This document shows, one piece after another, positions 1-28,343 of a stretch of DNA of 28,343 nucleotides. Origin of the DNA: a virus; the IMG/VR virus record IMGVR_UViG_3300037343_000529, positions 1 through 28,343 of that record; one strand, written 5' to 3'. Every line of letters starts with the position of its first letter. The first letter of the stretch is position 1. The notes below the pieces were generated by a model. That model made no database searches. It saw only the letters and a list, made by a program, of their open reading frames with translations, and had not been told where the DNA came from. The position numbers and the translations under genes are program-made.

Positions 1-2
1 CC

Positions 3-257
3 AGCAATCTTGGTGCCACCAAGCTCAAACGTCGACAAAGATCCGTTGACCCAATGCGTGCTTATGATGCGCTACCTCAACCTTTGCGGCAGTGGTTGGC
101 CGGTGCTGTTTTGCCTTGGTCGGCCATGTCATGTAAACGCATTTGGACCAAAGCACTTCGGGACGGTCAAGACCTTAACGATGTAATTTCAACGCTTGCT
201 AGGGCTGAACAGAAAACGCTCGCCCAAGATAAGTGCAAAATTTCAAAAATTTTATAA
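3..257 (+). CDS. DUF6525-type small protein, 5' end outside window
   Basis: The reading frame is open from base 3, so the start lies upstream of the window; 84 residues are visible. The first internal ATG is at 54, but the residues before it (SNLGATKLKRRQRSVDP) belong to the same family pattern, which argues that 54 is not the start. The visible part carries an NLG-T-LKRR stretch, then MRAYDALP and an LRQWLA..LPW block, which I recognise as the DUF6525 family of Rhodobacteraceae. No function is known to me. The last eight residues (KCKISKIL) are unlike the rest and may be a changed C-terminus. Whether the gene belongs to the phage or to the host chromosome cannot be told from here. A long gap with repeats follows it. 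Family assignment is from memory of the motif. Confidence 0.7.
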   Translation, partial: SNLGATKLKRRQRSVDPMRAYDALPQPLRQWLAGAVLPWSAMSCKRIWTKALRDGQDLNDVISTLARAEQKTLAQDKCKISKIL

Positions 258-397
258 GAAGACAGCACAATACCTATGCGATCTTCGACTCCGTCCGATT
301 ACCAAAACTGCCCCCCTTGGCCCGGTTCCTCCCCGTCCCTGAACGTATACGGGGGGGCGCAGCGCGCCATTTGGCTAGCGCGTGGCTTTTTCACCGG

Positions 398-545
398 GGA
401 ATCCACTTGGAATCCACCTGCGCCATTTTAGCCATGATTAACACTTAATATCATAAGCTTACGCGATCACCTCGCTGGCTAAGCTGGATTCTTTTTGGAA
501 TCCACCTTAGCCAGTTTAGCCAGTTTGAGGAATCCACCTTGGCCA
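398..545. repeat. Cluster of GGAATCCAC repeats with a 16-bp inverted repeat
   Basis: Four direct copies of GGAATCCAC(C/T)T occur at 398-410, 409-420, 497-507 and 529-540. The copies at 407-434 and 495-522 extend to 28 bases and match at 25 positions, each ending in TTTAGCCA or its equivalent. A reversed copy, TGGCTAAGCTGGATTC at 476-491, pairs with GAATCCACCTTAGCCA at 498-513 over 16 bases with one mismatch and a 6-base spacer. The block lies in a stretch with no gene. It could be a binding array for a phage regulator, replication iterons, or a fragment of a dispersed intergenic repeat; nothing here decides between them. Confidence 0.6.
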
Positions 546-573
546 AAAGCCACATTGGAAGCCAACAAAGAAA

Positions 574-594
574 AATGTGACTCTGATTCACATT
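574..594. promoter_or_regulatory. CRP/FNR-like dyad operator candidate
   Basis: AATGTGA at 574-580 and TCACATT at 588-594 form a perfect 7-bp dyad around a 7-base spacer. The half sites equal the CRP half site TGTGA/TCACA, but CRP sites have a 6-base spacer, so the regulator is uncertain. The site ends five bases before the first TTGACA box, a fitting place for an activator or repressor. Confidence 0.45.
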
Positions 595-599
595 CTGTG

Positions 600-645
600 T
601 TGACATTTCTAGCCCCCTTGACATACCTATTAATCATCGAAGAAT
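600..645 (+). promoter_or_regulatory. Tandem TTGACA boxes, putative sigma-70 promoter
   Basis: TTGACA occurs at 600-605 and again at 618-623 within a repeated 12-mer (TTGACATTTCTA and TTGACATACCTA). The second box has AAGAAT (640-645, four of six matches to the -10 consensus) after 16 bases. The first box has no good -10. Either could serve the methyltransferase operon that starts at 771. Transcription from the second box would begin within the hairpin at 647-674. Confidence 0.35.
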
Positions 646-646
646 T

Positions 647-678
647 GCGCCCGGAGGATATACCTCGCGGGCGTTTTT
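647..678 (+). terminator. Intrinsic terminator or attenuator before the methyltransferase operon
   Basis: The arm GCGCCCGGAGG (647-657) pairs with CCTC plus CGGGCGT (663-673) with one bulged G and one G-U pair, around the loop ATATA. It is followed by TTTTT and then GTTT. This is a normal rho-independent terminator for rightward transcripts. Lying about 95 bases before the methyltransferase start, it can stop read-through from upstream or act as an attenuator on the operon leader. Confidence 0.65.
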
Positions 679-770
679 GTTTCCCCCACATCGCGGACCC
701 CGATCCTGTCGCTGGCCATGTTGCCCGCGCGCATCGGCACGTCTGCCCTGCCCCAAATGAGAACCGCCCC

Positions 771-2030
771 ATGGACCTGGTCTTTGCACCGAGCCAGATC
801 GAGACCTGGTCTCTCGACCGGCTGCGGCCCTATGCCCGCAACGCCAAGATCCACGGCACCGATCAGGTGGCCAAGATCGCGGCAAGCATGGCGAAGTTCG
901 GCTGGACCGTGCCCTGCATGGTGGCCGACGATGGCGAGCTGATCGCCGGGCATGGGCGGGTGCTGGCGGCTGCGATGCTGGGGTTGAAGGACGTGCCGGT
1001 GATCCGGCTCAGCCACTTGGACGAGGCAGAGCGCCGCGCCTATCGCATCGCCGACAACAAACTGACCGAGCTGGGCGAATGGGACGAGGCGATGCTACGC
1101 GACGAAATCGCCGGGCTGCTGGCCGAGGATTTCGACCTGTCGCTGCTGGGCATCACCGATCAGGATCTGGACGCCTTGCTGCGGGATCCGGATCAGGTGG
1201 AAGGTGGAGCTGTCGAGGGCGAGGATGACATTCCCGAGCCGCCGGTCACGCCGGTGTCGGTCGCGGGCGACCTGTGGCAGCTCGGGTCGCACCGGTTGAT
1301 CTGCGGCGACAGCACGTCCGCCGATGTAGTCGGACGTCTGCTGGGCGATGTGCGGCCGCTGTTGATGGTGACCGATCCACCCTACGGCGTGGAGTACGAT
1401 CCCTCCTGGCGCAACCAGGCGGGTGCGGCCAAGACCAAGCGCACCGGCAAGGTGCTGAACGACGACCGGGCAGACTGGCGCGAGGCTTGGGCGCTGTTCC
1501 CCGGCGATGTCGCCTATGTCTGGCACGGTGCGCTGCACGCGGCAGAGGTGGCCGAGAGCCTCATGGCGGTAGGCTTCAACGTCCGGTCGCAGATCATCTG
1601 GGCCAAGGACAGCCTAGTTTTCAGCCGTGGCGATTACCACTGGCAACATGAACCCTGCTGGTATGCCGTCAAGAAGACCGGCAAGGGCCACTGGGCGGGC
1701 GACCGCAAGCAGACCACGCTATGGAAGATCGCCAACAAGGACCAGGACGCTACCACGATCCACAGCACCCAGAAGCCGGTCGAATGCATGCGCCGCCCGA
1801 TGCTGAACAATTCCAACCCCGGTCAAGCGGTGTTTGAGCCATTTATGGGATCCGGCACCACGCTGATCGCGGCGGAAACCACCGGCCGGGTGTGCTTCGG
1901 GATCGAATTGAACCCCGCATATGTCGATGTGGCCATCGAGCGCTGGCAGCAATTTACCGGCGCGACTGCCGTACTGGCGGAAACGGGCGAGACCTTTGCC
2001 GACCTGAAAGCCAAGAGGCTGGCAGCATGA
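771..2030 (+). CDS. ParB-like domain DNA methyltransferase (DPPY type)
   Basis: A 419-residue protein with two parts. Residues about 10-135 form a ParB/sulfiredoxin-like domain with GELIAGHGR (55-63) and YRIADNKLTELG. Residues about 165-400 form an S-adenosylmethionine-dependent methyltransferase with catalytic motif IV DPPYG (202-206) and, later, the cofactor-binding motif FEPFMGSGTT (355-364); motif IV before motif I is the beta-class order. DPPY usually means N6-adenine methylation. The start at 771 is chosen because extension upstream runs through a terminator and promoter-like boxes; no good ribosome binding site is seen. No restriction partner is visible, so it is an orphan enzyme, likely shielding phage DNA or affecting gene expression. 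Its stop overlaps the next start as ATGA. The target sequence cannot be read from the protein. Confidence 0.9.
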   Translation: MDLVFAPSQIETWSLDRLRPYARNAKIHGTDQVAKIAASMAKFGWTVPCMVADDGELIAGHGRVLAAAMLGLKDVPVIRLSHLDEAERRAYRIADNKLTELGEWDEAMLRDEIAGLLAEDFDLSLLGITDQDLDALLRDPDQVEGGAVEGEDDIPEPPVTPVSVAGDLWQLGSHRLICGDSTSADVVGRLLGDVRPLLMVTDPPYGVEYDPSWRNQAGAAKTKRTGKVLNDDRADWREAWALFPGDVAYVWHGALHAAEVAESLMAVGFNVRSQIIWAKDSLVFSRGDYHWQHEPCWYAVKKTGKGHWAGDRKQTTLWKIANKDQDATTIHSTQKPVECMRRPMLNNSNPGQAVFEPFMGSGTTLIAAETTGRVCFGIELNPAYVDVAIERWQQFTGATAVLAETGETFADLKAKRLAA

Positions 2031-3391
2031 ACGCGCCCCTCTTGCCGGGCCAAATTCAGCACTGGCCGCTGGCCCGGCTGAAACCCTACGCCCGGAACGC
2101 CAAGACCCACGATGCCGATCAGGTCGCCAAGATCGCTGCCAGCATGGCGGAGTTTGGTTGGACGGTGCCGGTGCTGGTGGCCACCGATGGCGAGCTGATC
2201 GCGGGGCACGGTCGCATCCTGGCCGCCGCCCATCTCGGGCTGACCGACGCGCCGGTGATTGTGCTGGGCCATCTGACCGAGGCGCAGCGGCGAGCCTACC
2301 GCATCGCGGACAATAAGTTAACGGAGCTGGGTGGCTGGGATGAAGCCCTGCTCTTGCAGGAACTGCAGGCGCTTCTGGCAGAGGATTTCGACCTCGGGCT
2401 GATCGGGATTCCGGAAGATGAACTGGATGCCCTGCTGGCGGATGCCGACGATCGCCCGGCGATTTCCGACGATGCGGCGGATGCCATCCCCGAACCGCCT
2501 ACTGAGCCCATCACCCGCCCCGGCGATATCTGGGCACTGGGCAAGCATCGGCTGTGCTGCGGCGATGCAACTGATCCCACCGCCGTGGCCAAGCTGATGC
2601 AGGGCGAACAAGCGACGCTGATGTTCACCTCGCCGCCCTATGCACAGCAGCGCGACTACGGCGCGGCAAAGGAAAAGGTCGGTGATTGGGATGCGCTGAT
2701 GCAGGGCGTGTTCACCGCCGCCCCGGTCACAGCCGACGCGCAGCTGCTGGTTAACCTCGGCCTCGTGCACCGCGACAGTGAATGGCAGCCCTATTGGGAA
2801 GGATGGGTCGAATGGATGCGCACCTCTGGCTGGCGACGCTTTGGCTGGTATGTGTGGGATCAGGGTCCGGGCCTGCCGGGCGACTGGAACGGCCGCCTGG
2901 CCCCGTCGCACGAGTTCATTTTCCACTTCAACCGCGCGCCCCGCAAACCGCACAAAACGGTGCCATCGAAGCACGTGGGCGAAACTTTGGGCGGCGGTGG
3001 GCTGCGCGGCGCAGACGGCACCGTCCACGCCAAAACCGGCACCGGCAACGCGATCCAGAGCCACCGCATCCCGGACTCGGTTTTCCGCATCATGCGCCAC
3101 AAGGGTGGGCTGGGTGCGGCAGGATCCCATCCGGCCGTGTTCCCGGTGGCACTGGTCGAAGCAGTGCTGACGGCGTTTTCGGATCCGGGCGACCTGATTT
3201 ATGAGCCGTTCTGCGGCTCCGGCACCCAGCTGGTCGCCGCCGAGCGCGCTGGGCGACGCTGCTTCGCGATGGAGCTGGACCCGGTCTATTGCGACGTCGC
3301 GGTGCGGCGGTGGGAAATGGCGACGAGCAATGTAGCGCTGCGCGAGCGCAAGGGCGTAACCGTTGATGAATTGGAAGGAGCGGCAGAATGA
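2027..3391 (+). CDS. ParB-like domain DNA methyltransferase (TSPPY type)
   Basis: A 454-residue protein built like its neighbour: a ParB-like domain (about 8-140, with GELIAGHGR and YRIADNKLTELG), then a methyltransferase domain with motif IV TSPPY (201-205) and cofactor motif YEPFCGSGTQ (392-401). SPPY is typical of N4-cytosine methylases, so it probably modifies a different base from the upstream enzyme. The N-terminal domain aligns without gaps to that of the first enzyme at about three quarters identity by eye, while the catalytic halves differ outside the motifs. This points to duplication of the DNA-reading domain followed by domain exchange. The start overlaps the previous stop (ATGA), indicating coupled translation. 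Confidence 0.9.
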   Translation: MNAPLLPGQIQHWPLARLKPYARNAKTHDADQVAKIAASMAEFGWTVPVLVATDGELIAGHGRILAAAHLGLTDAPVIVLGHLTEAQRRAYRIADNKLTELGGWDEALLLQELQALLAEDFDLGLIGIPEDELDALLADADDRPAISDDAADAIPEPPTEPITRPGDIWALGKHRLCCGDATDPTAVAKLMQGEQATLMFTSPPYAQQRDYGAAKEKVGDWDALMQGVFTAAPVTADAQLLVNLGLVHRDSEWQPYWEGWVEWMRTSGWRRFGWYVWDQGPGLPGDWNGRLAPSHEFIFHFNRAPRKPHKTVPSKHVGETLGGGGLRGADGTVHAKTGTGNAIQSHRIPDSVFRIMRHKGGLGAAGSHPAVFPVALVEAVLTAFSDPGDLIYEPFCGSGTQLVAAERAGRRCFAMELDPVYCDVAVRRWEMATSNVALRERKGVTVDELEGAAE

Positions 3392-3849
3392 ACATGCGCT
3401 GGCGATTGGGCGATCTGGTGCACGCAATCCCGATCCCGCGCCATGATCTGAACCAGGCCATATCGCGCGACGGTTTTTGTCCGGAGCACACCCCCGAGCC
3501 CGGAAAGGAGCGCTGGTATAGCTGGCGCGATGTGGTGGCCATTGCCGTGGCACAGGACTTGCGCAACATCGGCCTTGGGCCATCAATCGCGTTTCGGTAT
3601 GTGCAGGACCACCTGTCGCAATATATGCGCGACAGCGTCGATCAGCCGGGCGATTGCACCGGGGTGGTCTGGTTGATCTATGGGTTGGAAAATAGGTTCA
3701 AAAAAGAAAGCCGTTGCGAGTTTGTTCAACTCGCCAACATCGGGGACGTCTTGATCTCACCAGACGAAAGCCCGTGCATCGTCGTCAATCTGGGTCAGCT
3801 CGCAAACCGCATCCTCGATGAATTACATGCGCCGGAGGGAGCCGAATGA
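3388..3849 (+). CDS. Hypothetical protein, possible MerR-like winged helix
   Basis: A 153-residue protein that I do not recognise as a named family. The segment RWYSWRDVVAIAVAQDLRNI, followed by GLGPSIAFRYV, resembles the helix-turn-helix part of MerR-type regulators (a Y-S-x-x-D-V entry and a following helix), so DNA binding is possible. The start at 3388 overlaps the methyltransferase stop and is preceded by GGAAGGAGCGG, a good ribosome binding site; a second ATG at 3394 could also be used. It ends in an ATGA overlap with the next gene. Its place in the methyltransferase operon suggests a regulator or partner, but this is inference. Confidence 0.6.
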   Translation: MNMRWRLGDLVHAIPIPRHDLNQAISRDGFCPEHTPEPGKERWYSWRDVVAIAVAQDLRNIGLGPSIAFRYVQDHLSQYMRDSVDQPGDCTGVVWLIYGLENRFKKESRCEFVQLANIGDVLISPDESPCIVVNLGQLANRILDELHAPEGAE

Positions 3850-4073
3850 CCCAATCCCGATGCATGTCTCTTGTTGAAGCCGTCACCAATGTTGCCGTGG
3901 GCTATGCGCTGGCGCTGGCAACCCAGATCGTGGTGTTCCCATGGTTCGGGCTGCATCCGAGCTTGGGCGAGAACCTCGCCATCAGCGCGATCTTCGTGGG
4001 TATCTCCTTGCTGCGCAGCTACACTCTTCGCCGCCTGTTCGAACGCCGACGCACTCGTACACATCGCAGGTGA
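3846..4073 (+). CDS. DUF7220-type small membrane protein
   Basis: A 75-residue protein with two hydrophobic segments (about residues 14-32 and 42-57) joined by a short loop containing PWFGLH, and a strongly basic C-terminus (RRLFERRRTRTHRR). The pattern SLVEA..NV.VG..LA..TQI.VFPWFGLH matches a small family common in rhodobacterial phages (DUF7220, from memory). It should sit in the inner membrane with both ends in the cytoplasm. Function is unknown; superinfection exclusion or a holin-like role are guesses only. It is the last gene of the rightward operon, and a convergent gene ends 21 bases further on. Confidence 0.65.
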   Translation: MTQSRCMSLVEAVTNVAVGYALALATQIVVFPWFGLHPSLGENLAISAIFVGISLLRSYTLRRLFERRRTRTHRR

Positions 4074-4094
4074 TCCGTGCGGTGAAGCAGGGCG

Positions 4095-4676
4095 TCAGGC
4101 CGCGTCCAGCTTGTACACAGTGCCTCTGCCATCGACCTTTTCAGAGGCAATGGGAAGGCCCAGCTTCTTTTTCAGCGCCCCGGAGATCATGCCGCGTACC
4201 GAATGCGGCATCCAGCCAGTCTCCGCCACGATCTCGGTGATCGCCGCCCCCTCGGGTCGCTGCAGGAGGGCGATGATCTGGGCCTGTTTGGTGCCGGTGC
4301 GGAGGGCGACAGGCTTTGGCGAGACAGGTATGGTCGATGTAACGGGCCCAGTCTGCGGCTCAACGACGGGTTCCGGCTTGGCGCTGCGCAGGTTGGTGAT
4401 GGTACGCGCCACCACGGGTTCGATGCCAATCGCCGCAAGCCCGGCTTCGGTGGCGATCAGCGTGGTACCGTGGCCATCGCCAGTCTCGCGCCAAAGGGGT
4501 TCGCACTTGCGCAGGTCGGCATCGACCTCTTCGAGCCAGCCCTGCGCGATCATTTTGGTCACGGCCACCTTGGCCGCTGCCCCATGCAGCCCCTTGGGCA
4601 GTGGCATGGCCAGATTGTCGGGGCGGCTTGCGGCGCGGCTGAGGATGATGGTTTGGGTCTCGGTGAGTTTAGGCAT
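4095..4676 (-). CDS. DUF3489 domain protein with two helix-turn-helix regions
   Basis: A 193-residue protein. The N-terminal part (about 1-80) looks like a winged helix (LTETQTIILSRAA, then VTKMIAQGWLEE). After a proline-rich linker, the C-terminal part (about 125-190: GTKQAQIIALLQ, ITEIVAETGW, HSVRGMISGALKKKLGL) is the DUF3489 pattern, also winged-helix-like. It probably binds DNA, and a regulatory role in the phage is plausible. The start at 4676 has AGGAGA upstream. It is the last gene of the leftward cluster and lies 39 bases after the stop of its upstream neighbour. Confidence 0.75.
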   Translation of the reverse strand: MPKLTETQTIILSRAASRPDNLAMPLPKGLHGAAAKVAVTKMIAQGWLEEVDADLRKCEPLWRETGDGHGTTLIATEAGLAAIGIEPVVARTITNLRSAKPEPVVEPQTGPVTSTIPVSPKPVALRTGTKQAQIIALLQRPEGAAITEIVAETGWMPHSVRGMISGALKKKLGLPIASEKVDGRGTVYKLDAA

Positions 4677-4715
4677 TGTGATCTCCTGTCGTGAATGGGG
4701 TTGGTGGTGACGGGG

Positions 4716-5117
4716 TCAGTCGGTCTCGGCCATGCTTGCGGTCACCGCGAAATGCTGCACCCAACCGGTCAAGTATGGCAGCCCCTCCGGGATGCCCTCC
4801 TCGCGCTCGGTCCGGCGGCTGATGCGCCAGTCCAGCCATTTGCGGATTGCAGCGTTGATGGCAGTCTCGCTGTCGGCGATCCCGCAGCACAAAGACCCGA
4901 CCACATCGTCCGCGAAGTGACGGCCCATGCGGCTATCGAGAAAGTCGCGGATACCGATCATCTCGTCCTCGCTGTCAGCGTGGATGGCGGTGGTGATCAG
5001 GGTTGAGGCCAGCGTCCAGACCTCGGCGCTGCGCCGCTCGCGCAGGGGGCAGATTGTGAGGGTGCCGAAGAAGCCATGGGCCTCGTTGCGGCTGGGCAGG
5101 ATGGGATGCGTGGTCAT
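4716..5117 (-). CDS. Conserved phage hypothetical protein
   Basis: A 133-residue protein starting MTTHPILPSRNEAHGFFGTL. This opening and the later RDFLDSRMGRHFADDV block are conserved in small proteins of rhodobacterial prophages and plasmids, with no assigned function. An ATG 60 bases further upstream (5177) is rejected because AAAGGA lies just before 5117 and the upstream stretch overlaps an operator-like inverted repeat. A promoter candidate and the inverted repeat lie in the 119-base gap before it, so this gene and the DUF3489 gene may form a separately controlled unit. Confidence 0.7.
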   Translation of the reverse strand: MTTHPILPSRNEAHGFFGTLTICPLRERRSAEVWTLASTLITTAIHADSEDEMIGIRDFLDSRMGRHFADDVVGSLCCGIADSETAINAAIRKWLDWRISRRTEREEGIPEGLPYLTGWVQHFAVTASMAETD

Positions 5118-5147
5118 GGCGGGGATCCTTTCAGTGAGTTGCATCGG

Positions 5148-5193
5148 TTGCCTGCGATGACATTCGCTCCTGCGCACCGATTATCGTAGGCAA
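5148..5193. promoter_or_regulatory. Long-spaced inverted repeat, operator candidate
   Basis: TTGCCTGCGATGA (5148-5160) and TTATCGTAGGCAA (5181-5193) are inverted copies matching at 11 of 13 bases, with 20 bases between them and centres 33 bases (about three helical turns) apart. The pair lies between the promoter candidate at 5213-5240 and the leftward gene starting at 5117. That fits a repressor pair binding on one DNA face. In rightward RNA the two mismatches become G-U pairs, so an RNA hairpin is also possible. Confidence 0.45.
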
Positions 5194-5212
5194 TTCAAAG
5201 CAATATCATGGC

Positions 5213-5240
5213 TTTATGATCGCTCTGTGCAGCGCGTCAA
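5213..5240 (-). promoter_or_regulatory. Putative leftward sigma-70 promoter
   Basis: Read on the minus strand, TTGACG (5240-5235, five of six matches) is followed after 16 bases by CATAAA (5218-5213, four of six). Transcription would begin near 5206 and run through the inverted repeat into the gene at 5117. The -35 box overlaps the end of the upstream gene. Confidence 0.35.
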
Positions 5241-5599
5241 ACGATCCGATCAGGCTCTGTCAACGCGGCCTGTTCGGCCTCATGGCGCTGGGCGGCATCG
5301 GGCGGGTCGCGTCGGGCATTGACGATGGCCACGAAGAGCGCGCGGGCGACGGTGGCCACCTCGTCCGCCCCGGCGCTGGAAAGGTCGACGTCGTGAAGCG
5401 CAATTGCCTCGCCCAGATCGGTCAGCGCATAGAGCGTGGCGCATTCCGCCTCGGTCGGGTCGCACGTGATGGTGTCGCGATCGTCCTGTGATACGGCGAC
5501 GCTGCGGCAGAAGCGCAGATCGAAGCCGATGGCGCAGTTACGACGCACGACGTCATCGAGGGTCTCGCCTTCGGGCAGGCAGTTGAGGGTGAGGGTCAT
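5237..5599 (-). CDS. Hypothetical protein, 120 residues
   Basis: I do not recognise a family. The protein is acidic (many D and E) with four cysteines in the first half (C7, C22, C31, C46), the last one in TCDPTEAEC, which adds C54. The second half is rich in alanine and probably helical (ADEVATVARALFVAIVNARR). Its start overlaps the stop of the upstream gene as ATGA on the minus strand, so translation is coupled; the ribosome binding site is weak. Position inside a cluster of small leftward phage genes suggests an accessory or anti-host role, which is only inference. Confidence 0.6.
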   Translation of the reverse strand: MTLTLNCLPEGETLDDVVRRNCAIGFDLRFCRSVAVSQDDRDTITCDPTEAECATLYALTDLGEAIALHDVDLSSAGADEVATVARALFVAIVNARRDPPDAAQRHEAEQAALTEPDRIV

Positions 5600-5901
5600 G
5601 GCTGAGGGCTTTCGGGCTGAATGGCATTGGGCTTGAGTTCAACCCACGCCCCGTCCTGCCAGACGTAAAGGTGGCAGAGCTCACAGGTCGGGCGCTGCAG
5701 GATGGGCGGTTCGCGCGGCGGATCGAAACAGTCGATCGCGTCTGCGCGGACGTGCCGGATTTCCTTTGCTGCGAGGATATCTTCGGGCGTCCAGCGCGCC
5801 AACGCAGGCAGCATATGCAAGGGGTAGCCGTCAAAGTGGACATAGATATGCGCCCATTCCTCTGGCCCGATCTGGATGGCGATCTGCGCGCGGGTGCTCA
5901 T
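5596..5901 (-). CDS. Hypothetical protein with STRAQIAIQI..HFDGYP motif
   Basis: A 101-residue protein. The opening MSTRAQIAIQI followed by IYVHFDGYP matches a widespread small phage and plasmid family that begins STRA and carries a Y-x-H-x-D-G-Y-P motif; its function is not known to me. The C-terminal part has CELCHLYVWQDGAWVEL, where a C-x-x-C pair precedes a short beta-type segment. A GAGGGGGA ribosome binding site lies before 5901. It overlaps the next gene by four bases (ATGA). Confidence 0.65.
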   Translation of the reverse strand: MSTRAQIAIQIGPEEWAHIYVHFDGYPLHMLPALARWTPEDILAAKEIRHVRADAIDCFDPPREPPILQRPTCELCHLYVWQDGAWVELKPNAIQPESPQP

Positions 5902-5912
5902 GGTCGTCCCCC

Positions 5913-6131
5913 TCAGATAAGCTTCAGATCAGCCAGCACCGCGCTGGCGGCAGCAAGCTGGGTGGTCGGCAGCTCGATCTTGAGATGCGAGAACACGTCC
6001 GAGGCTTCGGCAGTGATCCCGTCCTCGCGCAGCGCGGCCTCGATGGCCTCGGCGACAGCGTTTGGGCGCGAGCGGTCGAAATGTGCGGGAAGCGTTGCGT
6101 GGTCGATGCGGATGGTGGTGGTGGCGGTCAT
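5913..6131 (-). CDS. Hypothetical protein, 72 residues
   Basis: A 72-residue protein with no recognised family. It starts MTATTTIRIDHATLPAHFD, has a helical middle (AVAEAIEAALREDGI) and a C-terminal helix (AAASAVLADLKLI). AAAGGA lies upstream of the start at 6131. It sits 12 bases from each neighbour in the leftward cluster, as expected for an operon gene. Confidence 0.55.
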   Translation of the reverse strand: MTATTTIRIDHATLPAHFDRSRPNAVAEAIEAALREDGITAEASDVFSHLKIELPTTQLAAASAVLADLKLI

Positions 6132-6143
6132 GATCTTGTCCTT

Positions 6144-6359
6144 TCAGGATTGGGGTTTGGCAGCAGCGCCTGCGCGGCGTCCGGCTTCAAAGGCGTCTTC
6201 AAGTGCCGCGTGGATCGCCCAGACTGCGACATCGTGGAAATCGAGCCGGTCGCGGTTGCGGGTCTCCAGTGTTTCAATGAAGAACCGGCGTTGGGCGATC
6301 CCAAGGATCAAGGCCTCGCGGACGTCTTCGGGTGTAGGGGTGGTCTTGCGCTTGGCCAT
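6144..6359 (-). CDS. DUF6900-type small protein
   Basis: A 71-residue protein. The segment FIETLETRNRDRLDFHDVAVWAIHAALEDAFEAG matches, from memory, the DUF6900 pattern (LETRNSDSLDFHD.AVW...AL..A..AG). Function unknown. The start at 6359 has GGGAGGAC upstream. It is the first gene of the leftward cluster, and its promoter should lie in the AT-rich region 6410-6490 shared with the rightward packaging operon. Confidence 0.7.
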   Translation of the reverse strand: MAKRKTTPTPEDVREALILGIAQRRFFIETLETRNRDRLDFHDVAVWAIHAALEDAFEAGRRAGAAAKPQS

Positions 6360-6384
6360 AATCAGTCCTCCCAGCGGTGCTCAG

Positions 6385-6401
6385 GGGTGCGCGATGCACC
6401 C
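6385..6401. promoter_or_regulatory. Short palindrome in the divergent control region
   Basis: GGGTGC (6385-6390) and GCACCC (6396-6401) form a perfect 6-bp dyad with a 5-base spacer, 26 bases upstream of the leftward gene start at 6359. It could be an operator or a leader hairpin of the leftward transcript. Confidence 0.3.
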
Positions 6402-6450
6402 GCTTCTTGACACCATGAATCGCTCGATCGGGGAGTGTAATCAACTCAAA

Positions 6451-6478
6451 TAGACCTTCTTTATTGCTTATTTACAAT
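6451..6478 (+). promoter_or_regulatory. Putative promoter of the packaging/late operon
   Basis: TAGACC (6451-6456) and TACAAT (6473-6478, five of six matches) are 16 bases apart in a markedly AT-rich stretch. Transcription would begin near 6485, leaving a short leader before the small terminase start at 6502. On the minus strand the same region offers TTGTAA followed by TCTATT for the leftward cluster. Both are sequence-pattern guesses. Confidence 0.35.
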
Positions 6479-6501
6479 ATGTTGAGGATTATCAAAGCGC
6501 C

Positions 6502-7062
6502 ATGGAAGGTATGTCTGAACGCACCTATGCCAGCCATTCCGGGCTCTCACGCGGGGCGGTGCAAAAGGCACGCAAGACCAGGCGGCTGGTCCTGTTTCAG
6601 GACGGTTCGATCAATGCTGCCGCCTCAGATGCACGGCGCGGGGCGATGACAGACCCCGATCAGCAGATGCGGGCACGAGGTGGGGTTGGCGGGGCCAGCA
6701 GCAACGACGGCCCTGCAGTCTCCGGGCCTGGCGACAGCACATCCTATCTGAAAGCCCGCACAGCGCTGACAGTCTACCAGGCGCAGGAACGCCAGCTTGC
6801 GATCCAGAAAAAGAAGGGCACGCTTGTGGATCGCGCGCGGGCGGAGACGCTGGTGTTCCGCCTGGCCCGTCAGGAGCGCGACGTCTGGGTCACCTGGCCC
6901 ACCCGCGTGGCAGCCCTCATGGCCGCACAATTATCCGCAGAAATGGAGAGGGCATCGGGAGCACCCGTGACGATCAAAACTGCGATCCTGCAAAGGGTGC
7001 TGGAAACCCATGTCCGAGAGCAGCTCAACGCCCTGGCAGACCTCAGGGTCTCGCTTGGATGA
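6502..7062 (+). CDS. Terminase small subunit (Nu1-like)
   Basis: A 186-residue protein. The N-terminal part (SERTYASHSGLSRGAVQKAR, then RRLVLFQDGSINA) is a helix-turn-helix of the kind that lets small terminases bind packaging sites. The middle (AQERQLAIQKKKGTLVDRARAETLVFRLARQERDVW) is the conserved helical part of Nu1-type proteins, for which K-G-x-L-V-D is typical. It should recognise the packaging site and recruit the large subunit. A second ATG at 6511 is possible; GAGG at 6484 lies far upstream, so the start is uncertain. The gene overlaps the large terminase by 53 bases. Confidence 0.85.
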   Translation: MEGMSERTYASHSGLSRGAVQKARKTRRLVLFQDGSINAAASDARRGAMTDPDQQMRARGGVGGASSNDGPAVSGPGDSTSYLKARTALTVYQAQERQLAIQKKKGTLVDRARAETLVFRLARQERDVWVTWPTRVAALMAAQLSAEMERASGAPVTIKTAILQRVLETHVREQLNALADLRVSLG

Positions 7063-9043
7063 GGACGATCATGATCTGACAACCGATCTCGACCTCGGCT
7101 TTGACGGCGCCGAGGATATCCTGCGCATATGGCTTCAGGGGATGCGGCCCGATCCAGACCTGACGGTATCGGAATGGGCCGATGCGCATCGCAAGTTGTC
7201 GTCACGGGCCTCCGCTGAGCCGGGGCAATATCGCACGGCGCGCACGCCCTATCTGCGCGAGATCATGGATGCGCTGTCGCCGTGCCACCCGGCGCAGCGG
7301 ATCACCTTCATGAAGGCCGCACAGGTCGGCGCCACGGAGGCGGGTAATAACTGGATTGGCTTTGTCATTCACCACGCGCCAGGCCCGATGCTGGCGGTGC
7401 TGCCCACCCTGGAGATGGCAAAACGCACATCACGCGGCCGGATCGATCCACTTATCAAGGACAGTCCGGCCCTCAAGGAAAAGGTTCAGCCCGCCCGCTC
7501 GCGGGATGCGGGCAACTCGATGCTGTCCAAGGAATTCCCCGGCGGCATCCTGGTGCTGACCGGGGCGAACTCGGCCACTGGCCTGCGCTCGATGCCAGCG
7601 CGCTATGTGTTTTTGGATGAGGTCGACGCCTATCCGGCGTCCGCCGACGAGGAAGGCGATCCGGTCACGCTGGCCGAGGCCCGCACCACGACCTTTGCGC
7701 ATCGGCGCAAGGTGTTCATGGTCTCGACCCCAACCATTCGGGGCCTCAGCCGGATCGAGCGGGAGTTCGAGGCCAGTGATCAGCGGCGCTATTTTGTCCC
7801 CTGCCCGCATTGTGACCACAGGCAATGGCTGCAGTTCGAGCGGCTGCGCTGGGACAAGGGGCGGCCGGAAACTGCCAGCTACGTCTGTGAGCAGTGCGAG
7901 AAGCCCATCGCCGAGCATCACAAGACCGAACTGCTGGCCAAGGGTGAATGGCGTGCCACGGCTGTTTCCGCCGACCCGAACGCGATCGGCTTTCACCTAT
8001 CGGCGCTTTATTCGCCGATTGGCTGGAAAAGCTGGGAGCAGATCGCGCGCGATTGGCTGGCGGCCCAAGGATCCGACGAGATGCTGCGCGCGGCGCGCAA
8101 CACCCTGCTGGGCGAGACATGGGTCGAGAGTGGCGACGCACCGGAGTGGCAAAGGCTGGCAGATCGCCGCGAGACGTTTGTGGCCCAGATCCCCGCAGGC
8201 GGGCTGTTCCTGACCGCCGGAGCCGATGTGCAGAAGGATCGCATCGAGGTCGATGTCTGGGCCTGGGGTCGGGGCCTGGAAAGCTGGCTTGTGGATCACA
8301 TCGTCATTCCTGGCGGGCCGGATGACCCGGCCTGCTGGGACAAGCTGACGGCCCTCCTTCGCCAGACATGGACGCACCAGAATGGCGCGATCATGACGCT
8401 GGCAAAGCTAGCGATCGATACCGGCTACGAGTCGGCTGCCGTCTATGCATGGTCTCGCAAGCAGGGCATTGCGCAAGTGGCCCCGGTCAAGGGTCTCGAG
8501 GGCTTCAACCGAGCCACGCCCGTCTCTGGGCCAACCTTCGTCGATGCGACCGTGAACGGGCGAAAGCTCAAACGTGGCGCCCGGCTTTGGACTGTGGCCA
8601 CCGCCACCTTCAAGGCGGAGACCTATCGATATCTGCGCATCGAGCGACTTGGCGATGAAGAGCGCGCGCTGGGGATGGCAAATCCAGCGGGCACCATCCA
8701 TCTGCCGGACTGGGCCGATAGCGAGTGGCTGAAACAGCTGGTGGCCGAGCAGCTGGTCACGATCCGCAACAAGCGGGGCTACGCCCGCCAAGAATGGCAA
8801 AAGATGCGCGAGCGGAACGAGGCTTTGGACACCCGGGTTTATGCCCGCGCCGCCGTCTGGATCCTTGGCGCCGACCGCTTCGATGAACGAATGTGGCGGC
8901 AACTTGAGAAACAAGCCGGGGTGGAGACCATCACGGCCGTCACTACAGCCGCAACTGACACACCGTCCGAGCCTCAAGCTGGACGGATCGCCGCCCCGCG
9001 CAAGCGCGGCTGGCGGGTAAGCACGCCAAAATACATGGAATAA
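7010..9043 (+). CDS. Terminase large subunit, GpA family
   Basis: A 677-residue protein of the lambda gpA family, the ATP-driven DNA-packaging motor and nuclease. The ATPase part has a degenerate Walker A KAAQVGATE (102-110), Walker B YVFLDEVDA (199-207, with D203 and E204) and coupling motif VSTPT (238-242). A zinc-ribbon-like pair CPHC (265-268) and CEQC (293-296) follows. The nuclease domain has AGADVQ (403-408, D406) and IDTGYES (D470) as likely metal ligands. Length is close to the family norm of about 640-680. The start overlaps the small terminase gene, which is usual. All motifs are intact, so the enzyme should be active. Confidence 0.96.
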   Translation: MSESSSTPWQTSGSRLDEDDHDLTTDLDLGFDGAEDILRIWLQGMRPDPDLTVSEWADAHRKLSSRASAEPGQYRTARTPYLREIMDALSPCHPAQRITFMKAAQVGATEAGNNWIGFVIHHAPGPMLAVLPTLEMAKRTSRGRIDPLIKDSPALKEKVQPARSRDAGNSMLSKEFPGGILVLTGANSATGLRSMPARYVFLDEVDAYPASADEEGDPVTLAEARTTTFAHRRKVFMVSTPTIRGLSRIEREFEASDQRRYFVPCPHCDHRQWLQFERLRWDKGRPETASYVCEQCEKPIAEHHKTELLAKGEWRATAVSADPNAIGFHLSALYSPIGWKSWEQIARDWLAAQGSDEMLRAARNTLLGETWVESGDAPEWQRLADRRETFVAQIPAGGLFLTAGADVQKDRIEVDVWAWGRGLESWLVDHIVIPGGPDDPACWDKLTALLRQTWTHQNGAIMTLAKLAIDTGYESAAVYAWSRKQGIAQVAPVKGLEGFNRATPVSGPTFVDATVNGRKLKRGARLWTVATATFKAETYRYLRIERLGDEERALGMANPAGTIHLPDWADSEWLKQLVAEQLVTIRNKRGYARQEWQKMRERNEALDTRVYARAAVWILGADRFDERMWRQLEKQAGVETITAVTTAATDTPSEPQAGRIAAPRKRGWRVSTPKYME

Positions 9044-9046
9044 CCT

Positions 9047-9256
9047 ATGACCCTCGATGATCTTAAATCCCGCCACAGCGCATTGCTGGCGGCGCGGTAC
9101 AGCGGCACGCGCAGCGCCAGCTACGATGGCAAGACCCTGACCTATGGCACGGATGCAGAACTGGCCGCTGCGATCGGGGACATAGAACGCCGCATTGCGA
9201 AACTTGAGCGCGGCGCTGGGCGCATCCTGCGTCCTAATGCCGTGAAGGACCTGTGA
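9047..9256 (+). CDS. gpW-type head-tail joining protein
   Basis: A 69-residue protein with MTLDDLKSRHSALLAARYSG, then YDGKTLTYGTDAELAAAIGDIERRIAKL: two helices around a short beta hairpin, the pattern of lambda gpW. Lambda gpW is 68 residues and lies between terminase and portal, exactly as here. It binds below the portal after packaging and lets the tail attach. Its stop overlaps the portal start (TGATG). Confidence 0.9.
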   Translation: MTLDDLKSRHSALLAARYSGTRSASYDGKTLTYGTDAELAAAIGDIERRIAKLERGAGRILRPNAVKDL

Positions 9257-10782
9257 TGACCGGCGCGCCAAACTGGCGGCAGCGCCTCGGGGCCTTTGTC
9301 GGTGGCTTTGATGCAGGCCAGCATCATCGCCGCCTGCGCGGGTTTCAGGCGACGCGCGCGCATGTGAATGCGCTGATTGCGGCGTCAGGACCCGATATCA
9401 CCGCCCGCGCCCGCTGGCTGGTGCGCAACAATGGCTACGCGGCCAATGCCGTTGAAAGCTGGGCTGCAAATACCGTGGGCGATGGGATCAAACCGATCTC
9501 GCAGATTGCAGACGCAGCGCACAAGGAAGAGCTGCAGCGCCTTTGGTTGGCCTGGACGGATGAGGCTGACAGCGAAGGTCTGACTGATTTCTACGGGCTG
9601 CAGCGGCGCGCGGCACGTGAGGTGTTTCTGGCCGGTGAGGTCTTCTTCCGGATCAGACCAAGACTCGCGGGCGATGGGCTTTCCGTTCCCTTGCAGCTGC
9701 AGATGCTGCCCGCCGAGATGTTGCCACTGCACCAGACGGGAATGGCTGGCAATGGTAATGCCATCCGTCAGGGGATCGAGTTCGACCGGGTCGGACGCCG
9801 CGTGGCCTATCACTTCCTCCGACGGCATCCGGGCGACAGCACCGATCCGGGGCTGGCGGGCGAAATGGTCCGGGTTCCAGCAAGCGAGGTGATCCATGTG
9901 ATCGACCCGGTAGAAGCAGGCCAGCTGCGCGGGGTGTCAAAGCTGGCACCCGCCATCGTGAAGTTGTTTCTGCTCGATCAATACGACGATGCCGAGCTGG
10001 ACCGCAAAAAGGTGGCGGCGATGTATGCGATGTTCGTCACCTCCCCCGCGCCAGAAAACCCGCTGCTGCCCGCTGAGGAGGACGACATGCTGGGCGGCTT
10101 CGAGATCAGCCCGGGCCAAATCGTGCGTCTGGATCCGGGCGAGGATGTGACCGTGGGCCAGCCTGCGGATTCAGGGGCAACCTACGAGCCGTTCCAATAC
10201 CGCACCCTGCTGCAGGTCGCCTCGGCGCTGGGCATTCCTTACCCATATCTGACAAACGACATGGTGAAAGGCAACTTCTCGAACTCGCGCCTCGCCCTGA
10301 TCGAGTTCCGCCGTCGTGTCTCGGCCTGGCAGCACTCGGTGATGGTCTACCAGCTGTGCCGACCGATTTATGCGCGCTGGATGGATGCCGCTGTCTTGTC
10401 TGGGGCATTGGATCTGCCCGGGTTCGAGGCCGACCGGTCGCGTTTGCTTGCAGCCAACTGGCTGCCAACCAAATGGGACTGGGTCGATCCTCTGAAGGAC
10501 GCCAATGCCGAAATCGCTCAGATCGAAGCAGGCCTCAAATCCCGCACCCAAGCCATCGCCGAGCGTGGTTACGACGCGGAACAGGTCGACCGCGAAATCG
10601 CCGCCGAACGCGTCCGCGAGCGATTGCTCGGGCTGGACTTCCGCAGACCAGGATCGCCCGCGCAGGGGGTGCAGGCTTTGCCGGGCCCGGATGAGGATGG
10701 GAGCGAAGACGACGACACCGACCAGGCAGAAGAAACCGATGATGCGGAGGGCCGTCCGCGCAACCCTGAGGATCAAACCTGA
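9256..10782 (+). CDS. Portal protein, lambda gpB family
   Basis: A 508-residue protein forming the dodecameric DNA channel at the capsid vertex. Typical lambda-portal features are RWLVRNNGYAANAVESW near residue 50, PAEMLP..., HVIDPVEAGQLRGVSKLAP, and LGIPYPYLTNDMVKGNFSNS, which precedes the clip and wing parts. The C-terminus ends in an acidic tail (DEDGSEDDDTDQAEETDD). A GTG at 9253 is possible, but the ATG at 9256 has GAAGGA six bases upstream and gives the common TGATG coupling with the preceding gene. The stop overlaps the protease start in the same way. Confidence 0.95.
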   Translation: MTGAPNWRQRLGAFVGGFDAGQHHRRLRGFQATRAHVNALIAASGPDITARARWLVRNNGYAANAVESWAANTVGDGIKPISQIADAAHKEELQRLWLAWTDEADSEGLTDFYGLQRRAAREVFLAGEVFFRIRPRLAGDGLSVPLQLQMLPAEMLPLHQTGMAGNGNAIRQGIEFDRVGRRVAYHFLRRHPGDSTDPGLAGEMVRVPASEVIHVIDPVEAGQLRGVSKLAPAIVKLFLLDQYDDAELDRKKVAAMYAMFVTSPAPENPLLPAEEDDMLGGFEISPGQIVRLDPGEDVTVGQPADSGATYEPFQYRTLLQVASALGIPYPYLTNDMVKGNFSNSRLALIEFRRRVSAWQHSVMVYQLCRPIYARWMDAAVLSGALDLPGFEADRSRLLAANWLPTKWDWVDPLKDANAEIAQIEAGLKSRTQAIAERGYDAEQVDREIAAERVRERLLGLDFRRPGSPAQGVQALPGPDEDGSEDDDTDQAEETDDAEGRPRNPEDQT

Positions 10783-12245
10783 TGCAGCATGCCCGCATTG
10801 CCGCGCGCGCCTTCAACACGCCGCTGCTGATTGAGCCTTCCAAAGCCATGGCGTTTCTCTCCGGCCTTGGGCCGCGTGTCCTCGGGCGGCGCGTCGAGCT
10901 GACGGGTAGTGATATAACTGACGCGCCCGGTACCGGCGTCCTGCTCGCTCACGCCAGCATCCTCGCCGGTGGCCTGACTGAGAGCCTGCGTGAGCAAGGC
11001 GACGCGCCCTATCTCGTCATCGACGGCATCGCCGTGATTGAGATCGCGGGCGTGCTGATCCATCGCGGCGGCTGGATCGGCCAGTCCTCTGGCCAGACCA
11101 GCTATGAGGGGATTGCAGCACAGATTGACGCGGCGACCAGTGATCCAACGGTGCGCGGCGTTGCTCTGGACATCGACAGCTTCGGAGGCGAAGTCGCCGG
11201 AGTATTCGATCTCGCGGACCGCATCCGCGCCCTGCGCACCACCAAACCCGTCTGGGCTTTTGTTGCCGAACACGCCTTCTCGGCCGGGTACGCGCTGGCC
11301 AGCCAGGCCGACCGCATCTTGCTGCCCCGCACCGGAGCCGTCGGCAGCATCGGCGTTGTCGTCATGCATGCTGATCTCAGCGGGCAGCTGGATCAAGACG
11401 GGGTGCGTGTTACGCTGGTCCATGCAGGATCCCACAAGGTGGATGCCAATCCCTACGCGCCCCTGCCTGACGCAGTCCATAATGACATCCAGCGTGAAAT
11501 CGATGTGCTGCGGTTCCTCTTTACTGAGACCGTCGCAGCAGGGCGCGCGGAACGGTTGAGCCAAGAGGCCGCACTCGCGACCGAAGCCGCCACCTATCGC
11601 GGGGCGGATGCCGTCGCCGCAGGTCTCGCCGATGAGGTCATCGATATGCAGCGCGGCTTTGCCGCCTTCCGGCAGCGCGTGGCAAACAATCCAACCCTCT
11701 CACCCGCGCACGCAAGGCGCGTGACAGCGCCCCATTCCCGCAAACCAACCCAACCGAAAGAGGAGGCACGCATGGCCACCGGAACAGACGACCCAAACAG
11801 CACTACGGAGAATGATCAGGAAGTTACCCTGATTGAGGATGCTGCCGATGAGGCAATAATTCCGCAGGATGGCCATTCCGATGCCGCTGATGATCAACCT
11901 GCCATCCCTGCCACGCCACCTGCGGCACCCGTACCGGCTGTCTCAGCCAAAGCGCAGCCGGGCAATCTGGCCGCGCTATCGGCACAACTGCGCGAGGCGG
12001 CGGCGGAGGTTGCCGAGATTGCGGCGCAGGCCGGACGGCTTGGCATCGCCATTGATGCTGCAAAAGCGCTCCGCGATGGCACCACGCCCGAGGCTTTGCG
12101 CTCACTGGTGTTGCAACGCGCAGCCGCTGCCGCCGATGCGCGCGATATCGTGGCGGCTCCACCCTCACCTGTGCTTCCCAAGGCTGCGGAAAGTCCAATA
12201 GTGGCCGCCGCAAAACGCGCGGCCTCCGCAGGTGCAAAGGGCTGA
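10782..12245 (+). CDS. S49-family prohead protease with fused scaffold
   Basis: A 487-residue protein of the lambda gpC type. The N-terminal part is a signal-peptide-peptidase-A-like serine protease: DIDSFGGEVAG (130-140), likely nucleophile S167 in HAFSAGY, GAVGSIGVVVMH (185-196), and likely general base K219 in SHKVDANPY. The family usually has DIDSPGG; here proline is replaced by phenylalanine. From about residue 330 the protein becomes acidic, then proline/alanine-rich, then helical, as in scaffold proteins, and an internal start at 11772 should yield that part alone. The protease matures the prohead by removing scaffold and portal segments. It is coupled to the portal gene by TGATG. Confidence 0.93.
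   Translation: MQHARIAARAFNTPLLIEPSKAMAFLSGLGPRVLGRRVELTGSDITDAPGTGVLLAHASILAGGLTESLREQGDAPYLVIDGIAVIEIAGVLIHRGGWIGQSSGQTSYEGIAAQIDAATSDPTVRGVALDIDSFGGEVAGVFDLADRIRALRTTKPVWAFVAEHAFSAGYALASQADRILLPRTGAVGSIGVVVMHADLSGQLDQDGVRVTLVHAGSHKVDANPYAPLPDAVHNDIQREIDVLRFLFTETVAAGRAERLSQEAALATEAATYRGADAVAAGLADEVIDMQRGFAAFRQRVANNPTLSPAHARRVTAPHSRKPTQPKEEARMATGTDDPNSTTENDQEVTLIEDAADEAIIPQDGHSDAADDQPAIPATPPAAPVPAVSAKAQPGNLAALSAQLREAAAEVAEIAAQAGRLGIAIDAAKALRDGTTPEALRSLVLQRAAAAADARDIVAAPPSPVLPKAAESPIVAAAKRAASAGAKG
11772..12245 (+). CDS. Nested in-frame scaffold protein (Nu3-like)
   Basis: An ATG at 11772 lies in frame within the protease gene and is preceded five bases away by AGGAGG, within an AAAGAGGAGG stretch, the strongest ribosome binding site in the head region. 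The product would have 157 residues: an acidic N-terminus (MATGTDDPNSTTEND...), a proline/alanine linker (PATPPAAPVPAV), a helical segment (AALSAQLREAAAEVAEI) and a basic C-terminal end. Lambda makes its scaffold Nu3 from exactly such an internal start in gene C. It would guide assembly of the major capsid protein and then be degraded. Seen: the start signal and composition. Inferred: that it is used. Confidence 0.75.
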   Translation: MATGTDDPNSTTENDQEVTLIEDAADEAIIPQDGHSDAADDQPAIPATPPAAPVPAVSAKAQPGNLAALSAQLREAAAEVAEIAAQAGRLGIAIDAAKALRDGTTPEALRSLVLQRAAAAADARDIVAAPPSPVLPKAAESPIVAAAKRAASAGAKG

Positions 12246-12279
12246 GGCCCACACTTTCCCCCTGACGCCCTGCCACCTG

Positions 12280-12317
12280 ATCCCCCGCCGCACCTCCCCG
12301 GCGGGGGATTTTTTTTT
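12280..12317 (+). terminator. Strong intrinsic terminator between protease/scaffold and decoration genes
   Basis: ATCCCCCGCCG (12280-12290) and CGGCGGGGGAT (12299-12309) pair perfectly over 11 bases around an 8-base loop, followed by nine T (12309-12317). The signal faces rightward transcripts only. It would cut off the decoration and capsid genes unless there is partial read-through, antitermination or a promoter in the 26 bases that follow, where I see none. Confidence 0.85.
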
Positions 12318-12343
12318 GCACCCCGATCACAAGGATCCCCGAC

Positions 12344-12724
12344 ATGACCGTCCTGACCCAACCGCCCTCGACGGGCGATGTCCTCAAATACGAGCTCAAC
12401 TCCAACTATACCCGCGAGACCATCACGCTGCTGGCCGGCATGCCCTATCCGGTCGGCTCGGTCTTGGGCCGCATCACAGCCAGCGGCAAATACAAGCTGG
12501 CCACCTCGGGCGGCACGGATGGCGCGCAAACGGCGGCCGCCATGCTGCTCTATGCCGTCGATGCCTCTGACGCTGATGGCACGGGGATTGCTCTGATCCG
12601 CGGCCCCGCCATCGTTTCAAAAGCCGCCCTTATCTTTGATGCCACCGTGGATGATGCCGCCAAAACCGTCACCAAACACGGCCAGCTGGCAGCCCTTGGC
12701 ATTATTCCGCGCGATACCGCCTGA
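12344..12724 (+). CDS. Head decoration protein, lambda gpD family
   Basis: A 126-residue protein. The TLLAGMPYPVGSVLGRIT segment and the repeated short beta segments to the end match the gpD decoration family, which binds as trimers on the outside of the expanded capsid and stabilises it against DNA pressure. Lambda gpD has 110 residues. AAGGAT precedes the start. Its place directly before the major capsid gene is the lambda order (D then E). Confidence 0.92.
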   Translation: MTVLTQPPSTGDVLKYELNSNYTRETITLLAGMPYPVGSVLGRITASGKYKLATSGGTDGAQTAAAMLLYAVDASDADGTGIALIRGPAIVSKAALIFDATVDDAAKTVTKHGQLAALGIIPRDTA

Positions 12725-12814
12725 TTGACGGTGCGCAACGCACGCTGTGCACAGACACCTTAGCGTCGACCACCACCAAATTACCTCCCCGCCCTCATCC
12801 CTCCGGAGTTTCCC

Positions 12815-13837
12815 ATGACCATCACCCGTAATCCTTTTGACACTGGCGGCTATTCGCTCGCTGAAATGACGCAGGCCATCAACATCCTGCCCAACCTCTA
12901 CACCCGCCTTGGCCAGATCGGCCTCTTCCGCTTTGAAGGCGTCACGCAGCGCTCCATCGTCATCGAACAGCGCGAGGGTGTGCTGAGCCTGCTGCCCTCG
13001 GTCCCTCTCGGCGCGCCCGCCACCGTCGGCAACCGCGAAGCGCGCTCGATGCGCTCCTTTGCCCTGCCGTGGATCCCGCATGACGACGTGATCCTGCCCG
13101 CCGATGTCCAAGGGATGCCCGCGCTCGGCCTCTCGGATGCCACCGATCCGCTGGTCGAGGTGATGAACCGCAAGCTGACGCTGATGCGGCGCAAGCACGC
13201 CCAGACCCGCGAGTACATGGAGATGAACGCCCTGCGCGGCATCGTGAAGGATGGCGCTGGCACCACGCTCTACAACTACTTCACTGAATTCGGCCTTGAT
13301 CAGATCTCGGTCGACTTTGTCTTTGGCACAGCCGGGACCAATATCCAGACCAAGGTCCGCACAACCCTGCGCGCCATTGAGGACAACCTGCTGGGGGAGA
13401 CCATGACCACCGCGCATGCGCTGGTGAGCTCGGAGTTCTTCGACAAGCTGATCAGCCACCCCAAGACCGAGGATGCCTACAAGTTCTTCTCGTCCACCGG
13501 TGGCCAGCCACTGCGCGAAGACATGCGCCGCGCTTTCCCCTTCGCGGGCGTTCTCTTTGAGGAATACAACGGCTCGGTCACGCTCTCGAACGGCACTTCT
13601 GAGCGGCTGATCCCCACCGGTGAGGGCATCGCCTTTCCCATGGGTACCTTTGATACCTTCACCACATATGGCGGGCCAGCCAACCTGCTCGAGACCGCCA
13701 ACACCATCGGCCTGCCGCTCTATGCCCGCCAAATGATGGACACAAAGGGGCGCTGGATTGATTTGATGACCGAAAGCTCGATCTTGCCGATCAACAAGCG
13801 GCCGCGCATGGCGATCCGGCTCTTCAGTGCAAACTGA
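12815..13837 (+). CDS. Major capsid protein, lambda gpE family
   Basis: A 340-residue protein (lambda gpE has 341). The N-terminus NPFDTGGYSLAEMTQAIN and the FRFEGVTQRSIVIEQ segment are typical of the gpE family, as are the central IPHDDVILPADVQG and the C-terminal GRWIDLMTESSILPINKRP. It forms the icosahedral shell with the HK97-type fold. CCGGAG lies before the start at 12815. The 90-base gap before it holds a small GTGCG/CGCAC hairpin without a T run. Confidence 0.95.
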   Translation: MTITRNPFDTGGYSLAEMTQAINILPNLYTRLGQIGLFRFEGVTQRSIVIEQREGVLSLLPSVPLGAPATVGNREARSMRSFALPWIPHDDVILPADVQGMPALGLSDATDPLVEVMNRKLTLMRRKHAQTREYMEMNALRGIVKDGAGTTLYNYFTEFGLDQISVDFVFGTAGTNIQTKVRTTLRAIEDNLLGETMTTAHALVSSEFFDKLISHPKTEDAYKFFSSTGGQPLREDMRRAFPFAGVLFEEYNGSVTLSNGTSERLIPTGEGIAFPMGTFDTFTTYGGPANLLETANTIGLPLYARQMMDTKGRWIDLMTESSILPINKRPRMAIRLFSAN

Positions 13838-13845
13838 GGCACCGC

Positions 13846-14160
13846 ATGACCTCCGCCTTCGCTATCGTAATCGACGGGATCTTCCGCGATCCACACATCG
13901 CCCGGGACGCGGTCTATATCGCCCAAGGCAGCACCCAGGTCCTCATCCGTGTGGTCACCCGCCGCGCGGATGAGATCACCGAATTTGGCGCGGCCAAGCT
14001 TTGGTCTGACAGCACGCGCATTGACCTGCGCGTCGCCGAAGTCCCAAACCCGCGCCCCGGCGACAGGATCGAGATCGACGCTGAGGCCTTCCTTATTCAG
14101 GGCGAGCCCGTCCGCGATCGTGAGCGGCTGGTCTGGACCGTGGATTTGCGTCCAGCATGA
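13846..14160 (+). CDS. Head-tail joining protein, gpFII-like
   Basis: A 104-residue, mainly beta protein. A IDGIFRDPHIARDAVYI opening and EVPNPRPGDRIEIDAEAFLIQGEPVRD match the phage head-tail attachment family (lambda gpFII; sometimes misnamed as a sugar transporter protein). It completes the neck onto which the tail docks. Located between capsid and tail genes as in lambda, and coupled to the next gene by an ATGA overlap. Confidence 0.8.
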   Translation: MTSAFAIVIDGIFRDPHIARDAVYIAQGSTQVLIRVVTRRADEITEFGAAKLWSDSTRIDLRVAEVPNPRPGDRIEIDAEAFLIQGEPVRDRERLVWTVDLRPA

Positions 14161-14786
14161 AACTGAAACTCGACATCACCCCGGATCTGGCTGCCATGAT
14201 GGCAGCCGAAATCAATGCGGGCGAAAAAGCAGTCAGCCAAGCCGTGGGCCAAGCCGGTACCAGCGTGAAAACCGCGTGGCGCACGCAAATCACGGGTGCG
14301 GGTCTAGGTCAGCGGCTGGCCAATACGATCCGGTCCGAGCAATTCCCAAAGGGCAGGCCGAGCTTGAACGCAGCCGCCGTGGTCTGGTCGAAGGCGCCAG
14401 TTATCATCGGTGCCCATGACACAGGGCCACTCATCCGATCGAAAAACGGTTTCTGGTTGGCAATCCCGACACCCGCCGCTGGAAAATCCGCACGCGGAGG
14501 CCGGATCACCCCCGGTGAGTGGGAACGCCGCAGCGGTCTGCGCCTTCGCTTCATCTATCGCCGCCGCGGGCCGAGCCTATTGGTTGCCGAGAGGCGGCTG
14601 AATACAAAAGGCCGCGCGGTGGCGAGCAGGTCCAAGACCGGGCGCGGCGTGGCGACCGTACCGATCTTCCTGTTGGTGCCGCAGGTCAGGCTCCGCAAGC
14701 GGCTGGATCTGGCGCGGGATGCGGCGCGGGCGCATGACGCCGTGCCGGGGTTGATCGTGGCGAACTGGGTGGATGGGCGTCTGTAA
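14157..14786 (+). CDS. DUF6441-type minor tail/neck protein
   Basis: A 209-residue basic protein. KLKLDITPDLAAMMAAEINA, then VSQAVGQAGTSVKTAWRTQI, and the closing PGLIVANWV match the DUF6441 family found at this position in rhodobacterial phages. By position it corresponds to lambda gpZ or HK97 gp10 proteins that set tail completion and joining. This role is inferred from gene order. The middle is rich in arginine and glycine. A 65-base gap separates it from the convergent gene that follows. Confidence 0.75.
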   Translation: MKLKLDITPDLAAMMAAEINAGEKAVSQAVGQAGTSVKTAWRTQITGAGLGQRLANTIRSEQFPKGRPSLNAAAVVWSKAPVIIGAHDTGPLIRSKNGFWLAIPTPAAGKSARGGRITPGEWERRSGLRLRFIYRRRGPSLLVAERRLNTKGRAVASRSKTGRGVATVPIFLLVPQVRLRKRLDLARDAARAHDAVPGLIVANWVDGRL

Positions 14787-14851
14787 TCAGGACCGATGAT
14801 ACGGGGATCGAGATTGCAAACCTGCGAACGCCTGCATGATGCTGCTGAGCT

Positions 14852-15166
14852 TCAGCGCCGATCCAGCTTGCCGAATTCGCTGTCCAGCAGGGAGCGGATT
14901 TTTTTCGCCGCGCCGCGCAGGGCTGCGTCCACATTGGCGTCATTGTGGGTGACGGTCTGCGGCTGCATCCCCTCTGGGCGTGCCTCGACGGTGCAACGAA
15001 TATCGTCGGCTCCGCCTTTGGCGCCGTTCATATCGGCTAGATGCACTTCGATCCGTGACAGACGATCAGTCAGATGCTCGAGCGCGGACGTGACGACCGT
15101 TTCGGCCACTTCGGCCAAGCGGTCGTCGCCTTTAATGTTGGCATCGGTATTCAGTTGAAACTGCAT
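14852..15166 (-). CDS. HPF/RaiA-family ribosome-associated protein
   Basis: A 104-residue protein on the strand opposite to all surrounding virion genes. The pattern MQFQLNTDANIKG, a helix (EVAETVVTSALEHL), RIEVHLADMNG, then RCTVEARPEGMQPQTVTH and a final helix (AALRGAAKKIRSLLDSEFGKL) gives the beta-alpha-beta-beta-beta-alpha order of the hibernation factor family, which binds between the ribosomal subunits and stops translation. The length fits short HPF without the dimerising C-terminal domain. The start at 15166 has AGGAGA upstream; an ATG at 15190 has none. It has its own promoter. Gene placement marks it as a moron. Its effect on the ribosome is inferred. Confidence 0.85.
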   Translation of the reverse strand: MQFQLNTDANIKGDDRLAEVAETVVTSALEHLTDRLSRIEVHLADMNGAKGGADDIRCTVEARPEGMQPQTVTHNDANVDAALRGAAKKIRSLLDSEFGKLDRR

Positions 15167-15267
15167 GTCGGTTCTCCTGTGTGTGTGCATTCACCTACCA
15201 TGAGAAACCATGAAGATGACTGATCCAGCGCAAGTCCACATGCACGATCATTAACAAAGCCTGTGCT

Positions 15268-15297
15268 ATTATAGCTTGGGCGAGGATGCAAAGCCAA
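15268..15297 (-). promoter_or_regulatory. Promoter of the HPF/RaiA-type gene
   Basis: On the minus strand TTGGCT (15297-15292, four of six matches) is followed after 18 bases by a perfect TATAAT (15273-15268). Transcription would begin near 15261, giving a leader of about 95 bases before the start at 15166. It lies in the gap between this gene and the rightward tail gene at 15303, so the gene can be expressed when late genes are silent. Confidence 0.6.
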
Positions 15298-15302
15298 CGA
15301 CA

Positions 15303-15725
15303 ATGCCCACCACTCGCGAAACCATCCTCGCCGCGCTGCACGCGCGACTTCAGCCGCTTGCCGCCCTTGTTCTGCGTGATGAAGTCCTGCCCGAGCGGAT
15401 CCCACCTGCGGGACTGATCATTCTGCGCGACGGCCAGCCGGGCGAACCGGAAGTCACGCTCTCGCCCCTGCGCTACCACTACCAGCACCGGGCCGAGCTC
15501 GAGGTGGTCGTCCAGGCACTGAATGGCCGGGCCAGCGCCTTCGACGGCCTAATCACCGCAATAGGCGCTGCGCTGGAGGCCGACCGCACACTGGGCGGTC
15601 TTTGCGATTGGGTTGAACCCGAAGCCCCGGCATCGGTCGATCTGCCCGTTGAGGGCGCGGCGTCACTCAAAGCGGCGGTTATTACCGTTGTCCTGCATTA
15701 CACAACCACCGGCCCCCTAGCCTGA
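15303..15725 (+). CDS. Tail terminator-like protein (gpU position)
   Basis: A 140-residue protein. RETILAALHARLQPLAALVLRDEVLPERIP opens it, with LRYHYQHRAELEVVVQ in the middle and a C-terminal beta segment (AVITVVLHYTT). The pattern of an N-terminal helix and a mixed sheet, together with its place just before the tail tube gene, fits the tail terminator that caps the tube (lambda gpU). Homologues are sometimes labelled acyl-CoA transferase, for which nothing in this sequence speaks. A TTG at 15276 could extend it by nine residues; the ATG at 15303 is preferred because the family pattern begins there. Confidence 0.7.
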   Translation: MPTTRETILAALHARLQPLAALVLRDEVLPERIPPAGLIILRDGQPGEPEVTLSPLRYHYQHRAELEVVVQALNGRASAFDGLITAIGAALEADRTLGGLCDWVEPEAPASVDLPVEGAASLKAAVITVVLHYTTTGPLA

Positions 15726-15749
15726 CACCCTGACACCAAGGAGAACAAC

Positions 15750-16691
15750 ATGGCACGAGCTCAAGGAGCGCGGGCGCAGATGGCGCTTGCGTTCGAGACG
15801 ACCTATGGCACCCCGCCCGCCAGCGGTTTTACCCGCATGCCCTTCGCCAGCGCGACGCTGGGGGCGGAACAGCCGCTTCTGAACAGCGAGCTTCTGGGCT
15901 ACGGCCGCGACCCGCTGCCACCGATCAAGGATGCGGTGACGGCGGACGGCAATCTGGTCGTGCCGGTCGACGCGCAGGCGTTTGGCTTCTGGCTGAAGGC
16001 GGCCTTTGGCCAGCCAGTCACCACTGGGGCGCAAACCCCCTGGACCCACGAGTTTCGCTCGGGTGGCTGGACCCTGCCGTCGCTGTCGATCGAGACAGGC
16101 ATGCCGGAGATCCCGCGCTTTGCAATGTACTCGGGCTGCGTGCTTGATACGCTCAGCTGGCAGATGCAGCGCTCGGGGCTTCTGACCGCAACCGCCAGCC
16201 TTGTGGCGCAGGGCGAGAGTATCGCTGCCGCATCCGCTGCGGGCACGCTGGCCGATCTCGGTCTGCAGCGCTTCGGCCATTTCAACGGATCGATCACCCG
16301 CAACGGCAGCAGCTTGGGCAACATCGTCTCGGCCGAGATCACCTATGCCAACGCCCTCGACCGGGTCGAGACCATCCGCTCAGACGGGCGCATTGATGGG
16401 GCGGACCCATCCATCGCTGCACTTACCGGCCGGGTCGAGGTGCGGTTTGCCGACCAGGTGCTGGTTAACCAGGCGATCGACGGCGACCCCTGCGCGCTTG
16501 AGTTTGCTTACGTGCTGCCGTCAGGCGAGAGCCTGACGCTGACCGCCCATGCCGTCTATCTGCCACGCCCGCGCATTGAGATCTCTGGACCACAGGGCGT
16601 GCAGGCCACCTTCGACTGGCAGGCCGCGCGTGACAGCACGCTGGGCCGGATGTGCACCGTTATTCTGATCAACGGCATTGAGGAGTATTGA
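15750..16691 (+). CDS. Major tail tube protein
   Basis: A 313-residue protein beginning ARAQGARAQMALAFETTYGTPP, a common start of tail tube proteins in alphaproteobacterial phages, followed by alternating beta segments and WTHEFRSGGWTLPSLSIETGMP. Hexamers of such proteins stack to form the tail tube. AAGGAG lies eight bases before the start. It stands between the tail terminator and the assembly chaperone genes, the normal position. No extra Ig-like domain is evident. Confidence 0.88.
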   Translation: MARAQGARAQMALAFETTYGTPPASGFTRMPFASATLGAEQPLLNSELLGYGRDPLPPIKDAVTADGNLVVPVDAQAFGFWLKAAFGQPVTTGAQTPWTHEFRSGGWTLPSLSIETGMPEIPRFAMYSGCVLDTLSWQMQRSGLLTATASLVAQGESIAAASAAGTLADLGLQRFGHFNGSITRNGSSLGNIVSAEITYANALDRVETIRSDGRIDGADPSIAALTGRVEVRFADQVLVNQAIDGDPCALEFAYVLPSGESLTLTAHAVYLPRPRIEISGPQGVQATFDWQAARDSTLGRMCTVILINGIEEY

Positions 16692-16693
16692 CC

Positions 16694-17131
16694 ATGCTGC
16701 GCCTGAACCTCGCCCGCGAGCCCTACTGGCTCAATCTTTGCCTTGGCGTGCGCGTCCGGGTCGAACCGTTGACCACCGCGCTGATGGTGGCGGCGCGCAG
16801 CGACCCGGCTGTGCGCACCCTGCCTGAGGGCACCAGCGACGACGAAATCGCAGTGATCTTCGGCAAGGTCCTGGCCGAACGCGCCATTCTCGACTGGGAG
16901 GGTGTCGGCGATGCAGACGGCACACCAGTGGCAGTGACGCCTGAAGGCATCGCTGCACTGCTCGATATCTGGCCAATCTTTGAGAAGTTCCAGATGGGCT
17001 ACGTCGCCAAGGGGCTGGAGCTGGACGCGGAAAAAAACGCCTCCGCGCCCTTGCCGATTGGGTCTACGGCGGGGGCGAAGGGTATTGCGCGGTCTGCAAA
17101 GGGCCGTGCCCGGACTGCCCGCAAGTCGTGA
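16694..17131 (+). CDS. Tail assembly chaperone, short form (gpG-like)
   Basis: A 145-residue protein with a helical body (LRLNLAREPYWLNLCLGVRV, ...EGIAALLDIWPIFEKFQMGYVAKGLELD) and, after residue 115, a basic low-complexity tail. It lies between tail tube and tape measure genes, where siphophages encode a chaperone that coats the tape measure during assembly. The frame contains the slippery heptamer A AAA AAC at 17032-17038; ribosomes slipping there make the long form. GAGGAG precedes the start; a TTG at 16688 would add two residues. Confidence 0.85.
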   Translation: MLRLNLAREPYWLNLCLGVRVRVEPLTTALMVAARSDPAVRTLPEGTSDDEIAVIFGKVLAERAILDWEGVGDADGTPVAVTPEGIAALLDIWPIFEKFQMGYVAKGLELDAEKNASAPLPIGSTAGAKGIARSAKGRARTARKS

Positions 17132-17370
17132 ATGCACCGCGCACGTATGAGGGCTGGCAGGTCTGGGATCTTGCCGGACGGCTCGGCGGCCAGATCCGCG
17201 CCATACCCGGCGTTGTGCTGGGCTGGGACATGAGCGCGGCACTGGCCATGGCGGATGCACTGGGCATCGATCCGCGCGCAGCGGCCGAACTGCTACCCGT
17301 CCTTGAAGCAGTGATGGCGCGCAAACTTAACGAGCAAATGGATGCACCCGGGGGAGGACAACATGGCTGA
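16694..17370 (+). CDS. Tail assembly chaperone, -1 frameshift product (gpGT-like)
   Basis: Slipping back one base at 17032-17038 joins the first 115 codons to the frame that ends at 17370, giving about 225 residues. The added part runs RLRALADWVYGGGEGYC, then AVCKGPCPDCPQVVN and the segment EGWQVWDLAGRLGGQIRA. This protein-like reading extends unbroken upstream of the GTG at 17128, which is why the downstream frame is better seen as an extension than as a separate 80-residue gene. The cysteines in YCAVCKGPCPDC suggest a small metal site. In lambda, gpG and gpGT are made this way; the T part binds the tail tube protein. Separate initiation at 17128 cannot be excluded. Confidence 0.8.
17032..17077 (+). 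promoter_or_regulatory. Programmed -1 ribosomal frameshift signal
   Basis: The heptamer A AAA AAC (17032-17038) is in the correct register of the short-form frame (GAA AAA AAC). Seven bases later a 10-bp stem begins: CGCCCTTGCC (17046-17055) with GGCGGGGGCG (17068-17077), including two U-G pairs, around a 12-base loop. Heptamer, spacer length and stem all match known bacterial -1 signals. Confidence 0.85.
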
Positions 17371-19816
17371 GAAGCGGGTTTCTGTGCGCCTGTCCGCCAC
17401 TGGAGGGCGGCAGGTGAAGGCCGAGCTGGAAGGCGTCGGCGAGGCTGGTGCGCGCGGGTTTGGGCGGCTGTCGCGCGAAATGGAAGGCGCGAATGCCCGG
17501 CTGGCTGCCTTTGCGCGGCGCGCTCGCGTGGCAATGGCCGCAGCTGCCGCCGCAATCGCGATCGCAGCGACTGCGATGATCCGCTCAGGGCTGCAGACAG
17601 TTGATGCGCAAGCCAAGCTGGCCGCCTCGCTCGACACCACGGTCGAGAGCATTCAGGTTCTGGAGCGCGCGGGCGATCTGGCGGGCGTGTCGATGGGGCA
17701 GATCGAACAGGCCACCATGCAGCTGACGCGGCGGCTGAGCCAGGCCGCTGCGGGCACCGGGCCTGCTGCGGACGCGCTTGACCGACTGCGCCTGTCGGCG
17801 GCCGAGTTGCAAGCGCTGCCGCTCGATCAGCGTATCGCGCTTATTCAGGAGCGACTGGCAGAGTTCGTGCCCGAAGCCGAGCGCGCCGCGGTAGCCTCGC
17901 AGCTGTTTGGTGATCGTGCTGGTCTGGTGTTCACCCGCATTGATACGGCCACGCTGCGCCAAGCCACGCAAGATGTGCGCGACTTCGGGGTGGTGGTCTC
18001 CGATCAGGATGCCGCGCAGATTGAGCGGACCAATGATGCGATCTCGCGACTGGGTCTGATCTGGCGAGGGCTGTCAAATCAGCTGGCTGTTGCAGCCGCC
18101 CCTGCGCTCGAGGCCGTGGCTGGTGCGATGGCTGCTGTTGCGCGCACCACAGGGCCGCTGGGTGTTGCGATCCGCACACTCTTTGAGAATCTCGGGCGCC
18201 TGACTGCCTACGCGACCGGTATCGCAACCCTGATGGCAGGCCGGTTCGTGGCGGCCAAGATCGCGGCAGCTGTTTCGGTCCGGGGGCTCGCGATGGCACT
18301 GGTGATCCTGCGCGGGGCACTGCTGCGCCTGCCCTTTATCGCCTTGATCGTCGGGGCGGGAGAACTGGTCCACTGGTTCGGTCGCCTCGTGCGCGGCGCG
18401 GGCGGCTTTGGCACCGCGCTGTCGCTGCTGGGCGATCTCGCCCGCGAGGTCGCGGAACGCATGGCGCTGGGCACGCTTGCCATGGGTCTGCGGATCATCG
18501 CCAGCTGGTCCGAGATCAAAGCCAGCATCGCCGAGGCACTGCAGACCTCGCTCGCGGCCGTGGTCGGCTTTGGCAATGCTGTGCTCAACACATTCCAAGG
18601 CGCGTTTGAGGCGGTCAAGGTGCTTTGGGGCGCGCTGCCGGGCACGATCGGGGATTTCGCATTCCAGGCGGCCAATGCGCTGATCGCGGGTGTTGAGGCC
18701 ATGCTCAATGGTGTCGGCGAGCGCATCAATGGGTTTTTGGAGGGGATCAACACAGGGCTTGAGGCGCTGGGTGTGGAGCGCCGGGTGTCGCTGATCGGCA
18801 ATCTGGAGCTAGGCCGGATCGATAATCCATTTGAAGGATCCGCGACCGAGGCGGGCTCCCAAGCACGCGCGGCATTCCAGGCAGCCTTCACGTCCGACCC
18901 GATTGCACTGCCGGATCTCGGGCTCGGCCAATACGCATCCGATGCCCGCGCTGAGGCAGCTGCGCTGCGCGAGATGATGGCCGGTGTTGTCGGTGCCGCG
19001 ACGGCTCCGCTCGAGTCGGTTGCGGCACTTCGGGAGGCCGTAACTGCGAGCGGGCTGGCGGCGGAGGCAGGGCTGAATGGCGCGCGTGCGGCTGCCGAGG
19101 CGCTGGAAGATACGCTGGAGGCCACAGAAGAGGCAGCAGGCGCTGCGGGCGCAGCAGGGCGCAGCGCTGGCGAAGCGCTGCGGGACGGCGCTGATACGGC
19201 GCGCACTGCATGGGAGGCAACTGCGGACGCAGTGCGCGCAGCGCAGGAACGCTCCCGTGAGATTGCCAAAGGTCTGGCGCAGGACATCACCGGCCCTATC
19301 AAGGAGGCACTCAAATCTGGCGAGTTCAGCTGGCAGACATTCGCCAGTGCCATTGCAGGTATCGCGGGGAACCTCGCCAACCGGCTGATTGATCTCGCCT
19401 TCAAGCCGATCGAGAACGCGCTGATCAGCGCCTTTTCCGGCGGTGGCGGGGGTGGTGGCTTCCTCGCGAGCCTGTTCGGCTTTGCGAAGGGCGGTGTCTT
19501 TGCGGGTGGCCAGGAACTGACCGCCTTCGCCCGGGGCGGCGTCGTCACCCGACCAACGGTGTTTCCCTTCTCGCGTGGTATCGGACTGATGGGCGAGGCA
19601 GGGCCCGAGGCAATCCTGCCTCTCCGGCGCGGCCGGGGCGGGCGGCTTGGCGTTGAGATGAACAGCGAGGGTGCGGCCTCTGCAGCCCCATCTATGTCTA
19701 CCCGGATCATCAACGTGCTCGACCCGTCGATTGTTGGCGACTACCTCGCCACGCCCTCTGGCGAACGCGCGATCCTGAACGTCATCCGCCGCAATCGTGG
19801 GGCGATCAATGCCTGA
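17363..19816 (+). CDS. Tail tape measure protein
   Basis: An 817-residue protein that sets tail length and is ejected with the DNA. The N-terminus (VSVRLSATGGRQVKAELEGV) leads into long alanine-rich helices with a hydrophobic stretch at about 57-73; another hydrophobic region lies near 300-340. The C-terminal part has a glycine run and the typical FAKGGVF, FARGGVVTRPTVFPF and GEAGPEAILPL segments. GGGGGAGG before 17363 fixes the start; an ATG at 17342 lies upstream of this site. Lambda's gpH has 853 residues. The gene overlaps the chaperone frame and the next gene by eight bases at each end. Confidence 0.95.
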   Translation: MAEKRVSVRLSATGGRQVKAELEGVGEAGARGFGRLSREMEGANARLAAFARRARVAMAAAAAAIAIAATAMIRSGLQTVDAQAKLAASLDTTVESIQVLERAGDLAGVSMGQIEQATMQLTRRLSQAAAGTGPAADALDRLRLSAAELQALPLDQRIALIQERLAEFVPEAERAAVASQLFGDRAGLVFTRIDTATLRQATQDVRDFGVVVSDQDAAQIERTNDAISRLGLIWRGLSNQLAVAAAPALEAVAGAMAAVARTTGPLGVAIRTLFENLGRLTAYATGIATLMAGRFVAAKIAAAVSVRGLAMALVILRGALLRLPFIALIVGAGELVHWFGRLVRGAGGFGTALSLLGDLAREVAERMALGTLAMGLRIIASWSEIKASIAEALQTSLAAVVGFGNAVLNTFQGAFEAVKVLWGALPGTIGDFAFQAANALIAGVEAMLNGVGERINGFLEGINTGLEALGVERRVSLIGNLELGRIDNPFEGSATEAGSQARAAFQAAFTSDPIALPDLGLGQYASDARAEAAALREMMAGVVGAATAPLESVAALREAVTASGLAAEAGLNGARAAAEALEDTLEATEEAAGAAGAAGRSAGEALRDGADTARTAWEATADAVRAAQERSREIAKGLAQDITGPIKEALKSGEFSWQTFASAIAGIAGNLANRLIDLAFKPIENALISAFSGGGGGGGFLASLFGFAKGGVFAGGQELTAFARGGVVTRPTVFPFSRGIGLMGEAGPEAILPLRRGRGGRLGVEMNSEGAASAAPSMSTRIINVLDPSIVGDYLATPSGERAILNVIRRNRGAINA

Positions 19817-20975
19817 TCCCAATGGCTGGCCACCGCTCTGGCCCTTTGCGGCGGCGCAGGAGATCACCGAGGTGCTGGAATGGCGCACCGACGTGCTGTC
19901 ATCGCGCGCGGGCGAACAGCGCATCGCGCTTCGGCCCCGCCCGCGCGAGATCGTCACGCTCCGGCACCGGCTGGATGCGTTGGGCATGGCCCGCGCGGCG
20001 GAACTGGCACGGACCGGATTTGCCGGGGAGTGCCATGTGCCGCTCTGGCACATGGCACTGCAGCCGGACACAGATCTTGCGCAGGGGGCAACGGAGATCA
20101 TGATCGACACGACGGTGTCGGATTTCCGCGCCGGAGGATTGGCAGCGATCGGGATCGACGGTGGCGCAGCAGCACCCGTGGAAATCGCGACCGTTCAACC
20201 GGACAGGCTGATCTTGGCAGAGCCCGTGGCCCTGCAATTGCCCACCACGTCCGTGGTCGCACGACGGATCACGGTCGCGCCGATCCGCGCGGGCGTGCTG
20301 ACCTCTGCCGTCGAGATCGCACGAGGGCGCCAGAGCGACGGCGTGGCCAGCGCAACCTTCCTTCTGCGCGATGCCCCCGATCTCACTGCCTCTGTGCTGC
20401 CCAGCCATCTCGGCCAGCCAGTTCAGATCGATCCAAGCCTCGTTCGTGGCCCGTTGACCGCGAGCCTCCGCCACGCCGTCGAATATGTCGATAATGGCTT
20501 CGGCCCCGTCACAGTCGAACCCTTGCGCGATGTGTTCGAACGGGGCGAGGCCATCACGCTGAAGGCGCAAGGCGCGACCGAGCGCCGGGCGCAGCGCCGC
20601 TGGCTCTGGTCCTTGCGCGGGCGGCAGGCAAGCTTCTGGCTTCCAACCTGGGGGCGCGAGCTGCAGCTGCGGGCCGCGATGACCTCGGGATCGACGCTGA
20701 TGCGCGTGGCACCTGTCGCCGCGCTGGCCGCCTATGTGGGGCGCCGGGTCCTGCTGGAGATGCCAGGCGGATCTCGGTTTAGAACGATCACTGCCGCCAT
20801 CACAGATGGGCTTGTTCACCGCCTCACTCTGTCCTCCAACCTAGGCGAGCCGGTCCCGCTCGGGACAAAAGTGCATTTCTTGACCCTTGTGCGCTCGGAC
20901 GCGGACCGCGTGGAGATCCGTCATGGGCCCGTCGCCAGCGAAGTGACCCTGCCGGTTATCGAGATTCCACAATGA
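19809..20975 (+). CDS. Tail protein after the tape measure (distal tail-like)
   Basis: A 388-residue protein rich in beta segments, with PDPNGWPPLWPF at the start and RRWLWSLRGRQASFWLPTWGRELQL near residue 260. Its place between the tape measure and the DUF2163 hub corresponds to the distal tail protein in gene transfer agents and to lambda gpM. This role is inferred from order, supported by the tryptophan-rich WSLRGRQASFWLPT segment that I recognise from phage tail proteins of this kind. The ATG at 19809 overlaps the tape measure stop; a GTG at 19797 is possible. The stop overlaps the next start (ATGA). Confidence 0.75.
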   Translation: MPDPNGWPPLWPFAAAQEITEVLEWRTDVLSSRAGEQRIALRPRPREIVTLRHRLDALGMARAAELARTGFAGECHVPLWHMALQPDTDLAQGATEIMIDTTVSDFRAGGLAAIGIDGGAAAPVEIATVQPDRLILAEPVALQLPTTSVVARRITVAPIRAGVLTSAVEIARGRQSDGVASATFLLRDAPDLTASVLPSHLGQPVQIDPSLVRGPLTASLRHAVEYVDNGFGPVTVEPLRDVFERGEAITLKAQGATERRAQRRWLWSLRGRQASFWLPTWGRELQLRAAMTSGSTLMRVAPVAALAAYVGRRVLLEMPGGSRFRTITAAITDGLVHRLTLSSNLGEPVPLGTKVHFLTLVRSDADRVEIRHGPVASEVTLPVIEIPQ

Positions 20976-21832
20976 CCTATGACAGCATCGAGTCCTCGGC
21001 CGCCGAGGGCCAACCTTACTTTCTCTATCAATTCGTTGAGGGCGCAGGGGTCTGGCGTTTCACCAGCCGGGCCGAGGCCTGGATCAGCGCGGCCAGCGGC
21101 GGCGACGAGATCATCTGGGAGCCCGCCGCAGTTGCGCATGGCGACGTTGTGCAGACGAGCGAGATCGAGCGGGGTCGCCTAGAGCTGACCTGGCCGCTTT
21201 CGCATCCCTTCGCGCGCCGGTTCCTTGCGCCGCTCGGAAATACCCTGGTGACGCTGACCATCTTTCGCGGCCACGAGCAGGTCTTGGGCGAGACGGTGGC
21301 GCACTGGAAGGGGCGCGTTGTGGGCGCCGAGGTCGAGGGCCAGCGGATCATCCTGAGTTGCGAATCCGTATTCAGCACGCTGCGCCGCGCAGGCGTGCGG
21401 GCCAAGTACCAGCGCCTCTGCCGCCATGCGCTTTACGGGCGCGGTTGCGGGCTCGACATAGCGTTTCACTGGCAGAGCGGGACGGTGACGTCTGTCGCGG
21501 GCAACATCGTGTCGATCCTCGAGGCAGCAGAACAGCCCGATAGTTGGTATCGCGGCGGTGTGCTGCGGTTTGGCACGCAACTAGGCTTCATCACCGGCCA
21601 TGCGGGCGGGGTGCTCACGCTCTCGCGCCCGATGCCAGAGCTGGCAGCAGCGCAGGCCACCCCGGACCTCGACCCCGAGACCGGCGCTCCACTGCCCGTC
21701 CTCGTCGACATCGCGCCGGGCTGTGACCTACGCGCCGCCACCTGCGCGGCCAAGTTCGGCAATCTTCTCAATTTCGGGGGCTTTCCCGAAATCCCGGGCC
21801 GCAATCCCTTCGGCGGCAGTTCCATCGTCTGA
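20972..21832 (+). CDS. DUF2163 / BR0599-type tail hub protein
   Basis: A 286-residue protein of the phage BR0599 family. After beta domains (GDVVQTSEIERGRLELTWPL) come LCRHALYGRGCGLD and, near the end, GCDLRAATCAAKFGNLLNFG followed by GFPEIPGRNPF, all family hallmarks. Cysteines 150, 159, 251 and 258 make a four-cysteine set like the Fe-S cluster ligands of lambda gpL and the gene-transfer-agent hub. It should form the trimeric hub closing the tail tube. The start overlaps the previous stop (ATGA). A gap of 75 bases without features follows. Confidence 0.9.
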   Translation: MTYDSIESSAAEGQPYFLYQFVEGAGVWRFTSRAEAWISAASGGDEIIWEPAAVAHGDVVQTSEIERGRLELTWPLSHPFARRFLAPLGNTLVTLTIFRGHEQVLGETVAHWKGRVVGAEVEGQRIILSCESVFSTLRRAGVRAKYQRLCRHALYGRGCGLDIAFHWQSGTVTSVAGNIVSILEAAEQPDSWYRGGVLRFGTQLGFITGHAGGVLTLSRPMPELAAAQATPDLDPETGAPLPVLVDIAPGCDLRAATCAAKFGNLLNFGGFPEIPGRNPFGGSSIV

Positions 21833-21907
21833 CGCGCCACCACTGACGCCTGCCCAAACGCCGCCTACCGCACCCGCACCCCACCAAACAGCACAGAGCA
21901 CACCCCT

Positions 21908-22156
21908 ATGGTCTGGACCTTCATTGCACGGCTCGTCCTCGGGCTCGTGCTTTCGGCAATCTCCTATGCGCTAAGCCCGCGCCCCAAGGTCGAGAAGCCA
22001 CAGGCTGCGGGGCTCGACGATTTTACGCTGCCCACCGCCGAGGAGGGCCGGCCGATCCCGGTCGTCTTCGGCACCGTGCTCATCACCGGGCCCAATGTCG
22101 TCTGGGCCGGAGACCTCAAAGTCGATCCCATCAGGAAGAAAGGCGGCAAGAAATGA
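21908..22156 (+). CDS. Small tail-tip assembly protein with hydrophobic N-terminus
   Basis: An 82-residue protein: a hydrophobic segment (residues 5-23, IARLVLGLVLSAISYAL), then LDDFTLPTAEEGRPIPVVFG and GPNVVWAGDL, a pattern repeated in many phages just before the tip protein gene. It may correspond to part of lambda gpI, which acts in tip assembly. The hydrophobic segment could be a membrane helix or pack within the tip. The start codon lacks a clear ribosome binding site. It ends in an ATGA overlap with the next gene. Confidence 0.75.
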   Translation: MVWTFIARLVLGLVLSAISYALSPRPKVEKPQAAGLDDFTLPTAEEGRPIPVVFGTVLITGPNVVWAGDLKVDPIRKKGGKK

Positions 22157-22371
22157 CGCGTGTGACAATCCAGGACCTGCGCGATGCGCGCTATTGCCTC
22201 ACGGGCGTGCGGCCTTGGTTTCGCCGCCACGGCCTCAATTGGCAGCACTTTCTGGATCACGGCATCGATGCCGACGGGCTACGCGCGACCAATGATGCTC
22301 TTGTGGAGCCGGTGATCCGGGTCGCGGAGATGCGCGCAGCAACGCAGGAGGCCAGCGATGGGCGGGCGTAG
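22153..22371 (+). CDS. Small conserved protein before the tip gene
   Basis: A 72-residue protein, TIQDLRDARYCLTGVRPWFR followed by RHGLNWQHFLDHGIDADGL. The same pattern (a D-L-R-x-x-x-x-C-x-x-G-x-x-x-W-F core and a L-x-W-x-x-F-L-x-x-G-I segment) occurs in small proteins encoded next to tip genes in many phages, without known function. Coupled to the upstream gene by ATGA and overlapping the tip gene by 14 bases. Confidence 0.7.
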   Translation: MTRVTIQDLRDARYCLTGVRPWFRRHGLNWQHFLDHGIDADGLRATNDALVEPVIRVAEMRAATQEASDGRA

Positions 22372-25300
22372 CAAGGCTCAGACCGTCGGATATCGCTATT
22401 CTCTGGGCGTGCATCTGGCGCTCTGCCACGGGCCGATCGATGCCATCCGCGAGATCCTCGTTGATCGCCGGACCGCGTGGTCTGTCACGACCGGGGGTGG
22501 TTTCAGCGGCGGCGGTGCGGCCGTCGAGAACCGGATTGGGACCGCCCTGGCGATGACGGCCACCGCCGCGCTGGCGGGCGACAGCGGGGCGACCATCACC
22601 TTCCCCGGCACGCGCGCGAGTGTGCGGATCGGGCGGGATTATCGCCTGGTGCTGGCAAACGGGTCGAGCCAGACCGTGACGCTGCAGGGCGTGGCTTTCA
22701 ATGCAACCACTGGCGTCACCTCATGGTCTGTCCTGCCCGAGGCGCTGAGCTTCCCGGCGCAATCGGTCGAGGTGTTGGAGGCCACGCAGGGCGCCAACAA
22801 CGCTGGCGCGGGCGGTGGACGCATCCGGATCGACAAGCCAGACCTCTTCGGCGGTGAAAGCCGCGAGGGCGGTATTGTTGGCGATGTCGACGTACTGATG
22901 GGCGGGCCTGCACAAGGGCAGAACGACTACCTTGCTACCCGCATGAACCGAGACCTGCCCGGCTATCGCGGGCTCTGCAGTCTGGTGCTGCGGCAGGTGT
23001 ATCTGGGGATCAATCCCTACCTGAAGCCATGGGCGGTGCGCGTGACGCGGGTGCTGGTGGGTGAGGCAGGCGCTGCGCAATGGTATCCCGACAAGGCACC
23101 CATTGTGCCGGAGGCCAACATCTCCGATGCGGCGATCTACATCGCACTCGATGTCTCAGGCTCGATGTCGGGCACGCGCATGGCGGCGCAGAAGGCAGGT
23201 GTCGCAGCCCTCATTCGCGAGATCAGCGCAGGCGTCGATCCTGACCGGCCGAACGACATGCGCATTGTGCTCTGGAACGCTGGCGTCGCGGGACTGATCG
23301 AACGACGCAACATGGAGCCCGAGGATTACACCGCGCTCGAGGCCTGGATGCTGGCGCTGTCCAACGGCACATCGGGCGGCACCAGCTTCGATGCCGCCTT
23401 CTCGCAGGCAGGCGCATTCTTTGCCGGTGGCGGATCGAAGCGCCGGATCGTCATCTTCGTGACCGATGGCGAGCCATCGCCTGTGTCGTCCGTGGATGCG
23501 GCACTCGCCACGATCGCCACACTGCCGCCTGCCGACATTTTTGGGTTCAACATCGCGCTCGCCAACACCACCTTCACCGCGCGCATTGACAACACGCCCG
23601 TGGACGGCGTGCCGGTGATCCCGCCCGGTAACCCTGAGGCGCTGGTCGCATCGCTGCGCGGGGCGTTCGGCAATGGGCCTGACATGAACCCGGCCCATAT
23701 TATCCGCGAGTGCCTCACGAACCGCGATTGGGGATTGGGCTATTCTACGATCGAGATCGGAGCCAGCTTCACGGGCGCGGCCGACCGGCTTTATATCGAA
23801 GGCTTCGGCCTCTCACTGATCTGGCAGCAGGACAGCTCGATCGAGGAGTTCATCGGCAGCGTTCTGGACCACATCGATGCGACGCTCTTCATCGACCGCC
23901 GCACCGGGCTGTGGGAATTGAAAATGATCCGGGCGGATTATGTGGCAGCAAACCTGCCGCTCTTCGATGAGACCAATGTCGTGGACTGGGGCCGCCTGGG
24001 GCGGCGCGCGCCCTCCGATCTGATCAACAGCGTCACCGTGCGGTTTACCGATGCCTGGACGAATGATGTTGGCGCTGTCAGCGTCACCGATACCGCACGG
24101 GTGCAGGCGATGGGCGAAGTAATTGCCACCACGCTCGACTATCCGGGCATTCGCTATCAGGGGTTGGCGGTACGCGTGGCCGAGCGCGATCTGCGCGCGC
24201 TCTCGGTGCCGCTGCTGACCGGCGAGATTGTCGTCAATCGCGAGGGCGCTGACCTCGGCCCCGGCGACGTGATCCGGTTGCGCTCGGACCGGCTGGGGCT
24301 GGGCGACGTGGTCATGCGCATCTCCGAGATCGGTCAGGGTGACGGCCGCGATAACGGCATCCGCCTGAAGCTGGCAGAAGATGTCTTTGCCTTGGGCATA
24401 ACGGCCATCGCGGGCGGGCGCATGCCCTCCGGCACCGGGATCGCCGCCCCGCCGCGCGCGCTGGCCCGGCGTCTGGTGGAAGAAGCACCGTATTGGCTGC
24501 TCGTGCGCGAGCTGGGCCACAGCGAAGCGGATACCATTTTGAGCGAGGATCCGGCCGCAGGCGCGATTGTTGCGACGGGTGAGCGGCCGAGTGCGGATGC
24601 GCTGGCGGCCGAGCTCTGGATCGATCCTGGCACCAGCCCGGCACAGGAAGGGGTCGTAGCCTTCGCGCCAACGGCATTGTTGGCCGCAGACCTCTCTGAT
24701 GATCCGGAGGCGCGAGTCATCCCCGTCACTGGCTGGCGCGACATTGGTGAAGTCGGCATTGGCACTCTGGCCAGCATTGGCGGTGAACTCATCCGCATCG
24801 ACGGCATAACGCAAACCGCGATCACCGTAGGCCGCGGCTGCCTCGATACCGTGCCCCGCGCGCATGCGGCGGGCACACCGGTCATCTTCTTCGACGAGGC
24901 GGCGCGGATCACTGAGGACTCCTGGGCGGCGGGCGAGACCCTTGCGGTTCGGCTTCTGCCCGAGACTGGTCGCGGCACGCTGGCGTTTGCAATGGCGCCG
25001 GAAGATAGCGTGACCCTGGATCGCCGCGCCATCCGGCCACTGCCGCCGGGTCGGGTGCAGGGCAATGGCAGCTACACTCCCGATGTCGACGCGCTGATCA
25101 GTGATGACCTGGTGCTGACCTGGACCCATCGCGACCGGCTGACCCAGACCAGCCCGGTCATCGTCGATCACACCGGCGCCTCCATCGGGCCTGAACCGGG
25201 GGTGGAATACAGTGTCGAGGTCCGCTGGGTCGATCCGGACACCGGCGCAGCGATCCTGCCCGCGGGCATCGTGATCGACGCAGGTGCCGGGACCAGCTGG

Positions 25301-25489
25301 ACCCTCACGCCCGACGACATCCCTGAGAGTGGCGCGCCGGAACGCACCGCTGAGATCGATGTCGCAATCCGGTCCCGCCGCCTCGTGGAAGGTGCGTGGC
25401 TCACCGACCGTGAGGCGCGAAGCTTCCGCCTGACGGCCCCCTTCGCCGCCGGGTGGGATCGGGGTTGGGGATTTCTCTGGGGCAGCTGA
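22358..25489 (+). CDS. J-like tail tip / host-specificity protein with VWA domain
   Basis: A 1043-residue protein. The N-terminal GGRSKAQTVGYRYSLGVHLA and the parts PDLFGGESREGGIVGDVDV, GINPYLKPWAVRV and MNPAHIIRECLTNRDWGLGY are the conserved hub of the J-type tip family. Two stretches interrupt it: residues about 43-152, and about 258-440. The second is a complete von Willebrand factor A domain with metal-site motifs DVSGSMSG (265-272), GGTS (T342) and VTDGEPSP (D370). The C-terminal third is beta-rich, ending with a fibronectin-type-III-like region. The protein should make the tail point and contact the host. AGGAGG precedes the start. Confidence 0.92.
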   Translation: MGGRSKAQTVGYRYSLGVHLALCHGPIDAIREILVDRRTAWSVTTGGGFSGGGAAVENRIGTALAMTATAALAGDSGATITFPGTRASVRIGRDYRLVLANGSSQTVTLQGVAFNATTGVTSWSVLPEALSFPAQSVEVLEATQGANNAGAGGGRIRIDKPDLFGGESREGGIVGDVDVLMGGPAQGQNDYLATRMNRDLPGYRGLCSLVLRQVYLGINPYLKPWAVRVTRVLVGEAGAAQWYPDKAPIVPEANISDAAIYIALDVSGSMSGTRMAAQKAGVAALIREISAGVDPDRPNDMRIVLWNAGVAGLIERRNMEPEDYTALEAWMLALSNGTSGGTSFDAAFSQAGAFFAGGGSKRRIVIFVTDGEPSPVSSVDAALATIATLPPADIFGFNIALANTTFTARIDNTPVDGVPVIPPGNPEALVASLRGAFGNGPDMNPAHIIRECLTNRDWGLGYSTIEIGASFTGAADRLYIEGFGLSLIWQQDSSIEEFIGSVLDHIDATLFIDRRTGLWELKMIRADYVAANLPLFDETNVVDWGRLGRRAPSDLINSVTVRFTDAWTNDVGAVSVTDTARVQAMGEVIATTLDYPGIRYQGLAVRVAERDLRALSVPLLTGEIVVNREGADLGPGDVIRLRSDRLGLGDVVMRISEIGQGDGRDNGIRLKLAEDVFALGITAIAGGRMPSGTGIAAPPRALARRLVEEAPYWLLVRELGHSEADTILSEDPAAGAIVATGERPSADALAAELWIDPGTSPAQEGVVAFAPTALLAADLSDDPEARVIPVTGWRDIGEVGIGTLASIGGELIRIDGITQTAITVGRGCLDTVPRAHAAGTPVIFFDEAARITEDSWAAGETLAVRLLPETGRGTLAFAMAPEDSVTLDRRAIRPLPPGRVQGNGSYTPDVDALISDDLVLTWTHRDRLTQTSPVIVDHTGASIGPEPGVEYSVEVRWVDPDTGAAILPAGIVIDAGAGTSWTLTPDDIPESGAPERTAEIDVAIRSRRLVEGAWLTDREARSFRLTAPFAAGWDRGWGFLWGS
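23129..23677 (+). other. von Willebrand factor A domain within the tip protein
   Basis: Codons 258-440 of the tip gene. Hydrophobic strand IYIALDVSGSMSG (MIDAS motif 1, D265, S267, S269), a helix, strand MRIVLWNAG, the threonine motif GGTSFDAAF (T342), strand RRIVIFVTDGEPSP (D370) and strand DIFGFNIAL follow in the order of VWA domains. All five metal-site residues are present, so it should bind Mg2+ or similar and a ligand carboxylate. The flanks (QWYPDKAPI before, MNPAHIIRECL after) are adjoining parts of the ordinary tip fold. Confidence 0.88.
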
Positions 25490-25529
25490 GCCCGCCCACG
25501 AACGCAAACCGCAACGAACGAGGACACGC

Positions 25530-26204
25530 ATGCCGGAACGGATCATGCCGGGGCTGGGGCTGCGCGCCTTCTATGACCCCGGCCAACGCAACTGGGGGAC
25601 CAGCCTCAGCGAGGACCTGCGCCTCGTCTCCACCCTCTTGCAAGCGCGCGCTGCATCGCGCAGCACGCCTCTGCCCGCTAGTGGCAGCGCGGGCCAAATT
25701 CTGATCGTGCCCGCCGCGGCAGGCGCTAATGCCAATGCCGTCGCGCTCTGGGACGAGGTAGACGGAACCGCGGCATGGGTCTTTCTGCCCGCGCAGGATG
25801 GCTGGCAATTCTGGATCGCCGACGAGGCCCGGCATGTCCGCTTCGCGGGCGGGGCATGGGTCGAGGTGCCGCGCCCCGGCGTCGTGCGCATCCGCACCCT
25901 GACCGCCACCAGCCACACGCTCGACGCCAGCGATCTGGGCAGCATCATTGAGACCACAGGCTCCTCAGCCGTCACCGTGACGATCCCGGATGAGGCAACC
26001 GTGCCCTTCGAGACCGGCGCGCTGATCAATGTCACCCAGATTGGCACGGGGGTTGCGACGCTCACGGCATCAGCTGGCGTCTCGCTAAACGGCATCACTG
26101 CCGGATCGGTCGCGCTGGATGGGCAATGGTCGGGGGCAGCACTCACCAAGCGCGGGGCGGATGCCTGGGTCATTCAGGGCGCGCTGGCAGGAGCCGTCGC
26201 ATGA
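25530..26204 (+). CDS. DUF2793-type tail fibre protein
   Basis: A 224-residue protein. Residues about 40-125 (PLPASGSAGQILIVPAAAGAN, ...WVFLPAQDGWQFWIADEARHVRFAGGAWVEV) resemble the DUF2793 domain of phage tip and fibre proteins. The rest (HTLDASDLGSIIETTGSSAVTVTIPDEA...) looks like a beta-rich fibre shaft segment with L-D-x-x-D-x-G type turns. It follows the tip gene as host-range proteins do. AGGAC lies upstream of the start. Coupled to the next gene by ATGA. Confidence 0.75.
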   Translation: MPERIMPGLGLRAFYDPGQRNWGTSLSEDLRLVSTLLQARAASRSTPLPASGSAGQILIVPAAAGANANAVALWDEVDGTAAWVFLPAQDGWQFWIADEARHVRFAGGAWVEVPRPGVVRIRTLTATSHTLDASDLGSIIETTGSSAVTVTIPDEATVPFETGALINVTQIGTGVATLTASAGVSLNGITAGSVALDGQWSGAALTKRGADAWVIQGALAGAVA

Positions 26205-27070
26205 GCATTCTGATGATGCGCGCCGCGATCCTGGCGCAAGGCGGCGCTGCGGCACCCCCCGAGGATATCGGCAGCGCCTGGGAACTCGACGCGACCCGCC
26301 GCCCTGCAGGCTACGCGCTCTCAGACGGCAACCAGACCGCAATCAACACCTCGGGCGGCACCAACTACCTGCGCTGGGTGCCAACCGTCAAAGCCATCCA
26401 GCCGACGGACGGGCGGCGCTATTGGGAAGTATTTTGTGCAGCCAGCGGGGCCGCCACCTTCAATGGCTATCTCGGCGTCGTCTCGGCCCCTCAACGTGAT
26501 GAGTACAACATCGGGAACAACCCGATCACGCTCGGCTCCATTGGCTATCGTGGCAACGGCACACTTTGGTCCTCTAATACGGCGTCAGCTTCCCAGCGCG
26601 TGACAGGCCTTCCAACCTATGGTGCGGGCGATGTGCTGATGTTTGTGCTCGATCCCGCTGCCGCCAGTCTCTGGATTGGCAAGAACGGCATCTGGCACGA
26701 CGATCCAGTGAGCGGCGCGCCCACCTGGACCGCAGGCGGCAGCACCGCCTTCCATCCACATATCCAGGGACGCAATCCGGGAGATGGCGGCACCCTGCGC
26801 TCGCAGCCATCGCAGTTCAGCTATCCGGTTCCGCCTGGGGCGCAGGCGCTGAGCTTCGAGGAGCCAGATCTCTCAATATTCGAGACGCATGCCTTCATCG
26901 AGTTCGGCTGGGACAACGACCTCAGCATCAGCGAGTTTGAGGCCTGGCTCGATCTCGGCGGCGGCGCGAATCTCAACTCTACCGGAACCTCGCTCTTTCT
27001 TGATCATGGTGGGGGCAAAGCGCTCTCCACCGCCCATTCTGCCCTTTATATCGAAGTGGAACTGCCATGA
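26201..27070 (+). CDS. SPRY-like domain fibre protein
   Basis: A 289-residue protein. Residues about 30-210 form a SPRY/concanavalin-like beta-sandwich: RRYWEVFCAA, FNGYLGVVSA, SIGYRGNGTLWSS, GDVLMFVLDPAAASLWIGKNGIWHDDP, and FHPHIQGRNPGDGGTLRS. Such domains bind sugars or proteins, so a receptor-binding role at the tail tip is likely. The last 80 residues (SIFETHAFIEFGWDNDLSISEFEAWLDLGGG) form a separate domain. The true start is the ATG at 26201, overlapping the previous stop; an upstream in-frame start at 26126 is unlikely because it lies inside the preceding gene. Confidence 0.75.
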   Translation: MSILMMRAAILAQGGAAAPPEDIGSAWELDATRRPAGYALSDGNQTAINTSGGTNYLRWVPTVKAIQPTDGRRYWEVFCAASGAATFNGYLGVVSAPQRDEYNIGNNPITLGSIGYRGNGTLWSSNTASASQRVTGLPTYGAGDVLMFVLDPAAASLWIGKNGIWHDDPVSGAPTWTAGGSTAFHPHIQGRNPGDGGTLRSQPSQFSYPVPPGAQALSFEEPDLSIFETHAFIEFGWDNDLSISEFEAWLDLGGGANLNSTGTSLFLDHGGGKALSTAHSALYIEVELP

Positions 27071-28065
27071 CCTACGTGCTGCACCTCGGCCACCAGCCCA
27101 CCGACATCTCAGGCATATCGAACCTGCTGAGTACGGTCGCGGCCGGGTTTGATGCCACGCTCGACATCAACGCCATTCGCTTCAATGGATCGCGCCCCTT
27201 CCAGGTGCCATTCTCCATTGGGCACCCCGCACCTGCGGGCGATCTCTGGCTGGGTTTTCGCTATGTTCCGCCCAATGCCGATGCGCACATGATCCCCGAT
27301 GCCTTGTCGAACTTCCTCGAGTTCTTCGACGCACAGACCAATCTGGTCGCGCAGATCCGCCCGCTCCAGACGACCAATCGCTACCACGCCATCGCCCATG
27401 GCGACACGAGCGTCCAGGCCACCTCGAGTTACATCGCCGCCAATGGCCAGCCGCAATGGGTCGACGTGCGTGTCGCGGTGGGGGCCGAGATCACCATCGA
27501 GTTCTTCGTCGATGGTGTGTTGCACAGCGCCGCAACGGCAGCAAATACGGGGGCCAAGGGCAAGCCGGTGCGTGTGGTCTTCGCCAATGCCAATCTGCAT
27601 AACTCCTTCTCAAGCCGCACCTGGTACTATGCGCATTTTGCGATACTGGACGGAATCTCGACCATCGGGCGCCGGTTCGTACGGCGCAGCCCCAACGCCA
27701 TCGCAAGTTTCAACCAGATGGTTGGCAGCATTGATGCGCTGAAGGACAGCGACATCGCCACGCGGGTGGCAAGCACCGCCCCTGCACAGCGCATGTCTTT
27801 CTCGCTCACGGGTCCAACTGGCCCGGCCTCGGTCTCGGCCATCGCGGGCGTGCACCTCAAGCAGATAGCACAGGCGGGCACCGACGGGCCCGATGCCACG
27901 ACCGGGTTCCTGCGCATCGGCGGGGTAAATCACGACGCGAGCCCTGTGACCGTGCCGGTCCTCGCGCCGCAACCGGTTTATTCCAGCTGGGCGCTCAATC
28001 CGGCTGATGCCAGCCCATGGAGCGATCTGACGCTGCCCACGGAAGTCGGGATCCTCTCGGCATGA
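27067..28065 (+). CDS. Putative lectin-like fibre protein
   Basis: A 332-residue protein that I do not recognise by name. The N-terminal two thirds alternate beta segments (DLWLGFRYVPP, NFLEFFDAQTNLVAQIRP, QWVDVRVAVGAEITIEFFVDG, TWYYAHFAILDG), as in LamG/concanavalin-like jelly rolls that bind carbohydrates. The C-terminal part (SMSFSLTGPTGPASVSAIAG type text, then VYSSWALNPADASPWSDLTL) is a different beta domain. It is coupled by ATGA to both neighbours in the fibre module. A receptor-binding function is inferred from position. Confidence 0.65.
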   Translation: MTYVLHLGHQPTDISGISNLLSTVAAGFDATLDINAIRFNGSRPFQVPFSIGHPAPAGDLWLGFRYVPPNADAHMIPDALSNFLEFFDAQTNLVAQIRPLQTTNRYHAIAHGDTSVQATSSYIAANGQPQWVDVRVAVGAEITIEFFVDGVLHSAATAANTGAKGKPVRVVFANANLHNSFSSRTWYYAHFAILDGISTIGRRFVRRSPNAIASFNQMVGSIDALKDSDIATRVASTAPAQRMSFSLTGPTGPASVSAIAGVHLKQIAQAGTDGPDATTGFLRIGGVNHDASPVTVPVLAPQPVYSSWALNPADASPWSDLTLPTEVGILSA

Positions 28066-28343
28066 GCCCGCACCGTTCTGGTCAGAACCATGTCCGCATG
28101 CCCGATGCCGAGTTCGAGGAGCTGATGGCCCGCGCTGCGCAAGAAGGCGCAAAGCGCGCCCTCGCCGATGTTGGGCTCGATGGCAAGGAAGCCGCCCTCG
28201 ATATTCGCGACCTGCGATCCTTGCTCGATTGCATCAGGCTGGTGCGCCGCACGGCCATGCAGACCGCCGTCCGCATGATCACCACCGGCGTGATGCTGGC
28301 GCTGCTAGCCGGGATCGCGATCAAGTTGAAGATCTTCGGCTGA
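28062..28343 (+). CDS. DUF6127-type protein with C-terminal membrane helix
   Basis: A 93-residue protein whose stop codon is at the window edge. It has a helical part (MPDAEFEELMARAAQEGAKR, then ALADVGLDGKEAALDIRDLR) and a C-terminal hydrophobic helix (about 70-90, ITTGVMLALLAGIAIKL). This pattern is the DUF6127 family, always found at the end of tail modules before lysis genes in rhodobacterial phages, as I recall. It is probably an inner-membrane protein with an accessory role in lysis; no experiment is known to me. The start at 28062 overlaps the upstream stop; an upstream in-frame ATG at 28017 falls inside the preceding gene. Confidence 0.75.
   Translation: MSPHRSGQNHVRMPDAEFEELMARAAQEGAKRALADVGLDGKEAALDIRDLRSLLDCIRLVRRTAMQTAVRMITTGVMLALLAGIAIKLKIFG

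Follow-up and report, generated by a model that had tools for sequence, protein, structure and literature searches.

Programmed −1 frameshifts in the G/T gene pair are textbook knowledge for tailed phages, and the slippery heptamer of phage lambda reads G GGA AAG. The lambda G and GT tail assembly chaperones were described by Xu, Hendrix and Duda (2004; cited in PMC3711429; reviewed in PMC5009743). According to the review, gpG and gpGT are produced at about 30:1, with G binding the tape measure protein and T binding the tail tube subunit (PMC5009743). A second group of described systems comes from the RcC phages of Rhodobacter capsulatus, in which a homologous pair, lying in the interval between the tail tube and tape measure genes, has previously been entered as a single CDS joined across the frameshift; the paper on these phages states that tail chaperone genes are the usual place for the frameshift (PMC8601537). 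Here, we analyzed a stretch of 28,343 nt of viral DNA (IMG/VR record IMGVR_UViG_3300037343_000529; hereafter, the window), which comes from an alphaproteobacterial phage and almost certainly carries a G/GT gene for tail assembly chaperones of the lambda type, expressed by programmed −1 ribosomal frameshifting. This assignment is comparative: it draws on the slippery heptamer and its register, the downstream stem, the conservation of the −1 frame as protein, and the position in the genome.

Genomic context and layout of the locus

The locus lies on the plus strand, as do its two neighbors, between the gene for the major tail tube protein (15750..16691; Phage_tube_2, E=2.3e-56) and that for an 817-aa tail tape measure protein (17363..19816; phrog_8462, E=1.7e-170). 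ORF G, the 0 frame (16694..17131), starts with an ATG at 16694, two bases past the tail tube gene, and runs to a TGA at 17129-17131, encoding a gpG-like tail assembly chaperone of 145 aa that is conserved in >100 relatives. It matches phrog_313 (E=1.8e-19), and its homologues in the RcC phages are annotated as chaperones. An earlier note, made from the sequence of the window without database searches, had proposed that this is the site at which lambda-type phages make the G and GT chaperones, and both the neighboring genes and the phrog_313 match bear this out. The head genes of the window are lambda-type as well, comprising a gpA terminase, a lambda-family portal, an S49 protease, a gpE capsid protein and an FII-like connector. 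Searches of the PDB by sequence and by fold gave no significant match for either G or T. Among viral models, the best fold neighbors of the T model were “tape measure chaperone” proteins of enterobacteria phages (probability 0.99), a likeness that, at an E-value of 0.046, is suggestive only.

Several other features of the genome were recorded alongside. The tape measure protein (17363-19816) resembles that of the gene transfer agent RcGTA (NF058675, below the cut-off). Further downstream, a large tail protein of 1043 aa (22358-25489; Phage-tail_3) also matches, over residues 261-372, the von Willebrand type A domain, which is unusual in a tail protein, and an ORF 3' of the tail genes (26126-27070) has a weak SPRY-domain match below the cut-off. 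At the other end of the window, two successive overlapping ORFs in different frames (495-3391) both match the DNA methylase family N6_N4_Mtase.

Within ORF G, in the frame of ATG 16694, codons 113-115 are GAA AAA AAC (17030-17038; E-K-N), so that the heptamer A AAA AAC (17032..17038) has the phasing (X XXY YYZ) that a tandem −1 slip requires. The heptamer is followed by a spacer of 7 nt (17039..17045), whose length is fixed within the clade of the window, and by a predicted stimulatory stem with a 5' arm CGCCCUUGCC (17046..17055) and a 3' arm GGCGGGGGCG (17068..17077). The two arms form 10 bp without a mismatch, two of which are G-U, and the minimum free energy (MFE) fold adds an 11th pair, closing a loop of 10 nt. 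The register, spacer and hairpin that the earlier note had described are thus present in the sequence exact to the base. Read after the slip, the −1 frame continues as CGC CTC CGC GCC ... (RLRALADWVYGGGEGYC...) up to a stop at 17368-17370, by which point the tape measure gene has already begun. This T segment (17038..17370) encodes 110 aa plus the stop, matches DUF7697 (E=1.5e-25), and is predicted to be made as a G-T fusion. It overlaps the end of G, with which it shares the DNA of the final 30 codons of ORF G 3' of the slip site, and lacks a start codon that could serve at the junction: the open stretch of the −1 frame reaches from 16983 to the stop at 17370, and no ATG, GTG or TTG occurs in it before the GTG at 17128, codon 31 of T. 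A gene caller would list a small GTG-start ORF of 80 aa here (17128..17370).

Conservation of the slippery heptamer and downstream stem

Considered by itself, the window is weak proof of frameshifting. The sequence AAAAAAC occurs once against 0.53 expected occurrences, and 41 of 100 shuffled sequences contain it at least once; the fold of the 52 nt 3' of the heptamer has a z of −1.19 against dinucleotide shuffles. We therefore rejected both heptamer and hairpin as significant from the window alone, and the stem, taken alone, is nothing unusual for GC-rich sequence. The case is instead carried by comparison with relatives, which the earlier note had named as a check.

We collected relatives from viral contigs with G and, separately, with T, and anchored the heptamer counts on T. 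Among 99 distinct viral relatives, the junction heptamer was AAAAAAC in 94, GGGAAAC in 3 and AAAAAAA in 2. As an independent set, we used (pro)phage loci in bacterial genomes, found by means of patterns drawn from the distal end of T, a region well removed from the heptamer; here, 78 of 79 loci had AAAAAAC in register, the lone exception having Ns beside the site. Overall, A AAA AAC is present in about 97% of 178 distinct sequences, with another slippery heptamer in nearly all of the others, the reverse of the absence from related phages that the earlier note would have taken as refutation; distant relatives recruited across the class through DUF7697 have either AAAAAAC or GGGAAAC where G meets T. 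The codon usage of G (GAA 0.349, AAA 0.322, AAC 0.634) leads to a joint expectation of ~7% for GAA-AAA-AAC, so that the near fixation of this triplet of codons indicates strong synonymous constraint. A few contigs deviate: L065 has one A fewer at the site, L134 has eight (2985-3001), one more than usual, so that its G and T share a frame, L262 (reverse strand) has the G tail and T in a single frame, and L193 has Ns flanking the slip site. The simplest explanation for these deviations is an error in sequencing the homopolymer, although they may also represent real loss; in L262 and L134, the G frame appears to continue directly into the T frame with no shift, either through such an error or as a genuine in-frame fusion.

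The stem is conserved to a similar degree. All 10 standard pairs are kept in 59 of 64 non-redundant sequences, and at least 9 of 10 in 98% of the 64, compared with 5.7% under a null model in which the −1-frame codons were resampled at family usage (mean, 6.6 pairs); the mean local MFE was −26.7 kcal/mol for the 64 sequences and −17.3 kcal/mol for the resampled ones. Codon 12 of T is GGG in 58 of the 59 cases in which it encodes glycine, as opposed to 14% GGG elsewhere in T. In the clade of the window, the 0-frame tail of G overlaps the stem, and dual coding could contribute to its conservation. Changes in the stem within this main clade are chiefly C-G/U-G and U-G/U-A exchanges, with two pairs altered on both sides. 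In a group of relatives with low GC content (the human faecal L005 and the metagenome contigs L244-L249), the stem has diverged, and two pairs are altered on both sides, from G-C to U-A and from C-G to U-A; pairing of the outer helix is 100%, and the covariation exceeds that of almost all shuffles and of every slide. In three distant relatives, the 0 frame ends one codon past the slip (L258:1330-1339; L269:1294-1303; L264, reverse strand), so that there is no dual coding, and strong stems are nonetheless found, with z values against codon-resampled controls of −2.6 for L258, −3.1 for L269 and −3.3 for L264, which has GGGAAAC. Together with the compensatory changes of the low-GC group, these stems argue that dual coding is not the whole cause of the conservation. 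The early stops also indicate that the 30-codon gpG tail of the clade of the window is dispensable. A downstream stimulatory structure, which is common but not universal at G/GT sites, is therefore well represented here, and the proposal of a gpG/gpGT-like −1 frameshift is supported by the conservation of heptamer and stem as well as by the start of T homology at the slip codon, discussed below.

T as an extension of G

In phages of cultured hosts, homology to T sets in with the codon that directly follows the slip, residue 1 of the query being aligned in the RcC phages. Protein-level conservation extends over the ~30 codons of the −1 frame that lie 5' of GTG 17128, where R1, W8, G13 and Y16 as well as cysteines are invariant, as expected from the earlier observation that this frame reads as protein-like well before any start codon. 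These data bear on an alternative in which G and T are two independent overlapping genes, with a small T of unknown function separately initiated at GTG 17128. An 80-aa ORF with a GTG start is indeed present, and the library families Pfam DUF7697 (PF24752) and phrog_11212 span only the distal 52-55 residues of T (17203..17355; T residues about 53-106), as they might if T began internally. Such coverage, however, is the remainder to be expected after gene calling based on start codons. A separate T would leave the conservation of the upstream codons unaccounted for; moreover, the first start codon in relatives is scattered, mostly between T codons 30 and 76, with no conserved place, whereas the heptamer is conserved precisely at the onset of T homology. 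We consider a separate T highly improbable, and the ORF at 17128..17370 is most likely not an independent gene.

The other alternative keeps the fusion and moves the slip to transcription, with RNA polymerase slipping on the A7 run to yield a fusion mRNA. A run of seven As does exist in the window and in most relatives, yet the junction is the same in the GGGAAAC relatives, where there is no long run of As, and a downstream stem that keeps a constant distance of 7 nt and shows compensatory changes is in keeping with pausing of the ribosome; transcriptional slippage is accordingly left with very little probability. Ribosomal frameshifting within a G/GT gene thus remains the reading by which we interpret the locus.

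This interpretation gives an identity to families listed as being of unknown function: DUF7697 and phrog_11212 are the distal part of T, which is a new assignment, and can now be recognized as belonging to the distal T half of a tail chaperone made by frameshifting. Gene callers remove 30-75 conserved residues from the N terminus of T, and the cysteine motif with them. The earlier statement that standard gene calling would miss the fusion applies to Synechococcus phage Sc-Yong805-1, where G and T are entered as two separate hypothetical proteins, but not to the curated RcC phages with their joined CDS.

The motif in question, CxxC-x3-CxxC (C17, C20, C24 and C27 of T; 17086..17118), was identified in T alignments. 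In 35 T sequences, C17, C20 and C27 are invariant and C24 is present in at least 90%, and all four cysteines are invariant in a set of 30 T sequences. The start of T follows the pattern Y-C-x2-C-x(n)-C-x2-C-P, in which the inserts between the two CxxC halves vary in length. The structure model of T has moderate confidence at the motif (pLDDT 60-70), and a literature search for zinc motifs in such chaperones turned up nothing of relevance among the hits consulted. The motif is probably a small metal-binding knuckle. Since it lies entirely 5' of the start codon that a gene caller would pick, only GT can carry it; and because it is encoded wholly in the region translated by frameshifted ribosomes, metal binding would be a property of GT that gpG lacks.

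Proposed mechanism and slip-site sequence

We propose that the majority of ribosomes would read ORF G to its stop at 17131, yielding gpG of 145 aa. A minority would move one base back, with the tRNAs on AAA AAC of A AAA AAC slipping, aided by the stem ~7 nt downstream of the heptamer, and would go on in the −1 frame to yield gpG(1-115)-T, of about 225 aa. By analogy with lambda, GT would be the minor product, the G part would coat the tape measure protein, and the T part would recruit the tail tube subunit.

The slip sites seen at this junction end in AAC, rarely in AAA and never in AAG. In E. coli, A_AAA_AAG slips far more readily than A_AAA_AAC (PMC5009743), and the low slipperiness of the latter counts against the frameshift reading. 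The final C of the heptamer is also the first base of the codon (CGN) for the invariant Arg1 of T, which may partly explain why the sites end in AAC. We also considered whether AAC is used in place of AAG owing to the presence of a separate tRNA-Lys(CUU) in the hosts. A corresponding pattern was seen in 10 of 11 alphaproteobacterial genomes with a DUF7697 match (the CTT gene being confirmed by ARAGORN in 8), but not in the six Rhodobacteraceae genomes tested, so that the tRNA idea fails for the main clade. Tentatively, and with somewhat less than even confidence, we suggest that the locus represents a widespread alphaproteobacterial family that combines slip sites ending in AAC, poor in E. coli, with a GT-only knuckle; if this is true, metal binding by GT could serve as a handle for recruitment of the tail tube.

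Comparison with known systems

The locus shares with lambda G/GT its place in the gene order, with the tail tube gene before it and the tape measure gene after it, a short G ORF with T overlapping in the −1 frame, a slippery heptamer, and lambda-type head genes in the same window. It differs in the heptamer, which is A AAA AAC rather than lambda's G GGA AAG, in the 30-codon 0-frame tail over T, and in a T that starts with CxxC...CxxC and contains DUF7697. The combination of an A-rich heptamer and a downstream stem is also found in E. coli dnaX (A AAA AAG), but the last codon in the window is AAC, not AAG, and the protein is unrelated. A dnaX-type site with an upstream Shine-Dalgarno element was rejected: no such stimulator is conserved ~10 nt upstream in 64 sequences, where GGAG (17017-17020) has its A at the key position in just 22, and AAGGG (17009-17013), about 18 nt upstream of the heptamer, is too distant.

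The R. capsulatus RcC phages (RcKai, RcOceanus, RcKemmy and others; PMC8601537) have the same gene order, with ~41% identity in G and ~52% in T. Their heptamer is G GGA AAC where the window has A AAA AAC, and their stem has A-U in place of the G-U pairs. Given that the pair is known from lambda and that its RcC counterpart is annotated as a joined CDS, the frameshift at this locus adds a well-supported new case to a mechanism that tailed phages were known to use, and is not in itself a new phenomenon.

Follow-up and report, generated by a model that had tools for sequence, protein, structure and literature searches.

Some of what is described below is already known from other phages, namely the exchange of a VWA domain in a fibre/baseplate gene and the insertion of carbohydrate-binding modules (CBMs) into tail proteins (extracts of PMC2147016 and PMC7291167). 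In the "evolved Dit" of Gram-positive siphophages, CBMs are lodged in distal tail protein loops (PMC7291167), and extracts of a 2007 report describe gp164 of Bacillus phage 0305phi8-36 as a fibre/baseplate gene into which a VWA was swapped (PMC2147016). In extracellular contractile injection systems, too, VWA domains are associated with the tail fibres (PMC12923769). In the baseplate of phage JBD30, the hub is a trimer on which the upper baseplate protein gp50 is seated, the two proteins touching each other, and gp50 holds a metal site formed by four cysteines (Cys147/156/238/245).

We analyzed 28,343 nucleotides of a viral record (IMG/VR IMGVR_UViG_3300037343_000529), hereafter the window, which encodes a JBD30-type baseplate. 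Its hub contains a VWA, and the features that matter for the argument are the following:

17342-19816, tape measure gene, upstream of the hub
19797-20975, plus strand, distal tail protein (phrog_1082), no VWA here; the homologues of loci L164, L166, L167, L171 and L196 carry one
20972-21832, plus strand, upper baseplate protein of the JBD30 gp50 type (phrog_778, phrog_15205; Pfam BR0599), no VWA here
22358-25489, plus strand, baseplate hub (J-like tip protein), 1043 aa, the VWA carrier (phmmer, Foldseek, PHROG, Pfam)
22496-22810, plus strand, second hub insert, residues 47-151, beta-rich in the model (alignment gap)
23105-23680, plus strand, VWA insert, residues 250-441 (fold 258-437), between WYPDK and MNPAHI (Pfam, AlphaFold2, Foldseek, gap in the JBD30/Chi alignment)
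23150-23164, plus strand, metal site (MIDAS) DxSxS, residues 265-269 (conservation in 41 representatives)
23381-23383, plus strand, MIDAS T342, invariant in 41 representatives
23465-23467, plus strand, MIDAS D370, invariant in 41 representatives
23588-23614, plus strand, subfamily signature loop D411-N-T-P-V-D-G-V-P419 (conservation)

The baseplate hub and its neighborhood

The ORF that carries the VWA is a single intact frame without interruption, and homology across both hub segments, together with the hub fold, assigns its product to the baseplate hubs of the JBD30/phage Chi type. A phmmer search of the PDB returned the Chi tip protein (8vjh, 9.6e-96) and the JBD30 hub (8rk3, 1.1e-78), and Foldseek with the whole hub model found the same two structures (8rk3, 5.5e-55; 8vjh, 4.6e-48), followed by the tip proteins of lambda, T1, and T5. 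The protein also matches phrog_1101 (2.8e-260) and, at residues 524-658, Pfam Phage-tail_3. Residues 1-46, 152-249, and 442-955 are the parts alignable to 8vjh and 8rk3, and JBD30 residues 46-139 and 150-662 pair with the segments that flank the VWA. The whole protein matched 758 records, just 20 of them at a coverage of at least 80%, and among named genomes its close relatives are for the most part prophages of Rhodobacteraceae. This phage family can occupy a single genome more than once, with three or four loci lying on different contigs: L129, L145, and L153 in Roseovarius autotrophicus, and L124, L149, L151, and L165 in Alterinioella nitratireducens, where hub identity to the window's protein goes from 88% down to ~60%.

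The upper baseplate protein, whose gene (20972-21832) lies near that of the hub, has four cysteines spaced by 9 and 7 as in the JBD30 gp50 metal site, and is followed by two small genes that also precede the hub gene. Downstream of the hub come a DUF2793 protein and then genes whose PHROG matches are to tail-fibre or unknown families; the product of one downstream gene (26126-27070), with a sub-threshold match to the SPRY domain (2.2e-4), is possibly another tail binding protein. Elsewhere in the window, two ORFs in tandem (495-2030 and 1892-3391) overlap, and each matches ParB-like nuclease as well as DNA methyltransferase families (phrog_498, phrog_620); apparently they represent a duplicated fusion gene.

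An inserted VWA domain with a conserved metal site

In JBD30/Chi-type hubs, the segment from WYPxK to MNPAHI is a loop of ~10-15 residues (~15 in Chi, ~10 in JBD30), and the VWA of the window's hub sits exactly in the corresponding alignment gap. A sequence-only reading had placed a complete VWA at residues 258-440 (23129-23677) of a J-like tip protein, between two segments of the tip fold, and had assigned D265, S267, S269, T342, and D370 to its metal site. The coordinates proved exact and the complete MIDAS consists of the very residues named, while both flanking segments align to the JBD30 hub and the Chi tip protein; as borders of the insert, 258-440 are a few residues too narrow, the strict insert extending from ~250 to ~441 in the JBD30/Chi alignment. 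The profile search, set beforehand as the test, did return a VWA: Pfam VWA_2 matches residues 261-372 of the hub (E 5.6e-8, 33.8 bits vs. a cut-off of 27), and reaches 3.9e-9 when the VWA sub-sequence is searched alone.

The AlphaFold2 model, computed from a 33-sequence alignment consisting solely of the window and fetched loci, shows alternating beta/alpha elements at residues 258-437 in a Rossmann-like VWA fold, in which strand 258-265 ends at D265, strand 362-369 ends directly ahead of D370, and the last helix spans 426-437. Ten-residue pLDDT means are 80-94 for 261-410 and fall to 64-80 for 411-440, versus a mean of 78.8 for the whole hub, whose pTM of 0.45 implies that the placement of the VWA on the hub is not fixed by the model, though the domain itself is confident. 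Foldseek relates it to the VWAs of inter-alpha-inhibitor, integrin alpha-E, CMG2, TEM8, TRAP, and PTMP1 (~1e-9 to 1e-5), as well as to 9das, which carries the name of a vWFA domain from a large adhesion protein of Aeromonas, and a profile of the tail VWAs searched against the PDB returned, among others, collagen VI, 9no5, 9das, BatB, TRAP, and Gram-positive cell-wall anchored proteins. A chance match to VWA is ruled out by the Pfam, AlphaFold2, and Foldseek results and by the conservation of the MIDAS.

To evaluate this conservation, we started from 159 VWA domains and kept 41 representatives that share less than 85% identity. Their MIDAS string is DSSTD in 40 cases and DTSTD in the remaining one, D265 and S269 being unchanged throughout and S267 in all but one. 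Four of the five MIDAS residues fall among the eight fully invariant columns of ~187 (chance ~7e-6), and the metal ligands are constant while the loops round the metal site are highly variable (N336, S339, S374, V376). A second loop, DxTxxDGVP, is conserved as strongly as the metal site, with T413 and D416 invariant in the 41 representatives. The usual VWA topology puts this loop (411-419) away from the MIDAS, and its invariance is unaccounted for by a simple MIDAS adhesin; it is possible that it forms a second metal or docking site.

Among 81 close relatives, dN/dS is 0.091 for the VWA, 0.071 for the structural core, and 0.186 for the second insert (47-151), so that in the window's clade the VWA evolves under purifying selection near the level of the core. 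Rapid change is common in receptor-binding parts; pairwise dN/dS gave no sign of it for the VWA in this clade, and we rejected rapid adaptive evolution of the domain. The quickest-evolving part of the hub is the second insert, which the sequence-only reading did not mention. It has no counterpart in JBD30, Chi, or the aligned phage isolates, and is confined to the Rhodobacteraceae clade among the aligned proteins.

Exchange at the hub junction and relocation within the baseplate

Sorting hub ORFs with profiles for the hub halves and a home-made VWA profile, we found in the loci examined 201 hubs, of which 145 hold a VWA at the junction, 30 nothing, and 26 another insert of 140-351 aa. The junction in near relatives thus contains nothing, laminin-G-like domains, sugar-binding jelly rolls of the GH2 type, propeller-like domains, or unassigned domains. 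Laminin_G_3 scores above the cut-off in the inserts of L194 and L202. One group of inserts weakly matches GH2 sugar-binding or beta-galactosidase domains, and a jelly-roll insert of this group that we modelled (pLDDT 82) resembles structures of GH2 beta-galactosidase/glucuronidase and of carbohydrate-binding PA14 (best 1.3e-5). The propeller-like inserts, assigned from weak matches (340-351 aa in L111, L178, L180, L182, L185, and L195), gave no Pfam match above cut-off among those scanned; their owners are Mesorhizobium prophages and one viral contig. We considered whether the non-VWA inserts could be diverged VWAs and found no support for this, as neither Pfam (those scanned) nor the home-made profile (all) matched a VWA in them, and one folds as a GH2-type jelly roll. 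For L181, the VWA match was partial.

On a tree of 69 hubs computed with the insert left out of the alignment, the three insert states require 16 changes, and if just the starred branches are counted, the label "VWA" still has to change at least 10 times, and so does the label "other". Well-supported sisters differ in their insert, VWA against other, in the pairs L002/L197, L091/L102, and L090/L176. To judge from this phylogeny, the hub junction is a socket at which whole domains have been exchanged during evolution. Since unrelated folds of up to ~350 aa are tolerated there, the junction is expected to be exposed.

The sequence-only reading had suggested looking for the insert in other phages, and this search was productive: beyond the 145 hub ORFs, the VWA occurs in isolates infecting six host genera (Bordetella, Erythrobacter, Xanthomonas, Stenotrophomonas, Variovorax, and Pseudomonas), so it is not an isolated oddity of one contig. 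Searched alone, the VWA matched 18 phage records, and lies in the J-like hub gene in those that were opened; the homologous gene of Bordetella phage MW2 carries the annotation "von Willebrand factor type A" in its deposit. The host labels of L156 (Acidobacteria) and of L175 and L177 (Anaerolinea) may be binning errors and are excluded from our statements on hosts.

The VWA is found in other baseplate proteins as well. Four loci, L166 (Alexandriicola), L167 (Ruegeria), L171 (Seohaeicola), and L196, have a hub without a VWA, in some cases ~59% identical to that of the window, and carry the domain between the two halves of their distal tail protein, while L164 (Wenxinia) has it in both proteins. 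In a tree of the VWAs, the distal-tail copy of L164 is nested within the hub VWAs and the remaining distal-tail copies form a second group, which requires at least two arrivals in this protein. Furthermore, the upper baseplate protein bears an N-terminal VWA, in addition to that of the hub, in Bordetella phage MW2, in PaMx28 of Pseudomonas, and in several contigs; phrog_15205, which has matches in the VWA as well as in the upper baseplate protein, reflects this fusion. The DxTxxDGVP loop is common to the VWAs of all three carrier proteins. Separately, the distal tail protein of Erythrobacter phage ZS04 (L002:2781-4370) has 529 aa against 392 in the window and gave no Pfam match; it may hold yet another insert.

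Proposed role and comparison with known systems

We consider it likely that the VWA is an exchangeable, outward-facing, metal-dependent accessory adhesin on the exterior of a siphophage baseplate. The fold, the conservation of the metal site, the identity of the hub, the exchange, and the relocation find their support in the sequences; from these we infer surface exposure, metal binding, adhesion, and the nature of the ligand. A VWA with an intact metal site would have entered the hub at a surface loop, giving three copies per virion if the hub is trimeric as in JBD30. The termini of a VWA lie opposite its metal site. They are also neighbors, as extracts of PMC3919171 indicate; with the insertion in a loop, the MIDAS should therefore point away from the hub. 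Since the junction otherwise holds domains of sugar-binding type, binding to the host surface is the likeliest job: through its bound cation (Mg, Ca, or Mn), the MIDAS would coordinate an acidic group on a host-envelope ligand, which may be a protein, as the sequence-only reading suggested, or a glycan, adding a reversible grip beside the dedicated receptor-binding proteins. Over time, the VWA at the socket would give way to sugar-binding-type or other domains, disappear, or shift to the neighboring upper baseplate or distal tail protein. The metal-dependent adhesin put forward by the sequence-only reading thus gains indirect support from the invariant MIDAS, the exchange with sugar-binding-type domains, and the moves of the VWA, while the role stays a prediction. 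A literature search on the receptors of VWA-bearing isolates gave nothing decisive, and one for binding, metal, or host-range data on the VWA or other socket domains found none.

The VWA could instead be a structural or assembly part whose metal site binds a neighboring baseplate protein and stabilizes the tip or its assembly. Purifying selection near the level of the core and the invariant second loop (411-419) would fit such a role, as would the phages with a VWA in both the hub and the upper baseplate protein, two components that are in contact in JBD30. Yet the VWA is also found in other proteins, and related hubs hold nothing or unrelated folds at the site, so that no conserved partner can require it; we regard this explanation as unlikely. 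More doubtful, taken as a whole, is an extension of the adhesin hypothesis that would make a phage-specific DxTxxDGVP subfamily of VWAs an integrin-like grip switched by metal. Exchanged with lectin-like modules in the hub socket and mobile among three proteins of the baseplate, this grip would set host tropism and couple binding to tip opening.

The intact MIDAS and a C-terminal VWA helix that runs straight into the hub could also evoke a metal-gated trigger, in which the binding of a ligand or cation shifts this last helix, as in integrin I domains, and signals the hub to open the tip. Nothing in our data indicates such an allosteric link, however, and VWA-less hubs, some of them ~59% identical to that of the window (L166, L167, L171, L196), must open too, while the VWA can be housed by another protein, the distal tail or the upper baseplate one; the trigger is therefore highly improbable, and with it the suggestion of the sequence-only reading that the VWA drives tip rearrangement, for which we found no evidence, loses ground. 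Least probable of all is a VWA that specifically binds the type IV pilus, often used by phages with this class of hub (JBD30 and AXL1, according to their authors), because such use needs no VWA: JBD30 binds the pilus via fibres and its hub has none, and the hub of the pilus-dependent AXL1 (771 aa) is, judging from its length, too short for one.

The accessory adhesin that we favor finds its nearest parallels in evolved Dit and in three other sets of described proteins. The hubs of JBD30 (gp53, 8rk3) and Chi (8vjh) are the matching protein with matching flanking segments, and have neither the VWA nor the 47-151 insert. The adhesive VWAs of CMG2/TEM8, TRAP, and bacterial large adhesins (9no5, 9das) have the VWA fold and MIDAS in common with the phage domain, but are not virion proteins, and 9no5, where compared, does not have the NTPxDGVP loop. 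In 0305phi8-36 gp164, a VWA likewise occupies a fibre/baseplate gene in which relatives have another domain; unlike the window phage, this is a giant phage of a Gram-positive host, the gene is a different one, and the extracts of PMC2147016 describe neither a fixed socket nor moves between proteins. The sequence-only reading knew of no characterized phage tip of this kind, which holds for function, whereas VWAs had been noticed earlier in gp164 (extracts of PMC2147016) and in the MW2 deposit. We found no report of the hub socket, or of VWAs in three different baseplate proteins, in the open-licence papers searched.

As in evolved Dit, an accessory binding domain sits in a loop of a core tail-tip protein in some relatives only, and the distal tail proteins of L164, L166, L167, L171, and L196 hold the VWA within them. 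The differences are that the module is a MIDAS VWA with predicted binding and not a CBM, that its chief carrier is the hub, as in the window (relatives such as L171 having it in the distal tail protein), and that the hosts are Gram-negative wherever they are well established. These observations define, in a widespread hub of Gram-negative siphophages, a socket where whole binding domains swap, and reveal one type of metal-site VWA in three proteins of one kind of baseplate. They offer a testable route to what such phages grip, and allow otherwise unlabelled "tail proteins" to be interpreted in many prophages of Rhodobacteraceae. The evolved-Dit idea would thereby come to cover MIDAS domains as well as sugar-binding modules, and to apply in a different part of the phage world.
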